From assembly GCA_903926465.1 (NCBI GenBank), contig CAIYJE010000161.1:1-64000 (forward strand): 64,000 nt of DNA, in the 5' to 3' direction. The DNA comes from an uncultured Planctomycetales bacterium. GTDB taxonomy: Bacteria > Planctomycetota > Planctomycetia > Isosphaerales > Isosphaeraceae. Of this stretch, positions 1 through 64,000 are shown piece by piece. The position numbers were made by a program, and so were the translations under genes. The notes beneath the pieces were generated by a model, which made no database searches, was not told the DNA's origin, and saw only the letters and a list, made by a program, of their open reading frames with translations. Numbering within the stretch: position 1 is the first letter of the stretch; each line of letters opens with the position of its first letter.

Positions 1-1
1 C

Positions 2-394
2 GGTGAGGGGACCACGCACACCATTGTGATTGATGTGGAGGGCTGTACCGATCGCGATGAGGCCCGCAAGATTGCGGAAGCGGTGGCGCATAGCCCGCTG
101 GTCAAAACAGCGATTGCGGGTGCGGACCCGAACTGGGGCCGGATTGTGTCGGCCGCCGGTTACGCGGGAATTCCGTTCGCGGAAGAGGAACTTTCACTTT
201 GGGTGAACGAATTCCCGCTGTATCAGAGTGGAATGCCGGTTCCGTTTGACGAGGCTGTGGTTTCGGCCTCAATTCGGGATCAGCGGGAAACTCATTCCCG
301 GCTGTTGTTTACCCGTGGAGAGGGCTCGATCCGGTTCTGGACGACCGACCTTACCGCGGAGTACGTGCGGCTGAACGCCGATTACACGACCTGA
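2..394 (+). CDS. argJ: ArgJ C-terminal part (glutamate N-acetyltransferase / amino-acid acetyltransferase), cut by window start
   Basis: The reading frame is open from base 2 and ends at TGA 392-394, so only about the last 130 residues of the protein are here. ArgJ moves the acetyl group from N-acetylornithine to glutamate in the cyclic arginine pathway, and bifunctional forms also use acetyl-CoA. The visible part has the family's C-terminal signatures: the GEGTTH segment, the DEARKIAEAVAHSPLVKTA helix, and the ADPNWGRI motif followed by an AAGYAG stretch. The autocatalytic Thr cleavage site would lie upstream of the window, so mono- versus bifunctionality cannot be judged. A perfect hairpin lies 30 bases after the stop. 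The family call is firm; the start is unseen. Confidence 0.95.
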   Translation, partial: GEGTTHTIVIDVEGCTDRDEARKIAEAVAHSPLVKTAIAGADPNWGRIVSAAGYAGIPFAEEELSLWVNEFPLYQSGMPVPFDEAVVSASIRDQRETHSRLLFTRGEGSIRFWTTDLTAEYVRLNADYTT

Positions 395-424
395 GCGCCT
401 GGATATCCAGGTTGTCAATATAGA

Positions 425-460
425 GTCTGGAACCGTTCTGGTCCAAGAACGGTTCCAGAC
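425..460. terminator. Perfect 15-bp hairpin between argJ and the opposite-strand gene
   Basis: Bases 425-439 are the exact reverse complement of 446-460, with a 6-base loop. The hairpin lies 30 bases after argJ and about 70 bases beyond the stop of the converging gene, so it could end transcripts from both sides. There is no T run directly after the stem on the + strand; a TTTTT run comes about 12 bases later. A role as a bidirectional terminator is therefore likely but not certain. Confidence 0.6.
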
Positions 461-528
461 AAATAGGATCGTTTTTGATCTACCGTTAATCCTGAAGGCG
501 GTCTTGGTTGAGACGAACGGGGCCTGCC

Positions 529-1125
529 TTACTCACCCGGTTTCGGCTCGGGTCTCTTGTTGGCTGCCGCAAGTGGCCGCAGGATCGAGAGAATTGTGTT
601 CAGGTGGGCAAGTTTGGGTCCAAACCGATCCACAAAATCACTGAGCGTGTAATCGCCATCGAGCAGATTCTCGTGGTGTTCTTCCACGTATTCCGCGAGT
701 TCACGCATGAGGGTGGCGTGGACCGGTTCCAGCAGACCAAGCGCTTGTTTGCAAGAATCAATCACCGGCTCGTGGCCGTTCTGCCAGCGCTCCAGATCGG
801 CAATCTGGCGGGCCCGCTGATCGCGAATGTACTGGATATTTTCGCGCATCAGTTCCAGGTGCTGACGCTGAAAGTCCAGCATCTGACGCTGAGTCTCGGC
901 CAGTTGGCGGGTCACCTCAAGCTGCTGGCTCTGGACGGTGGCAAGGAACTGGAGCAAATTTGCGGCTTCCGCGGGATTGGGCGGTGTAGCCGGCTGGGCT
1001 TGCCCGGTCGGCGAAACTTCCATGCGGTAAGTCCACGGCGGCAATGATGGATTTTCAGCGGACACCGGTGGACTCCTTCGTTCAAGACCGTCGAAGCAAA
1101 GTTCAAACCCGATGAGTTCTGTCAC
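529..1125 (-). CDS. Hypothetical coiled-coil protein
   Basis: I do not recognise a named family. The longest frame starts at GTG 1125 and gives 198 residues; an ATG at 1023 (residue 35) would give 165. Neither start has a clear ribosome binding site. The middle of the protein (about residues 55-115) is rich in Gln, Glu, Leu and Arg with heptad-like spacing, which suggests a coiled coil. The C-terminal part (about 120-185) is acidic and helical and ends in a charged, proline-containing tail. There is no signal peptide or membrane segment, so it is probably cytosolic. It converges on argJ across a perfect hairpin. Codon use and length support a real gene, but a function cannot be inferred. Confidence 0.7.
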   Translation of the reverse strand: MTELIGFELCFDGLERRSPPVSAENPSLPPWTYRMEVSPTGQAQPATPPNPAEAANLLQFLATVQSQQLEVTRQLAETQRQMLDFQRQHLELMRENIQYIRDQRARQIADLERWQNGHEPVIDSCKQALGLLEPVHATLMRELAEYVEEHHENLLDGDYTLSDFVDRFGPKLAHLNTILSILRPLAAANKRPEPKPGE

Positions 1126-1546
1126 CAGACATGGAGACCAGGCTTTAGCAAGAATCTTGTGCCAGGGTGGTTCGGATCAGGTATGGTCCCAGGGCGAAAT
1201 GGCTGGCTGGATCTGAAGTTATGACCTCGGATCCCACTGGTATTTCGCTACAACCCGAATGAACCTTGCCGGGGCACCCTGACGACTCAGATTCCATGTC
1301 AGTCGAGCTTCTATACTATCTTAGCCAAGAGGAGGAGCTTCCGCACAGCCAATACCAGATTCTTGCGACTCCCAATTGGGTAACAACCGGAATCGACTGC
1401 TGACTGGACTCATTCTTGGGTCTCAGGCTGGGAATCGCAGGCTGCTCAGGCAATCGAGCAGATAGGTTTTGTTATGCCCAGAACGAAGGATTACAATTTC
1501 TGGATTGATGGTAGATCCTCCCAAGCCTTTTGGTTTCTGACGTCTG
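1126..1546. other. 421-base intergenic region, no gene seen
   Basis: This gap separates two divergent genes and so probably carries both promoters. I found no convincing -35/-10 pair, no strong hairpin and no RNA fold. One 35-codon open frame starts at an ATG near 1295, but it has no ribosome binding site and no recognisable composition, so I do not call it. Confidence 0.5.
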
Positions 1547-4270
1547 ATGCATGAGCTATCGATCTCGCCCCATGGGCACCTTCTGATCCGGGAGGTGGCA
1601 GATGAGCCTCAGACCTCGAATGTGGCGATCGCAAGTCGGGCCATTCCCGATGGTCTGCTCTCCGCCTATCAGCAAAGCCCTGCGCACGGGATGCTGGTAT
1701 CGGCCACTGAACAGCTAGACGCCACGCTGCCGGCCCCTTTCGAATTCGTACGTGGTCTGGCTCGGCGCTATTTTGCCCACGTGTGTCGGGTGGTACCGGC
1801 GGAGCCTGGAACTCCCCTGCCCCCGGTGCCTGCTCCGGACTCGGCCGAACTGGAAAAGCTGCTGCTTCAGGCTCCGCCCATGACCGGCCTGGAGTATCTG
1901 ACGCCCGATGTGCTGGCAGACTGGTGGCATGCGTTAGACAAGCTCACGCGTGCGGAAATCGCGCGGCACAAAGCGGGTGCTCAGGCCTATTTGAGAGAGC
2001 GGAACCCGGAATGGCGGTTTGTGGGCCGGGTCACGTTTCACCTGGCAGAGAACAAGCGCGACCCGGAACGCCCGTTCGCCTTTCTGGCAACGTATGCCGG
2101 TGGGCTGACCACTCAGGGAAAGGTGCGGCATGAGCCGCTCGCCCGGGCGCTTCAGGAATACGCAGGTGCCCAGAATCGTGCGGCGATGCTGAACCTGTTG
2201 CTGCCGGTTTCCAGAGCCGCCGAACGCTCGGAGTTGATCCGGAATCTGGTGGATACGGGAGAGATCTACCAACCGCTGGCCTGGACGGCGCGTGACGCCT
2301 ATCAGTTCTTGCAGGCGGTGCCTGCGTTGGAAGAGAGCGGTCTGATTGTGCGGGTGCCGGACTGGTGGAACGCCCGCACGCCTAGCCGAGCCCGGGTGAG
2401 CGTCAAGATTGACACCAAGGATGCGAGCCATGTTGGGGTAGACGCTCTGATGCAGTTTTCGGTGGGGGTTAGCCTGGACGGAGAGACGCTGAGCCGCGAG
2501 GAGATGAACCAGTTACTGGCGGCCAGTGGCGGCTTGGTCCCCCTGCGCGGCAAGTGGGTTGAGATTGATGCCAACAAGTTGAAGCAGGCCCTGGCGCACT
2601 GGAAACAGGTGGAACAAGGGGTGCAAAATGACGGGCTCTCCTTTTTTGAAGGGATGCGGTTGCTCTCTGGTGCGCATCTGGGTCGTGGCCAAAGTGAGAA
2701 CCATGAGGCAGAGATCCGGGAATGGACCGGCTTGGCTCCAGGTCCCGAGCTGGAGCGGGTTCTACAGGGTTTGCGTGCGCCAACGGCCGGCCAAGAGAAG
2801 GTCCCGGCGGGTCTGAAGGCACAGCTTCGCCCGTATCAGCAAACCGGCTACGTCTGGCTGCGGTTTGTGGCCAGGCTGGGTCTGGGGGCTTGCCTGGCGG
2901 ATGACATGGGCCTTGGTAAAACCGTGCAGGTGATCTCGCTTTTGCTGGACATGAAGCAGGACAAGAAACCAGGCGACCCGGCCAGCCTGCTGGTGGTGCC
3001 AGCCTCGCTCATAGCAAACTGGAAGGCTGAGCTGGAAAGGTTTGCGCCTGGGCTCACCTATGCGGTTGTGCATCCCTCAGAGCTGGGTGCAAGCGTGGGC
3101 GACGCGAAGGTGGGCCGGGCGGAGGCCCGTACCCATGACCTGGTTCTGACAACCTACGGCATGGTGGTGCGGAACGACTGGATGCGCAAGCACCGCTGGC
3201 GTCTGGTCGTTCTGGATGAGGCCCAGGCAATCAAGAACTCTGGCACCAGGCAGACCAAGGCCGTGAAGGAACTGACGGCCGGCAGCCGCATTGCCATGAC
3301 CGGCACCCCGGTTGAGAACCGGCTCTCGGATTTATGGTCTCTGTTTGATTTCTTGAACCCTGGTTTGCTGGGCACGGCCAAGCAGTTCAGTACATTTGTA
3401 AAGCGGTTGCAAGCCAGCCAGGAGTCGTCTTTCGAGCCGTTGCGGACTCTGGTTCGGCCGTACATTCTGCGCCGCCTGAAAACCGACAAACGGGTGATCT
3501 CCGACCTGCCGGATAAGACCGAATTGAAAGCGTATTGTAACCTGAGCAAGCTTCAGGCATCGCTTTATCAGAAGGCTGTTGAGGACCTTGAAGAGCAATT
3601 GGAATCGAGCGATGGCATGAAGCGTAGGGGAATTGTACTGGCGCAGCTCATGCGGTTGAAGCAGATCTGTAATCATCCCTCGCAGGTGGTTGGCACCGGT
3701 GACTACGCGGCTGATAAAAGTGGCAAGTTCGCCCGGCTTGCCGAACTGGCTGAAGAGATTGCAGCCCGGCAGGAGAAGGTGCTAGTTTTCTCCCAGTTTC
3801 GAGAGATCACTGAGCCGCTGGCAGAGTACCTTGCCACGCTGTTCGGCCGCCCTGGGCTGGTTCTACACGGTGGCACCAGCGTCAAGAAGCGGCAAGAGCT
3901 GGTCAATCAATTTCAGCAAGAGGATGGACCGCCCTTCTTTGTGCTCTCGCTCAAGGCCGGCGGCACCGGGTTGAACCTGACCGCTGCATCTCACGTCATT
4001 CACTTTGACCGCTGGTGGAACCCGGCCATTGAGAACCAGGCGACCGACCGGGCGTTCCGGATCGGTCAAAAAAAGAATGTGCTTGTGCATAAGTTCATTT
4101 GCCGGGGTACGGTTGAGGAGAAGATTGACGAAATGATTACCATCAAGAGCCAGGTTGCCAGCGATGTGATGGGCGAGGAAGGGGCTGGCGAGATGTTGCT
4201 TACGGAAATGGACAATGCTACGTTGATGCGATTTGTGAAACTGGATTTGCAGCAGGCAACCGACGGTTGA
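1547..4270 (+). CDS. SNF2-family DNA-dependent ATPase (DEAD/DEAH-like helicase)
   Basis: This 907-residue protein belongs to the bacterial SNF2/RapA-like superfamily-2 ATPases, which move along duplex DNA and remodel bound proteins rather than unwinding strands. In order it shows an N-terminal region, a SNF2-associated segment resembling DUF3670 (about residues 280-400), the SNF2 ATPase core with motif I DDMGLGKT near residue 451 and the DEAQ Walker B near 556, then the C-terminal helicase lobe from about 745 with GGTGLNL, the HFDRWWNPAIE segment and ATDRAFRIGQ (motif VI). No SWIM zinc finger is visible inside it. Many bacterial SNF2 proteins carry one, and here it is on the next gene, 36 bases downstream. 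The two probably act together on DNA. The ATG start has no clear ribosome binding site. Confidence 0.95.
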   Translation: MHELSISPHGHLLIREVADEPQTSNVAIASRAIPDGLLSAYQQSPAHGMLVSATEQLDATLPAPFEFVRGLARRYFAHVCRVVPAEPGTPLPPVPAPDSAELEKLLLQAPPMTGLEYLTPDVLADWWHALDKLTRAEIARHKAGAQAYLRERNPEWRFVGRVTFHLAENKRDPERPFAFLATYAGGLTTQGKVRHEPLARALQEYAGAQNRAAMLNLLLPVSRAAERSELIRNLVDTGEIYQPLAWTARDAYQFLQAVPALEESGLIVRVPDWWNARTPSRARVSVKIDTKDASHVGVDALMQFSVGVSLDGETLSREEMNQLLAASGGLVPLRGKWVEIDANKLKQALAHWKQVEQGVQNDGLSFFEGMRLLSGAHLGRGQSENHEAEIREWTGLAPGPELERVLQGLRAPTAGQEKVPAGLKAQLRPYQQTGYVWLRFVARLGLGACLADDMGLGKTVQVISLLLDMKQDKKPGDPASLLVVPASLIANWKAELERFAPGLTYAVVHPSELGASVGDAKVGRAEARTHDLVLTTYGMVVRNDWMRKHRWRLVVLDEAQAIKNSGTRQTKAVKELTAGSRIAMTGTPVENRLSDLWSLFDFLNPGLLGTAKQFSTFVKRLQASQESSFEPLRTLVRPYILRRLKTDKRVISDLPDKTELKAYCNLSKLQASLYQKAVEDLEEQLESSDGMKRRGIVLAQLMRLKQICNHPSQVVGTGDYAADKSGKFARLAELAEEIAARQEKVLVFSQFREITEPLAEYLATLFGRPGLVLHGGTSVKKRQELVNQFQQEDGPPFFVLSLKAGGTGLNLTAASHVIHFDRWWNPAIENQATDRAFRIGQKKNVLVHKFICRGTVEEKIDEMITIKSQVASDVMGEEGAGEMLLTEMDNATLMRFVKLDLQQATDG

Positions 4271-4306
4271 GCATGGATTTTCAGACGCCTTTGCGAGGAG
4301 AGAATC

Positions 4307-5434
4307 ATGGGATGGTATGATTTTAATGGATATGGATACAGGCCGTACGTTCCGGTGGCGCAGCGGCGTGCCAATGCGCTCAGGGAAATTGCCAAGCGGT
4401 TCAAGAACGGTAAGAAGGCCTCTCCGGTGTCGATCGAGGGGCGGAAGATCACGAAGACCTTCTGGGGCAATGCTTGGTGCAAGAATCTGGAGAATTACAG
4501 CGATTATGCGAACCGGTTGCCACGCGGACAAACCTACGTGCGGAACGGCTCGGTGGTGCATCTGGAGATCAGCAAGGGGCAGATCAAGGCCCTGGTGAGC
4601 GGCTCTGAGTTGTACGAAGTTGAGATTGAGATCAGCACGCTTCCCAGAGATCCCTGGCAGGCACTCAAAGCGCAATCGGCCGGCAAAATTGGAACGCTGG
4701 TGGAGCTGCTCCAAGGCAAGCTATCCGGGTCGATTATGGAGCTGGTGACGGGTGAGCGATATGGGCTATTTCCCAAGCCCAAAGAGCTTCGCATGGATTG
4801 CAGTTGCCCCGATGGCGCGGGGATGTGTAAACACATTGCGGCGGTGATGTATGGTGTGGGGAGCCGGCTCGATACCAAGCCCGAACTGCTGTTTGAGCTT
4901 CGGGGAGTCGACCACCTGGAACTAATTGGACAGGCGATTCCCGTGTCGCCGGTGGGGGTGAGTGCAGGAGCCACAGACCGCAAGCATGCGCTAGCGGCCA
5001 GTGATCTGGGAGATATCTTCGGCATTGAACTGGGCGATGGATCGCCTGACCCTGAAGAATTGAAACCTGCCCGGGTTTCAAAGCGATCGCAGAAGCCGGC
5101 GGCCCGCAAGAAAGCCGCGGTGACCAAGAAATCCAGCGCCAAGCCAACTGCATCCAAAACGGCCACTAAGCAGAAGCCAGACAAGGCTTTGACTTCCGCC
5201 GCCGCCAAAACCGTCAGGCAGAAAACCACCCGCGCAACCGTGAAGCCGGAGCCTGCGGTAACAACTATTCCAGCAACCAAGGCTGCCAAGAAGCCGACCC
5301 GCGGAAAAACACAGCCGGTGGCGGAAGCTGCGGTTATGGCAACGGTGAAGCGGCCTGCATCAAAAACCGCCAAGCATCAGCCTACGGAATCAAAGCCGGG
5401 AGCTTCCGCCAAGAAGGGGGCGAAAAAGGGGTAG
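4307..5434 (+). CDS. SWIM zinc-finger protein with a lysine/alanine-rich histone H1-like tail
   Basis: The 375-residue product has a SWIM zinc finger near residues 163-180 (CSCPD...CKHI, the CxCx(n)CxH pattern), a domain that binds DNA or proteins and is typical of partners of SNF2 ATPases. The N-terminal 150 residues match the SWIM-protein lead-in (GWYDF...KTFWGNAWC). After about residue 258 it becomes a low-complexity tail dominated by Lys, Ala, Thr, Ser and Pro (KKAA and AKPT-type repeats), like eukaryotic histone H1 tails and bacterial H1-like proteins; this should bind DNA by charge. The gene starts at ATG after GAGGAGAG and follows the SNF2 gene closely, so an operon is likely. The stop is 8 bases from the stop of the converging glycosyltransferase. 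Function inferred: DNA-binding accessory of the SNF2 protein. Confidence 0.88.
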   Translation: MGWYDFNGYGYRPYVPVAQRRANALREIAKRFKNGKKASPVSIEGRKITKTFWGNAWCKNLENYSDYANRLPRGQTYVRNGSVVHLEISKGQIKALVSGSELYEVEIEISTLPRDPWQALKAQSAGKIGTLVELLQGKLSGSIMELVTGERYGLFPKPKELRMDCSCPDGAGMCKHIAAVMYGVGSRLDTKPELLFELRGVDHLELIGQAIPVSPVGVSAGATDRKHALAASDLGDIFGIELGDGSPDPEELKPARVSKRSQKPAARKKAAVTKKSSAKPTASKTATKQKPDKALTSAAAKTVRQKTTRATVKPEPAVTTIPATKAAKKPTRGKTQPVAEAAVMATVKRPASKTAKHQPTESKPGASAKKGAKKG

Positions 5435-5442
5435 TGTGCTCC

Positions 5443-6526
5443 TCAGCCATTCATCGGTTCTTTGGAGCGGCCCGCGACCAAGAGATTGTGATAGATGCTG
5501 GCCCTGGAATCCCAGCTATGATTCTGAATCATGTAGGCGATCGCGCGTTGCCGGCCCCACGGTCGTTCGGTGGCCTCTTGAATCAGATCGGCCACTTTTT
5601 CGTCGTTGCCGTACGGTGAAATCAGGCCCAGTTGCGCCTGTTCTATCAGGTAGTTGTTCGGCACGGAATCTTCGCTAACAACCGGCACTCCGGCCCGAAG
5701 GTAATAGTAGATCTTGCTGCTCTCGTTATGCTGAACTGCGCCTTGGGCCAGCACCAACCCGACATCCGCGAAGTGGTGATAATCCCAGACCTTGTCATTT
5801 TCGACCCCGCCCAGACAGGTGACAACGTCTGGGTCAATCTTGTCAAAGAGCCCCAGGCTCAATAAACATAAACGGATGCCCCGTTGTTTTAGCAACGCTC
5901 CTAGCGTGTTCAGACGCCGTTGCCAGATCAAATTGGTGTCACGCTGGGAATTCAGATAGAGGCTGCCAATGTAGACAGCAATTTTTTCAGGGTAGCATCG
6001 GAACGGGTTCTCGTTTGGTGCCGGAATCTTCCGGTCGACTCCGGTTGGAACCAGCAGGATCTCAGGCTTGTTGCCGTGTTCTTTGAGCCAGAGTTCCCGA
6101 CTTGGCTCGGTCAAAATTGAGACAAACCGGCTCTTCCGCGCAATCTCTTGTTGAATCTCGAACAGGTGCTGCCGTTCTTGCTTGAAGAAGTGAACACCTG
6201 GCGTATCATCGGTCGAGCCAACCACCGACCCGAGCTTGCTGATGATGAACGGGTGGTTGGCTCCGCCTTCTTCGGCCAGAGTTTCGAAGCCACGATGGAA
6301 GAGGGTTTTGACGACGTCGTAGTCGCCCCAGTTGACTTCGGAAAAAGGGACCTGGCGAACCCCCCCCGCTGGTCACGGGTTCCCTTTGTCTAGTGTTCAC
6401 CACCATGTCGACCTGGAATCCAAGCCTGGCCAGGGCTTCCGAGATGCGTATCCATCTCGTGAAGTTCATATGGATCGGTTTGAATTCGTCGAACACTTCC
6501 CGGGTATGGACTGTGGCAATCCGCAT
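5443..6526 (-). pseudogene. Glycosyltransferase (family 4-like) interrupted by a frameshift at a G8 tract
   Basis: Two minus-strand frames make one protein. The N-terminal part begins at ATG 6526 (MRIATVHTREVFDEF, with an FTRWIRISEALARLGFQVDMVV Rossmann start) and leaves frame at a run of eight C on the + strand (6360-6367, G8 in the gene). The rest is open in another frame from the tract down to the stop at 5443, with no internal stop: VPFSEVNWGDYDVVK, then EILLVPTGVD, IAVYIGSLY and a SKIYYYLRAGVPVVSEDSV donor-binding-like stretch. Removing one G gives exactly 360 residues. The fold looks like a GT-B glycosyltransferase with a GT4-like C-terminal half; substrate unknown. The break could be a sequencing error, a true pseudogene, or a phase-variable tract. 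An upstream ATG at 6550 is an alternative start. Confidence 0.8.
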
Positions 6527-6638
6527 GTTCACAATCCTGGAAAGTGCCATGAGAATCTGGAGCCGATCGGGACGTTCGTATTCGCCGGTTCGGGGCAACG
6601 ATGGACGGTCTGCGGAGGAATTTATGCCGGGTAACAGC

Positions 6639-6685
6639 AAAAAAAAAGAGGGACAAGGCGGGGTAAACATCCCCGCGCCTGTCCC
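6639..6685 (-). terminator. Rho-independent terminator after nnrD
   Basis: On the minus strand a GC-rich, slightly imperfect hairpin (6650-6663 against 6671-6685, arms GGGACA/TGTCCC at the base) is followed by a run of T (A run at about 6639-6647 on the + strand). It sits 19 bases after the nnrD stop and upstream of the glycosyltransferase start, so it should separate these two transcripts. Confidence 0.85.
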
Positions 6686-6703
6686 GCAGCATTGCCAGTC
6701 TGC

Positions 6704-7597
6704 TCAGTCTTCGGTTCCCAGGTGGTAGAAGACGTCGCCAAGGCCATCCACGATATCGCCGGCAATCATACCAATCACGCCCGACTGGTCGCGGGCCATA
6801 TCGCCGGCCAGGCCATGTGCATAGGTTCCCAGTACACAGGCATCGAATGGGGAAAGCTTCTGACCCAGAATGGCGGCAATCACGCCGGTCAGGCAATCGC
6901 CAGACCCGCCGGTGGCCATTCCCGGATTCCCAGAGCCGTTGACGTAGGCCTGGTGGCCATCGGTCACAATGGTGCCATGCCCCTTGAGCACAACGACCAG
7001 AGGCGTTTCGGTGTGGTTGGCCAGGCTGGCTGCAAGACTAGCCCGATTCGCCTGGACCTCTGCCACGGTTTTCTGGATCAGCCTTGAGAACTCCCCTGAG
7101 TGAGGAGTCAGAACGGTGGGCGCCTTACGCTTATTCAGAATGGAAATCTGAGATCCAAGGGCATTCAACGCGTCGGCATCCAGAACCAGGGGCACGGCCA
7201 CGTGTTCCACCAGCCAGCCAACCAGGCGATCCAGGCTGGCCGAGCGGCCGAGCCCTGGTCCAACCGCAACCACGTCGCTCTGGGCCACCAAGCGCTCAAG
7301 GTCGGCCTTGGCTCGCTCGAAATCGATCTGGCCATGATCGTCCTGGCTGAGCGGCCAGGTCATGTAAGACGGTTCAAAGGTTGCCACGGTGGGCTGAATT
7401 TCGGCCGGCGATGCCACGCGCACCAGCCCTGCGCCACTTCTAAGGGCCGCTGCTCCGGCCAGACCGGCCGCTCCGGCCATGCCTCGGCTTCCAGCAATGA
7501 TCAGTACCCGACCGTAATCCCCCTTGTGGGAATCTGCGGGGCGGGCTTTGAGCTTGGGGATGGTGGTGACAACGCGAAGTTCAGGAGCTGCGGCCAT
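6704..7597 (-). CDS. nnrD: ADP-dependent (S)-NAD(P)H-hydrate dehydratase
   Basis: NnrD repairs damaged NADHX and NADPHX by an ADP-driven dehydration; it has the ribokinase-like fold of the YjeF C-terminal domain. The 297-residue product shows the family's conserved stretches: KGDYGRVLIIAGS near residue 25-37, GAAALRSGAGLVRVA, VGPGLGR in the middle, VLTPHSGEFSRL, VVLKGHGTIV, and the active-site NGSGNPGMATGGSGDCLTG segment near 215-235 with the catalytic Asp. The epimerase partner (NnrE, YjeF N-domain) is not fused here and not seen nearby. The ATG at 7597 has an AAGAAGG ribosome binding site 5 bases upstream. It lies inside the end of larB (17-base overlap), so the two are translationally coupled. 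Confidence 0.95.
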   Translation of the reverse strand: MAAAPELRVVTTIPKLKARPADSHKGDYGRVLIIAGSRGMAGAAGLAGAAALRSGAGLVRVASPAEIQPTVATFEPSYMTWPLSQDDHGQIDFERAKADLERLVAQSDVVAVGPGLGRSASLDRLVGWLVEHVAVPLVLDADALNALGSQISILNKRKAPTVLTPHSGEFSRLIQKTVAEVQANRASLAASLANHTETPLVVVLKGHGTIVTDGHQAYVNGSGNPGMATGGSGDCLTGVIAAILGQKLSPFDACVLGTYAHGLAGDMARDQSGVIGMIAGDIVDGLGDVFYHLGTED

Positions 7598-8402
7598 CGA
7601 AACCTTCTTCTCTGGAAATCATACGTGCGCCGGCGCGGGCCTGGCCGGCACGTCTTGCAATCAGGCCGGCCACGTGGCCGCCGTTGAATCCCGCATCAAT
7701 ATTGCAAACCACAACATTGGACGAACAGCTATTAAGCATGCCCAGCAGCGCGGCCAGTCCCTGGAAATGGGCGCCATAGCCTATGCTGGTGGGGACGGCG
7801 ATGACCGGGCAATCAACGAGGCCGCCAATCACGCTTGGCAAAGCCCCTTCCATGCCGGCCACCACCACCAGAACGTCGGCCCCGGTCAAGCGGTCGAGCT
7901 TGCCAAAAAGGCGATGAATCCCAGCCACGCCTACGTCGCAGACCAGCGTAACTTCGCAATTCCAGGCTTCGGCCGTGACCCGAGCCTCTTCGGCTACCGG
8001 CAGGTCGCTGGTTCCCGCGGTCACCACCACCACGCGGCCCAGTTTTGGACCAGGGTCGGCTTCCGGCACAATTCTGAAGGTTCGGCCCAGCGGGTGGTAA
8101 TGCCCTTCCGGGAATTCCTGGAGCAGGTCCACGGCCACCTCGGCGGGAACCCGGGTTGCCAGCACTCCGAGCTTATGGCGCTTGAGCGTACGAACGATGG
8201 CGGCAATTTGCTCGCCCGTTTTCCCCTGGCCAAAGATGACCTCAGGGAATCCGCAGCGGATCTGGCGGTGCAGATCCACGGTGGCAAAATCGCCTGTTTC
8301 TTCGTAGGTTGCGGTCGATCGCAGCTTGTGCAGGACTTCCTCTGTGCTCACCGAACCACTTCGATGGGCCTCCAGAAGTTCGGTCAGTGCGTGCGATTCC
8401 AT
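7581..8402 (-). CDS. larB: Nickel-pincer cofactor biosynthesis protein LarB
   Basis: LarB is a PurE-like enzyme that carboxylates and hydrolyses nicotinic acid adenine dinucleotide, the first step towards the nickel-pincer nucleotide cofactor of lactate racemase and related enzymes. The C-terminal PurE-like core is plain: VVVTAGTSDLPVAEEA, the VCDVGVAGIHRL segment, VVVAGMEGALPSVIGGLV, VIAVPTSIGYGA, and NIDAGFNGG near the end. I chose ATG 8402 (273 residues) because a GAGG ribosome binding site precedes it; the frame runs upstream to 8501 without family similarity. Neither larA, larC nor larE is in the window, so the rest of the pathway must be elsewhere if it exists. The 3' end overlaps nnrD by 17 bases. 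Confidence 0.93.
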   Translation of the reverse strand: MESHALTELLEAHRSGSVSTEEVLHKLRSTATYEETGDFATVDLHRQIRCGFPEVIFGQGKTGEQIAAIVRTLKRHKLGVLATRVPAEVAVDLLQEFPEGHYHPLGRTFRIVPEADPGPKLGRVVVVTAGTSDLPVAEEARVTAEAWNCEVTLVCDVGVAGIHRLFGKLDRLTGADVLVVVAGMEGALPSVIGGLVDCPVIAVPTSIGYGAHFQGLAALLGMLNSCSSNVVVCNIDAGFNGGHVAGLIARRAGQARAGARMISREEGFDGRSS

Positions 8403-8634
8403 GGGGTGACCTCGGGGCAAACCACTCAGGCTGGTAGCAACGGACGGCGGATGATTTTCTGTGCCCCTTTTGTATCGTCTCCTGCGCAGAACGGCAACCA
8501 AGCGGAGCCTCAGAGAATTGATCCGCGTATGGGAAGTTCAGGATCGTTCTCTCGCCTCCAGGCCCCTGCTCCGGTATTCTTGAAGTAATCTTTTTCTGAT
8601 CCGGCGTCTCGAAGCGCCCGGAGGCACCTGAACA

Positions 8635-10527
8635 ATGGCCAGGATCGATGAGCAAGAGCGAGATCTCGCGAACCTGCCGCCCTTGGTCCAGGAGGAAGGT
8701 GCCGCGGAGTCTCTGCCTCCGGTCGTGGTTACCGACCCGCCGGCTGCCCCTCCACCAACGCCTGGCATTGTTCAACCGGTAATCACGGCCAAGCGGCCCG
8801 CCCCCGCGAAATTTCGAATTCGAATATCTCCCGAGCTTGAAGCGGCTGAAGAGCGACTCACGCCGGCAAAGATCAAAAGCTGGTCGACCTCGCTGGTTCT
8901 CCACGCCGTGTTGCTCTGCTTGCTGGCGTTGGTATTTTTCAGGCCGGCCACCCGTTCAACCCCGGTGATAGAGACTGCCCTTACCGCGGGCGACCTGTTT
9001 GGCTCTGACTTTGGCCAGCAACTGACGGGTGGCGAGGGGCTGGACGAGCCGCTTTCCATGCCTTACGAGCAAGATAAATCTCCTGTCGATCCGCCCGAGT
9101 TAACCGATTCCACGACGCTGGAGCCAAGCCTGCTCATTCCCGAGCGGACCCGGGTTCCAGATCCAGAAAGCTCGGCCAGCGGTGGCGGGGTAGACCTCAC
9201 CGGTTCGGGCCAGGCCGGCAAGGGAGATGGATTTGGTGTGGCCAAGTTCGGCCTGGGCGGCAAGGAAAGCATTAATAACGTCGAGGTCAAAACTGGGAAT
9301 CCCCAGTTCACGCTGATCTGGAACTCCACGGCTGACCTGGACCTGCACGTACTGGAGCCGGGTGGCTCACACCTTTACTGGGAGAACCGCCACGGAACTC
9401 AAGGTGGGGAGCTGGATGTTGATGACATCGACGGTATGGGCCCCGAGAACATCTACTGGGGAGGCGGGCTGAACCAGGGGAATGGGCCCCCGGGCGAATA
9501 TCGCTGGTATGTCCACTATTTTGGTGGTATCGATGGGAACCAGCCGACCAAGTGGAGGGTTCGCCTGAAATACAACGGCACCTACAAAGTTTTTGAAGGC
9601 AAGCTCAACGCCATTGGTCAGCGTACCAAGACCTGGTCCTTCAAGATCGACAAGAGTGATTCGGATCCCGAACCTGCCATCAAAGTGAGTGATGACGGGG
9701 CCAAGTCACCAATGCCCCCTGGCGGTCGGCAATTACGCCCCCTGGCGGGCGAACCGGTTCCGTTTGAAAATCCAACCTCCATGCTTTCCGGAGGACTCGG
9801 TCGAGCTCGCGCGGGCGTGGATCAGGTGGTGGACGATGGTGGAGAAACTTCGGCAGCCGCCGGGCCCAATCGTACTCGGCCAGGCAGTGCGCCCAAGCAT
9901 GCTGGTACAACTCCAAAACCGGCTAAAGAGCCGGCTGCCGGACCCGAGGTGGCGGCCACGCCCGGTGAATCCTCCAAAAAGGAGACCCAGCCAGCCTCTC
10001 GGCGTCGTACGGCATTTGAGAAAGACCCTTCAGGCTGGGTGCGTGTGCGGCCCGTGGATGTTGGATTCTCGTTCCTGATGCCTGAGGAACCGGCCGAAGA
10101 ATTGCAGGTGCTTGAGCACCGTCCCGGCGAGCCTGAGATCCGCTTGTGGAAATTGAATCGTGGTGAGGGGGAATTCTCCTGCGCCATGACTCCGCTGCCG
10201 CTGGCACCCACACAAGCGGCTGCTGGGCCCCTGCTCGATCGCGAGGCCAGGGCCCAGGTCGCGGAATCCGGTGGAAGCGAAGTGGTAACTGCCGAGGGTC
10301 GGAACGGGAAAATCGCCGAGCGAAATACCCGTTTCAAGGTCCCAGACAAGGTTGTGGCCGGCGGCGGTTTGAGCCGGATCCGGCTCTTGGTTCATGGCAG
10401 CCAGCTCATTCGTTTCTCTGTCACCGGCACCGAGGAATTTGTGGAACGCCCAGAGTCTGAGCGATTTCTCGAATCGTTTGCAACGGAGCCTGGCAGTGCT
10501 GACACCCAGGCCAAGGATCCCCCCTGA
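8635..10527 (+). CDS. Membrane-anchored protein with a DUF2135 (YfaP)-like domain
   Basis: The 630-residue product begins with a proline-rich cytosolic region, then a single hydrophobic segment near residues 84-103 (LVLHAVLLCLLALVFF), a long low-complexity linker, and a globular domain around 222-337. That domain has a DLDLHVLEPGG start, a LDVDDIDGMGPENIYW stretch and a GEYRWYVHYF strand, which resembles the DUF2135/YfaP beta domain found in exported proteins. After another Pro/Ala/Thr/Glu-rich linker a C-terminal domain (about 465-620) starts WVRVRPVDVGFSFLMPEEP and looks compact, but I do not recognise its family. Start: ATG with GGAGG 9 bases upstream. It is divergent from larB. It likely sits in the inner membrane with the C-terminus outside; molecular role unknown. 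Confidence 0.85.
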   Translation: MARIDEQERDLANLPPLVQEEGAAESLPPVVVTDPPAAPPPTPGIVQPVITAKRPAPAKFRIRISPELEAAEERLTPAKIKSWSTSLVLHAVLLCLLALVFFRPATRSTPVIETALTAGDLFGSDFGQQLTGGEGLDEPLSMPYEQDKSPVDPPELTDSTTLEPSLLIPERTRVPDPESSASGGGVDLTGSGQAGKGDGFGVAKFGLGGKESINNVEVKTGNPQFTLIWNSTADLDLHVLEPGGSHLYWENRHGTQGGELDVDDIDGMGPENIYWGGGLNQGNGPPGEYRWYVHYFGGIDGNQPTKWRVRLKYNGTYKVFEGKLNAIGQRTKTWSFKIDKSDSDPEPAIKVSDDGAKSPMPPGGRQLRPLAGEPVPFENPTSMLSGGLGRARAGVDQVVDDGGETSAAAGPNRTRPGSAPKHAGTTPKPAKEPAAGPEVAATPGESSKKETQPASRRRTAFEKDPSGWVRVRPVDVGFSFLMPEEPAEELQVLEHRPGEPEIRLWKLNRGEGEFSCAMTPLPLAPTQAAAGPLLDREARAQVAESGGSEVVTAEGRNGKIAERNTRFKVPDKVVAGGGLSRIRLLVHGSQLIRFSVTGTEEFVERPESERFLESFATEPGSADTQAKDPP

Positions 10528-10776
10528 TTGGACGATCTCCTGGAATCTGAGCTCACCCGTCTGAGTGCGACTCGTTTTTGCGTGTTCAAATTCGAATCGT
10601 GTAAAGCTGAATGGGACGCCGGATCAACACCCTAGCTTCGCTGGCTTGCCGTCGGCCTTCCCGGGCAGACACAATAGGTATAGGTTACGTACTCCAGGCA
10701 GAACTGACCCATTGGCTTGAAGCCGTCTCTTGGCTCAGTTCTTACAGACTTCCCTTCCGCGCTGCGGAGCTTATTC

Positions 10777-12201
10777 ATGTCCACAGTTGAGGGGAACGAT
10801 CGTCCGGAAGCTGGAACAGGCTCGGTGAGGTCGCTGAAGGAAGAGCTTGCTTCGCTCAAAATTGACCGGGACCGTCCGTCTCGCTCCTCACGACCGGTGG
10901 CTTCTGCGTCTGCTCTAGCAGGGCCTTCCCTGTCTGTGCCGTTGCCTGAAGAGCGTCGTCTGGTTGCGTCCAGAACTCGGCCGGCACCGGTGCGGCGTAG
11001 TGGGAGTTTGGGGCTTAGCTTGCTTTCGGTGGCATTGTGGTTCATTCCCCTCGGGCTAGTGGGTGGAGGTGTGTACTTCACCTATTTGCAGTACGCCAGG
11101 GCCAAGCCGAAGCTCGTGGTGAAGGTGGCGCCGGTACGTGCCCTGACCCAGGGAGAGGCGAACACGGTCTTGAGTGCCAAGGGGTACGTCCGGTCGTTTC
11201 AGCAGGCCAAGCTGGGGTCCAAGGTTCCGGGCCGGATCGCCCAGGTTCTTGTGAAGGAGAACCAGTTTGTCAAACAAGGGGATGTTCTGGCCGAACTTGA
11301 ACATACGGACATGGACAAGCAGAAGCAGACCCGTCAGCGCATGCTGGAGCGGTCTCAGGCTGAGTACCAGGAAGCTGAGGTTGATAGCCGCTTCAAGGAG
11401 CTGAAGGCCCGACGATCTCAGCGGCTCAGGACCCAGGGCCAGCTTTCTGAGGAAGAGGCCGAGCAGACCCAGTCTGCCTATGAGGTTTCCAGGCGAAAGC
11501 TAGACACCCTCAAGGCCTCGATCGACTATCAGCAGGCGATGATTGATGAACTGGCAGTCTCAATCGAGGAGATGAAGATCAAGGCACCTTTTGACGGCAC
11601 GGTTCTGGAAAAGGCTGCCGAGAAAGGTGAAACGATCGTGCTGGGCGGGCTTGGTGCGGCCAGTGGCCGTGGTTCCGTGGTAACCCTGGCCGATATGAAT
11701 GACCTGGAGGTTGAGACGGACATTGCAGAGAACATGCTCGGTCGACTCAAAGATCCCAAAACCTCACCCAGGCAACAGCGGGCCGAGATTCTGGTGTCTG
11801 CATTCCCCGGGCGACGGTTTCACGGCTACCTGGATCGGATTGTGCCGCTGGGAGACCGGGCACGCGGGACGGTGAAGGTGTATGTGAAGATCGAAGAGAA
11901 AGATACCTCGCTGTTCCCTGAACTGGTGGCAACCGTGGCGTTTTTGCCGGGCAGCCAGAGTGAGGACCCTGGTGCCGCTCAGACTTCGCTCTACATTCCC
12001 AAGTCCGCGCTGGTGGAAACCGATGGGAAAACGTTCGTCTGGGTGGTTGATCGAGACTATGCCGTTTCGAAACGGTCGGTGGTTATTACCTTGGAGTCAG
12101 ACCGGGCTCGGGTTGATGATGGGCTTAACGTGGGTGAGAACGTGGTTCTGGGTCCGGTTGCCGAGCTTGCCGAGGGCCAGGTGGTGGCCCTGGCCGATTA
12201 A
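10777..12201 (+). CDS. HlyD/MacA-family periplasmic adaptor of an ABC exporter
   Basis: This 474-residue membrane fusion protein links an inner-membrane transporter to an outer-envelope exit. It has a Ser/Arg-rich cytosolic N-terminus, one membrane segment near residues 84-105, a barrel-sandwich (lipoyl-like) half with [16 protein letters not shown] and [12 protein letters not shown], a coiled-coil hairpin (about 180-265, rich in Gln/Glu/Arg), the second lipoyl half with [18 protein letters not shown], then beta-barrel and membrane-proximal domains ending in [17 protein letters not shown] use ATG 10777 because GGAG lies 8 bases upstream; the frame extends to 10717. It is followed at 101 bases by the ATPase and two permeases, forming a MacAB-like module. 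The substrate is not evident. No TolC-like channel is encoded nearby. Confidence 0.92.
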
Positions 12202-12302
12202 CGCTGAGTTATCACCGTGATGCGCCGGTAGGGCACGCAGAGCTGTGCCCGCCGGTGGCAGTTTTTCTTCAAGGATTTGCCAGCCGTTTGGGGAGTTGTT
12301 TC

Positions 12303-13037
12303 ATGGATCGGGAAGCTGCCATTGTTTTGCGCCACGTGACCAAATCTTATCGACGCGATCAGATTCAAATCCCTGTGCTGAGCGACCTCAGCCTGAGCGT
12401 GGAGGAGGGTGAGTTTCTTGCACTCATGGGCCCCTCGGGTTCGGGCAAGACAACCTTGCTCAACCTGATTGCCGGACTGGATCGCCCCACGGGGGGAGAG
12501 ATTCTGGTGCAAGACAATGACCTGGCCCGGATGTCTGACGGCCAGATCACCAAATGGCGATCGAACCATGTGGGGTTCATCTTTCAGACCTATAACCTGA
12601 TTCCTGTACTGCGGGCGCAAGAGAATGTGGAGTTGCCGCTGCTGCTCACCAGCCTTTCCCGCAAGGAACGGCGAGAGCGTGCACGCACGGCACTGCGTGT
12701 GGTTGGTTTGGAAGGGCGAGAAGATCACTTTCCGCGCCAGCTTTCCGGTGGTCAGGAACAGCGAGTGGCGATTGCAAGAGCCATTGTGACCGATCCCTAT
12801 TTGCTGGTGGCTGACGAACCGACCGGTGACCTTGATCGTGTGAGTGCCGAGGAAATCTTGCTGCTGCTTGAGCAGCTCAACCATGAATTTGAGAAGACAA
12901 TTGTCATGGTGACGCACGATCCCCAGGCGGCCAAGCGGGCCACGCGGTTGCTGCATCTGGACAAGGGGAAACTTGTCGCCGATGTGGCGCAAGGTCGAGA
13001 TGTTAGGACGGCCGTTCAGCCGGAGAATGCATCATGA
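12303..13037 (+). CDS. ABC transporter ATP-binding protein (MacB/LolD type)
   Basis: This is the 244-residue cytosolic ATPase of the export module. Walker [10 protein letters not shown] is near residue 43, the Q-loop FIFQTYNL follows, the signature is [14 protein letters not shown] (one change from the usual LSGGQQQRV), Walker B is [12 protein letters not shown], and the H-loop is VTHDPQ. Sequence style and neighbours place it with the MacB/LolD group (type VII ABC systems), which drive FtsX-like permeases by mechanotransmission rather than by a classical substrate channel. The start at ATG 12303 has GGAG upstream; the frame is open from 12255. Its stop overlaps the first permease by ATGA, so they are co-translated. 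Confidence 0.95.
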
Positions 13038-14245
13038 AATTCCTGGGATACATTCTTCGCAATGCGCGCCGGAATCCTGTTCGTTCTTTGCTGACGATTG
13101 GCTCCATTGCCGTGTGCGGGTTCTTGGCGATGGTCTTGCTGTCTTTGTTCTCAACCAATACCGAGGTCAGATCCACCCTGGTTCCGTTTAACCGGGTGAT
13201 CACGATGAGTGCCCAGGGGTTTACGCAACCGGTTCCGATTGCCCTGGTGCGTGAAATACCGGCCATTGATGATCGATCGGGAATTCATGCCATTGTTCAT
13301 CGCGAGAGTGATGACAAGCCGTTGGTTTCTCCTTTCTCGTGGTACGGCGGCAAGTTCAGGGGCGAGTCTGCCACCTTCTTTGCCCAGTTCGGTGTCGATC
13401 CAGACACGCTGTTCGACATTTATCCGGAATTGACGATTGCCCCCGATCAACTCCAGGCGTTCAAGGAACGACCGGACGGAACGGTGATTGGTCGAAAACT
13501 GGCGGAAGACAAGAAGCTCAGTGTGGGAGACTCGTTCGAACTCAAGGGGGAGATTTATCCCTTTGATATGAACCTGACGGTGGTTGGGATTTTTGACGGT
13601 CCTGAAAAGCGTGACTTGCGCACCTGCTACTTCAACTGGAATTTCCTGAACGAGGGACTGAAACGCGATTTTCAGGGCCAAGGGGCGAACAATTCCGGCA
13701 CGGTGCTCATGCGTTGCAAGAGCGACGAACTGGTGACCAAACTGTGCGCGGCCGTTGATGAAGATACCAAGAGTAGTGACCGGGCCACGAAGACCCAAAC
13801 CGAAGATGCGTTTGTGTCTCAGTTCTCAGAGATGATCAAGGACCTTCAGACCTACATCAACATGGTGGGTCTGGCGGTGGCCTTTTCCTTGCTGGTGATC
13901 TGCGGTGTGGCCATGGCGATGTCGATGCGAGAACGGACGAGCGAGGTGGCCGTTCTTCGGGCCATTGGCTTCCAGAAAGGTCAGATTCTGTTCATGGTGC
14001 TGACGGAGGCTGTTTTGATTGCCGGAATCGGCGGGTTCATCGGCACGTTCGGCACCATGCTGCTCTTCAAGTTCTGGGATATCAGCCCATATACCATGGG
14101 CTTCTTCCCGTTCTTCTACATTCCCACAACCGTGGCTGTGACTGGTTTTCTGGTGTCGTTGCTTGTTGGGCTGCTCAGTGGCCTGATTCCAGCCTTCAGA
14201 GCGTCTAGTTTGCCGGTCATCGACGGCCTGCGGAAGGTGGTTTGA
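13034..14245 (+). CDS. FtsX/MacB-like ABC permease (first of two)
   Basis: A 403-residue permease with the type VII ABC layout: an N-terminal membrane helix (about residues 17-38, [20 protein letters not shown]), a large periplasmic MacB_PCD-type domain to about 275, then three C-terminal helices of the FtsX domain (about 278-300, 325-347 and 370-392). The coupling-helix region [16 protein letters not shown], between helices two and three, is characteristic. It starts at ATG overlapping the ATPase stop by four bases. The periplasmic part contains [12 protein letters not shown] and VGDSFELKG stretches, as in other MacB-like proteins. With the second permease, only 3 bases away, it probably forms a heterodimeric LolCE-like pair; the substrate cannot be read from sequence. 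Confidence 0.92.
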
Positions 14246-14248
14246 CCC

Positions 14249-15460
14249 ATGGCGTTTGTTCCTCTCAAGTACAACTTCCGAAACCTGAGCGTTCGCTGGC
14301 CGACCACGCTTCTGACCGTAATGGTCTCTGCCATTGTCGTGGCTTGCTCATGCGTGTTGTTTGGTCTGGTGGACGGCTTGATGTATAGCCAGGCTGTTTC
14401 GGGCGATCCGCTGACGCTGCTTGTGATGCGTAAAGGGGCCGACAACGAGACCAGTTCCAATTTCTCAATCCAGACCGCGCAAGACCTGGCGACTTTGAAG
14501 GGGATTGCGCAGGGCCGGGCGCGAACGGCCGAGGAGGCCCAGAAAGGGTTTCCGGACCTTCAAGACAAGCCGTTGATTTCTGGTGAGCTTCTGAATATTC
14601 CGGTGATGAGCCGTTCAGACGGCAGTCGCGTGAACCTGACGATCAGGGGGGCGACGTCGGCCTCCCCTTATCTCCGTCCCAAGTTCGAGATTGTTGAAGG
14701 CCGTTACTTCAACCCAGGGACCAGGGAATGCATCGTGTCTCGCAGTTTGGTCAGCCGGTTTCCGGGCACACGGTTGGGCCAGCAGTTCCGGGTGAGTGAT
14801 AAAGAAGTTTATAACGTGGTTGGCATTTTTACGGCCGGCTCAAGCGCAGCGGAGAGCGAGGTCTGGACCGGGCGTGAAGATCTGGCCGCGAATACGAACA
14901 ATGATCGGTCGGTCTCAAGCACCCGGATTCGTGCAGAGGACAACCGTTCTCTGGAAGCGCTCATTGACTCGATTACCAATGAATCGCGGTTTGGCTTGCT
15001 GCCGAAACGTGAGAGCGTTTACTACCAGAGCCAGAACACAACCGCGCTGTTCCTGACGGTGATCGGAACGGTGATTGCCGTGCTGCTGACGATTGGGGCC
15101 CTGTTTGCGGCGGCTAACACCATGTTCGCGGCCGTGAAGTCACGAACGCGTGAGATTGGGACCATGCGGGCCTTGGGGTTCTCTCGGACTGCGATCCTGA
15201 TGTCGTTCTTGCTGGAGTCGGTGGTGATCACGGCGGTGGGCGGTGCGCTTGGGGCCCTGGTCAGTTTGCTGTTCTCGAACTGGTCGTTTGGGATCAGTGA
15301 TTTCAGTAGTTTCTCAGAGCGGGTGATCCAGCTTCGGTTCGGTGTGTTGCCGTTTGCGGTCGCCCTGGGAATGACCCTGGCGATGGGGGTTTTTGGCGGG
15401 CTCTTTCCTGCCATCCGGGCCGTACGGCTAGACGTGGTGAAGGCGCTCCGGGAACTGTGA
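14249..15460 (+). CDS. FtsX/MacB-like ABC permease (second of two)
   Basis: This protein has the same length (403 residues) and layout as its neighbour: one N-terminal helix (LLTVMVSAIVVACSCVLFGL), a periplasmic MacB_PCD-like domain with VEGRYFNPGTRECIVSRSLVSRF, and three C-terminal helices with the coupling segment REIGTMRALGFSRTAI. Overall sequence is clearly diverged from the first permease, so the two are old paralogues and likely assemble as a heterodimer, as LolC and LolE do. It begins three bases after the first permease's stop. A hairpin terminator follows about 30 bases downstream and closes the four-gene unit. Confidence 0.92.
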   Translation: MAFVPLKYNFRNLSVRWPTTLLTVMVSAIVVACSCVLFGLVDGLMYSQAVSGDPLTLLVMRKGADNETSSNFSIQTAQDLATLKGIAQGRARTAEEAQKGFPDLQDKPLISGELLNIPVMSRSDGSRVNLTIRGATSASPYLRPKFEIVEGRYFNPGTRECIVSRSLVSRFPGTRLGQQFRVSDKEVYNVVGIFTAGSSAAESEVWTGREDLAANTNNDRSVSSTRIRAEDNRSLEALIDSITNESRFGLLPKRESVYYQSQNTTALFLTVIGTVIAVLLTIGALFAAANTMFAAVKSRTREIGTMRALGFSRTAILMSFLLESVVITAVGGALGALVSLLFSNWSFGISDFSSFSERVIQLRFGVLPFAVALGMTLAMGVFGGLFPAIRAVRLDVVKALREL

Positions 15461-15488
15461 CACGAAGCCGGTTTGTACCAGCTAGATT

Positions 15489-15521
15489 GAGCCCTGGAGG
15501 GGGAACTTCTCCTCCAGGCTT
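15489..15521 (+). terminator. Probable terminator after the ABC export module
   Basis: A GC-rich stem (AGCCCTGGAGG against CCTCCAGGCT with one bulged base) at 15490-15520 is followed by TTTGTCTCTT. It lies 30 bases after the last permease. The T run is interrupted, so the strength is uncertain. Confidence 0.6.
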
Positions 15522-15628
15522 TGTCTCTTCCAACTTCCCTTGTGGCATGGATGACCTCCTTTGGAGTTCTCCAGGCTGCCAGGCACTTCACGTTCTGTCA
15601 GATCCGGTGAAGCGCGTCTCGCCCATCC

Positions 15629-16297
15629 TCAACGGCATGGTTCCAGGCAGATGATGGTGGGTGAGCTTGGCAACTGCTCGCGGCTCAGTTCGATTGTCGA
15701 CTCACTTCGGCGGTCCACTGCCCAGCCCAAGGGTTGCACGGCGTCCAGAAAGGTTTCCAGGGGCAGAATGGCCAGGTTAATTCTGGGCGTTTTGTAATGC
15801 ATTGGAATCACGATCTTGGGTCCGATCGCCTGAAGCACCTGAGCGCACTCAGAGATCGCCAGCGTGGGGGTGCCGCCGGCCGGGCAGAGCACGATATCGG
15901 CCCCCTGAATTGGGGCCAGTTCTTCGGGGGTCAGGATATGCCCGAGGTCGCCGAGGTGGACCAGGTGAAGTCTCTCGCTGCGGAGGTGAAGCATGGTCAC
16001 TTCATCGCCCGCAAGTCGTTCGGGAGTCTCGAAAACGGGCACGGCCTCGAACCGCAGGCCATGCGACACAACGCCAACAGCCGGAAACTCCAGGCCGTTC
16101 AGGGTTTCGAATGGCGGGACGATCTGACCGGTGTGGCTATGGTATCGGTCATTGATATGGCTGACGGCCACCACATTTGCCGGTAGGTCGATGGGGGCAT
16201 AGCCACCAGAGTCGGGCGATTTGTAGGGGTCGAAGATGACCCGCGTGCCTTCGGTTTCCAGCAAAAACGCCGCATGCCCCAAGAACGTCAGCTTCAT
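15629..16297 (-). CDS. Metallo-beta-lactamase-fold protein (UPF0173-like) with degenerate metal motif
   Basis: The 222-residue product has the MBL-fold pattern of small UlaG/UPF0173-like proteins: MKLTFLGHAAFLLET start, FDPYKSPDSGG, a histidine-rich loop at residues 45-55, VSHGLRFEAVPVFE, LVHLGDLGHILTPEE and IVIPMHYKTP near the end. The usual HxHxDH metal motif is replaced by SHINDRYHSH (His47, Asn49, Asp50, His53, His55), so metal binding must differ or be altered. The other ligands (Asp in HLGDLGH, His in MHYKT) remain. I start at ATG 16297, where the family begins; the frame is open to 16441. It lies downstream of a small gene (16443) on the same strand. Substrate unknown. Confidence 0.85.
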   Translation of the reverse strand: MKLTFLGHAAFLLETEGTRVIFDPYKSPDSGGYAPIDLPANVVAVSHINDRYHSHTGQIVPPFETLNGLEFPAVGVVSHGLRFEAVPVFETPERLAGDEVTMLHLRSERLHLVHLGDLGHILTPEELAPIQGADIVLCPAGGTPTLAISECAQVLQAIGPKIVIPMHYKTPRINLAILPLETFLDAVQPLGWAVDRRSESTIELSREQLPSSPTIICLEPCR

Positions 16298-16442
16298 GGA
16301 ATTGCTCGCCAGGCCCGGTCTTTCCAACTGGAAGAGGTACTCCAAGTATAACCGGGCCGAGCGCTGATTCTGAGATGAAAGTGATTCTGCGTCGGTGAGC
16401 AATCCGAGTGCCTGAGCGACCCGGATTGCCGACCTTTGCAAT

Positions 16443-16643
16443 TTACTGGGTCACCTTCAGGCAGTTCAGCTTCTTCAAGGTTCGCTGGGCATCTTCCAGG
16501 CTGTTGAACATCTCCACGGTTTCCAGGCCCTCCGTTTTGCTGGACGACTTGTTGAGTTCCCAGTTGGAGGAGCCTTCTTCTTGCTGGAGAAAGAAGGTTT
16601 CCCCTGAGCCGCTGTGAATGTACCGGAAAAGCTGTGCACTCAT
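16443..16643 (-). CDS. Small hypothetical protein (66 residues)
   Basis: I do not recognise this protein. It starts at ATG 16643 with AAGGAA about 9 bases upstream. It is hydrophilic, with GETFFLQQEEGSSNWELN in the middle and a SLEDAQRTLKKLNCL helix near the C-terminus; the pattern resembles small cytosolic proteins of about 60 residues with a beta-then-alpha order. No signal peptide or membrane segment is visible. It is 145 bases upstream of the MBL-fold gene on the same strand, so they may be co-transcribed. The ribosome binding site and compact composition favour a real gene. Confidence 0.65.
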   Translation of the reverse strand: MSAQLFRYIHSGSGETFFLQQEEGSSNWELNKSSSKTEGLETVEMFNSLEDAQRTLKKLNCLKVTQ

Positions 16644-17074
16644 GGCGAGGTTCCTTGATGCTCGAATTGTGAACTTGCAAAATCGTCAGGCCGCTCGTCG
16701 AGATCCTATGCCGCCTGGCAAGTCCCCAAGGCCGGAAATCATCGGGTTCGGGCCGAAAATCTTACAGAGCCGGCCTCAAGCACTCTGAAGCGCACCTGGA
16801 CTGGCAGTTACGTGGAATTTGACGGAAGGCCGCTCGCTTTCATCGGCTTTTCATTCTGCCTGCGCGAGTTGTGGCGCCGACTCCGTGTTTTAGGGCAAAG
16901 GTCTTGGCGTGATTTCCATGGCCGAGCGAACCGCCCTGATCTTGCCGCCAGTGTGCAGATTCACGGGGTTTTCCCGCATTCCGGAGCCGATTGACGTAGC
17001 CGCCCCGTACCTGACGGACCGGTTCCAGCGTAGAATAGGAGTTGAGTGTTTCTAGCTGGAGTTAAGGAGTGGGC
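16644..17074. other. 431-base intergenic region upstream of mutL
   Basis: The region lies between divergent genes and must hold their promoters. A TTGACG at 16991 and a TAGAAT at 17031 look like promoter boxes but are 34 bases apart, too far for one sigma-70 site. I see no hairpin, repeat or further gene. Confidence 0.4.
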
Positions 17075-19150
17075 ATGGGCGTGATCCGGGAGTTGCCGGC
17101 TTCGGTTGTGAACCAGATTGCGGCTGGCGAGGTGATTGAGCGCCCGGCCAGCGTGGTCAAGGAGTTGCTGGAGAATGCCATTGACTCTGGAGCGACCCGC
17201 ATTGAGCTAAGTATTGAGCGTGGCGGTCGAGACCTGATCCGGGTGGCCGACGATGGGTCTGGAATTGTTCCTGAGGATCTTGTGCTGGCGTTCAGGCCGC
17301 ATGCCACCAGCAAGCTAAAGTGTGCAGAGGACCTGACCCAAATCCGGACGCTGGGGTTCAGGGGCGAGGCCTTGGCGGCCATCGCCGAGGTTTCACGCGT
17401 CCGCTGTCAGAGTCGGCCCGCGGAGCTGGATAGTGGGTCTGAGATCGAGATCAATGGTGGCGAGCAAGGTCCGGTGCGAACCTGTGCCGCCTCCCCTGGC
17501 ACGGTGATGGAGGTTCGCAACCTCTTCTTCAATGTGCCGGTGCGGCGCAGCTTTCTGAAGTCGGATAGCACCGAGGCCTCCCACGTGGTGGAGATGTTCA
17601 CCCGGGTCGCCCTCGCCCATTCCAATGTGCATTTCACGCTCAAGAGCGGCGGTCGTGTGGTGCATGATCTGCCGGCCAGCCCCGGCATGAAAGATCGAAT
17701 TGCGGTCTTCTTGGGCCAAGAGCTGGCCGATTCACTGCTCTGGGTCGAGAGCCGGATCGAGAATATCCACCTGCGGGGTTACGTAGGTCATCCCTCGCAG
17801 AGCCGGTCGACCAGCAAGGGGCAGTACCTGTTCATTGGCGGGCGTTACGTGCGGGATCGCTCGCTGAGTGCCGCGCTGGCGGAATCTTATCGAGGCCTGC
17901 TGATGGTCGGCCGGCAGCCGGTTGCCTTCCTGCATCTGGACCTGCCGTTCGAAGATGTGGACGTCAACGTTCACCCGACCAAGATCGAGGTCCGGTTCCG
18001 GGACAGCCATCGCATTTACAGCCAGGTGCTTGCAACCTTGCGGCAGACCTTCCTGGCCAGCGACCTTCACGCCAGGCTTCAGGCTCCGCCATCGGCCGAA
18101 ATGGTTCCTGCCCCAGAAGGTCCGGCTCTGGCCACGCCTTCGGGCCTGACGCAGCCCCCTGATCCGACGTCTGGGCAAGAACAGCCGGGCCTCCAGCTCT
18201 GGCCGGGCCGGGTTGAGCGCCAGCAGGTTGCGTCGTGGTTTGGTCCTGATGCGTCTGCCCCGCCACCTGCCAAGTCGACCGGTCCGGATGGGCCTCGGGT
18301 CTCTGCCGGAATTCCCAGATATCCAGAAGGGCTTGGCCAGCTACCCACACCTGCCTGGGCCGACCGGCTGCCTTCCAATTCGGCTCGCGCCGGCTTCGAT
18401 GAATTTTCAACGGCTTCGGCGGGCGCTGGGCAGTTATCGCCCGATCAGGGGAATCGCTTTGAGCCCGCCGAGCGAGCGGGTGCAACGGACGCACAATCAG
18501 GCCCTGACCTGGCCGCCCACGGCCACCAGCCTGCGAGTGGGCTAAGCCGGCAGCCGGCTGCCCCTGCGAACCTGGACCTGGTGACGCGGGCCATTCAGGT
18601 GCATGACAGCTACCTGATTGCCGAGACCGATGAGGGGATGATCGTGATCGATCAGCACGCGCTTCATGAGCGAATTCTTTATGAGGAGTTCAAGGGGCGG
18701 GTGGAACGGGGCGGGGTAGAATCTCAGCGGTTGCTAGTGCCTGAGCCGGTGGATCTGACGGCCGCCGACGCAGAGGCGCTTCTGGAACAGCGTGAGGTGC
18801 TGGCGAGGCTCGGCCTTGAGGTCGAGCCGTTTGGCGGCTCAACCGTGTGCGTGACCGCCACGCCCGTGCTGCTGGCGTCGATCCCGCCAGCCCGGCTGGT
18901 TCAGGACATGGCCGACCACTTCCGCCATAATCCGTTGCCCCCTACCGCCGATGCGCTTCTGGACCACGTGCTTGCCACGTTCGCGTGCAAGGCGGCGATC
19001 AAGGCGGGAGATCGACTGTCGGCGTCCGAGATCGGTGCGTTGCTGGATCGCAGACATTTGGCGTCCAACACGCACCACTGTCCGCACGGGCGTCCTGCCT
19101 CGCTCGTCTTTACCAAGGCGGAGCTGGAACGACAGTTTGGTCGGATCTGA
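17075..19150 (+). CDS. mutL: DNA mismatch repair protein MutL with endonuclease motif
   Basis: MutL couples mismatch recognition by MutS to strand removal. The N-terminal GHKL ATPase shows NQIAAGEVIERPASVVKELLENAIDSGA, DDGSGI, ATSKL and GFRGEALAAIAEVS. A long, Pro/Ala/Gly-rich linker (about residues 330-500) follows. The C-terminal domain carries the endonuclease motif DQHALHERILYEE near 524 (matching DQHAx2Ex4E), ACKAAIKAGD-like and HHCPHGRP near the end. This is the nicking type found in organisms without MutH. Start: ATG 17075 (691 residues), because AAGGAG lies 5 bases before it; the GTG at 17069 overlaps that site. No mutS is near. The next gene, aroDE, begins 97 bases downstream. Confidence 0.97.
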   Translation: MGVIRELPASVVNQIAAGEVIERPASVVKELLENAIDSGATRIELSIERGGRDLIRVADDGSGIVPEDLVLAFRPHATSKLKCAEDLTQIRTLGFRGEALAAIAEVSRVRCQSRPAELDSGSEIEINGGEQGPVRTCAASPGTVMEVRNLFFNVPVRRSFLKSDSTEASHVVEMFTRVALAHSNVHFTLKSGGRVVHDLPASPGMKDRIAVFLGQELADSLLWVESRIENIHLRGYVGHPSQSRSTSKGQYLFIGGRYVRDRSLSAALAESYRGLLMVGRQPVAFLHLDLPFEDVDVNVHPTKIEVRFRDSHRIYSQVLATLRQTFLASDLHARLQAPPSAEMVPAPEGPALATPSGLTQPPDPTSGQEQPGLQLWPGRVERQQVASWFGPDASAPPPAKSTGPDGPRVSAGIPRYPEGLGQLPTPAWADRLPSNSARAGFDEFSTASAGAGQLSPDQGNRFEPAERAGATDAQSGPDLAAHGHQPASGLSRQPAAPANLDLVTRAIQVHDSYLIAETDEGMIVIDQHALHERILYEEFKGRVERGGVESQRLLVPEPVDLTAADAEALLEQREVLARLGLEVEPFGGSTVCVTATPVLLASIPPARLVQDMADHFRHNPLPPTADALLDHVLATFACKAAIKAGDRLSASEIGALLDRRHLASNTHHCPHGRPASLVFTKAELERQFGRI

Positions 19151-19247
19151 CAGGCCGGTCACTGGCACGCCTGGGCGTTGACAACCTGCCTGTGAGAGTG
19201 GACAAAAGACCTGAATTGAACCCGAGAGCTTTAGTCGAGATCGTGAC

Positions 19248-20750
19248 ATGATTTGTGTGATTATCGGCCGGGGACGCCACTCATCGCTTCTGGAGGAATG
19301 GGAGCAGGCGGCTCAGGCTGGAGCTGAGCTTGTCGAGTTGCGGATCGACTGTCTCCGGCGCGCTCCTGATATTGAGCGGATTCTGGCTAAACGGCACACG
19401 CCCGTGGTGTTCACCGTACGCCGGGGGGCCGATGGTGGCCTGTGGCGTGGTGAGGAAGATGCTCGCCTGACCCTGATCCGGAAAGCGATTGTGGCCGGGG
19501 TAGACTACGTGGATCTAGAAATGGATACCGCGGCGGCCATCAAGCGGCCCAAGTTCGGCAAAACCAAGCGCATTGTGAGCTACCACAATTTTCAACAGAT
19601 GCCGGAAGATCTTGAAGATCTTGCCGAGAAAATGCGTGCGCTTGACCCAGACATTGTGAAAATTGCCGCGCCGGCTCGCAGTGTCCAAGAGGCGTCCCGC
19701 TTGCTTGAGTTTGTGCGAGACACCAACAAGATCTGCCCAACCATCGGAATTGGGATGGGTGATCTGGGCTCGTTCACCCGGATTCTGGGCACGAAGTATG
19801 GCGCGCCTTATACGTACGCCGGCTTCAACCCCGATCGAATGTTTGCCCCGGGGTTGCTGTTGTTTCAGCAGCTCAAGCGAGATCTTTTTCATGACCAGAT
19901 TGACGCCAAGACCGAGATTTACGGCGTAATTGGTGACCCGATCGGGCATAGCCTGAGCCCGGCCGTGCATAACACGGCGTTTCGTCGTGAGGGGTTGAAC
20001 AAGGTCCTGGTGCCGTTCCGGATTCCGGCCGATAGCCTCAAAGAATCACTGGATTCCTTGCGGTGGCTGGGGATGAAGGGGTTCAGTATCACCATTCCTC
20101 ATAAAGAGACCGTCATCCCGCTCATGAATCGGGTGGATGAGTCTGTTCAAACTCTGAAGGCTTGCAACACGGCCGTGCACGAGAAGGACGGTTGGGTTGG
20201 TCACAATACCGACTACTCGGCGGCCATGGAGTGCCTGGAAGCGGTACTGAAGCGGTCGCAGCCTGACTCTGAAAATCCATTGAGGGACAAGCAGGTTCTT
20301 ATTCTGGGTGCAGGCGGTGTGGCTCGCACGATAGCTGCCGGCCTGCTTCAGCGAGGCGCAGGGGTGACTTTGTGTGCCCGCAAAGATGAAAAGGCGACCA
20401 AGCTTGCCGAGGAGCTGAACTGCAAGTCTATTCCCTGGACGGCCCGAGCCTCCACCATCAACGATATTCTGATCAACGGAACCCCGGTTGGTATGCACCC
20501 GAATGTGGATGAGAGCCCCGTGCCCGTGGCTGCGTTCCGATCGGGAATGCTGGTGTTTGATACGATTTACAGGCCCGAAAATACCCTGTTCGTCAAACAA
20601 GCCAGAGAGCGTGAGTGTGTGGCAATTACGGGGGTTCATATGTTTGTGAGGCAGGCGGCCCTGCAATACAAGTATTATACGGGCCAACCCGCGCCTGAGG
20701 AACTGATGTACGAAGTTGTCAAACGGAAGCTCGGCGCTGCGCAAGACTGA
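19248..20750 (+). CDS. aroDE: Bifunctional 3-dehydroquinate dehydratase (type I) / shikimate dehydrogenase
   Basis: One 500-residue chain holds two consecutive shikimate-pathway enzymes. Residues 1-220 are a type I dehydroquinase (VELRIDCLRRAPD; the Schiff-base Lys lies in PDIVKIAAPARS; GFNPDRMFAPG follows). Residues 225-500 are shikimate dehydrogenase: GDPIGHSLSPAVHNTAF binds shikimate, IPHKETV has the catalytic Lys, GHNTDYSA the catalytic Asp, and GAGGVARTI binds NADP. Such fusions are known in chlamydiae, planctomycetes and plants. Fusion channels dehydroshikimate between sites. The stop is five bases before aroK, so the pair is translated together. Confidence 0.96.
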   Translation: MICVIIGRGRHSSLLEEWEQAAQAGAELVELRIDCLRRAPDIERILAKRHTPVVFTVRRGADGGLWRGEEDARLTLIRKAIVAGVDYVDLEMDTAAAIKRPKFGKTKRIVSYHNFQQMPEDLEDLAEKMRALDPDIVKIAAPARSVQEASRLLEFVRDTNKICPTIGIGMGDLGSFTRILGTKYGAPYTYAGFNPDRMFAPGLLLFQQLKRDLFHDQIDAKTEIYGVIGDPIGHSLSPAVHNTAFRREGLNKVLVPFRIPADSLKESLDSLRWLGMKGFSITIPHKETVIPLMNRVDESVQTLKACNTAVHEKDGWVGHNTDYSAAMECLEAVLKRSQPDSENPLRDKQVLILGAGGVARTIAAGLLQRGAGVTLCARKDEKATKLAEELNCKSIPWTARASTINDILINGTPVGMHPNVDESPVPVAAFRSGMLVFDTIYRPENTLFVKQARERECVAITGVHMFVRQAALQYKYYTGQPAPEELMYEVVKRKLGAAQD

Positions 20751-20755
20751 ATCCT

Positions 20756-21379
20756 ATGCATCTGGAGCAACGCCCGATGGCCGTTCTGTCTGAAGGGGAG
20801 CCTGAGCGAGTTCAGGCGTCTGGTCTGGCTTTCATTGGTTATCGGGGTGCTGGGAAATCGGCGGTGGGCCGTCGTTTGAGCTCGATCGCGGGCCGCCGAT
20901 TTTTTGACATCGATGTCGAGATTGAGCGACGCCTGGGCCGGAAGATCCCAAGCATTTTTGCCAGCGAAGGGGAAGCGGCCTTCCGGGACCATGAAGAGTC
21001 TACGCTGCGTGATGTGCTGGAGGCGGTGCCAGACGCCGTGGTGGCGACTGGGGGTGGAGCCGTTCTACGTGCGACGAACCGGTTGATGTTGCGTCGGTTC
21101 GGCCTGGTGGTCTGGTTAGACGCTCCCGTGGAGTTGCTCGGGCAACGGCTGGCCGCCGACCCGTCGGGCCGGCCGGCCCTGACCTCGCAGGGGTTGGTGC
21201 AAGAGGTGGCCACCGTGCTGGAATTTCGACGCCCGCTCTATCAAGAGACCGCCGACCTGGTGATCCAGGTGGCTGGTAAGCGTGTGGAAGAGGTTGCCCG
21301 AGAAGTGCTTCAGGCCTGGACAGACTGGGCTAGACGACCTGAGTCTGCCCAGAGATTGGAACCTCCCCATGAACGCTGA
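20756..21379 (+). CDS. aroK: Shikimate kinase
   Basis: AroK phosphorylates shikimate with ATP, the step after AroE. The 207-residue frame shows Walker A GYRGAGKSA near residue 29, the shikimate-binding DIDVEIERRLG (Asp) and FRDHEESTLR (Arg), the TGGGAVLR loop and the lid RPALTSQ. The start at 20756 follows the aroDE stop by five bases; an ATG at 20777 with GGAG 10 bases upstream is an alternative. The last 11 bases overlap the prepilin peptidase start. Together aroDE and aroK supply three consecutive activities of one pathway. Confidence 0.95.
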   Translation: MHLEQRPMAVLSEGEPERVQASGLAFIGYRGAGKSAVGRRLSSIAGRRFFDIDVEIERRLGRKIPSIFASEGEAAFRDHEESTLRDVLEAVPDAVVATGGGAVLRATNRLMLRRFGLVVWLDAPVELLGQRLAADPSGRPALTSQGLVQEVATVLEFRRPLYQETADLVIQVAGKRVEEVAREVLQAWTDWARRPESAQRLEPPHER

Positions 21380-22298
21380 TCCCATCTTGCTCTTTCACGT
21401 GCTGGGGGCGGTCTGGTTTTTCATGCTGGGGGCGGCGGTGGGCAGCTTTGCCAATGTATGCGTTTATCGCATCCCCTGGCAGAAGAGCATCCTCTGGCCT
21501 TCGTCCCACTGCCCTGGCTGTTTGGAAGCCATACGTCCGCGAGACAATATTCCAATTCTGGGTTGGGTGTTCCTGGGCGGGCGGTGCCGGAACTGTCATT
21601 TACCAATTGCGATCCGGTATCCGCTGGTTGAGTTTTTGATGGGTGCGTTGTACGTGGCCGTTTATGTGGCCGACGTGGTGCTTGCGCCTGGCGTGCTGGA
21701 TTCGATGGCGTTTGGTCGGATGTTTTATCACGACCTGCTCGTGAGTTTTCTCGTGATTGCCACCTTCATTGACTATGACTACTACCTGATTCCCGACGCG
21801 GTCACTGTGCCTGGCATGATTTTAGGCCTGCTGTTTGGTGCCTTGGTGCCCGAGCTGAGGCCCGACCCGTTGCTGGCCCATACGTTCTGGGGTGGGCTAG
21901 GAATTGGCTTGCTGGGCTGGGTGGTGGGCGGCGGACTGGTTTGGTTCGTTCGGATTGTGGCCGGGTTGGCGATGGGCCGTGAGGCGATGGGGTTTGGTGA
22001 TGTAACGTTGATGGCCATGATTGGATCATTTCTGGGATGGCAGGCGGCCGTCTTGACCTTTTTCATTGCCCCCTTCTTCGGGCTGCTTCACGCGTTGTTG
22101 AAAGTGGTTCGGATGCTATTCAAGCGGCTGGCAAGAATACCGATTGTGGGGGCTGATCGGGAGATACCGTTTGGACCGTACCTGAGTTTGGCGGCCGTGC
22201 TGCTTCTGCTGGCTTGGCCGCAAATTTGGTCGGGATGGGCCAGACCTCGGTTCGACATGATGGCCGATGTCATCGGATGGATAGTGTCTGGACAGTAA
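21369..22298 (+). CDS. Type IV prepilin peptidase / N-methyltransferase
   Basis: PilD-type enzymes cut the leader of type IV prepilins and type II secretion pseudopilins in the inner membrane and methylate the new N-terminus. This 309-residue protein has an N-terminal helix (FHVLGAVWFFMLGAAVGSF), a cytosolic zinc-like loop with two Cys pairs (CPGC and CRNC, around RPRDNIPILGW), and six further helices. The two catalytic Asp residues sit in TFIDYDYYLIPDAVT and GFGDVTLMAMIG. It starts at ATG 21369 inside the aroK end. No pilin genes are nearby. Its place in a shikimate operon is unusual; it probably processes pilins or pseudopilins encoded elsewhere. Confidence 0.93.
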   Translation: MNADPILLFHVLGAVWFFMLGAAVGSFANVCVYRIPWQKSILWPSSHCPGCLEAIRPRDNIPILGWVFLGGRCRNCHLPIAIRYPLVEFLMGALYVAVYVADVVLAPGVLDSMAFGRMFYHDLLVSFLVIATFIDYDYYLIPDAVTVPGMILGLLFGALVPELRPDPLLAHTFWGGLGIGLLGWVVGGGLVWFVRIVAGLAMGREAMGFGDVTLMAMIGSFLGWQAAVLTFFIAPFFGLLHALLKVVRMLFKRLARIPIVGADREIPFGPYLSLAAVLLLLAWPQIWSGWARPRFDMMADVIGWIVSGQ

Positions 22299-22477
22299 CG
22301 ATCTCAGCGTTCCTCGGAACCTGGTGATCGGGAGTTCACGAACGCTATTTGCGGATGTGAACGCCTGCCGTTGCCTCCGCAGATCTCGTGATGTGAGGTC
22401 AAGCACCCCTTGGTGGGGGTGTGAACTCCTTCTTTCTCGATCGATCCGCCGGAATGCCTCCGGCCTGGGAGAGTGGA

Positions 22478-22861
22478 ATGGGTTTGAAATCGAGACGATC
22501 ATCGAACCCGTTGCGCACGCTCTGGATGGCCAGGAAACTTGTGGCGGCCGCGATTGTTCTGGGGATCTTGCTCTGGTTCATCCTGATGAATCATCAGGAA
22601 GTTACGCTTTACTTCCCATTTGGGCTGGGTAATGCCAGGTCGTCGCTGGGTGTGGTGGTGCTTTTGAGTGCCCTTGCCGGCGGGTTGATTACCGCGTTGC
22701 TAAGCGCGTTTTTTTGGGCAAGGAAATGGTATCGGCCTGGGGGGCGTTCCCATGACGATGCTCATCAGGAGGACCTTGATGAGCAGCCCGCCTCTGAGCA
22801 CAACCAGAGTGCCAAGGTGATTGCAGGCGGTTCCCGCAAACGCGGCAGGATTCTTCTATGA
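22478..22861 (+). CDS. LapA-like (DUF1049) small membrane protein
   Basis: The 127-residue product has two membrane helices (about residues 19-39, AAAIVLGILLWFILMNHQ, and 56-80, LGVVVLLSALAGGLITALLSAFF) joined by a short loop with EVTLYFPFG. This is the LapA/DUF1049 layout, also seen in lipopolysaccharide-assembly proteins of other bacteria. The C-terminus is hydrophilic and rich in Glu, Asp and His, ending in a basic stretch. I use ATG 22478 because GGGAGAG is upstream; the frame is open from 22421. Its stop overlaps the next gene's ATG by four bases. Confidence 0.85.
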   Translation: MGLKSRRSSNPLRTLWMARKLVAAAIVLGILLWFILMNHQEVTLYFPFGLGNARSSLGVVVLLSALAGGLITALLSAFFWARKWYRPGGRSHDDAHQEDLDEQPASEHNQSAKVIAGGSRKRGRILL

Positions 22862-23532
22862 GACCTTTTCACACCCCAAAGAATCCGTACGGATCAAGGC
22901 CGACCCAGTTGCGGTTGCGGCGATTGGGCTGGGTTCCGGCGCTCTTGGCCCTGAGCAGCCTGCCAGGCTGCGCTCAGTCTGGCCTGAAGTCTTCCAAGCA
23001 AACGCAGGTGGGATCGCTCCGTGAGACGGTGAGCCAGCTTGAAACGGAAAAAAGCAAGCTGGAACGGCAGGTTGCCGGACTCAACACCGAGAATCAGCGA
23101 TTGGAAGATCGGCTAGTGCAAGAACAGGCCCATAGTGACCAGCTCTCTGCGCGGCTGGATGATACCCGCAAGCTGACCCGCGGGGTTGACCTGGATGCTC
23201 TGGATGCACGCACCACCGCTTCTACTCGGGGGAGTAGCCCGGTGGATAGCTCCGATCGGCGCACCACGCCCGCGAATCAGCGTGGAAGAAAAACTCCGTT
23301 TGCGCAGATCCCCGGCGAGATCCAGCCGCTGAACGACAGCCAGGGAGATTCCAGGTCTTCGAGTCGGCCCCGGACAACTCCTTATGAGGACGAACCGGCT
23401 AGCAAGGGTAGTTCGTCAAGCGACCTGTTCTCTCACCAGGATAGTGCGGCGACCGAGGCCAGTATCCGGGCGGCCCGCCAGCGCTGGCTTTCCCTGGCCC
23501 AGGATTCCAGCGCCGGTTCACGAACCGAGTGA
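22858..23532 (+). CDS. Putative lipoprotein with coiled coil and disordered tail
   Basis: The 224-residue product has a basic N-terminus, a short hydrophobic stretch and a lipobox-like LPGC near residues 35-38, so it is likely lipid-anchored in the envelope. A coiled coil follows at about 48-100 (LRETVSQLETEKSKLERQV pattern), then a Ser/Thr/Arg/Pro-rich tail without predicted structure. It starts at ATG overlapping the LapA-like gene by four bases. I do not recognise the family. The short signal and long basic lead-in leave some doubt about export. The pairing with LapA suggests a link to envelope assembly, but that is inference. Confidence 0.75.
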   Translation: MRPFHTPKNPYGSRPTQLRLRRLGWVPALLALSSLPGCAQSGLKSSKQTQVGSLRETVSQLETEKSKLERQVAGLNTENQRLEDRLVQEQAHSDQLSARLDDTRKLTRGVDLDALDARTTASTRGSSPVDSSDRRTTPANQRGRKTPFAQIPGEIQPLNDSQGDSRSSSRPRTTPYEDEPASKGSSSSDLFSHQDSAATEASIRAARQRWLSLAQDSSAGSRTE

Positions 23533-23659
23533 CCTTGGCGTTGGTCTGATGTTGCGGGCTTTTGTGGACATGGCTCCACGGCTGCCGGTAGATTGTTCTT
23601 GCCTGGATCCTCAGGCGAACGGACTGCGTTTCTGCCACCTTTTCGAGTTGCCGGCCTTC

Positions 23660-24271
23660 ATGATTGCCATCATTGACTATGGTATGGGGAATCTTCGGAG
23701 CGTGCAAAAAGCCCTTGAGGCTGTGGGCGCGGAGGCCGAGATCACCGGCGACCCCAACCGCGTTCGTGCTGCGGACCGGGTGATCTTGCCAGGCGTGGGA
23801 GCGTTTGCAGACGCCATCGCCGAACTGCGGCGAACCGGCCTGGGAGAGGCGTTCAGTGAGGCTGTGCGACGTGGGCAGCCGTGTCTCGGCGTTTGCCTGG
23901 GGCTTCAGTTGCTGTTCGATGAGAGCGAAGAGGATGGGCTTCACCAAGGGTTGGGCTTACTCCCCGGCCGCATTGTCCGGTTCGAGGCACCTCCGGGCAC
24001 CAAGCTGATCATTCCCCACATGGGCTGGAATACGCTGACCATCTGCCGCCCTGCCCCGATTTTGGCCGGCCTTCCAGATCAGGCCTCGGTCTATTTTGTG
24101 CACTCGTACCATGCCGTGGCCGCTAACCCCAACGACGTGGCGGCAACTGCCGATTACCCTGGCCCGTTCCCGGCCGTGGTCTGGAGAGACAACCTGTCTG
24201 CCTGTCAGTTTCATCCAGAGAAGAGCCAGCAACTTGGCCTGAGCATCTACGCCAACTTTGCGAGAAGTTGA
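23660..24271 (+). CDS. hisH: Imidazole glycerol phosphate synthase, glutaminase subunit HisH
   Basis: HisH releases ammonia from glutamine for HisF, which makes imidazole glycerol phosphate. The 203-residue protein starts MIAIIDYGMGNLRSV, has the catalytic Cys in PCLGVCLGLQLLF near residue 79, the PHMGWN motif, a YFVHSYH stretch and the catalytic His and Glu in CQFHPEKSQ. Length is typical. The start is at 23660, with only a weak ribosome site; the frame is open from 23384. hisF is not in the window, and hisA is about 12 kb away on the same strand, so the pathway is dispersed here. Confidence 0.96.
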   Translation: MIAIIDYGMGNLRSVQKALEAVGAEAEITGDPNRVRAADRVILPGVGAFADAIAELRRTGLGEAFSEAVRRGQPCLGVCLGLQLLFDESEEDGLHQGLGLLPGRIVRFEAPPGTKLIIPHMGWNTLTICRPAPILAGLPDQASVYFVHSYHAVAANPNDVAATADYPGPFPAVVWRDNLSACQFHPEKSQQLGLSIYANFARS

Positions 24272-24479
24272 ACCCGGTCAGGGCGCTTTCTGCGCGTTTT
24301 TGGCCGCTTCAGGTTCGCTTGATAACCGCGTCCGATTCCAGGATTATCTGAGCCCCTAGTTTGAACGGGAAGTCAGAAGTCTACTGGGCCGGGGTCCCTC
24401 AGCGAAAGCGGCCTCGGACGCAAATCTGACCGCCGTTTCCTTGACTTGTTGGCCAAGAAATGGTGATATCAGTGCACAC

Positions 24480-24553
24480 GTGCCCGTAGCTCAACTGGAT
24501 AGAGCGTCGGCCTCCGAAGCCGAAGGTTACAGGTTCAACTCCTGTCGGGCACA
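24480..24553 (+). tRNA. tRNA-Arg (anticodon CCG)
   Basis: A complete cloverleaf reads from GTGCCCG (acceptor, 7 bp with CGGGCAC) through D stem GCTC/GAGC, anticodon stem TCGGC/GCCGA with loop CTCCGAA (anticodon CCG, decoding CGG), a 5-base variable loop and T stem ACAGG/CCTGT with TTCAACT. The CCA end is not encoded. Just after it, 24561-24593 forms a terminator. Confidence 0.97.
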
Positions 24554-24560
24554 CTTTGAG

Positions 24561-24593
24561 AACCACTGACATTGCCTGTCAGTGGTTTTTTTT
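24561..24593 (+). terminator. Rho-independent terminator after tRNA-Arg
   Basis: Bases 24561-24571 and 24577-24587 are perfectly complementary (11 bp, 5-base loop). A run of T follows to 24593. It lies 7 bases after the tRNA and ends a single-gene transcript. Confidence 0.92.
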
Positions 24594-24841
24594 GTGAGCC
24601 CTTGCCGCGTCTGGCAGGGCTTGGGCTTGCCTTGCTTGCGTATGGATCAATAATTAGGCGAGAACCGTGTGGACTCCATCCGGTTTCATGAAACTTTCAT
24701 GAATCTTGGACGAATTGGGCCTTTGGCGGGCCTTCTGTCGCTAAGATCTGCTGACACCATTTCTTGATTTTGTGAAAGCCGCTTCTCTCTGCCGGCAAAC
24801 TTCTGGAACCGATTGAGCCACTTTGGAGTGGATGAGAATTC

Positions 24842-25027
24842 ATGATCTTCGCCTATTTCGGTCCTGAAACGACTCTCCCCCTGGTTTCCATTCTGGCTGG
24901 CGTCGTTGGTTTTTTTCTCACGGTGGGGCGGTTCATCACCTACAAAATTGTCCCCAAATCGATCCGGGCCAAGTTTGCACCCAAGAAGAAATTTCCATCC
25001 AAGCAGAAGACCGAAACCCTGAGCTAA
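24842..25027 (+). CDS. Small membrane protein (61 residues)
   Basis: The protein has one hydrophobic helix (about residues 12-35, LPLVSILAGVVGFFLTVGRF) and a very basic C-terminal half (Lys-rich, ending KQKTETLS). Such a layout fits an inner-membrane small protein with a cytosolic tail. Its start lacks a strong ribosome site. It precedes the sulfatase-like gene by 54 bases on the same strand and may be co-transcribed. I do not recognise a family; it could be a spurious frame, but the clear helix and basic tail argue for a gene. Confidence 0.55.
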   Translation: MIFAYFGPETTLPLVSILAGVVGFFLTVGRFITYKIVPKSIRAKFAPKKKFPSKQKTETLS

Positions 25028-25081
25028 TACGCCAGGCTGCTCATCCATCCAGTGACTCTTTTCTGGGTCTAGGATTCCTTG

Positions 25082-27070
25082 ATGGAAACGAAGCTGGATT
25101 ATCAGGACGCTGGTCCGGTGAATCTGGAACCGGAGGCCGAGTTCTCAGGACCAGCCGCATGGAGTGGAATTGAACCTGGACTTGCAAGTGCCACTCGATT
25201 TGTGGGTGTTTGTTGCTGGGCCGGCCTGCTGACGGGCCTGGTGGAACTTGGTCCGATCTTTGCCAAGATTCACTTTGCCCAGAACGGTATCTATCGAAGA
25301 AGCCCCCATGTCATCTGGATGGCCCCTGTTGCCAACCTGCTAATCTTTGGTCTGGTGGGTTGTTTTCTGGTCCTTTTCGTGCGCCCGATTCCACGGGTTG
25401 GCTCCAGGCTCTGTGCCGGTTTGCTGGGAATGATTTCCGTGTTCTCGCTGTTGCTGGCTGTGCCTGGTCTGAAGGCCCTTGCTGGGCTGGCGCTGGCTTT
25501 GGGAGTGGCAAGCTGGGGCGTGCCGGCGATTCTGAATCGCCTTACCGGGTTCAAGCGCCTGGTACGCATCACAACACCGTGGTTGGTGGCAGCGCTGCTG
25601 GGCCTGACGGGGCTGGCATTTGGCAAGGAGTGGCTAGGGGCAAGAAGAGCTGGCCCCAGCCCGGTTGCGACGGAGGGGAGCCCGAACATTGTCTTGCTGG
25701 TGATGGACACCGTTCGGGCTGACGCAACCAGCTTGTACGGATCCGCGAGAGACACCACCCCGAACCTGGCCAAGTTCGCAGCGCAGGGTGCAATTTTCGA
25801 TCGCGCGATCTCGACCGCCCCCTGGACGCTTCCGTCGCACGCCAGCATGTTCACCGGTCGCTGGTCATGGGAACTGGCGGTCGGCCCAAGCCGGCCGCTG
25901 CAGGCCCGTTTTCCGACCCTGGCGGGCTACCTGGGAGATCATGGCTACTCCACGGCGGGATTTGTGGCGAACACGTTTCTTTGTACCAGGGAGTACGGCC
26001 TTGGGCGCGGGTTTGACCACTACGAAGATTATGTGCTGACTCCGCTGGAACTCCTCAGAAGTTCATCGCTGGGCTGGCTTGGCTGTCGGTTAGCCGGTAC
26101 GGCCATGGATCGCCTGGACTCGGTGCTGGGGCGTGAACCCAAGCATGCGCTGGAGCTGAAATACGAACGGAAGTCTGCGGCCCAGATCAACGGTTCGGCT
26201 CTGGACTGGGTTTCCGCCCGGGGAAACCGTCCGTTCTTTCTGTTTTTGAACTACTTTGACGTCCATGATCCCTACCTGCTCCCGGCCCCGGCCAAGCCCA
26301 GGTTCAGTCCCGATCGGCCGGTCACCCTGGCCGAGCGTCAGACCCTGAGGGATTGGATCACCGAGGAGCCAAGGGCTCGTACGGCCCAGGAGATGACCCT
26401 GGCCCGCAACGCCTATGATGACTGTTTGGCCTACCTGGACGACCAGATTGGAAACTTTCTGGCAGGCCTGGAACGGCTTGGTCAGTTGAAGAACACGATT
26501 GTGGTGATCACTTCGGACCACGGTGAGCATTTTGGAGAGCACCAGCGGGACGGGTTACCTTTGATTGGGCACCGTCTCAGCGTGTATCAGCCAGAGATTC
26601 ATGTGCCCCTGCTGGTCGTGGCTCCTGGGCGGGTTCCTGCTTCAGCACGCGTGAGTGGGGCCGTGAGCTTACGTCAGGTGCCGGCAACGCTGGTGAACCT
26701 GGCCGGCCTTGGAGCGGGCTCGCCGTTCCCCGGTGGTTCCTGGTTTGGAGATCAGACCCAATCCCAGAATGGCCAGGGCGCAATGACTCAGCCTGGGCAG
26801 GCGGCGCTCTCGGAATTCACACCCAAAACGGATCTCATCTCACCCACGCCCGGCCAGCCACATGACTCGGACCTGATGCGGGCCGTGGTTCAAGACGAGA
26901 AGTCGTATCATCGCCACGGCGACGGCAGCGAAGCGTTTTTTGACCTGAAGAGCGACCCTGGTGAGACTCAGAACTTGTTCAGGAAAGAACCTGAATCGCC
27001 AGAAATTCAGAGGTTTCAAGCTATTTTGCCCGAGTTGGTGCCGGCCGAGATTCTGGATCAGGGACGTTAA
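25082..27070 (+). CDS. Membrane-anchored sulfatase-family (alkaline-phosphatase superfamily) hydrolase
   Basis: The 662-residue protein has a hydrophobic N-terminal part with about five helices (residues 35-185), then a sulfatase-type catalytic domain outside the membrane. It starts PNIVLLVMDTVRADATSLYG, with the metal-binding Asp near 208. Position 249 carries TLPSH where most sulfatases have C/S-x-P-x-R, so the usual formylglycine Cys/Ser is replaced by Thr and the Arg by His. That motif is common in a sulfatase-like subgroup. ITSDHGEHFGEH (about 470) holds the metal-binding Asp and His. Start: ATG 25082 with AGGA upstream (the frame's TTG at 25079 is rejected). Activity may be phosphatase, phosphoethanolamine transferase or sulfatase-like; not decidable here. 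Confidence 0.88.
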   Translation: METKLDYQDAGPVNLEPEAEFSGPAAWSGIEPGLASATRFVGVCCWAGLLTGLVELGPIFAKIHFAQNGIYRRSPHVIWMAPVANLLIFGLVGCFLVLFVRPIPRVGSRLCAGLLGMISVFSLLLAVPGLKALAGLALALGVASWGVPAILNRLTGFKRLVRITTPWLVAALLGLTGLAFGKEWLGARRAGPSPVATEGSPNIVLLVMDTVRADATSLYGSARDTTPNLAKFAAQGAIFDRAISTAPWTLPSHASMFTGRWSWELAVGPSRPLQARFPTLAGYLGDHGYSTAGFVANTFLCTREYGLGRGFDHYEDYVLTPLELLRSSSLGWLGCRLAGTAMDRLDSVLGREPKHALELKYERKSAAQINGSALDWVSARGNRPFFLFLNYFDVHDPYLLPAPAKPRFSPDRPVTLAERQTLRDWITEEPRARTAQEMTLARNAYDDCLAYLDDQIGNFLAGLERLGQLKNTIVVITSDHGEHFGEHQRDGLPLIGHRLSVYQPEIHVPLLVVAPGRVPASARVSGAVSLRQVPATLVNLAGLGAGSPFPGGSWFGDQTQSQNGQGAMTQPGQAALSEFTPKTDLISPTPGQPHDSDLMRAVVQDEKSYHRHGDGSEAFFDLKSDPGETQNLFRKEPESPEIQRFQAILPELVPAEILDQGR

Positions 27071-27293
27071 AGCCAGCTCGGGTTACCATGGAATGAGCCG
27101 CCTTCATCCTTTGCCTGGTTGCAGTGGCTGATTCTTGGCTTTGCCCTGTTGCGTCCTGGCGAAGTTCAAGCTGGATGTTTCACGGTCCGCTGTAGCGGCT
27201 GCGTGGTCTCAAGATCCTTGGTCAATACGACCCAAGCCGCGTGAATTTGCGGTAGGCCCTGTTTGGGACTGTGGTGTGGTAGGCCACCCAAAG

Positions 27294-27524
27294 TCAGGCG
27301 CAGTGGCGATCGAGATGTTCACCAACCAGGGCGAGCAGCCGGCCGACTTCTTCAACGGCCAGGTTCTGGTTGTGCTGCACCCGGAATGCCCGTTCGCCAG
27401 ACTCCCAGGAACCACGGAATTCATCGCGTGCGTGAATAATAATTCCGAGAAACGTGGCCCGACGCATGAGTTCGTCGATCAGTTCCTGCGTTTCATAAAG
27501 TTCAATATCGGTCGAGCGTGCCAT
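27294..27524 (-). CDS. Small hypothetical protein (76 residues)
   Basis: The sequence is compact and hydrophilic, with ELYETQELIDELMRRATFLG near the start, a GIIIHARDEFRGSW middle, and a C-terminal helix. The DELMRR segment with a following beta strand gives it the look of a small folded domain; similar short proteins recur in planctomycetes as far as I recall, but I cannot name a family. It begins at ATG 27524 without a strong ribosome site. No neighbours on its strand within 500 bases. Confidence 0.65.
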   Translation of the reverse strand: MARSTDIELYETQELIDELMRRATFLGIIIHARDEFRGSWESGERAFRVQHNQNLAVEEVGRLLALVGEHLDRHCA

Positions 27525-28145
27525 GCTTTACATACCTGTAGGGGGTAGGTGGCGGTGAGGAAGGCCCAACTCTGCGGTCACCGGGCGGGCTCGTCCGTGC
27601 GGGGCATTAGCGACCCACGACGAATTGCATGAGCCAGATGCTACATCACATCCAAGCCTGAGAGAACCCCAGGCTGGCCGGATCCGGCCAGGTTCGATCG
27701 TGGATAAAAAGATGAGAAGGTTCAGAAGGCAAGTTAAACTCCTAGAGCCTAGCCGAAACCGTTAAAACCCCTTGCTGGAGATCGGTTCGGTGCCCAGCAA
27801 AAGTCCTTTTCAGAACCCGCAGCTGAGGCCGGCTGAACCCGTTCATTTCAAGAGCATCAAACTCGCTGGCGGTGGAATAGCATTTCAGGTCTTTGAAGGC
27901 CAGAGCATTCCCTGAGCGGTCGACCCCCGACCTGGGCCTTCAAGCATATTTCAACTCCTGAAATTTCCGAGTACGCTGAAGCTGCACACAAACCTGTTTT
28001 TGAAGCAGGGTGGATTAGCCTTGGCCTGAGCTCAGAATCATTGACCTCCAAGATGCGCAGCGATCGATTCGTCTCATGAGGGAATCCCGTGCTTTCCTAA
28101 TGGCTTCTTTTTCACATTCTGAGCGGACAGGCCTTTTTCTCCGGG
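27525..28145. other. 621-base intergenic region with an 18-base palindrome
   Basis: I see no supported gene here. The only clear structure is an exact 18-base palindrome at 27674-27691 (CTGGCCGGATCCGGCCAG). The rest shows no hairpin with a T run, no recognisable RNA fold and no promoter pair I trust. The short frames on either strand have no ribosome site. Confidence 0.5.
27674..27691. repeat. Perfect 18-base palindrome
   Basis: CTGGCCGGATCCGGCCAG reads the same on both strands with no loop. It could be a protein-binding site or part of a terminator, but no T run follows and no gene end is adjacent. Confidence 0.6.
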
Positions 28146-29000
28146 ATGGGTTGCTTGCTTGCCGCAATCGTGCGTTCACCGTGTGCAAAGAAGGGTTGGC
28201 TGCGCATTTTCAGGAACCTGCTCGTGTTCCTGGGAGGTACCCTGATTGCCGTTTCCGCAACCCCCCTCCTTCCCTCCCTTTACCTGCTACTGTTCTTTGC
28301 TATATCGCTCTGGGCCTGCACCGAATGGAGGTGGCAGCGCCTCTCGGGCCGCCTCGTTTGGTGCAGCCGGATTCTGGCAATCTTGACCATCCTGGTTGTG
28401 GTATCGTTCGAGTTGCCCTACCACGCATTGCCCAAGATTGGACCGCTCGAATACCCTGTTCTTGGGATCATTGGAGATTCGATCACGGCTGGGGCTGGTG
28501 ACACCTCTGGGCCGACCTGGCCGGTACGGTTTGCCGAGCCTCACGCAGTGACGGTTCGGGATCAAGCGCGGCCTGGGGCCACCGTTGCAACGGCCTTGAG
28601 GCAGGCCAAAGCGATGGCGCCGGACGAGAATCTCATCCTGCTGGAGATTGGTGGGAATGACATCCTGGGTGGGACGACACCAGAGGCGTTTGAGGCTGGG
28701 CTTGAGGGCTTGTTGGCGTTGGTTTGCCAGCCGGGCCGAACGGTGGTGATGTTCGAGTTGCCCCTGCCCCCCAGTTACAATCGTTATGGGCTGATCCAGC
28801 GGCGATTGGCCGGCCAATACGGTGTCCAGCTCGTCCCCAAACGGGTCCTGCTGGGGGTTCTTCTGGATGGGGGCGCAACCCTGGATACAATCCACCTGTC
28901 CCAGGAAGGACATCAGCGGATGACTGCCACCCTGTGGTCGATCCTTGGAGGTGCGTTTGAAGCGGCAAGCGTACAAGACCAGCCGCATCGGCTCCGTTGA
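28146..29000 (+). CDS. SGNH/GDSL-family hydrolase with N-terminal membrane segments
   Basis: SGNH hydrolases are serine esterases or lipases that act on lipids, acyl chains or sugar esters. The 284-residue protein has two or three hydrophobic stretches at the N-terminus (about residues 20-105), then the catalytic domain: block I GDSITAGAG (Ser near 118), the block II Gly in DQARPGAT, block III GGNDILGG (Asn), and block V DTIHLSQEGHQ with the catalytic Asp and His. The order and spacing match the family. The first ATG lacks a clear ribosome site, so the true start may be later. Substrate unknown; the location is likely the membrane with an outer active site. Confidence 0.85.
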   Translation: MGCLLAAIVRSPCAKKGWLRIFRNLLVFLGGTLIAVSATPLLPSLYLLLFFAISLWACTEWRWQRLSGRLVWCSRILAILTILVVVSFELPYHALPKIGPLEYPVLGIIGDSITAGAGDTSGPTWPVRFAEPHAVTVRDQARPGATVATALRQAKAMAPDENLILLEIGGNDILGGTTPEAFEAGLEGLLALVCQPGRTVVMFELPLPPSYNRYGLIQRRLAGQYGVQLVPKRVLLGVLLDGGATLDTIHLSQEGHQRMTATLWSILGGAFEAASVQDQPHRLR

Positions 29001-29096
29001 TCGGGTGTCAGACGTCGCAGAGTCATTCCTCATTCCGCGTGTGCCGGAATGGCAAAGCCCCGTAGCTAGCCGGCCCGTACTATCCTGCTGCACGCC

Positions 29097-30500
29097 TTAG
29101 ATCAGCTCGTGGATCGGCTTTCGGTTATCCACGAGATTGTGCGGCCGATTGCTTCGGTCTTGAAGCATGGTCGTGGCTGCGTCGATCCCCAGATTATGGT
29201 AGAGCGTTGAAAACACGTCACGGTAATGAATGGGGCGTTCAATCGCATATTCGCCCATCGGGTTGGTGGCACCCAAAACTTGCCCCGCGCGAATTCCGCC
29301 GCCGGCAAGCAGTGCCCCACCCACTCTTGGCCAGTGGTCTCGACCGGCAGAGCCGTTAATCTTCGGGGAACGGCCAAATTCACCCCACACCACAATTGAG
29401 ACGTCGTCCAGCCGCCCGCTGGATGCAAGGTCGTCAACCAAGGCGGTGATCCCAAGATCAAGCATCGGCAAGGTCTTGCGGGCTTTTGAGAAGTTATCGG
29501 TGTGCCAGTCCCAGTTATGCCCACCACGGCTTTCTCGTTCCAGTGGCCACTGGCTGAATGCCAGGGTCACACAACGAACGCCCACGTCGACCAGCCGCCG
29601 AGCAATCAAAAAGGATTCAAGATGCTTGGCACCGCCATTGACCGGCTCGGCTTCGTTGGGAATTCCATACTTCTCACGCACTCGCGGATCTTCCAGCGAA
29701 CAGTCCAGAGCCTGGGAAACCCGGCTTGAGGTCAGCATGTCAAAGGCCTGAGCGGTGTAGCCGTCCAGCGCGATTTCGTCTCGCGAGAGGTCAATCCGCT
29801 GGCGGAACACGTCAAGGCTTCGATGCAGTGCGCTTCGGTTGGACATGCGATCGAGCGTAATACCCTGAAGAACCGTATCAGGTTGAGCCATTTTCAAGGG
29901 TTCATATCCTGAAAACGCCGCGCCAAGATATCCAGCCTGGTTCAGTGATGCTCGCGTGGTGGACTCTGCCTGCGAAGGCGCCAGGCTGAGAAACGGGGGA
30001 ACCGCCGGATGGCTCGGGCCCATGATTTTTGAGACAACCGCTCCCATCGAGGGCCATCCACTATCAGGATAGCCAGGGATATCACGAGAATCTCCTTGCA
30101 GCGGATGGCTCTCCCATCCGGTCAGGCATTGATGCAGATTGTGGTCATCAACACCGCCAACGAGTGAACGGATCGGTACAAACTTATCCATGTTGGCGGC
30201 CAACCTGGGCATCAGTTCGCAAATCTCGATGCCGGGCACACGCGTGGCGATCGGTTTGAATTCGCCCCGAATCTCGGCCGGGGCCTTCGGCTTCATGTCA
30301 TACATGTCCAGGTGCGGCGGCCCTCCAGGCAGCAGCACCATGATGACCGCTTTCTTGGACGATCGAAGGTCGTTCGCCCCCTCGGCTCTGAGGATCTCGG
30401 GCAACGAGAGACCACCCAAACCTAAACCGCCAATCTTCAAGAAGCTACGACGAGACAATCCATCGCAGTATCGTCCACCTGGGCCTGAAATCGTGAACAT
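29097..30500 (-). CDS. DUF1501 protein with Tat signal
   Basis: DUF1501 proteins are exported proteins of the alkaline-phosphatase/sulfatase-like superfamily, very common in planctomycetes and usually encoded next to DUF1549/DUF1553 cytochrome-like partners. This 467-residue member has a twin-arginine signal (SRRSFLKIGG near residues 16-25), then a FLPGGPPHLDMYDMKPKAPAE-like start, EICELMPRLAANMDKF, and in the C-terminal half GGHNWDWHTDNF, VVWGEFGRSPK and GRDHWPR. Start: ATG 30500 with AAGG upstream. No partner gene is adjacent, so this is a lone copy. The reaction is unknown for the family. Confidence 0.93.
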   Translation of the reverse strand: MFTISGPGGRYCDGLSRRSFLKIGGLGLGGLSLPEILRAEGANDLRSSKKAVIMVLLPGGPPHLDMYDMKPKAPAEIRGEFKPIATRVPGIEICELMPRLAANMDKFVPIRSLVGGVDDHNLHQCLTGWESHPLQGDSRDIPGYPDSGWPSMGAVVSKIMGPSHPAVPPFLSLAPSQAESTTRASLNQAGYLGAAFSGYEPLKMAQPDTVLQGITLDRMSNRSALHRSLDVFRQRIDLSRDEIALDGYTAQAFDMLTSSRVSQALDCSLEDPRVREKYGIPNEAEPVNGGAKHLESFLIARRLVDVGVRCVTLAFSQWPLERESRGGHNWDWHTDNFSKARKTLPMLDLGITALVDDLASSGRLDDVSIVVWGEFGRSPKINGSAGRDHWPRVGGALLAGGGIRAGQVLGATNPMGEYAIERPIHYRDVFSTLYHNLGIDAATTMLQDRSNRPHNLVDNRKPIHELI

Positions 30501-30909
30501 GGCGTACCTTGGCCTCAATGGATCGAATCATCGCAAACCCACCAAAACTCGTCCAATTCCACCACAAAAAGCATCGGAACCTAGAGCCGCGAACGCTGTT
30601 GAACCCGTTGGTGCAATAATCGTACCGTAAACCGCCCGAGTGTTCGACTCTCGCGTCAGCGCTTTTGATTCTGCGTATTTCACCAACCGGTTGCCGATCC
30701 CCAGGCATTCGCCTGGAACCCCGAAGCTAGAAGACGTTGCATCAGGGATCTCAGATCGCCCGAACTTTGAGCAACCACGAATCTTCAGCCTAAGAGCATG
30801 CATGAGGGCTTGCCTTGTGAGTCTTGGCCCAAGATTCCCGTGAGGGTTCCATGCATTCATGCCTACGAAGGGATGTTTTCACGGTGTTCGCGTCTCCTGG
30901 CTGACCCTC
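30501..30909. other. 409-base intergenic region, no gene seen
   Basis: The stretch lies upstream of the DUF1501 gene, whose promoter it should contain. No hairpin with a T run or RNA fold stands out. Short frames on both strands lack ribosome sites and similarity to known proteins. Confidence 0.4.
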
Positions 30910-32211
30910 CTAAAACTGAGCTTCAAGAGCGTTGCATGCCACGGTGACCGCATCTTCTTGCCGTACGTTTATTGCCATTTTTTCGGCGCTTTGCGCATAA
31001 GCAGGGTTCTCCAGTAACCGCCCGAGTTCGGCGGTAACACGGTCGGGTTTGTAGCAGTTCCTGGGGATCACGCGAGCGATACCAAGCCGTGCCGCTCGCT
31101 CGGCATTGTCCGGTTGGTCCCAGGCGCAGGGCATCACCAGCGAAGGACGACCAGACAGCATGGCCTGTCCCGTGGTCCCGATCCCCCCGTGATGCACGAT
31201 GGCCGCCGCCCGAGGGAATAGTTTTGAGAAGGGCGCGTAGTCCAGCGCCAAAATTCCCTGCGGTAGATCCGGTAACCGGAGCCTTGGATTCTTGACGAGC
31301 AGGACGGCTCGCCGACCCAGCCGTTGCGCCGCCGTGATGCTGTGATGGTAAAAGAGTCCGGCATCCGCCACCACCGCCGTACCCAGCGTGAAAATGAGCG
31401 GTGGCTCGCCATCATCCAGGAATCGAGTCAACTCGTGTGGAAGGTTGGCATCGCCGTTGGCGTCGAACCAAGGGAAGCCGGTGACGATGGTTTGTGCCGG
31501 CCAGTCGGCCTGTTTATCGGCGAGCCATCGGGAAAAAAGGGCCAGATGCAATCTGGGCGAATAACTTTCGGTCAGCGGGTTGAAACCGCGCGCGGGTGGT
31601 AGGCCAACCTCCTTCCGTACGCGATGCCAGGGCTGCGCCAGCCCTGACATCAGCCGGTTGACCGAGCGACCGAACAGGCCCCAGAATCGCGGACCGAGGC
31701 CGCGGAGCCCCAGGGAGAAGCCGGCAAAGCCTGGAATCAGGGGTGGATCAAACGCGGAAAAGAAGCCGGTGGGAATATGCATGGCCGAGACCCAGGGAAT
31801 TCCTGTCTTCTCGGCCACCATACCCGTTGCGTAGGCAGCCATATTGCTGACCAGCAGATCGGTACCTTGGGCCGCGGCAAGGGTCGCTTCGTAAGACTCT
31901 CGCAAGCACACCAGCGGCACCTGCACCGCGTGGATGATCCCCCAGCGTGGATGCGTGAGCCGTTGCATCACCACCGGATCTTCTAACCACGTGCAATCAG
32001 GCGGAACGGCCCGGAAACCAATACCCAGGGCCTCAACTTTTCGTCGGTAGCATTCGGCGGTTGCCAGGATCGGCTCATGCCCCCTGGACCTCAACTCCAG
32101 CGCAAGCGCCAGGTACGGATGCAAGTCGCCGAACGAGCCCCACGTTGAGATCAAAATGCGCCGACCGCTGTCGCATGGACTCGTCACTCTCATGAGAGCT
32201 GTCGATTCCAA
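30910..32211 (-). CDS. GT1-like (UGT/MGT-type) glycosyltransferase
   Basis: The 433-residue product has the GT-B layout of the UDP-glycosyltransferase/macrolide-glycosyltransferase family: N-terminal ILISTWGSFGDLHPYLALALELRSRGH, and in the C-terminal half HHGGIGTTGQAM (nucleotide-sugar-binding HGG motif) and MPCAWDQPDNAERAARLG, the PSPG-like box. These enzymes glycosylate lipids, sterols, carotenoids or polyketides with UDP- or dTDP-sugars. The short frame before RRILIST may be extra; the true start could be 32193 (second Met). It lies 240 bases downstream of the methyltransferase-like gene on the same strand, so they could modify one lipid product. Confidence 0.9.
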   Translation of the reverse strand: MESTALMRVTSPCDSGRRILISTWGSFGDLHPYLALALELRSRGHEPILATAECYRRKVEALGIGFRAVPPDCTWLEDPVVMQRLTHPRWGIIHAVQVPLVCLRESYEATLAAAQGTDLLVSNMAAYATGMVAEKTGIPWVSAMHIPTGFFSAFDPPLIPGFAGFSLGLRGLGPRFWGLFGRSVNRLMSGLAQPWHRVRKEVGLPPARGFNPLTESYSPRLHLALFSRWLADKQADWPAQTIVTGFPWFDANGDANLPHELTRFLDDGEPPLIFTLGTAVVADAGLFYHHSITAAQRLGRRAVLLVKNPRLRLPDLPQGILALDYAPFSKLFPRAAAIVHHGGIGTTGQAMLSGRPSLVMPCAWDQPDNAERAARLGIARVIPRNCYKPDRVTAELGRLLENPAYAQSAEKMAINVRQEDAVTVACNALEAQF

Positions 32212-32451
32212 TCAAGAATCCTGTGGATCGGCTTCTTGTCTTTCGGCGTCTCGCTTGAATCGTAACTAGATGTCACGCAAGCGGGAACCGCGATCAGGAA
32301 GGATATCGAGTTTCCAAGGCTTCCCCTCGCGTGAGGCAAGATGCTGAGAACATCGGTGCACGATCTGGGTGTGGGCCGCTCCAAGAGCCGGTTGCAAAGG
32401 CAACCACCTGTCCTGTGTGCGGATGGGTCGCTACGCCTGGCAGGCTGGATA

Positions 32452-33228
32452 TCAGGCGGTTTCGGCGGTCTGGTAGATCGGGGTGCGTGAAGCCGCAAAG
32501 TGATGCGCGGGTGCCTGGGCCACTTCGGTCGTCCTGAGTGCCAGATTCTCAAGCAACCACTGCTTCATGGTGGACCAGCTTGGAATTCTGGGGCAGAAGC
32601 GACCCACCCGTTTGGCGTATTCGCGGTAAGAGTCTGCAAACGGTGTGTGCTGGAAACTGGCCTCTTCCAGGCATGCCGCGCGGTAGTAAAGCCAGTGGCA
32701 AAACGCGACCGAAGAGAACAGCCAGAGTTGATCGGTGATCACGGCCCCGGCAATCCATGCAATGGTATACGAAACGTAAAACGGGTGTCTCACCAGCCGG
32801 TAGGGACCATGAGAGATCACCGTGCTGGGGGGCACATGAGAGAAGAAAAGCTGGAGGCGGGTTTTTCGGGCTGCGGCTGCCGCCGACCAGAAGAGCAGGA
32901 AGCTCAACGTGTAAAGCGCGGCACCGGTCACGTAGTGGTAGATCGTTCCCTGGTTGCGGTACAGAATCGCGCAAGCTTGGAGGGTGGCCGTTCCGTACAT
33001 GCTGGCCAGGATCCATTGCTGGCTCCGGCTAACCCCGCCGGCCCGCCCAAAGAAACTACGGGCCGCCCAGGCAAAGCTTGCATAACAAGCCAGCGCAAAG
33101 CCAAGCCCCGCGAATTTCAGGCCAAATCGCATGCCGAGCGAGACGGACGATCCAACAATCACGGAGTAAAGCAGCGTCAAAGGGACCATGTCTCGAAAGG
33201 CTCCTCGTGAGCAGCATGATGCAATCAT
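32452..33228 (-). CDS. Isoprenylcysteine carboxyl methyltransferase-like (ICMT/PEMT) membrane methyltransferase
   Basis: The product (258 residues from ATG 33228, GGGAAGG ribosome site) has several hydrophobic helices and the C-terminal SAM-binding signature of this family: GPYRLVRHPFYVSYTIAW, then WLYYRAACLEEASFQ and Y-REYAKRVGRFCP. Family members methylate prenylated or lipid substrates in the membrane. An ATG at 33189, with AGGAG 11 bases upstream, is an alternative start; the frame is open to 33285. Next in the same direction is the GT1-like gene. The substrate is unknown; bacterial members often act on quinone, isoprenoid or small lipophilic compounds. Confidence 0.85.
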   Translation of the reverse strand: MIASCCSRGAFRDMVPLTLLYSVIVGSSVSLGMRFGLKFAGLGFALACYASFAWAARSFFGRAGGVSRSQQWILASMYGTATLQACAILYRNQGTIYHYVTGAALYTLSFLLFWSAAAAARKTRLQLFFSHVPPSTVISHGPYRLVRHPFYVSYTIAWIAGAVITDQLWLFSSVAFCHWLYYRAACLEEASFQHTPFADSYREYAKRVGRFCPRIPSWSTMKQWLLENLALRTTEVAQAPAHHFAASRTPIYQTAETA

Positions 33229-33558
33229 GGGCGGCCTTCCCTGGCCTTGGTCCGTTTTCATATCGAGAGTCAAAAAAAGCAGCAAGACGAGTCTGAGCAG
33301 AATCCGAACAAGAAAACCGATTCCCGAAGTCCAAGAGAACCCAGGGTCAATCCATCAGGATGTTTCTAACTGGCAGAATGTTCACGTGTCGAGTCTTGGA
33401 TTGGGACAAAATCCATTCGGGGCAAACACCGACCCAGGGTCATCCTGACGACGCATGAATCGAGGGGCGTTCGGCCTGGGCGCTTCGGGGCGGTGGCATC
33501 GTGGTGTGGCCGTGACCGTGCAGATCCGAGCGTCTGTTTAGCAACCGGTCCCATGGTT
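33229..33558. other. 330-base intergenic region, no gene seen
   Basis: The stretch lies between the methyltransferase-like gene and the end of sufU. No hairpin with a T run or gene with a ribosome site stands out. A promoter for the methyltransferase gene is likely here but not identified. Confidence 0.4.
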
Positions 33559-33957
33559 CTAGGAATTGGCGGCAGGTTGATCAGGCTCGGCTTTGGGAGT
33601 CAGTGCTTTCTGGACCGTTTTCCAGCCCAGAAGTGCGCATTTGAGGCGTGCGGGCGTGAATGGAATCTTGAGCATTTTGAGCATTTCCTCCGCCGAGACG
33701 GCGCGGGCCTCGTCGGTGGTGCGGCCCTCAAGGTATTCGGTCAGCATGGAGGCTGCCGCCTGGCTGATCGCGCAGCCAGCTCCGTCAAACCGGGCGGCGG
33801 AGATGGTCCCCTGCTCGTCCACGGCCAGGTCGATGTGAATGGCATCACCGCAGAGGGGGTTGGTGCCATCGGCGGAAAGGCTGGGATGGTCCAGTCGCCC
33901 GCGCTGGGAGGACCCAAAGTAGTGATCGAGGATTTCTTCACGATAAAAATCGTCCAT
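33559..33957 (-). CDS. sufU: SufU-type Fe-S cluster assembly protein
   Basis: SufU accepts sulfur from SufS in the SUF pathway and belongs to the IscU-like fold. The 132-residue product shows MDDFYREEILDHYF, NPLCGD (first Cys), GAGCAISQAAASML (second Cys) and RLKCALLGW (third Cys), the zinc-binding and transfer positions of SufU. Start: ATG 33957 with GGAG 7 bases upstream; a GTG at 33969 also fits the frame. It is 62 bases downstream of sufS on the same strand. SufB, SufC and SufD are not in the window. Confidence 0.95.
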   Translation of the reverse strand: MDDFYREEILDHYFGSSQRGRLDHPSLSADGTNPLCGDAIHIDLAVDEQGTISAARFDGAGCAISQAAASMLTEYLEGRTTDEARAVSAEEMLKMLKIPFTPARLKCALLGWKTVQKALTPKAEPDQPAANS

Positions 33958-34019
33958 CTGCCGCTCCACGCCGGGTTCCTGCTGGTTGGTTACGATCGAT
34001 TGTTCACGCGTTGATCTGC

Positions 34020-35249
34020 TTAACGACGGTGAAAGACCTTCTGGGCGTTCTGCAGCATCTCTGCCAGAACATCCACATCTTCATGCTTGTTGTAGAGGTA
34101 GAAGCTTGCCCGTGCAGTGGCGGCCAGTCCAAGCGTTTGATGAAGTGGCATCGCGCAATGCTGGCCGGCCCGAATGGCCACCCCCGATCGGTCGAGGATC
34201 TGGGCCAGGTCGTGGGGATGAACTCGATCGACCGTAAAGCTGATCACGCCGCCGTTGACCTGGTTTGGGGGGGTGAGCAGATGAATCCCCCCGATTGCGG
34301 ACAGTAAAGCCTCTGCACGCCTCACCAGGCTGTGGTGCAGGGCCACTACCTGATCCCAGGGGAACTGGCTGAGGTAGTCGACGGCGGCCCCAAGCCCGAT
34401 CGCCTGGGCGATGGGCGGAGTACCGGCCTCAAACTTCCAGGGGAGCTCGTTCCACTCTGCCCCGGCCCGGTCCACGTGCGTGACCATGTCTCCGCCACCG
34501 ATCACCGGTGGCATCTGGTCCAGCAGTGCCTGGCGGCCATAGAGCACGCCGATCCCGGTCGGGCCGCACATCTTGTGGCCAGAGAAGGCCAGGAAGTCCA
34601 CATCCAGGGCACGAACATCGATTCGCTGGTGTGGAACGGCCTGGGCCGCATCTACCAAGAGTACGGCCCCTGCGCTGCGGGCGCGACGCGTGATTTCCTG
34701 GATCGGGACAATGGTTCCAAGCACGTTGGACATGGCGGTAATCGCCACCAGTTTCGTGCGTTCATTGATCTGGCGATCGAACGAATCCAGGTCGAGTGTG
34801 CGGTCAGGCGCCAGTTCCGCGTACCGGATGACCACCCCTTTTTCCTGGGCCAGCATTTGCCAGGGGACCAGGTTGGCGTGATGTTCCATGGCGGAGAGCA
34901 GAATCTCATCCCCCTGGCGGAGGGTGGCACGGCCCCACGAGAGTGCAACGAGATTGATGGAGTCGGTGGTGCCCCGGGTGAAGATGATCTCGGAGTCACT
35001 GGACGCGTTCAGGAACCGAGCGATCTTGCCTCGTGCCCCTTCATAAGCGGCCGTGGCTTCCTCGCTCAGCGTATGCAGACCGCGATGCACATTGGCTGGA
35101 AAATCGACGTCGTAGGCCTGGACCGCCCGAATCACGGGCCAGGGCTTCAGCGAGGTTGCGGCGTTATCAAGATAGATCAACGGAACGCCGGGACGGACCT
35201 CACGCGCCAGGGCTGGAAAATCTGCGCGGATGGAATGGGGATCGAACAT
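34020..35249 (-). CDS. sufS: Cysteine desulfurase SufS
   Basis: SufS removes sulfur from cysteine and passes it to SufU. The PLP fold is complete: PLIYLDNAATSLKP near the start, a SEIIFTRGTTDSINLVA stretch, VDAAQAVPHQ, the Schiff-base Lys in SGHKMCGPTGIGVLYG, and the catalytic Cys in AIRAGQHCAMPLHQ. I start at ATG 35249 (409 residues), the usual family beginning FDPHSIRADFP; upstream ATGs at 35282, 35324 and 35369 keep the frame but add no family sequence, and none has a strong ribosome site. sufU follows at 62 bases. hisA is divergent on the other side, 337 bases away. Confidence 0.94.
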   Translation of the reverse strand: MFDPHSIRADFPALAREVRPGVPLIYLDNAATSLKPWPVIRAVQAYDVDFPANVHRGLHTLSEEATAAYEGARGKIARFLNASSDSEIIFTRGTTDSINLVALSWGRATLRQGDEILLSAMEHHANLVPWQMLAQEKGVVIRYAELAPDRTLDLDSFDRQINERTKLVAITAMSNVLGTIVPIQEITRRARSAGAVLLVDAAQAVPHQRIDVRALDVDFLAFSGHKMCGPTGIGVLYGRQALLDQMPPVIGGGDMVTHVDRAGAEWNELPWKFEAGTPPIAQAIGLGAAVDYLSQFPWDQVVALHHSLVRRAEALLSAIGGIHLLTPPNQVNGGVISFTVDRVHPHDLAQILDRSGVAIRAGQHCAMPLHQTLGLAATARASFYLYNKHEDVDVLAEMLQNAQKVFHRR

Positions 35250-35586
35250 CGGTTCCGGTTGAATCTCGCCAGCCCTGCCCATGAAGCTTTCTTTCAGATG
35301 GTGATCGGTGTCAGCGTCGGTCATCCACGGGCTTGCTTCGCCACTGCTCATGAGCCGAGGTCTCGACATGAAAGGGGAACGCGCCCGACGGTTTGGTGCG
35401 GTGCGCTTTCCCGATTATCGCAGAAAACGGGTGCTCAATCCGAGACCAAACAAGAAAGGGATATTCCGCCGATGGTCAGAAATGTGAGATTCTGTACCCG
35501 ATTGTCGTTTGGTACAACCGGATCGGCTTGGCTGGTGGACCGGATCTTCTGTCTTGAATTTTACGGGAATGAGTGGAGAGAAGGAA

Positions 35587-36309
35587 ATGGAAGTGATCCC
35601 GGCGATTGACCTGCGGGGTGGCTGTTGTGTCCGGTTACAGCAGGGAGACTATGGCCGGGAGACCGTATTCGGAGAAAATCCGGGCGCCATGGCTGCCCAC
35701 TGGGAGTCTGAAGGCGCGACTCGCATTCACCTGGTGGACCTGGACGGAGCCAAGGATGGTCGCCCGGTGAACATCGAAGCGGTGCGGGCCATTCTTCAGG
35801 CGGTCAGCGTGCCTTGCCAGCTTGGCGGTGGGATTCGCGATACGGAAACCGTGGATCGTTGGCTTGCCGCCGGTATCGACCGGGTGATTGTGGGAACTCA
35901 GGCGTTGAAAGATCCTGCCTGGTTCCGCCGCCTGAGCCTGGAGCGTCCTGGAAAGATCGCGCTCGGGCTGGATGCGCGTGATGGTCGGGTGGCGACATCG
36001 GGCTGGCTGGATGTGTCGGATGTCTCGGCCACGGAACTGGCCAGCCAGTTTGCGGATCTGCCTCTGGCTGCGGTGGTTTACACCGATATCGCCCGTGATG
36101 GCATGTTGCAGGGCCCGAATCTGGAAGCCACCGCGGCCCTGGCCGAAAGGCTTTTGATTCCCGTCATTGCATCGGGCGGGGTGGGCACCCTCGACGATAT
36201 TGCCAGGGTGGCAACTCTGCCTGTCGCAGGCTGCATTGTGGGTCGAGCGCTTTACGATGGCCGGTTCCGGCTGAAAGACGCCAGTTTGCTGGCGAATCCG
36301 GCATCTTGA
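35587..36309 (+). CDS. hisA: HisA (phosphoribosylformimino-AICAR-phosphate isomerase)
   Basis: HisA performs the Amadori isomerisation of ProFAR to PRFAR in histidine synthesis. The 240-residue (beta/alpha)8 barrel begins MEVIPAIDLRGG (Asp8 catalytic), has QLGGGIRDTETVDRWL, VIVGTQALKD, the second catalytic Asp in GLDARDGRVATSGW, YTDIARDGMLQGPN and IASGGVGTLDDI with the phosphate-binding loop. I start at ATG 35587 because GGAGAG lies upstream and this is the family start; the frame is open from 35509. hisH lies about 12 kb away, so the histidine genes are scattered. Confidence 0.96.
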   Translation: MEVIPAIDLRGGCCVRLQQGDYGRETVFGENPGAMAAHWESEGATRIHLVDLDGAKDGRPVNIEAVRAILQAVSVPCQLGGGIRDTETVDRWLAAGIDRVIVGTQALKDPAWFRRLSLERPGKIALGLDARDGRVATSGWLDVSDVSATELASQFADLPLAAVVYTDIARDGMLQGPNLEATAALAERLLIPVIASGGVGTLDDIARVATLPVAGCIVGRALYDGRFRLKDASLLANPAS

Positions 36310-36668
36310 ACTTATGTGTTGAAAGAGGTACGCCTTGGCCGGTGAACTGTGAGCGACTCCTGCCCCCCTTACGTTGCGTAGGGGGAAGGAATTGCGAACT
36401 GTTCCATTCCAAGCGGAGTCCAACTTTCCCATCGGATCAGGTCGAAATTGCTAGCTTATGCGTGCAAGCCACTTGTCCGAAAGTCTGAACCCACCTAACA
36501 TTTTCATCTAACAGGCTCTTTGCTTGGTAGTCGCGCACGAAGTTGGAAGTGCGAGCTCTGGGGTAGGATCCGGGCTGGAAAGAAACTTCCCAGTTCGGGC
36601 CACGGGGCATACCATAAGAGCATCTGACTGAGAGAAAAGCCGAACCGCACCTAAGGGGGAATTGTGAT
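36310..36668. other. 359-base intergenic region with a small hairpin
   Basis: A GC-rich hairpin (CCCCCTTACG against CGTAGGGGG, one unpaired T, at about 36364-36385) follows hisA but is not followed by a T run, so it is at most a weak terminator. No gene is supported in this stretch. Confidence 0.45.
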
Positions 36669-37535
36669 ATGCGCTGGGAAGGGCGTCGAGAAAGTGAGAA
36701 TGTCGAGGACCGCCGTGGGGTCTCTGCTCCACAGATGGCAATGGCGGGCGGCCTTGGCGGCTTGGTGGTGATTTTGCTGGGGTTGTTGCTGGGTGCTGAC
36801 CCTGCGCGGCTGCTGCAAGCAAACAATCCTGGACCTGCCGGCGGCGGTGGTGCTGCCGGAAACGCGCAGGTCGATCCCAATGATCCCAAGGCTCGGTTCG
36901 TGAAAACCGTGCTGGCCGACACCGAAGATGTCTGGGAGAAGGTGTTCCCTCAGGCGTTTGGCAAGCCTTACGAAGATCCCATCCTTGTCATGTTCACGGA
37001 CAAGGTTCAGTCGGGTTGCGGACCGGCTTCTGCCGGTATGGGGCCGTTCTATTGCCCTGAAGACCAGAAGGTCTACATCGACCTGAATTTTTACGACGAG
37101 TTGCGTGACAAGTTCAAGGCTGATGGTGAGTTTGCCCAGGCCTATGTCGTGGCCCATGAAGTTGGGCATCACGTGCAGAACATGCTGGGCATCACTGATC
37201 AGGTTCACAAGCTCCGTGGTCAGGTGAGTGATTCTCAGTACAACCAGTTGTCCGTTCGCCTGGAACTTCAGGCAGACTACCTGGCCGGTTGCTGGGCCCA
37301 TTACGGCCAGAAAACCAAGAAGTTTCTTGAGCCTGGCGACGTTGAAGACGCCTTGAACTGCGCCAAGGCCATTGGTGACGACGCCATCCAGAAGAAAATG
37401 CAGGGGCACGTCGTACCCGACTCCTTCACTCACGGCACTTCGGAGCAGCGGATTCGCTGGTTCCGCCGCGGTCTGGAGACAGGCGATCTTTCCAAGGATG
37501 CCGTTCAGTTGTTCTTCCAGTCCAAGGAACTCTGA
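36669..37535 (+). CDS. Neutral zinc metallopeptidase (YpfJ-like)
   Basis: The 288-residue product matches the YpfJ/KPN_02809 family: a basic N-terminus MRWEGRRESENVEDRRGV, one membrane helix near residues 25-45 (GGLGGLVVILLGLLLG), an unstructured Pro/Gly linker, then a periplasmic metallopeptidase domain with DVWEKVFPQAFGKPYEDP, PASAGMGPFYCPEDQKVYID, HEVGHHVQNMLG (HExxH zinc site near 163) and RLELQADYLAGCWAHY (third ligand Glu). It should be anchored in the inner membrane with the catalytic domain outside. The role in the cell is not established for the family. A strong hairpin follows at 37567-37609. Confidence 0.93.
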   Translation: MRWEGRRESENVEDRRGVSAPQMAMAGGLGGLVVILLGLLLGADPARLLQANNPGPAGGGGAAGNAQVDPNDPKARFVKTVLADTEDVWEKVFPQAFGKPYEDPILVMFTDKVQSGCGPASAGMGPFYCPEDQKVYIDLNFYDELRDKFKADGEFAQAYVVAHEVGHHVQNMLGITDQVHKLRGQVSDSQYNQLSVRLELQADYLAGCWAHYGQKTKKFLEPGDVEDALNCAKAIGDDAIQKKMQGHVVPDSFTHGTSEQRIRWFRRGLETGDLSKDAVQLFFQSKEL

Positions 37536-37566
37536 GACCGGGTTCAGATTGTTCGTGCAACACATC

Positions 37567-37609
37567 AAACAGCGAAGGGGCAGGTCTTGGACCTGCCCCT
37601 TCGCTGTTT
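37567..37609. terminator. Perfect 20-bp bidirectional terminator
   Basis: Bases 37567-37586 and 37590-37609 are perfectly complementary (20 bp, 3-base loop), with an A-rich left foot and a T-rich right foot (AAA...TTT). It lies between the convergent metallopeptidase and metH, and can end transcripts from both directions. Confidence 0.9.
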
Positions 37610-37743
37610 CGCTTATCTGTGTGGACAAGAACCGAGTTCTTGGAGCCGGTTGGGGTGACATTGCTCACGGGGCCTTGAAATCTGGCCCGGTTATGGTCCC
37701 CAACGGGGCTTGGAAGAACCGTTGGGAACGTGCATCGAACCGC

Positions 37744-40700
37744 TTAACCAATCTCGTAAGAGAGCTGGGGCGAGAGCCATCGTTCGGCTTCTTGGAGCGT
37801 CATCTGCTTGCGATGGGCATAATTCTCAACCTGGTCGCGTGTGATCAGGTCCACGGCGAAGTAGCGTGCTTCTGGGTGAGAGAAGTACCAACCGCTTACC
37901 GACGAGGCTGGGTACATCGCAAAGCTTTCGGTCAGGTGAATATCGGCGGAACTATCCACCTCTAGCAGCTTCCAGAGGGTCGCCTTCTCGGTATGGTCGG
38001 GGCAGGCGGGATATCCAGGCGCAGGGCGAATGCCGTGATACTTTTCTTCGATCAGGTCTTCGGTCGTCAGATTCTCTGAGACGCCGTAGCCCCAGTCTTT
38101 TCGCGCGTGCTGGTGAAGCTGTTCGGCAAACGCCTCGGCCAGGCGATCGGCGATGGCCTCCAGCATGATGGCGTTGTAGTCATCGTGGTCGGCCTTGAAC
38201 TTGCGAACATGCTCTTCGATGCCGAGACCGGTTGTGACGGCAAAGGCACCGATGTAGTCATGACGTCCAGATTCGACCGGAGCGATGTAGTCTGCCAGGC
38301 TTCGGAACGTGGTCTGGCCCTGGCGTTCCCACTGCTGACGGAGCATGTGCAGCCGGGTTCGCTCATGCTTTCGGCTTTCATCGGTGTAAATGATGATGTC
38401 ATCGCCACTGCTGGCAGCCGGGAAGAAGCCGTAAACACCGCGAGCCTGAAGCCAGCGCTCCTGGGCCACCTTGGTCAGCAACTGCTGGGCATCTTCGAAA
38501 AGCTTCTCAGCCTGTTCACCCACCACTGGGTCCTGGAAGATCTTGGGGTATTTCCCCTTGAGTTCCCAGGTCATGAAGAAGGGCGACCAGTCGATGAACG
38601 GGATCAGGTCCGTGATTGGCAGGTCTCTGAGCTCGTGAATTCCCTGGAAGGCTGGCCGGGGCGGCGTGTAGCTGTTCCAGTCAATTGAGAATCGTTGCTC
38701 AAGGGCCTTGGCGTAGGGAACCAGGGTGCGCTGGGTTTTGCGGGAATAGGCGACCCGTTCTTGTTCCTGAACCGTGCGGTTTTCTTGGTCGAGCAAGATC
38801 CGCTGGTCGGGTCGGCAGAGTCGGTCGACCACCGGCACGCTCCGGGAGGCGTCTTTAACGTGGACCACGGGCCCAGAGTAGAGCGGGGCAATTTTCACAG
38901 CGGTGTGTTTGACGCTGGTGGTTGCCCCACCAATGAGCAAGGGCACCGTGAAGCCCTGCCGTTGCATCTCACGTGCAACGTGTGACATTTCATCGAGTGA
39001 AGGGGTGATCAGGCCCGAGAGTCCGATGATGTCGGCCCCTTCGGCCTTGGACCGTTGGAGAATGGTCTCGCATGAGCACATCACGCCCAGATCGACCACC
39101 TCGTAGTCATTGCAGCCTAGCACCACGCCCACGATATTCTTGCCGATGTCGTGAACGTCACCTTTGACGGTTGCAAGAACCACCTTGCCGCGGGATTTAT
39201 GCGCCGAGGTATCTCCCTTGGCGGCCTTTTCTTCTTCCATGAACGGCTGAAGGTAAGCGACGGCTTTTTTCATGACCCGGGCGCTTTTGACCACCTGGGG
39301 CAAGAACATTTTGCCTTCGCCGAACAGATCGCCCACGATGTTCATTCCGTCCATCAGCGGCCCTTCGATGACCGAAAGCGGGCGCCCGTACTGGACTCGG
39401 GCCTCTTCGGCATCGACCTCAACGAACTCGGTGATCCCCTGGATCAGAGAGTGAGTCATACGCTGTTCGACGGGCGCTTCTCGCCAGGACAGGTCTTTGC
39501 CAGCGGCTTTCCTGGCCCCTTGGTGTTTGATCGACTCTGAGAACTCGGTGAGCCGGTCGGTGGCGTCTGGCCGGCGGTTCAGCAGTACGTCTTCAACCCG
39601 TTCCAGCAGTTCTTTGGGAATATCGTCATAAACGGAGAGCTGGGTCGGGTTCACAATTCCCATATCCAGCCCGGCGTGGATGGCGTGGTACAGGAACGCG
39701 GCGTTCATGGCTTCACGTACAGGATCATTCCCACGGAACGAGAATGAGACGTTGCTCACTCCGCCCGATGTGCGGCATTCCGGGAGCACTCGTTTTAGCT
39801 CACGGACGGCTTCAATGAACTCGACGGCGTAGTTGTCGTGCTCTTCGATACCGGTTCCCACGGTCAGGATATTGGTATCGAAGATGATGTCGGCAGGGGC
39901 AAAACCGACTTTGGAGGTGAGAAGGTCGTACGCTCGTTTGCAGATGGCAACCTTGTGATCGCGGGTGACCGCTTGGCCTTCCTCGTCGAACGCCATCACC
40001 ACCACCGCTGCGCCATAGCGATGTGCCAGGGTGGCGTGCTCCAGGAACTTGGCCTCCCCTTCCTTCAGGCTGATCGAGTTCACAATCGACTTGCCCTGCA
40101 CGCATTGCAGGCCGGCTTCAATCACACGCCAGTCGGAACTGTCGATCATCACGGGAATGCGAGCAATGTCTGGCTCGGCCGATAGCAAATTGAGAAACCT
40201 GGACATGGCGGCGGGGCCGTCAATCAGCCCCTCGTCCATGTTGATGTCCAGGATATTTGCTCCCCCTTCGGCCTGGTCTCGGGCGACCTGAAGGGCTTCT
40301 TCGTACTTCTCTTCACGAATCAAACGGGCAAATTTCCGGGAGCCCGTGATATTGGTCCGTTCACCCACCATCAGGAAGTTCGTCTCAGGTCGGATGACCA
40401 GCGGTTCCAGCCCACTATAGGCAGATGGGCGTGGCCGCTGAGCCGGTTGACGCGGCTTGATGTTGGCAACGGCCTTGGCGATTTGGCGGATGTATTCCGG
40501 CGAGGTGCCGCAGCAGCCCCCCACAATGTTTAGCCAGCCTTCGCGTGCGAATTCGGCAATCGTCTCCGCCATGTTTTCTGGTGGATCATCGAAGTTGCCA
40601 AAGCCGTCGGGCATGCCGGCGTTGGGATGGCAGTTGATGAAGCAATCGGCCGAGTTGGCGAGTGCCTCCAGGTGGGGACGCATGTCTTCGGCCCCAAGTG

Positions 40701-41457
40701 CGCAATTCACCCCCACGGACAGCATGGGGAAGTGGGAAATGGAATGCCAGAATGCTTCGATGGTCTGGCCGGAGAGGGTCCGACCGCTCTTGTCCGTGAT
40801 TGTCCCGGAGATCATCACCGGCAGGCGGATTCCGTTACGCTCAAAATACTGATCAATGGCGAACAGGCACGCCTTCATGTTCAGCGTGTCAAAGCTGGTT
40901 TCGGGGAAGAGGAGGTCTACGCCCCCTTCCACCAGTCCGTGAATCTGTTCGGTGTAGGCGTCGACCAGTTCATGGAAGCTGACCGAACGGTATCCAGGGT
41001 CACTCACGCGTGGTGAGATGGAGGCCGTTTTGTCGGTGGGGCCAATCGAGCCGGCCACAAACCGTGGGCGGTCGGGGGTGAGGGCCGTGACCTCGTCGGC
41101 CACCCGACGAGCTAGCAGGGCGGCTTCGCGGTTCATCTCTACGCAAATGTCTTCCAGGCCGTAGTTAGCCATGGTCAGACGATTGGCAACGAACGTGTTG
41201 GTTTCAATGATGTCCGCGCCGGCGTCGAGATACTCGCGGTGAATGCCGGCAATCACGTCGGGCCTGGTCAAAACCAGCAGATCGTTACAGCCCTTGAGTG
41301 ACTTGGGATGATTTTTGAAGCGTTCGCCCCGAAAATCCTCCTCTTCCAGACTGTAGGTCTGGATCATTGTTCCCATGGCGCCATCGAGAATCAGAATGCG
41401 GCTGCGAAGGAGTTCGGGGAAGAATGAGCTAGGACGTGAACGGACGGCGGTCTGCAT
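37744..41457 (-). CDS. metH: Cobalamin-dependent methionine synthase
   Basis: MetH transfers the methyl group of methyltetrahydrofolate through cobalamin to homocysteine. All four modules are present in this 1237-residue protein: homocysteine-binding ([11 protein letters not shown], zinc ligands in [12 protein letters not shown] and [10 protein letters not shown]), pterin-binding ([14 protein letters not shown], then [12 protein letters not shown]), cobalamin cap and binding domain ([14 protein letters not shown] with the DxHxxG His, and a [10 protein letters not shown] stretch), and the SAM-dependent reactivation domain (about 905-1237, with [15 protein letters not shown]). No B12 riboswitch is evident upstream, where 41556-41572 is a palindrome. 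The start lacks a clear ribosome site. It is downstream of, and on the same strand as, the NtrC-type regulator. Confidence 0.97.
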
Positions 41458-41555
41458 TGCGTAAACTCAACAAAGAATCGGGAATGGACCCGAGTGATAC
41501 AGGGCGGAGTTTTTTTGAGTCAATCGCTGAATTCAAGTAGGCTGACAAAACGTGC

Positions 41556-41572
41556 TGATTGATTATCAATCA
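41556..41572. promoter_or_regulatory. Palindrome upstream of metH, possible operator
   Basis: TGATTGATTATCAATCA is a 7-bp inverted repeat with a 3-base centre, about 100 bases upstream of the metH start. It could be a transcription-factor site. No known regulator motif is matched with confidence. Confidence 0.35.
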
Positions 41573-41584
41573 TCCATCTTCGAT

Positions 41585-41624
41585 GGGTCAAGCAATCTGC
41601 CCAAGGCTGATGTTTGCTTGACCC
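41585..41624 (-). terminator. Inverted repeat between the sigma-54 activator and metH
   Basis: GGGTCAAGCAA (41585-41595) and TTGCTTGACCC (41614-41624) form an 11-bp perfect stem with an 18-base loop, 46 bases after the activator's stop on the minus strand. There is no T run after it, so it may be a weak terminator or an operator rather than a Rho-independent terminator. Confidence 0.4.
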
Positions 41625-41669
41625 GATGGATACCGATTGTAGCGATCAGGCCGTTGAGCGGGGTTCCAC

Positions 41670-43034
41670 TTACAGTCCGTAGTCTTTGATTTTTCGGTAG
41701 AGGGTTCGCTCGCCGATGCCAAGCATCTTGGCCGCCTCCTCTCGGTTGCTGGCCGAGAGTTTCAGAGCCTCGCTGATGTAATGGCGTTCAACCTCTTCCA
41801 GCGAATGCCCAATCAGATCGTCGGTAGCCGAGGTCGTCACGGTAGAGTCTGAACCGGTCCCCTGGATATCTTCAGGCAAATCATCAACGTCCAGCACGCC
41901 ATCCAGGTCCAGCACAATCATGCTTTCAATCACGTTCCTGAGTTCGCGCACGTTGCCCGGCCAGCCGTAGGTCATGAGCGTTTTCCGGGCCGCGGACGTG
42001 AGGCTGGAAATCGTCTTACCGTGATCGCTGGATAGCCCCTTCAAAAAATGCTCGATCAGCAGTGGAATGTCTTCCCTGCGCTGACGTAAGGGGGGCAGCT
42101 TGATGCTCACCACCTTGATACGGTGATACAGGTCCTGCCGGAACTTCCCTGCGGCGATGGCCTCGGAAAGCTCGCGGTTGGTCGCTGAAAGCAGCCGGAC
42201 GTTCACTTTCAAGGTTTCGTTGGAGCCCACGCGTGTCAGTTCGCCAGATTCCAGCACCCTCAACAGCTTGACCTGGGTGGAAAGCGGAATATCTCCCACT
42301 TCATCCAGGAACAACGTGCCGCCGTTGGCCTGTTCAATGTATCCCTTGCGTTCCCGCTCTGCGCCCGTGAACGCTCCCTTGACGTGTCCGAATAGTTCGC
42401 TTTCCAGAATCGCTTCGCTGAGCGATGCACAGTTGAGCGGCACAAACGGCTTGTGCCGCCGCGGGCTGTTCACGTGCAGAGCCTTGGCGGCCAGTTCCTT
42501 GCCCGTACCACTCTCACCTGTAATCAGAACCGTGGCGCTGGTGGGGGCCACCTGCCTGAGCTTTTCAATGACCTTCAACATCAGCGTGGAGTTTCCAACA
42601 ACTCCTTCGAAGCCGAATCGTTCGTTGAGCTGACGCCAGAGCTGTTCGTTGGTCCGAGCCAGCCGCTGAGACTGTGACCGTTTATCCACAACGATCCGAA
42701 GCTCGTTGACATCCAGCGGTTTGGTCAGATAGGTGGCGGCTCCAGCCTGCATGGCCTGGACGGCCATCCTGATGGAATTGTGCCCGGTCAAAATCACCAC
42801 CTCGGCGGCAGGCAACTCCCGCTTGGCCTTGGCCAGGACCTCAAGTCCTCCCACCTCATCCATGAGCAAGTCTGTCAGTACGATCTCGTACTCCTGCTCC
42901 TCCATCATCGTCAAGGCACGCCGACCGCTGGTTGCGATCTCGCACTCGTACCCCACCCGTTCCAGGGTTTCCGCAACGGCTTCGGCATGCGGCGCATCGT
43001 CATCGACCACCAGTACCCGTATCGGCTGATCCAT
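41670..43034 (-). CDS. NtrC-family sigma-54-dependent response regulator
   Basis: This 454-residue activator has three domains: a receiver (residues 1-120) with the phosphoacceptor Asp in [15 protein letters not shown] and Lys in TYLTKPLD; an AAA+ domain (about 140-375) with Walker A GESGTGKE, the sigma-54-contacting GAFTGA motif, Walker [12 protein letters not shown] and the RQDLYHRI segment; and a C-terminal Fis-type helix-turn-helix ([21 protein letters not shown]). Phosphorylation by the adjacent kinase should allow it to remodel RNA polymerase-sigma-54 at -24/-12 promoters. The kinase gene is 27 bases upstream. Targets are unknown. Confidence 0.95.
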
Positions 43035-43061
43035 CGACGTGTGACAACCTCTGGTTTTTGA

Positions 43062-43826
43062 CTACTCGGTTGGGATTGGAAGGCGAATCCGAAACTTTGA
43101 ACCTTTACCCAGTTCACTTTCCACGCCGATCGTTCCGCCGTGGGCCTCTACGATCTTACGCGTTGTTGGGAGCCCCAACCCGGAACCGCCTGGCCGTGTT
43201 GAGAAGAATGCGTCGAAAACGTGGGGCTGATTCTCCAGGCTGATCCCAACACCTGTGTCCACAACGTCGAGCGCAACCCAGGGACCATCCCGTTGAGTGG
43301 TCAGAATCAGCTCGCCGCCGTCTGGCATGGCGTGCTGGGCGTTCAAAATCAGGTTCAACAAGGCTTGCTTGAACAGGTCCACATCCAGGGCCACCCGGGG
43401 TAGGTCCGAATCAAGCTGCGATCGACTGATCACCCCTTGAGAAACCCCCTGCCCCTCACAGAAGTCCAAAACTTCTTCCAAAACCCCGTTCAGGTCTGAA
43501 GGGACGGTGCGTAGCTCTTGCACGCGTGCAAATCGAAGGAAGTCTTCCAGAATTGCCTGCAGGCGGTGGCTCTCTTTACGAACACGCTCAATCTTCTGAA
43601 CCACCCGTTTTTCTTTGGGGGTTTCCGGATTCTCAAAATCTTCGGCCAGAAGATCCAAGTTCATCCGCATGGTTGAAAGCGGATTGCGAATCTCGTGGGC
43701 TAGTCCACCCGCAAGCTGAGCAATTTCCGAGTAAGCTCGACGGAGCTGACGATTCGCCTCGGTCACATCCTGAATATCAGGTGTGGGGGCAATACGATTC
43801 TCGGACGATGTGAGGATCACAGGCAT
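43062..43826 (-). CDS. Soluble sensor histidine kinase
   Basis: The 254-residue product holds a HisKA domain with the phospho-His in LAHEIRNPLSTM (about residue 44), and an HATPase_c domain with N box NLILNAQHAM, G1 DVVDTGVGI and G2 GGSGLGLPTTR. There is no membrane helix and no recognisable sensor domain; only some 40 residues precede the H box. It must sense an internal signal or bind another protein, as NtrB-like kinases do. Start: ATG 43826 with GGAG 9 bases upstream (GTG 43862 also opens the frame). The response regulator lies 27 bases downstream, so the pair is an operon. Confidence 0.94.
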   Translation of the reverse strand: MPVILTSSENRIAPTPDIQDVTEANRQLRRAYSEIAQLAGGLAHEIRNPLSTMRMNLDLLAEDFENPETPKEKRVVQKIERVRKESHRLQAILEDFLRFARVQELRTVPSDLNGVLEEVLDFCEGQGVSQGVISRSQLDSDLPRVALDVDLFKQALLNLILNAQHAMPDGGELILTTQRDGPWVALDVVDTGVGISLENQPHVFDAFFSTRPGGSGLGLPTTRKIVEAHGGTIGVESELGKGSKFRIRLPIPTE

Positions 43827-44045
43827 CGGTCGAAACTCCGCTCGAACAAAGCCGACCTCCACGGACGACCTGTTCTGAGTGTCTCGTGTCCTTCCTTGAA
43901 TCCTTCCAGCTCCATATCAGAAATGGCTTCAAAACCAGTACTGGGCCCAAGCCTTTGGTTGTGCCTATCCCAGGTTTTCCCCATGCAGGTTTTGAAAAGG
44001 ATCATTCAGAATTCCCTGGCTGGTAGGCCAGAACAGAATCCTTGG

Positions 44046-44085
44046 AAAATAAAGGAACGCCCGCACGGATTCGTGGGGCGTTCCT
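44046..44085 (-). terminator. Terminator after pnp
   Basis: On the minus strand AGGAACGCCCCACG pairs with CGTGCGGGCGTTCCT (one bulged base), followed by TTTATTTT. It lies 24 bases after the pnp stop. Confidence 0.85.
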
Positions 44086-44108
44086 GTTCGAATCAGTCGT
44101 TCGAACGA

Positions 44109-46439
44109 TTAGCGTGGGGGGCGACCGCCACCGTAACCACCACCACCGCCGCCACCGTAGCCGCCACCACCGCCGCCTCCGCCACCGTAGCCACCGCCGC
44201 CTCGGCGGTCTCCACCACGGTCACGGTCTCCGCCGCTACGAGGCTCGCGGTCACCGCGGGGTTGTTCCCGCGGGTCGCGGGCCGGACGGTCGCCGGCTGG
44301 ATGAGCTGCTGCGTATGGATCTTCAATTCCCCGCTCGGCCATCGCCGCCTTGCGAGAAAGCTTGACGCGGTCCTGATCGTCGATGTTGATCACCTTGACC
44401 AGCATGGCATCGCCAACCCGGCAGACATCGTTCACGTTTCCAACGTATCCATCGGAAAGTTCGCTGATGTGAACCAAGCCGTCACGCCCTGGAAGCACTT
44501 CGACGAAGGCACCAAAGTCTTTGATGGCGATAACCTTGCCCTCGAAGACCTGTCCGATCTTGACCCCTTCGGTCATGACCTGGATCCGATCGCGGGCCCC
44601 TTCTGCACCCTCAGCGGAGGGGCTGGCGATGGTGACCACGCCGCTATCTTCGATGTCGATCTTGGTTCCAGTTTCTTCCTGGATCTTACGGATGTTCTTG
44701 CCGCCAGGACCAATGATCAAACCAATCTTCTCGGGATTGATCTGGATCTGGATCAGGCGAGGTGCGTTGGCTGCGATCTCTTCGCGAGGACGCTTGATCG
44801 CACGCAGCATGCTGCGGAGAATTTCAAGCCGAGCCTCACGAGACTGAGCCAGGGTATCGCGAACAATGGCTTCGTTAATCCCACGGTTCTTGAGGTCGAG
44901 CTGAATCCCTGTGATTCCGCGCTGGGTGCCAGCCACCTTGAAGTCCATGTCGCCGTAATGGTCTTCATCACCGATGATGTCGGTCAGCAAGACGTAACGG
45001 CCGGTGGACTCATCAACCACGAGACCGGTTGAGATACCGCCGACTGGGTCGGAGATTGGTACGCCGGCATCCATCAGGCTGAGGGTTGCACCGCAAACCG
45101 ATGCCATGGAGCTAGAACCATTGGATTCGAGAATGTCGCTGATGACCCGGACCGTGTAAGGGAATTCCGAGGGGGCCGGCAGCACGGGTGCCACGGACCG
45201 CTCAGCCAGCATGCCGTGACCGATTTCGCGTCGGCCAGGGCCACGGATGGGCCGAACTTCGCCTACCGAGTAGGAAGGCATGTTGTAGTCGAGCATGAAC
45301 TTCTTGGAATACTCGTCCATGATGCCGTCAACTTTTTGCTCGTCGCCGGCCGTACCCAGCACGGTGGTGACCAGCGCCTGCGTTTCACCACGCTGGAACA
45401 CGGCAGAACCGTGGGCGCAGGGCAGAAGGCTGACTTCGCAACTGATTGGGCGAATATCCTTGGGACCACGACCATCAGGCCGATGCCCATCCAGAATCAG
45501 TTCACGCACAACCCGCTCCTGAAGAGCGTGGAAGGCAGACTTAACCTGAGCTGGGGTAGGAGTACCTTCTGGCGGGTTGGCCGGGCTAATCTCGGCAATG
45601 ATCCGGTCTTTGAGAGCATCCACGGTCTGGTTACGCTCGGCTTTTCCGTGAATTCGCTTGGCGTCTCTAAGATCATGAGCGAACCGCTGGTGCAGCATCT
45701 GAACCAGGGCATCGGGCTGTTCAGCGGGATGCTGGTGTGGCGGCAGACCGCCAGCTTCACGAAGCTGATGCTGAAGGGCGATCAACTGCTGATTGAGGCG
45801 ATGTGCCTCCATGATCGCTTCGAACATTTCGGGCTCGGGCAGTTCCTGACCGAAGCCTTCGATCATCACCATCGCCTGAGACGTGCTGGCAACCACCAGG
45901 TCCAGGTCGCTCTTGAGCATTTCCTGAGCGGTCGGGAATGCGATCAGCTTTCCTTCAATCCGGCCCAGGCGAATCGCTCCAATGGGACCCAGAAAAGGTA
46001 GGCCTTCCGAGAGAACCAGTGTGGCGGATGCGCCAATGATCGAAAGAACGTCTGGATCATTGCAGCGGTCGGATGAAATGGGACCAGCCTGAATCTGCAC
46101 TTCATTCCGGTAATGGGCAGGAAACAGCGGACGAATAGGACGATCAATGAGGCGGGAGGTCAAGATCTCGCGTGTCGATGGACGACCTTCGCGCTTGATG
46201 AAACCGCCAGGAAACTTGCCTGCCGAATAGACCTTCTCACGGTAATCGACCGTCAGCGGGAAGAAATCGAGACCTTCGCGTCCCGGTGCCGCTACGGTGG
46301 CAACCAAGGTAATGGTGTCACCAAGGCGAACGGTCACAGAACCTGTAGCCTGTTTGGCAAGCTTGCCAGATTCGAGCGTAATTTGTTTGTCACCAATTGT
46401 TCCGGTGACAGACGTGGGCTTCTTGATGCTAATTGCCAT
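44109..46439 (-). CDS. pnp: Polyribonucleotide nucleotidyltransferase (PNPase)
   Basis: PNPase degrades RNA 3'-to-5' with phosphate. The 776-residue protein has two RNase PH domains (FFPLTVDYREKVYSAGKFPGGFIKREGRPS in the first; MPSYSVGEVRPIRGPGRREIGHG and GSSSMASVCG in the second), a KH domain (GLIIGPGGKNIRKIQEETG) and an S1 domain (GQVFEGKVIAIKDFGAFVEVLPG). The C-terminal tail after about residue 700 is unusually rich in Arg, Asp and Gly, with long Gly-Tyr repeats. Start: ATG 46439 with AGG upstream (GTG 46445 rejected). It follows rpsO and is separated from it by a hairpin at 46550-46583. Confidence 0.97.
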   Translation of the reverse strand: MAISIKKPTSVTGTIGDKQITLESGKLAKQATGSVTVRLGDTITLVATVAAPGREGLDFFPLTVDYREKVYSAGKFPGGFIKREGRPSTREILTSRLIDRPIRPLFPAHYRNEVQIQAGPISSDRCNDPDVLSIIGASATLVLSEGLPFLGPIGAIRLGRIEGKLIAFPTAQEMLKSDLDLVVASTSQAMVMIEGFGQELPEPEMFEAIMEAHRLNQQLIALQHQLREAGGLPPHQHPAEQPDALVQMLHQRFAHDLRDAKRIHGKAERNQTVDALKDRIIAEISPANPPEGTPTPAQVKSAFHALQERVVRELILDGHRPDGRGPKDIRPISCEVSLLPCAHGSAVFQRGETQALVTTVLGTAGDEQKVDGIMDEYSKKFMLDYNMPSYSVGEVRPIRGPGRREIGHGMLAERSVAPVLPAPSEFPYTVRVISDILESNGSSSMASVCGATLSLMDAGVPISDPVGGISTGLVVDESTGRYVLLTDIIGDEDHYGDMDFKVAGTQRGITGIQLDLKNRGINEAIVRDTLAQSREARLEILRSMLRAIKRPREEIAANAPRLIQIQINPEKIGLIIGPGGKNIRKIQEETGTKIDIEDSGVVTIASPSAEGAEGARDRIQVMTEGVKIGQVFEGKVIAIKDFGAFVEVLPGRDGLVHISELSDGYVGNVNDVCRVGDAMLVKVINIDDQDRVKLSRKAAMAERGIEDPYAAAHPAGDRPARDPREQPRGDREPRSGGDRDRGGDRRGGGGYGGGGGGGGGYGGGGGGGYGGGRPPR

Positions 46440-46549
46440 GAACACCTACCTCGAACTCAATGCGAGGCAGAGCGTGAGATGCACGAAACCGAAACACCTG
46501 ATCCAGAGCAGAAAGGCTCTGTTACCAGGGCAGAAGACAGACTATAGAC

Positions 46550-46583
46550 AAAAAACGCCGGGGCCAAGAAAACCTGGCCCCGG
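46550..46583 (-). terminator. Terminator or attenuator between rpsO and pnp
   Basis: The minus strand forms a 9-bp perfect stem (CCGGGGCCA against TGGCCCCGG) followed by T6. It lies 14 bases after the rpsO stop. In many bacteria pnp is transcribed partly through from rpsO, so termination here is probably incomplete. Confidence 0.88.
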
Positions 46584-46596
46584 ACGAATCTTTGGC

Positions 46597-46866
46597 TCAC
46601 TTACGGAGACTGAGTCGGCTGATCACGTCAAGATAGGATTTGCGGTTGTGCTGCCGGAGATATTTGAGCAAACCGGCCCGCCTGGAAACCATCATCAGCA
46701 GGCCGCGACGGCTTGCATGGTCCTTCTTGTGCGATTTAAAATGCGCCGTGAGGTCGTTAATCCGAGCTGTCAGAAGTGCAATTTGCACCTCCGGCGAACC
46801 CGTGTCGGCCTCAGCGCGACCGAACGACCCAATCAGCTCCTGTTTCTGCACTTTGGTAATCGACAT
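46597..46866 (-). CDS. rpsO: 30S ribosomal protein S15
   Basis: S15 binds 16S rRNA at the central domain during assembly. The 89-residue product has the family pattern: [57 protein letters not shown] and [14 protein letters not shown]. Start: ATG 46866; the GTG at 46872 is also in frame. pnp follows on the same strand, the usual arrangement, with a terminator-like hairpin between them. Confidence 0.98.
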
Positions 46867-47287
46867 CGACACGCCCCGCAGACATCGGCCCGATCGGAAA
46901 CGGGGCCGAACTTCTAGTCATTCCACTTGTGGAAGCAAGAATATTAAACGAAACATCTCCAGGTTGCAAGACTCCGGCCCGGGAATTTGACCGATTGATC
47001 CGAAAAATCAGGATTGCCCAGCCGCAAGCCGCAATATGACTTGAGTCGGGCGTTCCATGGGATCAACGGTCCTCTCGCGGTTCCTGACTGGGTAGCACGC
47101 AATCAACCCCAAGGCACCGCCGAGGGCGGCTGTCCCAGCTGTGCAACCCCATGGTAAACCGCCGCTTGGGTCGAAGGCCACTCTGGCCCCCCCTTCCCTG
47201 AATTGCAGAGCTTTGGGGAGCTTTGGTGGCCGGATTGCCAGTGATCACTGGCAAGCGGATCGGTTCCTTCCGGGCAGATTCTGCGGT
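46867..47287. other. 421-base intergenic region upstream of rpsO
   Basis: The stretch separates rpsO from the end of the YfhO-like gene, both on the minus strand, and should hold the rpsO promoter. I see no convincing promoter boxes, hairpin with a T run, or RNA fold; a 63-codon frame on the minus strand has no ribosome site and a low-complexity composition. Confidence 0.4.
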
Positions 47288-49867
47288 TCAGCGGCCGGGT
47301 GACGGACGCGCGGGCTGGCCCATGGCTTCAATTCCTGAACCCCACGTGAAGCGATGAATGGATCGCTCCCAGCGCCTCTGGATGCAAAAGCCCTCTCTGC
47401 TCCCCCAGCTCGGAACCGAGATCCCTACGATCAAAATCGCCAGTAATCCTGCCCATAACGGCCATCGACTCGACCAAGGAACCACTCCCGTCAGCGGGTG
47501 GAGTTTCTTTCCGCTTCTTGGAAGAACCAGGCCGATCAGCAACACCAGCGCTGTGGTGCCAGAGATGAGGAGCCCGGCCCGAAACCCCTTGGGCTCATAG
47601 CGAAATCGCACCGTGTGGTGCCCGGCCGGCACATGGACCGCTCGAAATGCAAGATACGCTGGTCGGATCTTGGCGGGCTGGCCATCAACCCAGGCACTCC
47701 AGCCTGGGTCAAAGGTATCGGCAAGCAACAGGAATGACGGCGTTGCGCACTTAACATCCGCCTCGATCCGCTCGGGAAGATCGACCAGGAAATGCGTGGA
47801 CCCCTCCACGCGATCAGGAACTGGCTCAACCGGCTCCAGGCTTTCCAGCACCATTTGTTGGGGCAAATCGGGTCCATGCTCAGAGAGGAGACGGCGTGCC
47901 TCTTCCTCATTCGCGGCCACCAGGGGGCGGCCCATCAGCCGAAGCCTGGGAAGGGCCGAGGGATTGTGGTGAATACTGACCGGTCCCACCCTGACGCCAG
48001 GCCCTAGCCGCTGATCCGAGTCTGGGAGCGAAGTGACGACATGGCTGAGCCCCTCCACGGCAAATCGCCAGGGGGCGGCCACCGCTTCCGTGAACGCCAA
48101 ACGCCGCCGGGAGATGATTGGTGTCTCGCCTGCCGTCGAATTCAGGTTCCAGACTGGGGCCAGGCTCCAGGCCAGCGATTCGCGAATCGGCATGAAGTTG
48201 ATCGTTTCCGATGCGTAGCCTGGCTCGCCCGAGCTTCTGGCTGGCTCGCCGTAGATTCTTACGACATCGGGCTGTTCGTTGAGCCAGCGGGCACTCTTTG
48301 GCGGCTGAGTCCAGTAATTGGGATCGACCGTGACAACCTCATGACGATGGCTCAGCAAGAGGTCGGCCAGCAACAGAGGGGCCAAACCGGCCAGGGCAAA
48401 TCTCCGTTTGGATGCCGCTTGATTCGGTTTGGAAGCATGGATTGCCAGCAGGGCCAGCGAGAAGAGGATCGCTGACCGGCCGGCCGCCTCGGCCCATTCC
48501 CAGCCCAGCCACTGATACCGAAGCGTGTGAAACCGGGTCGCCCAGCGTGCCCGTTCGGTCCAGGCTGGCAGGTAGGCGTAAGCCAGGATTGGCAAGCAGA
48601 TCAGGCCCAGCATTGCCAAAGTCAGAAGCGCTGGCCTGAGCCGCACTCTGGGCAGGTCCAGGCCGGCCCGGGCCACGCGATCAGCCCCCGTGGCTGCCAG
48701 GGCGGCGGCGGCCATGGCCAGCCAGAGGTGATAACGCACCGGAATCCGACCACTGCCAACCATGGGAATCTTCGGGAACAGGTCCATCAGGAACGTGAAC
48801 CGGCCCAGCATCAGCAGTCCGCCAACCAAAGCAACCATGATCCAGCAGGCCACCCAGCGCTGGCGGTAGGCCGAGGCTCCCAGCAGGGCCAGCAGCAAGC
48901 CTACAAGGCCGACATAGATGTTCATTTCGTGATAGGGGTAGAATCCATCCATCCAGTCGGTATCTCTGGCACGCGTGCCGTAGGCTTCGCGAACCAGGAG
49001 CGTGGGAAGCAGTTCTGGATGCCAAGAGCCATACGTCATCTCGTCCCAGGTCAGGCCGTCAGACCGTGGCGATCGATCAATGAGGTCCTTGGAGGGAATC
49101 CACTGCACGGCCGCAAGCAGCACGCCCAGAACACCCATGCCGATAACCGGTTTCAAGATTGTCAGCCGGGTTTTCCAGCCTGGTTCGGTCAGGGCGTAGG
49201 CCACCGAGTAAGCGAACAGCATGCCGCCGGTCAGGATGGCGTCTTGCAGGTGCCCCGCAAAAACCTGGCACGCCAGCGCCACGCTTCCCACCAGGTATCC
49301 TCTTCGTCTGCCGGTGATCCAGAGATCTTCCAGGCTCCAGATCATCCAGGGCACGCTCGCCAGCGCATTGATCATGCTGGTGTGAACGAAGTGAGACCAG
49401 GTGAACCCGCTCAAGGCCACAATGGAAGCCCCGGCTAGCGCAGCCCAGGCACAGACATGCCGCCTGAGCCAGACGTATCCACCCAGGCCGGTGAGCCAGA
49501 TTGAGCACACCACGTCCAGGCTGAACGCCTTCCAGGTCTCCATCCAGGGGTAAAACAAATACTTCAGCGGGTGCAGGTACCCTGCCTGGCTCTCGCTATA
49601 CAACGGATGACCACAGTACAGCCCTGGAATCCATCGCGAAAATCGACCAGCCTTCAATTCTCGCGCCAAAAAGTCGCGATAAGGCATGTTGATTTCCGTG
49701 ATATCGAAATAGAAGAGAGCCCGGCGAAAGCTGAGCAAGTCTCCAAAAAAAATCACGATGGCCAGCGTCCAGATTCCCAGGGCCAGTACGTCTGTCCAGC
49801 CGAGCCGAGGCGGGCTTGGAAACCATGATGGCGGAGAGTTCAGGTCACTGGAATCGGTATCTTTCAT
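47288..49867 (-). CDS. YfhO-like polytopic membrane protein
   Basis: YfhO-family proteins are large membrane proteins with a GT-C-like fold; the Bacillus member is implicated in glycosylation of lipoteichoic acid. This 859-residue protein has about twelve or more hydrophobic helices between residues 25 and 520, a YFDITEINMPYRDFLARELKAG segment in the first external loop (with the GT-C-type acidic pair), then a soluble C-terminal domain (about 540-770) with a FDPGWSAWVDGQPAKIRPAYLAF motif, and one more helix (about 785-805) before the end. Its ATG overlaps the upstream gene's stop (49864-49867, four bases), so they form one translation unit. Substrate unknown. Confidence 0.85.
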   Translation of the reverse strand: MKDTDSSDLNSPPSWFPSPPRLGWTDVLALGIWTLAIVIFFGDLLSFRRALFYFDITEINMPYRDFLARELKAGRFSRWIPGLYCGHPLYSESQAGYLHPLKYLFYPWMETWKAFSLDVVCSIWLTGLGGYVWLRRHVCAWAALAGASIVALSGFTWSHFVHTSMINALASVPWMIWSLEDLWITGRRRGYLVGSVALACQVFAGHLQDAILTGGMLFAYSVAYALTEPGWKTRLTILKPVIGMGVLGVLLAAVQWIPSKDLIDRSPRSDGLTWDEMTYGSWHPELLPTLLVREAYGTRARDTDWMDGFYPYHEMNIYVGLVGLLLALLGASAYRQRWVACWIMVALVGGLLMLGRFTFLMDLFPKIPMVGSGRIPVRYHLWLAMAAAALAATGADRVARAGLDLPRVRLRPALLTLAMLGLICLPILAYAYLPAWTERARWATRFHTLRYQWLGWEWAEAAGRSAILFSLALLAIHASKPNQAASKRRFALAGLAPLLLADLLLSHRHEVVTVDPNYWTQPPKSARWLNEQPDVVRIYGEPARSSGEPGYASETINFMPIRESLAWSLAPVWNLNSTAGETPIISRRRLAFTEAVAAPWRFAVEGLSHVVTSLPDSDQRLGPGVRVGPVSIHHNPSALPRLRLMGRPLVAANEEEARRLLSEHGPDLPQQMVLESLEPVEPVPDRVEGSTHFLVDLPERIEADVKCATPSFLLLADTFDPGWSAWVDGQPAKIRPAYLAFRAVHVPAGHHTVRFRYEPKGFRAGLLISGTTALVLLIGLVLPRSGKKLHPLTGVVPWSSRWPLWAGLLAILIVGISVPSWGSREGFCIQRRWERSIHRFTWGSGIEAMGQPARPSPGR

Positions 49868-51615
49868 GGCGTATCGGAACCTGTTCGGGAGCCTTCGGCC
49901 GTTACAGGGCTGGGGGCCTGAATTTGCGCGGGGGTCGGCTTCGGTTCGTAAGGCCAGTCCACAATCCAGAGGCCCGGCCGCTCGAACAGAATGGTGCCCC
50001 CCTCGCGCAGAGCCAGAGCTTTATAGAAGGGGCCACGGGCATCGTTGCGTGCAATCAAAATTCTGGGCCGCTCAGCCGCCAGGGTTCGCGACCAGTCCGG
50101 GAAGCGATCTGGATAATCAGGGTAGGGAACGCCACGTACCCGGCCGCCAGAGAAGAACGAAAGCCGATAGACATCCCAGTAGCCGCCAAAGATCGCCTGG
50201 ACCTCTGGATGAGCCTGGAGCCAGGTTTCGGCCGGGTCATCGGAATCTTGAAGCGGTTGCTGAATACCTGAGCCCATGAGCCCGAGCCGGCGGTACCAGC
50301 CCACGGTATCCAGCGAAAAGCCTACCGCCGTTCCGATTGCCAGCAGGTAGACCAGCTTACGAGCCATGCCACCCAGCCTGAACAAACGGTCCAGGAACAG
50401 GCCCACGCCGATCGCATAAGGAACCAGTAGCAGTACCAGATATCGATAGCTACTGGAGGTGAAATGATTGGCCCTCAGCAAGAACTCTCCCACCGAAACC
50501 ACCGTGGTGAGGATCAGCGCATAGCGAACGGCTTGGGGAACGTGCCTGGAATTTGTGGCGAGTGTCGATGCGCGAAACAGTTCCTGAGTGGCGGCAAGCA
50601 AAAGGATGCCGCCCAGTCCAAAGCAGGTCACTGCAAGCCACCCCAATGAGGGAGAAATCGTCTGCCGGGGAGTTGGTCCGAATGACTCGGGAGTAGGATC
50701 GGCCTGAAGGCCTGCTCGTTCGCCTGGCAGCTTGCCTTGAACGTAACGGTAACCGCTGATCAGTCTTGGCAGGCATTCCTGGAGCATCGCCACGTTGCAA
50801 GATGCCTGTTGCTTGACGTGCGGCCAATCCTGGGTGCCGTATTTCGGCTGATCCAGGATGGTTGCGTGAGACTGAGCATAGGCGTCGTAAGGATCGGCCT
50901 GAAGCCCCGCAAGATAGGGCAAAAATCCGAGCGAGAATCCCACTCCGAACACGGCCAAGCGAAGGATCCGAGCGTACCAGCGGCCGGCGCCAAATCCGAA
51001 TGCGACCAGCGTTGCGAACAGGCCGATCAGGCCTGGTAGGAACATGCGATCAAGGTCGTACCCCAGTCCGCACCAAATTCCCAGCAGGCCAGCCTTCCAG
51101 GCGATTGGCGCACGCATCAGATCGCCCAGGATCAGCAGGCTCAGAGCCCACCAGCCCATCGTCAGAAAGTGGCCACCCGAGATCCGACCCGAGAGCCAGA
51201 GCACTCCCGTGGATGAAAAAACCAGCGGCACCAGTGACCAGAACGCGACCCCCTGCCCCCAGATGCTCCACACCAGCAAAAAGATGGCCGCCATGGCCAG
51301 GCCATAGGCGATCACGCCCCCCAAGGCCAGTGCTGAGGGGGTAACGCCAAAAACCAGTACGACTGGGAGGGTCAGGAGCGCAGGGAGAATTCCCTGGTAG
51401 GGGGTACCAGGGAAATGGGAGTGCCAGTGTCCCTGCGTAAGTGAGAGAACGGTCAGGCCATCCACGGCCTGGTCACTATCCAAGGCGAGGCGTGCCGAGG
51501 CGATGAGCGGGATCCGCGCCAGCCCAACCCAAAGCAAGCCCAGAAGCAAAAGCCACCAACCACGGACCATGGGGCGGTTCAGTCGGGCGTTGATCATGGG
51601 ATTGATGGGTGGCAC
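49864..51615 (-). CDS. GT-C-like polytopic membrane protein
   Basis: The 583-residue product has about ten to twelve hydrophobic helices and, right after the first, an ALDSDQAVDGL loop like the acidic motif of GT-C glycosyltransferases, which use lipid-linked sugars at the outer face of the membrane. The C-terminal 120 residues form a soluble domain containing FGGYWDVYRLSFFSGGRV and RILIARNDARGP. I do not recognise a defined family beyond that resemblance. The start is GTG 51615 (AAGGTGAG upstream); ATG 51597 is six codons later. The stop overlaps the YfhO-like gene, suggesting that both act on one envelope glycan. Confidence 0.8.
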   Translation of the reverse strand: MPPINPMINARLNRPMVRGWWLLLLGLLWVGLARIPLIASARLALDSDQAVDGLTVLSLTQGHWHSHFPGTPYQGILPALLTLPVVLVFGVTPSALALGGVIAYGLAMAAIFLLVWSIWGQGVAFWSLVPLVFSSTGVLWLSGRISGGHFLTMGWWALSLLILGDLMRAPIAWKAGLLGIWCGLGYDLDRMFLPGLIGLFATLVAFGFGAGRWYARILRLAVFGVGFSLGFLPYLAGLQADPYDAYAQSHATILDQPKYGTQDWPHVKQQASCNVAMLQECLPRLISGYRYVQGKLPGERAGLQADPTPESFGPTPRQTISPSLGWLAVTCFGLGGILLLAATQELFRASTLATNSRHVPQAVRYALILTTVVSVGEFLLRANHFTSSSYRYLVLLLVPYAIGVGLFLDRLFRLGGMARKLVYLLAIGTAVGFSLDTVGWYRRLGLMGSGIQQPLQDSDDPAETWLQAHPEVQAIFGGYWDVYRLSFFSGGRVRGVPYPDYPDRFPDWSRTLAAERPRILIARNDARGPFYKALALREGGTILFERPGLWIVDWPYEPKPTPAQIQAPSPVTAEGSRTGSDTP

Positions 51616-51694
51616 GGGATGCGCTCACCTTGCAAGGGTCGGTTCGGGCGATGAAGCGAGTACGGCACAGTGTCCGTGGCCGCTCAGGTGGCTC

Positions 51695-52291
51695 TCAGGA
51701 CCTGAATGGACCTTCCTGCGAGATCTCGGCGATTGGCTTTCGTCCGTTGGGTACTTCTCGCTGACGGACCCCGTCTGGCAGGTCGGCCGCATTTCCAGGA
51801 TGCCCGATGGCAATCATAACCTCGACCTGGTGATCACCTGGAATTCGCAGATCGACCCGGGCACGGCTTTGATTGAAACCTGCCATCGGGTGAGCCGCCA
51901 GCCCCATGGAAGCGGCCTGAAGCAGCAAGTTTTGCGTGGCCAGGCCGGCATCAAAGCTGTGCGTGGGAATGGGGGTGCCGTTCTCGGCCGCTACCTTCTG
52001 AGAGGTCACCAGCACCAGCGCACCGGCCCGCTGGCACCACACCTGATTGGCTTCCATGAGCAGGTCAAAGAATGTGGACCAGTGCTCGGTATCACGATGC
52101 GCGTAGAGAAACCGCCATTCCTGGAAGTTCCGGAAAGACGGGGCCCATCGGGCCGCCTCAAACAGCCTGAACAGATCACTCTGAGAGACAGGCGTTCCGC
52201 TCATGGCGCGGGGCGACCATCGCCTTGGGAAGTGCAGGTCGATCTCGTGGTCGGGCTGACGATGTTTCAGAGGATCGGTTGACACCGACAT
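51695..52291 (-). CDS. Nitroreductase-family FMN protein
   Basis: The 198-residue product fits the small nitroreductase fold: FPRRWSPRAMSG near the start with the usual RRSxR-like segment, EAARWAPSFRNFQEWRFLYA for FMN binding, FDAGLATQNLLLQAASMGLAAHPMAGF, and VEVMIAIGHPGNAADLP near the end. These proteins are FMN-dependent NAD(P)H oxidoreductases. Start: ATG 52291 with GGAG 9 bases upstream; the frame is open to 52378. It lies between a terminator upstream and the GT-C-like gene 79 bases downstream. Natural substrate unknown. Confidence 0.9.
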   Translation of the reverse strand: MSVSTDPLKHRQPDHEIDLHFPRRWSPRAMSGTPVSQSDLFRLFEAARWAPSFRNFQEWRFLYAHRDTEHWSTFFDLLMEANQVWCQRAGALVLVTSQKVAAENGTPIPTHSFDAGLATQNLLLQAASMGLAAHPMAGFNQSRARVDLRIPGDHQVEVMIAIGHPGNAADLPDGVRQREVPNGRKPIAEISQEGPFRS

Positions 52292-52315
52292 GCTGTTGCG
52301 CTCCGTGCTGGGGTA

Positions 52316-52363
52316 TGAAAACAACCGGCCACTCGTTCCGCCTGGGCAGGAACGAGTGGCCGG
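52316..52363 (-). terminator. Terminator after the radical SAM gene
   Basis: CCGGCCACTCGTTCC (52325-52339) and GGAACGAGTGGCCGG (52349-52363) are perfectly complementary (15 bp). On the minus strand TTGTTTT follows. It lies 16 bases after the radical SAM stop and separates it from the nitroreductase gene. Confidence 0.9.
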
Positions 52364-52378
52364 GTTAAGCCTGACCAA

Positions 52379-54175
52379 TCAAACGGCCTCGGCCATGGCC
52401 GTGAGCTGGAGTACGGAACGATCTTGCTCTTTCACCAGGTAGGGACGCCCGTACTTGATCTGGATATGGTCCCAGGGGAGCATCTCCTCGGTGGGCCGGG
52501 CGCGATGGGTGTAGAAGTTTACATCAATCCCGAGATCCTCGAAGGTCTCCCACCAAAGTTTGGGGTTGAAGTGTTCGCGCCAGGAGTCTAGCCGGGCGCC
52601 TCGCTTCCAAACCTCTTCAATAGCCACGGCCACCCGGCGGTCGCCACGTGTCAAAATTCCTTCCAGCAGGCTGGTCTCAACGTCGTGGCACTTCAGGGTG
52701 ACCGAGCGAACCTTGATCTTGGCCCGCATGTAGCGGTGGGCCCACTGGAAGTATTCCCGCTGCTGCATGCCGTTCCACTGGTAAGGGGTGTGGGGCTTGG
52801 GCACGAAGTTGGAAACGCTCGCCGTGACATCGGCGAACCGGCCGGTTTCTTCCTTGCCAATGCGGGCAATGGTCTCGGCCATTTCCACAATGCCATCAAG
52901 GTCGGCAGGTCGCTCGCCTGGCAAACCGCACAGGAAGTAAAGCTTCACTCGGCGCCAGCCGCGTTTAAAGGCTTCGCGGCAGCCGTCGTAAAGGTCTTGG
53001 TTGTTGATCGGCTTACGGATTTGCTGACGCATGTCATCGCGAGCCACTTCGGGGGCCAAGGTCAGGCCGCCCCGCTTCCCCTCTTCCAGAAGAGCGGGAA
53101 TCTTTTTGAGCATCTCGGTAATGCGCAGGCTGGGCAGCGAGATCTTGACCCCCAGTGGGGAGAAGACCTCACTCATCCGCTTGACGAGTTCTTCAAAGTG
53201 GGGGTAATCGCTGGATGAGAGGGAGAGCAGGCTGATCTCGTCGTGGCCGGTGTTCCGGTACGCCTCAAGTGCCCCCTCCACAATGCACTCTACCGGCCGG
53301 TAGCGGAGCGGTCGTTTGATGACCGTGCTCTGGCAGAACCGGCACTGCCAGGGGCAGCCACGCATAATCTCAATGGCAATCCGGTCGTGTGCCGTTTCCA
53401 CGAAGGAGACAATTGGCCGGGTCGGTAGCGGACTATCGACGGTGAAGTCGGTCACCACGCAGGGGCGGATTGCCTCTGGGATGTCATCGCGGGTTCGGTT
53501 CAGGCCAACCTGAATCCCGTCTTCGTTATATTCAGGCTCATAGAACCTGGGCACGTAGGCCCAGTCCACCTTGGACGCAATTTGCGCCAGCTTGTCTTCC
53601 CGGCTCAGGCCCGAATCTTTCAACGCCCGCCACATGTCGCACACCATCGGTAGGCTCGGCTCACCGTCGCCTATCACGAATAGGTCCACGAACGGGGCGA
53701 GCAATTCCGGATTCTGAGAGCCGGGGCCGCCCGCGATGATCAGCGGGTCTGAAGGCGTTCGCTCGTCGGCATGCAGCGGAATCCCACCCAGGTCCAGCAT
53801 CGTCAGCACATTGGTGTAGCTGATCTCATATTGCAGAGAGAAGCCAACAACGTCGAACTGGCTGAGCGGGGTGAACGATTCCAGGCTATACAATGGAACG
53901 TTATGAGCCCGCAGGGCGGCTTCCATGTCGGGCAATGGCGTGAAAGCCCGCTCACAAGCCCAGCCGCGTTGATGCATGATATTGTAAAGGATCTGCATCC
54001 CGTGGTGGCTCATCCCCAGCGCATAGGTGTCTGGAAATGCCAGGCAGACGGTCCCCTTACTCTCGGCATGATTTTTCGAGATCGAGTTGAACTCGCCCCC
54101 GATATACTGCGCAGGAGTGGTGATCGTTGGGAGGATGCGGCGGGTCACGTACTCTTTAAGAGACGCATTCAACAT
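52379..54175 (-). CDS. TIGR03960-type B12-binding radical SAM protein
   Basis: This 598-residue protein has an N-terminal cobalamin-binding-like region (YIGGEFNSISKNHAES..., CLAFPDTYALGMSHHGMQILYN), then a radical SAM barrel with the CxxxCxxC cluster motif in IEIMRGCPWQCRFCQST near residue 275, and a KVSLPSLRI-like second half with LTLAPEVA. In many genomes this family is encoded next to a TIGR03936 (DUF2344) partner and RNase E/G; here it stands alone. The reaction is not established. Start: ATG 54175; upstream is the divergent pdxA gene. Confidence 0.92.
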   Translation of the reverse strand: MLNASLKEYVTRRILPTITTPAQYIGGEFNSISKNHAESKGTVCLAFPDTYALGMSHHGMQILYNIMHQRGWACERAFTPLPDMEAALRAHNVPLYSLESFTPLSQFDVVGFSLQYEISYTNVLTMLDLGGIPLHADERTPSDPLIIAGGPGSQNPELLAPFVDLFVIGDGEPSLPMVCDMWRALKDSGLSREDKLAQIASKVDWAYVPRFYEPEYNEDGIQVGLNRTRDDIPEAIRPCVVTDFTVDSPLPTRPIVSFVETAHDRIAIEIMRGCPWQCRFCQSTVIKRPLRYRPVECIVEGALEAYRNTGHDEISLLSLSSSDYPHFEELVKRMSEVFSPLGVKISLPSLRITEMLKKIPALLEEGKRGGLTLAPEVARDDMRQQIRKPINNQDLYDGCREAFKRGWRRVKLYFLCGLPGERPADLDGIVEMAETIARIGKEETGRFADVTASVSNFVPKPHTPYQWNGMQQREYFQWAHRYMRAKIKVRSVTLKCHDVETSLLEGILTRGDRRVAVAIEEVWKRGARLDSWREHFNPKLWWETFEDLGIDVNFYTHRARPTEEMLPWDHIQIKYGRPYLVKEQDRSVLQLTAMAEAV

Positions 54176-54428
54176 CAGACTACCTCGTCGGAGTGTCGAG
54201 AAATTGCGGCAAATGGGCGGTGCCGTGTTCCCGATCCAGCTCCGGGTGGGTCATGGATCTGGTTAGACAGCCTATAATAGCCGCTCAGGGTCACTTCAGA
54301 TAGCGATTCTGGTTGCGGTACAGGGTTAAAACGGTAAACAACCCCCTGCAGTGCTGGAAACCTGGCCAGGGGTCAGGCGATTTCTGGCACGCGGGTGGGC
54401 TACGAGGACACAGGGACCATTGCGAGCC

Positions 54429-55496
54429 ATGGACACGAATCTGCCTCGACCGGTTCCCAGTATGCTCCCGATCGTGGCCTTGACGCTGGGCGATGTGGCC
54501 GGAGTTGGCCCGGAGCTGGCCGTTCAACTGTTGACCTCTGAGCCTGACCTTTACCAGAGCGTTCGCCCGATTGTGGTGGGATCGGCGGCTATCCTCAGGC
54601 GAGCGGTCGATTTGCTGGGGGCAACGGTTACAGTCTTGCCGATCCAACTACCTTCAGAGGCCATCGCCAGTCCCAAGCAAATCCTTTGCATCGAGGCCGC
54701 GACTCAGGATCTTTCAGGCCTTGTGCCTGGCCAGATTGATGCCCGGGCAGGCCAAGCCGCCTATGAATTTCTGGACCGAGCCATCGACCTGGCGTTTGCC
54801 GGGCAGGTTGATGCCATCACCACGCTCCCCTTGCAGAAGGAATCTCTGCACCTGGCGGGGGTGCCTCACCCTGGCCATACCGAGATCCTGGCCGAGAAAT
54901 GTGGGGGTCTGGAGCATGCCATGATGCTTTTTGTCGGACCGCCGATCAGCCGGACCGAGTCTGGGCTGGCCGTACTCCATGCCACGTTGCATGTACCGCT
55001 TCGGAAAGTGTTTGAATTACTGACCGTCGAACGGGTCATGACCGCCATTATGCTGGCAGACCAGGCTTTGCGGCCCTTGACAGCCGGCAATCCCCCGCGC
55101 ATTGGTGTGGCCGGCCTGAACCCGCATGCGGGTGAGCATGGCCTTTTTGGTACCGAAGAATCCACCATCATCGAGCCCGCGATTCAGAGTTGCCGTGAGT
55201 CTGGAATTCTGGTCTCTGGCCCCTACCCGGCCGATACCCTGTTCCGCCGCGGGCTCAACGGCGAATTTGACGCTGTGATTGCGATGTATCATGACCAGGG
55301 GCATGCCGCCGTCAAATCGGTTGCCTTTCACGAAGCGGTCAACGTGACCCTGGGTTTGCCCATCGTCCGTACCAGCGTGGCACACGGGACCGCGTTTGAC
55401 ATTGCCTGGAAGGGGATTGCCGATCCCTCAAGCCTCCGCACGGCGGTACTTCTGGCAACCCGGATTGTGGCTGGCAAACGCAAGCTGGGGCAATGA
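54429..55496 (+). CDS. pdxA: 4-hydroxythreonine-4-phosphate dehydrogenase
   Basis: PdxA oxidises 4-phosphohydroxythreonine in the deoxyxylulose-independent branch of pyridoxal phosphate synthesis. Conserved stretches include LTLGDVAGVGPELAVQ near the start, TTLPLQKESLHLAGVPHPGHTEILAE (metal-binding His), GLNPHAGEHGLFGTEE, GPYPADTLF, MYHDQGHAAVKSVAFHEAVNVTLGLP and RTSVAHGTAFDIA. I use ATG 54429; ATG 54462 (family-like MLPIVALTLGD) is an alternative. The gene is divergent from the radical SAM gene and converges on the 55511 gene, 14 bases apart. Confidence 0.95.
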   Translation: MDTNLPRPVPSMLPIVALTLGDVAGVGPELAVQLLTSEPDLYQSVRPIVVGSAAILRRAVDLLGATVTVLPIQLPSEAIASPKQILCIEAATQDLSGLVPGQIDARAGQAAYEFLDRAIDLAFAGQVDAITTLPLQKESLHLAGVPHPGHTEILAEKCGGLEHAMMLFVGPPISRTESGLAVLHATLHVPLRKVFELLTVERVMTAIMLADQALRPLTAGNPPRIGVAGLNPHAGEHGLFGTEESTIIEPAIQSCRESGILVSGPYPADTLFRRGLNGEFDAVIAMYHDQGHAAVKSVAFHEAVNVTLGLPIVRTSVAHGTAFDIAWKGIADPSSLRTAVLLATRIVAGKRKLGQ

Positions 55497-55510
55497 GCGC
55501 AGGCGAGTTC

Positions 55511-56779
55511 TTACCGCCTGACAATACGGACCTCGTGCCAGGCGCCCACGATTTGGCCGGGCCAAACGGCCCTGATTTCTGCGTGCGCCCAGCCCACATG
55601 GGGATCGGGCGTGAGCACCAACCGCACCTGATAGGTTCCTGGTTGCTCAAGAACGGGTTCCTTGGCCGCTTCGATCCTGAGTGGAACGGCCTGGTCGAAC
55701 GGTATGCCGGGCTGGTGGGTTGCCGCCCTGACTGAAACCCCTGCGTTGAGTTTTCCGGCCGGTTCCCGGAACTCCAGTTCGGTCCGGTGTGCCAGGTCGG
55801 CATTGAGCTTGCCCAGAAGCAAGGCGGGTTGCCCGGCGATGGCAAAAACCGGATCAATGGCGCAGTAGCCGATGGCACCGGTAGCATCTTCGCCGCTGAA
55901 TTTTAGGTGAACGGCGGCGTTCATGGTCTCCGCGGTTTCGGCGTCGGGACCGGTCAGAATTGAGTTCGCCTCAAGCGTTGGGTCCATCTCGAACCGGAAC
56001 GGGACCTGGGGCAAGTCCAGTTCCCACTGAGAGGTCAGGCCGGCTGTTCGGACGCGGGCCTGAAATGCGATGGCTTGTTCCTGGGTGCCGGTCAGGTCGG
56101 ACGGGTCAAGCTCGAACCGGATCGGTCCCGTATTCACGGCCCAGGGGCTAAACTGTTCAAGGGCTGCGCGTGGGGCCCCTCGGATCCGCCACTGCCACTC
56201 CAGTTGAGACGGTTTGAGACCGGTTCCTTGCGGTTCCAGCCCGGCCAGACCGAAATCGACCTGGAACTGGATTGGGGCCTTGAGTCCGCGCGGGTAACGC
56301 CTTCGGGCTTTCCATTGAACGTCATACAGCCGGGTGGAAACCGCTTTCTCTTCCTCGGCAATCAGTTCATCCTTGGCCCAGAGTTTCAGGAGCGCGCGGC
56401 CGGCCGCCTTGCGAGAGGCTTCCGGCTGGGCTGGATCCAGGAGTCCAAACAGATCGGGGAGCGCCAACCGGCCGTGTTCGGCCAGGGCCTCGATCTCTGC
56501 AGGGGTTGGGTTCCCGGCTTCAAGCCTGCGGAACGCACGTCTGGCCCTGAGGCTCTGAAGCAACTTTCGTCCGCCGCCCGCAAACAGGGCCAGGGCGAGC
56601 ACCAGCCACACATATCCCCTTGGCTGTGTGTACCAGGGAACAGGCTCGGTTGCCCGCTTGGTTCGTGGGTCCCCGGGTTGGTCCGCTTGTCTGTTGGCAT
56701 CGGCTCGGTTGGCGGAATTCTGGTCCCTGGGCGGCGATGTTGTTCCGTCCCGATCCTGGGCCCAACGTGGATCACGCAC
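55511..56779 (-). CDS. Single-pass membrane protein of unknown family
   Basis: I do not recognise this protein. From GTG 56779 it has 422 residues: an Arg/Pro/Asp-rich N-terminus, one hydrophobic segment (YVWLVLALALFAGGG) about residues 55-69, and then a long soluble part with predicted beta segments and no recognisable motif. I prefer GTG 56779 because GAGG is 8 bases upstream and the start overlaps the STN-like gene's stop (56772); the frame is open to ATG 56854. It looks like the last gene of a three-gene unit with the STN-like and PfkB-like genes. Function unknown. Confidence 0.7.
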   Translation of the reverse strand: MRDPRWAQDRDGTTSPPRDQNSANRADANRQADQPGDPRTKRATEPVPWYTQPRGYVWLVLALALFAGGGRKLLQSLRARRAFRRLEAGNPTPAEIEALAEHGRLALPDLFGLLDPAQPEASRKAAGRALLKLWAKDELIAEEEKAVSTRLYDVQWKARRRYPRGLKAPIQFQVDFGLAGLEPQGTGLKPSQLEWQWRIRGAPRAALEQFSPWAVNTGPIRFELDPSDLTGTQEQAIAFQARVRTAGLTSQWELDLPQVPFRFEMDPTLEANSILTGPDAETAETMNAAVHLKFSGEDATGAIGYCAIDPVFAIAGQPALLLGKLNADLAHRTELEFREPAGKLNAGVSVRAATHQPGIPFDQAVPLRIEAAKEPVLEQPGTYQVRLVLTPDPHVGWAHAEIRAVWPGQIVGAWHEVRIVRR

Positions 56780-57437
56780 TCTTGCGCCTCTTTCTAGCCG
56801 GGGATTCTTCGGGGTTCGCTTCGCCGGCCTCTGGGTTCTCGCTTGGCTGTGCATCGCCTGGAAGCAATTCTTCGGGCGTCGCTGGCGTTTTCATACCGGG
56901 GTCCTCTCCCACCCCTGCGGTTGCCTCTCTCAGTAGTTGCACCTCGGTGCGAAGGTCATGAATTTCCAGATGGAGGGTGGAAAGCTCATTCAGGATCAGG
57001 CGGAATGGGTCGGCGGCGCTACGGTCGTCGGTCAGGATCAGCAGGTTATCTTCCGGTACCACCTGGTACGTCATGGCCACCTGGTCCAGCAAAAGCTGCA
57101 GGCTGGTCTTGAGGCGGGCCCCGTTGAGTTCGAGCTGAACGGTGTCAGCCGGCTCCAGTTCCAGGCGAATCAAGGCCGCTCGATCCAGCACCACGGGAAT
57201 CCCGAGCTTTTCTGCGAGCACAATCGCGACTTGTTCCAGCGAGGTTCGTTGCGCGAATGGCATATTAAAAGAGCGTAGGAGCAGGTCTTGCACGCCCGGC
57301 GTTAGCTGGGCGGTTGGAGCCGCCACCGGAGGATTGGCTGGCACGCTGGACTGCCCACGGAAATTTCTTGGGCTGGCCCCGATCAGCAACACGAGTAGCC
57401 CCGCCAGCGAGACACTTGACCACGACCATCGTTTCAT
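56772..57437 (-). CDS. Exported protein with a secretin/STN-like short domain
   Basis: The 221-residue product has a signal-like N-terminus (MKRWSWSSVSLAGLLVLLIGAS) followed by a low-complexity linker and a domain at about 50-140 that resembles the STN/secretin short domain: FAQRTSLEQVAIVLAEKLG, VQLELNGARLKTSLQLLLDQVAMTY and EDNLLILTD. Such domains recur in planctomycete envelope proteins. After it comes an acidic, Glu/Pro-rich tail ending in KRRKSA. Start: ATG 57437 with AGGA upstream; the frame is open to 57530. It lies 34 bases downstream of the PfkB-like gene and overlaps the next gene by eight bases. It is probably exported; role unknown. Confidence 0.75.
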   Translation of the reverse strand: MKRWSWSSVSLAGLLVLLIGASPRNFRGQSSVPANPPVAAPTAQLTPGVQDLLLRSFNMPFAQRTSLEQVAIVLAEKLGIPVVLDRAALIRLELEPADTVQLELNGARLKTSLQLLLDQVAMTYQVVPEDNLLILTDDRSAADPFRLILNELSTLHLEIHDLRTEVQLLREATAGVGEDPGMKTPATPEELLPGDAQPSENPEAGEANPEESPARKRRKSA

Positions 57438-57471
57438 CGAAGTCCATCCTGGGTTTGCCGGGAAATGGGTC

Positions 57472-58695
57472 TCAGGCATGCTTGGTGCCCGGCGAACTGC
57501 ATGGTGCCACCTGGCGATGGGGTGAGACAACCCCTTGCTTCAATGCTGCTTCGATGGCGTCTTGGGTTGGGAAGCCGAAACGCTCTTGATCCAGCACCAG
57601 TGCGGCCGCTGCGCTGGCCCGCTGGCCGGTTTCACGCCACCAGTCGGGGCTGGCCTGGAAAGGGAGAGGATCGGCTCCAAAATCGGAACCCGCACCTGTA
57701 TCCAGGATCGCCCTGAGAATGGTCGAGGTGAAGGTTTCCCCTGCACGGTTGGTGTCTCTGGGCGGCTCGATCCGTGGGAAAGCGGGGATCAGGATCGGTG
57801 CCGAGAGCTGGCTGTGCTGCCGGACCCTGATCTGCGCTCCTCGCTCGGCGTCGGTCAGAATCTGGAGCCACGCCGATTCTTCAAGAGCCGATCGATCGGC
57901 GTCGGTCATCGCGCCCCACTCTCCGGCGTTACAGCTCAAAACATCAAGGTCTGAAGCCAGCCTTTCGATTGGATATTCCCTGTCGATGGCGTTCCGCATG
58001 GCTGGGGCAAAGACCCGGAGCGGGCGGCCGGGTTGCTGGGAATTGCGGCTGGCTTTGGTGGCCTGGGAAAGGATTTCAGCCGAGATCCGGTTCGGCAGTC
58101 CGGTCACGATGATCGCGTCTGGAGCGGCAACCAGACCGGTGAGAGGTAAATCCTGGAGCTGAAGCGAGGCGTGGCAGCCCCGGAATCCGATCGCCAGTTT
58201 GTCTCCGTGGACGCCGCTGGAAATCAGAAGTGTCCAGTCGCTGGTGGGCCAGGAACCGTGCACGGCCGTTTGAATAATCGCCTGGGCGTTCAGTCTGGCG
58301 GAAACTTCCTGCCCCATGGAATCGTTTCCGGCAGCCCAGATCAGTTGGCCACCCAATGCGCATGCGTATCCGGCTCCCATACCGCCCAGGTCATCGTTCC
58401 AGCCTGAGCCGTGGACGTGACTGGACCAGGGCGTTGTGCGGTTTTCCGAGGCTAGCACACCGTTCAGTTCGATCCGTCCGGTTGGCCCTGGCCAGTATTC
58501 TGAAAGCGTAATTCTGATCTCGTTTCCAGCGACATCGGCCAGCGTCAGTTGGCCTGCGTCTCCCGGTTGAAGCCTCAGGGCCTCAACACTGCGGTCGAGG
58601 GGCCGGCCCGCATCGGGTAAGATAGACCGATCAACTCTGAGCACTCGGTCAAGGTAGGCCGGGCCGTAAACAACGGTGGACCAAGGCTGGGGCAT
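57472..58695 (-). CDS. PfkB-like (ribokinase-fold) protein with an altered catalytic motif
   Basis: The 407-residue product follows the ribokinase/PfkB fold: VVYGPAYLDRVLRVD near the N-terminus, GMGAGYACALGGQLIWAAGNDSMGQEVSARL (the Gly-rich region), and DLDVLSCNAGEWGAM (PfkB-like NxxE). The second PfkB signature, usually GAGD with the catalytic Asp, reads DTNRAGETF near residue 315, so the Asp is Glu and a Gly is Arg. It may be a kinase of unusual specificity or a ligand-binding pseudokinase. ATG 58695 has only a weak GAGA ribosome site. It opens a three-gene unit with the STN-like protein. Confidence 0.82.
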   Translation of the reverse strand: MPQPWSTVVYGPAYLDRVLRVDRSILPDAGRPLDRSVEALRLQPGDAGQLTLADVAGNEIRITLSEYWPGPTGRIELNGVLASENRTTPWSSHVHGSGWNDDLGGMGAGYACALGGQLIWAAGNDSMGQEVSARLNAQAIIQTAVHGSWPTSDWTLLISSGVHGDKLAIGFRGCHASLQLQDLPLTGLVAAPDAIIVTGLPNRISAEILSQATKASRNSQQPGRPLRVFAPAMRNAIDREYPIERLASDLDVLSCNAGEWGAMTDADRSALEESAWLQILTDAERGAQIRVRQHSQLSAPILIPAFPRIEPPRDTNRAGETFTSTILRAILDTGAGSDFGADPLPFQASPDWWRETGQRASAAAALVLDQERFGFPTQDAIEAALKQGVVSPHRQVAPCSSPGTKHA

Positions 58696-58848
58696 CAGAT
58701 TTCTCGCAAGCCGTCCTGCCCAAGGTGGGAACCGCGTTCCGGGCAGGATTGTCGATCAGTAAGATACTGGATCTTCGGGGCCGAGCGGGAGTCTGCCGGC
58801 CCGAACCGCAAGAGCCGGTCATGAACAATACAGCAGGAGGCCAGGCCG

Positions 58849-59724
58849 TTGTCGCTTGATACGTCCGTCGAATCCCTCGACCATCCGGTGGATAATGCGC
58901 CCGTGCGTTCCATGAGCCACAAAGGGCTGACTCTGGAGGGGTATTCGCGGGCCGCGGTTCAGACTTACTGGCGGGTTCCTGAGTTGAAGTTGGGGTTCGA
59001 TCTGGGGCTCCAGCCCTGGTCTTTCATGACCACCCCCAACTGGTTTGTTTCGCACACCCACCTCGACCACATTGCCGCGCTTCCGGTTTACGTAGCCCGC
59101 AGGCGTTTGATGAAGATGGAGCCGCCCACCATCTACCTTCCGGCCTCCGCCGTAGAGCCGGTTGAGCGGTTGCTGCGGGCCGTGGAGCGCCTGGATCGGG
59201 GTCGACTGCCCGTGAAGCTGGTGGGGGTAGAACCCGGCCAGGAAGTTGAACTCTCACGTGAACTGGTTGTGAGTGTTCATGCAACCAAGCATACAATTCC
59301 CTCGCTCGGTTTTATTGTTTGGGAGCGTCGAAAGAAGCTCAAACCGGAGTTTCAGAATCTTTCCGGAGAGGAAATCCGTGATTTGCGGCTCTCGGGCATT
59401 GAGGTCTCTGCGGAAATCCGGCTTCCCAAGGTGGCATTTTTGGGCGACACCGCGCCGGCTGGCTTGGACGCCTGTCCCGATGCTTACAAGGCCGAGATCT
59501 TGATCTTGGAAATGACCTTTGTGGCCCGAGGCGAGCGTCCCGAGGTCATTCACAAGTACGGTCACATGCACCTGGATGACATTTTGGCCCGCGCCGACCG
59601 CTTTGAGAATGACTGGATTGTGGCTTCTCACTTCAGTACCAGGCTTCATCCAGACGTGATCCACAAAGTGGTTGAAAAGCAATTGCCAGAGCATTTGAAG
59701 TCCAGGGTCAAGATCTGGCTTTGA
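58849..59724 (+). CDS. Ribonuclease Z-like metallo-beta-lactamase-fold hydrolase
   Basis: The 291-residue product carries the canonical MBL metal motif [11 protein letters not shown] (about residues 67-77), a [12 protein letters not shown] stretch with the metal-binding Asp, [22 protein letters not shown] and a closing [14 protein letters not shown]. The layout is like ribonuclease Z (tRNA 3' processing) and related nucleases, although its length and lack of an obvious exosite arm leave room for another phosphodiesterase. The start is TTG 58849 with a full AGGAGG 8 bases upstream; ATG 58912 is an alternative. It is divergent from the PfkB-like gene. Confidence 0.85.
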
Positions 59725-59850
59725 ACGCGTGTCTGAACCCGCCAGGTTCCCCATCAGGCCTGGATCGCATCAGGATCGCTTCTGGGGATCCGGGTGGATC
59801 TGGTATGATGGATGCTCACACAAATCTTCCCAGGGACGAGCGTTTCGACA

Positions 59851-61638
59851 ATGGCCGTGCTGCTGCAAATCCGCAATGCGTACAAGAGTTATGGTGGACA
59901 GGCGTTGCTGGATGGGGCGGAAGCCTCAATCACCGATGACGTGAAGGTTGGCTTTGTCGGACGCAATGGCGCGGGGAAAAGTACGCTCCTGAAGATTTTG
60001 CTGGGTGAAGAGGAGCTGGATCGTGGTGAGGTGATCCGGCACCCCAAGCTCCGGCTTGGCTATTTACGCCAGCATGATGCCTTCTTGCCGAACGAGACGG
60101 TGCTGGACTTCCTCATGCGAGACAGCGAGCAGCCAGACTGGCGCTGCGGAGAGGTGGCTGCACAATTTGAGCTGAAAGGGGCTTATCTGGAAGGGCCCGT
60201 TGGCAAGCTCTCTGGTGGCTGGCAGACCCGTGTGAAGCTGGCGGCCCTGTTGCTGCATTCACCTAACCTGCTGCTGCTCGACGAACCGACGAACTTCCTG
60301 GACTTGCGCACTCAAATCTTGCTGGAGCACTTCCTCAAGAACTATGACCAGGCCTGCCTGATTGTCTCACACGATCGGTCGTTTCTGGCGGCCACCTGCG
60401 ATCACACGCTGGACCTTTCGCGCGGCAAGCTGACGATGTACCCCGGCAAGGTTGATGCCTACCAGGAGTACCAGAAGGAACGACGCATTCAGGATGAGCG
60501 GGTGAATGCCGGCGTGATGGCCAAGAAGAAGCACCTTGAGGAATTCATTGCCAAGAACAAGGCTCGCGCCAGTACCGCCACCCGGGCGAAGTCCAAGGAA
60601 AAGCAGCTTGAGAAGCTTGAGACCATTGAAATTCCACCCGAAGAGCCAAGGGTGAGCATTCGCCCACCCCAGGTGGATCCACGCCGAGGTTCAGCGCTCC
60701 GGTGCATCGAAGTGGCCATTGGTTATCCAGAGCGGCAAATTGCCACCGGGATCGGCGTGGAAGTGGTGCACGGTGATCGTGCGGCGATTGTGGGTGACAA
60801 CGGACAAGGGAAAACCACGTTCCTGCGAACCATTGTCGATTCGCTGCCGGCGATGGCGGGCGAGGTTCGCTGGGGCCACGGTTGCTCGGTGGGGATTTAC
60901 GCCCAGCATGTGTACACCAGCCTGCCGCAAACGCAGACCGTCTATGATTTTCTGGAGAATACCGCCCCTGGCGGTACCAAGACCCAGGAAATTTTGAACG
61001 GCGCTGCCTCGATGCTGTTCCGGGGCGCAGACCTCAAGAAGAAGATCTCGTTCCTCTCTGGTGGAGAGCGAGCCAGGCTCTGCCTGGCCGGGTTGATGCT
61101 CAGCCAGCACAACATCCTGATTTTGGACGAACCTGGTAACCACCTGGATGTTGAAACCGTGGACTCGCTCTGCGACGCACTTCTGGGCTACAAAGGGACG
61201 GTGATCTTTACCAGCCACGATCGTTACTTCGTTCAGCGGGTTGCGACGTCGATCATTGAAGTGCGAGACGGCCGCGTGGTGAACTACAACGGCGGCTATG
61301 AGAGCTACCTGTACTCCGTGAACCGCGAGATTGAGGAAGGCGAACGCGAAAATGCCACGCGGATGGCAAAGGCGCCCGCCGAGGTGCTCAAGTCCAAGTC
61401 CGTTTCCAAGTCGGCAAAACGGAGTGAGAAAGACGTTCGCAAGGAGATGAACAACGTTGAGAAGGCCATTGCCCGACTCGACGAACAGCGCAAACTCGCC
61501 AATGAGCAGTTCATGAAGGTGACCGATTCCAAGGAATCGCTCCGCCTCCATGGCGAAGTGGAAGAATTGACCAAGCAACTGACCGAGGCCGAGGAGCGCT
61601 GGTGCGTGCTGCAAGAGGAGCTCGGCGATAATTACTGA
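59851..61638 (+). CDS. ABC-F family ATPase (Uup/EttA-like)
   Basis: ABC-F proteins bind ribosomes or nucleic acids and have no membrane part. The 595-residue product has two ABC domains: Walker A GRNGAGKST, LSGGWQTRVKLAALL, LLLDEPTNFLDL for the first, GDNGQGKTT, LSGGERARLCLAGLML, LILDEPGNHLDVE for the second. The linker between them (about residues 215-280) is long and basic. A C-terminal coiled coil (about 505-590, KKEMNNVEKAIARLDEQRKL-type) matches the Uup subgroup. Start: ATG 59851; the frame is open from 59812. Likely role: translation factor or DNA-related (Uup); not decidable. Confidence 0.93.
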   Translation: MAVLLQIRNAYKSYGGQALLDGAEASITDDVKVGFVGRNGAGKSTLLKILLGEEELDRGEVIRHPKLRLGYLRQHDAFLPNETVLDFLMRDSEQPDWRCGEVAAQFELKGAYLEGPVGKLSGGWQTRVKLAALLLHSPNLLLLDEPTNFLDLRTQILLEHFLKNYDQACLIVSHDRSFLAATCDHTLDLSRGKLTMYPGKVDAYQEYQKERRIQDERVNAGVMAKKKHLEEFIAKNKARASTATRAKSKEKQLEKLETIEIPPEEPRVSIRPPQVDPRRGSALRCIEVAIGYPERQIATGIGVEVVHGDRAAIVGDNGQGKTTFLRTIVDSLPAMAGEVRWGHGCSVGIYAQHVYTSLPQTQTVYDFLENTAPGGTKTQEILNGAASMLFRGADLKKKISFLSGGERARLCLAGLMLSQHNILILDEPGNHLDVETVDSLCDALLGYKGTVIFTSHDRYFVQRVATSIIEVRDGRVVNYNGGYESYLYSVNREIEEGERENATRMAKAPAEVLKSKSVSKSAKRSEKDVRKEMNNVEKAIARLDEQRKLANEQFMKVTDSKESLRLHGEVEELTKQLTEAEERWCVLQEELGDNY

Positions 61639-61676
61639 GCCGCGAGTCTGCACACGGCTGATCCGGAACTGAGTCC

Positions 61677-61988
61677 ATGACCCCCCATGAGAACCCGATG
61701 GCCACTCCACTCTCCTGGAGCCAGTCCCGCCTGATCGCCTACCGTATTCTGGGTATCGCCTTACTCGCGGTCGGCGGGTACGTCCAGGGCGTGACATTAG
61801 ACAATGCTGGGTATCCATGGCTGGTGGCATTCGGGGTACTGGCGTTTCTGATGGCTGGACTCATTGTTGTTGATGTGGTTTACGCGGCCTGGCGTGGCGA
61901 TGGCCAGGCCTGTCGGCACTGCGGGCATGTTCGCAAACTGAAATCCTTTCGGTTCTCCAGCCCGTGTCCTCAGTGTGGCCAGGGCTGA
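61677..61988 (+). CDS. Small two-helix membrane protein with a zinc ribbon
   Basis: The 103-residue product has two membrane helices (about residues 24-43 and 50-70) and a C-terminal four-Cys zinc ribbon (CRHCGHVRKLK...CPQCG). It probably sits in the inner membrane with the zinc ribbon on the cytosolic side. Two possible starts (61677 and 61698) fit. It is 39 bases after the ABC-F gene and may be in the same transcript. I do not recognise the family. Confidence 0.65.
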   Translation: MTPHENPMATPLSWSQSRLIAYRILGIALLAVGGYVQGVTLDNAGYPWLVAFGVLAFLMAGLIVVDVVYAAWRGDGQACRHCGHVRKLKSFRFSSPCPQCGQG

Positions 61989-62074
61989 GAGGGTTCCGGT
62001 CATCGGCGTCTTCGGAGTTTGCATTCTGTCACTGCGGGGCTCTGATTCTGGTCTGTGAGTGTTCGAGGTTTGTC

Positions 62075-62245
62075 ATGAGCCATTCACCGCAGCCCCGATA
62101 TCTGACGCTTACCGAGGTCGTTGTTAATTATTCGCTGTTCTGTGGTGTGGGAGCCTGGCTTGCGGGCCTGAAGGGTGGGTTTGGCGGCGCGGTCCTGATC
62201 TCGCTTGCGTATGCCCGCTTGATCTGGATTTCGATCAAGCAATAA
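62075..62245 (+). CDS. Small membrane protein (56 residues)
   Basis: The product begins MSHSPQPRYLTLTEVVVN and has one long hydrophobic stretch (about residues 19-50, with YSLFCGVGAWLAGLKGG). Start: ATG 62075 with GAGG 7 bases upstream. It follows the zinc-ribbon gene by 87 bases. Family unknown. Confidence 0.6.
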   Translation: MSHSPQPRYLTLTEVVVNYSLFCGVGAWLAGLKGGFGGAVLISLAYARLIWISIKQ

Positions 62246-62334
62246 ATCTGTCCCGGAGGACCAGGGGTGGAACTCGCCTACGGTATGAATGAAGCCGTGA
62301 TCCCCAACCGTCTTTTGTTTGAGGACCCAGACCA

Positions 62335-62856
62335 ATGACGCCAACTTTCGCAAGCATTCTGATCCGGGATGAACGCCCCGAGGATGCGATTGCCATCAGG
62401 AAAGTGACTCGGGCTGCGTTCGCGGAGCATCCGCACAGCCTCCAGACCGAGCATCTGATCATTGATGCGTTACGGACCGCGGGGGCGCTCACGTTATCGC
62501 TTGTGGCCGAGTCTGAGGGGCGTATTGTTGGCCAGATTGCCTTTTCTCCCGTGCAGGTTGGCGTGGGGTCAATCGGTTGGTACGGGCTTGGGCCGGTGTC
62601 GGTTGAGCCGGCAAGCCAGAAACGCGGGATCGGTACAAGCTTGATGATGGAGGGGATTGATCGGCTGCGTGAAATGGGTGCGCAAGGGTGTGTCGTACTG
62701 GGTGATCCTGTTTATTACAGCCGATTCGGATTTGAGCGTGATGACAGTCGCTGGCTGTTGGGATTACCGCCCGGGTATTTCCACTCACTGCAATTTGGCG
62801 ATCTGGGTGCCCATGGTGAGGTGACATACCACGAGGCATTCCGGACCCAAGCGTGA
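62335..62856 (+). CDS. GNAT-family N-acetyltransferase (YhbS-like)
   Basis: The 173-residue product follows the GNAT fold: ILIRDERPEDAIAIRKVTRAAF near the start, GRIVGQIAFSPV, WYGLGPVSVEPASQKRGIGTSLM (motif A for acetyl-CoA), QGCVVLGDPVYYSRFGFE and a C-terminal GEVTYHEAF. The pattern is close to YhbS-like small acetyltransferases. Start: ATG with GAGGA 9 bases upstream. Substrate unknown. Confidence 0.92.
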   Translation: MTPTFASILIRDERPEDAIAIRKVTRAAFAEHPHSLQTEHLIIDALRTAGALTLSLVAESEGRIVGQIAFSPVQVGVGSIGWYGLGPVSVEPASQKRGIGTSLMMEGIDRLREMGAQGCVVLGDPVYYSRFGFERDDSRWLLGLPPGYFHSLQFGDLGAHGEVTYHEAFRTQA

Positions 62857-63001
62857 GCCGCCTGGCCGGCACGTCCTCTCGACTCCGGTATCGGATAAGT
62901 TTCATCACGAGTTCAGCCCTGCACAAGACCTTGTGAGCCGGCGTGTGGTACGGCAGCGCCAACGGCCCGCGCTGAACCAGAGATCCCTGGAGGTCGTTCT
63001 G

Positions 63002-63331
63002 ATGTTAAGAGTTTCGCAAGCAGCGATGGTGGCCTGTGTGCTGCTCTTGGTGTTGCCGCTTCTTCTGCTCACAACGCCTGGCAGTCGCGTTATCTGGTTT
63101 GCAGTGGCCGCCGTACTGGCCATGTTTCCGGCGATTCTTGGGCCGCGAAGGTACCGATATGCCGGGTTCGGGCTCTTGCTGGTGGCGGCTCTACTCTTCC
63201 TGGTCGATTACCAGCGAGCATTGGTCTTTCAGCAAAGACAGGCCGCAGAGATCGCAGTGCTTCATGACGAGCTTGCAAAAAAGGCCGCGCAGCAGAAAGC
63301 CCAGGGGGTGGACGCGGCTAGAAATCCGTGA
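63002..63331 (+). CDS. Small membrane protein with a charged C-terminal helix
   Basis: The 109-residue product has three hydrophobic helices (about residues 8-24, LLLVLPLLLLTTP; 30-45; and 56-72) and a long charged C-terminal helix (QRQAAEIAVLHDELAKKAAQQ). ATG 63002 has GGAGG 8 bases upstream; an earlier frame to 62933 lacks a signal. Family unknown. Confidence 0.7.
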   Translation: MLRVSQAAMVACVLLLVLPLLLLTTPGSRVIWFAVAAVLAMFPAILGPRRYRYAGFGLLLVAALLFLVDYQRALVFQQRQAAEIAVLHDELAKKAAQQKAQGVDAARNP

Positions 63332-63392
63332 GCATTTGAGCCAGCGATACCGTTGCTCGGGGGCAAGGGCGGCGCTGATTTCAAGCTGTTCC

Positions 63393-63695
63393 TCACACCT
63401 CCACCCAGACCTCATTCCCCCGAATCTCGCACCGGAACGCACTGACCCATTCGCCTCGAACGGTGGTGCAGCGGCCATCGTTTAGCCGGAACCGCCAGCG
63501 GTGCAGCGGGCAGACCAGTTCTCCTTCCTCAATCCAGCCCTTACCCAGCGGTCCGCCCGCATGCGAACAGCGTGCGGAGACGGCATGGACGGCCTCTCCC
63601 ATTCGCACCAGCGCAATTCGACAACCGTCCAGCTCGACGGTGATCGGCTTGGCCTCTTCGAGCGTATCAAGCGTACATGCTCGCATATACTCCAT
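63393..63695 (-). CDS. Rieske [2Fe-2S] ferredoxin
   Basis: The 100-residue product has the Rieske pattern CSH-x16-CPLH (Cys43, His45, Cys62, His65), with ARCSHAGGPLGKGWIEEGE and CPLHRWRFRL. Soluble Rieske ferredoxins transfer electrons to oxygenases or nitrite reductase. Two ATGs at the N-terminus (63695 and 63686) fit. No oxygenase is nearby. It is divergent from the lipoprotein gene at the window end. Confidence 0.93.
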   Translation of the reverse strand: MEYMRACTLDTLEEAKPITVELDGCRIALVRMGEAVHAVSARCSHAGGPLGKGWIEEGELVCPLHRWRFRLNDGRCTTVRGEWVSAFRCEIRGNEVWVEV

Positions 63696-63822
63696 AAGCT
63701 TCCGTGGCCCCCGCGTCGGTTCTCGCCTGCAAGCGTGGCGGCTTGCGGCTGGTGCTTCATCAAGTTACAGTTGTCATACCCGAATCTCGGGGCATGGCTC
63801 AACACCTCTGAATCGAGCACCC

Positions 63823-64000
63823 ATGGTTACCAAGCTCAGCCGCAGGTTGGCGCTGAAGCGAGCAATTGCGCTGGGTTCGTTGGCGGCCTGCTCTTTGGTG
63901 GGGTGCGGGGTAGAGAATGAGGCCAGCGCCGCGGTTCCAGGGCTGGAAAAGGTCTGGGGTGTGCATGGGGTGCTTGAAGGCCGGCTGCACAAGCCCAGGG
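63823..64000 (+). CDS. Lipoprotein with an NHL-like start, cut by window end
   Basis: The open frame continues to the last base. It begins MVTKLSRRLALKRAIALGSL, a basic then hydrophobic signal, with a lipobox-like LVGC near residues 25-28, so the product is likely lipid-anchored. After a short linker comes GLEKVWGVHGVLEGRLHKP, like the first strand of an NHL-type beta-propeller repeat. The rest lies beyond the window. Confidence 0.7.
   Translation, partial: MVTKLSRRLALKRAIALGSLAACSLVGCGVENEASAAVPGLEKVWGVHGVLEGRLHKPR

Follow-up and report, generated by a model that had tools for sequence, protein, structure and literature searches.

A glycosyltransferase (GT) gene in the window, the whole 64,000-nucleotide stretch of DNA analysed here, changes reading frame at a run of eight G, and we tentatively regard it as a slow poly-G slippage switch in its OFF phase (probability about 0.42; our first choice). 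Two further genes of the same genome, encoding a type III Mod methyltransferase and a WbsX-GT4 protein and broken at runs of 14 and 13 G, respectively, look like true contingency loci and are a more interesting result than the window gene itself.

A glycosyltransferase gene in two reading frames

The first-pass annotation had described a GT gene whose N- and C-terminal parts lie in different frames that meet at a C8 of the forward strand (6360-6367), with no stop codon between this tract and position 5443. We find the run as described, and the window has no other C/G run of at least 8; the two frames were confirmed by frame reading and by homology across the join, and the C-terminal frame is open throughout. 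Specifically, the N-terminal protein, in the frame of the ATG at 6524-6526, starts with MRIATVHTREVF and ends with VTSGG, and its reading frame up to the tract is MRIATVHTREVFDEFKPIHMNFTRWIRISEALARLGFQVDMVVNTRQREPVTSGG. The gene is thereby split into a first portion of 53-55 codons and a remainder of ~306 codons in another frame, open from 6372 and ending with a stop codon at 5443-5445. From 6526 to 5443 there are 1084 nt, which minus one base make exactly 360 codons and a stop, so the arithmetic of the earlier claim that one G fewer restores exactly 360 residues holds.

The position of the frame change can be bounded from both sides. The TGA of the C-terminal frame lies 6 nt before the tract and bounds the change on the left within 6 nt; on the right, homology resumes within about 6 nt of the tract (RQVPF versus RIVPL). 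The frame change is confined to about 20 nt with the G8 included, a stretch that makes up about 2% of the gene and that a random single indel would seldom hit. Since these 20 nt hold the gene's only run longer than 6, the break points to slippage or a homopolymer read error, not to general decay. Reading the C-terminal frame to 5443 revealed no stop or frame change in the gene besides the one at the G8. A 260-residue piece restarting at the internal GTG is unlikely to be active, because the N-terminal quarter of the protein would be missing.

Table 1 Features of the GT gene and its neighbours (positions in the window).
Feature	Position	Strand	Remarks
N-terminal coding part of the GT	6368-6526	-	ATG at 6524-6526; residues 1-53 precede the tract; matches the beginning of the full-length query, E 3.5e-31; aligns with the intact paralogue and homologue L137
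G8 tract on the coding strand (C8 on +), site of the frame change	6360-6367	-	Sole run >6 in the gene
C-terminal open frame, 309 codons plus stop, tract included	5443-6372	-	ORF P0001; HMM coding segment 5448-6341; aligns with the paralogue and L137
TGA that closes the C-terminal frame shortly before the tract and limits the frame change on the left	6373-6375	-	Read from the sequence; first upstream stop of the C-terminal frame
Stop of the N-terminal frame, about 50 out-of-frame codons past the tract; as-sequenced product truncated at 106 aa	6206-6208	-	
GTG, possible restart of a 260-aa C-terminal piece (ORF 5443-6225); overlaps the N-frame stop	6223-6225	-	
AGGA, plausible ribosome-binding site, 8 nt before the ATG	6535-6538	-	Read from the sequence
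NAD(P)H-hydrate dehydratase-like gene, upstream neighbour	6704-7597	-	Intact
SWIM-type zinc-finger protein with Lys/Ala-rich tail, convergent neighbour	4307-5434	+	Intact

Identity and relatives of the glycosyltransferase

The GT4 label of the first-pass annotation is only loosely supported: Pfam GT1/GT4 models do match, but at 16.0-16.4 bits, against a cut-off of 26.4 for PF00534. The matches (PF00534, PF13692 and PF13439) cover the C-terminal nucleotide-sugar domain and the N-terminus, and all fall below their cut-offs. A PDB profile search also returned glucosyltransferases weakly, the best being glucosyltransferase 3 (E 0.011), and a single-sequence structure model of the C-terminal part has a mean pLDDT of 37. 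These Pfam matches are what the protein shares with GT4/GT-B glycosyltransferases; it differs from them in belonging to a rare subfamily and in its EX7E motif, whose usual second Glu is out of place in the alignment.

One paralogue (G000:C164:7054-8157; 367 aa, 42% identity), encoded elsewhere in this genome, is intact and runs in a single frame across the join. Clustered with it are other GTs, a sulfotransferase and a polysaccharide deacetylase, functions assigned from sequence and context, and the contig also carries DUF1501/PSD1-type genes. The only clear match outside the genome is homologue L137 (351 aa, 29% identity), from another class of the phylum and likewise intact in a single frame; a stretch of the form ExxKIYxYLRxGxP is conserved in the family. 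From the weak profile matches and the context of the paralogue, we call the window gene a glycosyltransferase of a rare GT-B-like subfamily.

The two intact relatives also bear on recoding, in which the ribosome would shift by +1 on GGG GGG G, or RNA polymerase would slip, so that the gene as it stands yields some full-length enzyme. A G run is a possible slippage site for either the ribosome or the polymerase, and the GeneTack survey (PMC3711429) counts programmed frameshifts as one natural cause of frame transitions of this kind. However, both the paralogue and L137 are single-frame genes without a run at this site, so the arrangement is not conserved, and no stimulatory element is known for the G8 here. 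We place recoding last and consider it highly improbable.

The GT is an accessory gene, as its family has a member in just one of 397 genomes of the class, namely its own. No close orthologue was found in pattern-based, non-exhaustive scans of species-genome contigs, nor among plasmids, 40 relatives, viral contigs, phage records or the genus, which is represented by one genome. Its surroundings, which contain an SNF2 helicase gene and what we take to be genes for a SWIM-type protein and an NAD(P)H-hydrate dehydratase, are not a surface-glycan locus, and the GT stands alone among housekeeping genes.

The gene shows no sign of long-standing decay

We compared the GT with its intact paralogue in a relative-rate test and found 25 versus 35 unique changes (chi2 1.67), indicating no acceleration. 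The C-terminal part has kept its coding statistics, and the gene has a GC3 of 0.66, like that of its neighbours. Neither further lesions nor faster evolution, the usual marks of a pseudogene, were seen: there is one frame change only. Long-standing decay is thus ruled out, the gene being otherwise intact and evolving no faster than its intact paralogue. If the gene is dead, it died recently, because it has a single lesion, retains its coding statistics and shows no acceleration.

A recent death is what our second choice proposes, namely that ordinary slippage introduced an indel into a tolerated run of G and irreversibly killed a dispensable GT, with decay still to follow. The gene is accessory and a paralogue remains, the G8 is short, and the genome encodes mismatch repair; with about 27 similar runs in genes, one natural indel would also be unremarkable. 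Against this, the event would have to be recent, as the 360 codons show no other damage, and the homopolymer frame breaks in the sequence examined occur only at G runs, the one C7 case being a gene boundary. We consider such a one-way null mutation rather unlikely, though less so than a read error.

C/G runs in the genome and the accuracy of the assembly

C/G runs of at least 8 number 1 in the window, where 7.7 are expected from dinucleotide shuffles, and 107 in the 6.89 Mb of the genome; therefore such runs are avoided in this genome. The G8 run by itself is not enriched and is no hallmark of a switch. For 98 listed tract positions and two contig-end runs (100 loci), we fetched ~3 kb of surrounding sequence and judged the frame on each side of the tracts by coding models trained on the genome itself. 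About 32 G/C runs of 8-10 lie in frame inside intact genes, as do about 80 homopolymers of 6-7, indicating that errors at such lengths are rare. Some 27 other G8/C8 runs are found in intact genes, several of the housekeeping type (UvrA, RNase E, ExbD); thus, a G8 is tolerated without being a switch.

These counts weigh on our third choice, a mistake in base calling or assembly at the G8 that would leave the real gene intact. The assembly is a draft of 207 contigs, some of which end in G runs of 21-35, so long G runs are difficult for this data set, and an error rate of 3% per tract would produce about one broken gene among 30-odd tracts. The rarity of errors implied by the in-frame G/C8-10 runs and 6-7-base homopolymers speaks against it, and pervasive homopolymer error is ruled out by the 30-odd other G8-G10 runs that lie in frame in genes. 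A read error confined to this tract seems to us doubtful. The first-pass annotation had left switch, recent pseudogene and sequencing error side by side; long-standing decay and pervasive homopolymer error now drop out, and the switch has gained support from the genes with G13 and G14 described below.

No homopolymer frame break outside G runs was found in the sequence examined. A C7 (L096) was rejected as a frame break, being a gene overlap or boundary, and candidates at L105 and L110 were rejected as neighbouring genes. The runs of 10 or more examined are nearly all intergenic or at gene edges, apart from one in-frame G10 and two that break frames (G13 and G14). The in-frame G10 lies in a beta-carotene 15,15'-dioxygenase gene (PF15461; G000:C55, L062:1502-1511), which a one-base slip would switch off. 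By length, C/G runs of 8, 9, 10, 11, 12, 13 and 14 number 54, 18, 5, 4, 4, 8 and 4, respectively; there is no smooth fall above 9 and a second hump at 13, mostly intergenic (e.g. L086, L097, L109, L115, L122 and L124). Several contigs of the genome end in or beside G/C runs of 10 to 35 (G000 C8:49409-49443, C63:1-21, C90:16868-16888 and C207:7-16); probably the assembly breaks at long G runs, or the contig-end runs are poly-G read artefacts.

Frame breaks at long G runs in WbsX-GT4 and type III methyltransferase genes

The genome has only two coding-sense G runs of 13-14 inside genes, and both break frames. A G13 at G000:C116:34788-34800 (L092:1488-1500, L166:6788-6800) interrupts a gene whose N-terminal part matches WbsX (PF14307, 3e-67) and whose C-terminal part matches GT4 (PF13692, 3e-23); the break falls inside the GT4 N-terminus, and homologues align without interruption across the join. 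A G14 on G000:C101 (L085:1499-1512) interrupts the Mod methyltransferase gene of a type III restriction-modification system, with 156 aa before and 463 aa after the run. The C-terminal part of Mod matches PF01555 (2e-29), and homologues with 60-67% identity pass through the join in one frame. The Mod gene follows a 256-aa gene at the position of the DUF4391 gene in a homologous system. Contig C101 is short (3,329 bases, whole in L167), and its membership in the genome rests on similar coding statistics.

WbsX-GT4-type and type III DNA methyltransferase genes are classic phase-variable classes. The G14 Mod gene looks like a phasevarion-type switch, as it shares the layout of phase-variable type III mod genes, whereas its lineage lies outside those usually studied; it is a companion gene, not the window gene. 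Simple repeats are carried by 17.4% of type III mod genes (PMC7394358).

At a G9 on G000:C64:502-510 (L067), 104 N-terminal codons and the remainder of a gene lie in different frames; its product is probably a secreted protein with repeats and carries the motif LEQRTLLS; this run may break a surface-type protein, a case without homologue support. When 30 intact genes with G/C8-10 runs were scanned with Pfam, none (0/30) was a GT or DNA methylase, nine of them having no Pfam name at that threshold. With the window gene left out, GTs or DNA methylases make up 2/3 of the broken genes against 0/30 of the intact ones (Fisher p about 0.006, on small numbers).

The slippage-switch reading of the window gene

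The reading of the window gene as a switch gains weight from the coding-sense runs of 13 and 14 G inside genes, since these break genes of the WbsX-GT4 and type III Mod kinds. Under this reading, slipped-strand mispairing at the G8 (codons 53-55 of 360) would make the tract one base longer or shorter. At a length of eight, the ribosome would run out of frame and stop after 106 residues, leaving no enzyme, and frame-restoring tract lengths would give the 360-residue protein. The tract would vary in the population, the change would reverse at a useful rate, and the enzyme would presumably modify a cell-surface glycan.

Several features of a contingency gene are found here. The homopolymer lies inside the coding sequence at the frame change, the gene is of a typical class (a GT by way of its paralogue in a glycan cluster, the Pfam support being weak), and other loci of the contingency type occur in the genome (the G13 WbsX-GT4 and G14 type III Mod genes). 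Mismatch repair by MutS slows slippage, and MutS1 is present in this genome. The Gly-Gly encoded by the tract is conserved neither in the paralogue nor in L137, which gives no hint that the tract has been maintained over long periods. The closest parallels are the poly-G LOS and capsule GTs of Neisseria and Campylobacter (lgtA-type), which share a GT gene, a G run within the coding sequence near the 5' end, and a frame that is one base out. Unlike those genes, which belong to host-adapted pathogens, the window gene lies outside a surface-glycan operon in a probably free-living, planctomycete-like host and is known here from one sequence. Its tract is also one base below the minimum length of G9 used in the Neisseria phasome survey (PMC5953494), and for this reason we stop short of classing the gene as an established poly-G phase-variable one. 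We read the host as planctomycete-like from its family content, namely the DUF1501/PSD1-type genes on C164 and the LEQRTLLS surface motif.

A small poly-G phasome, in which the type III methyltransferase (as a phasevarion), the WbsX-GT4 protein, the surface repeat protein and the window GT would switch independently by G-run slippage, is a possibility that we hold more loosely than the switch reading of the window gene. Homopolymer-slippage phase variation has been studied mostly in host-adapted pathogens. If the phasome is real, a probably free-living bacterium of this phylum switches its epigenetic state and surface glycans in a way known mainly from such pathogens, and poly-G switching of glycan and DNA-methylation genes in such an organism would suggest a role in escape from phages or predators. 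Our literature search, which left most subscription journals outside, returned nothing specific on such switching or on this gene set in Planctomycetota.

We also examined 69 loci in three complete relatives, where the pattern of GT and Mod genes broken at long G runs was not found and the runs are mostly in frame or intergenic. In one of these relatives (G023, L194:1506-1515), a transposase-like gene lies in two frames that meet at a G10, which may be the programmed frameshift of an insertion sequence.
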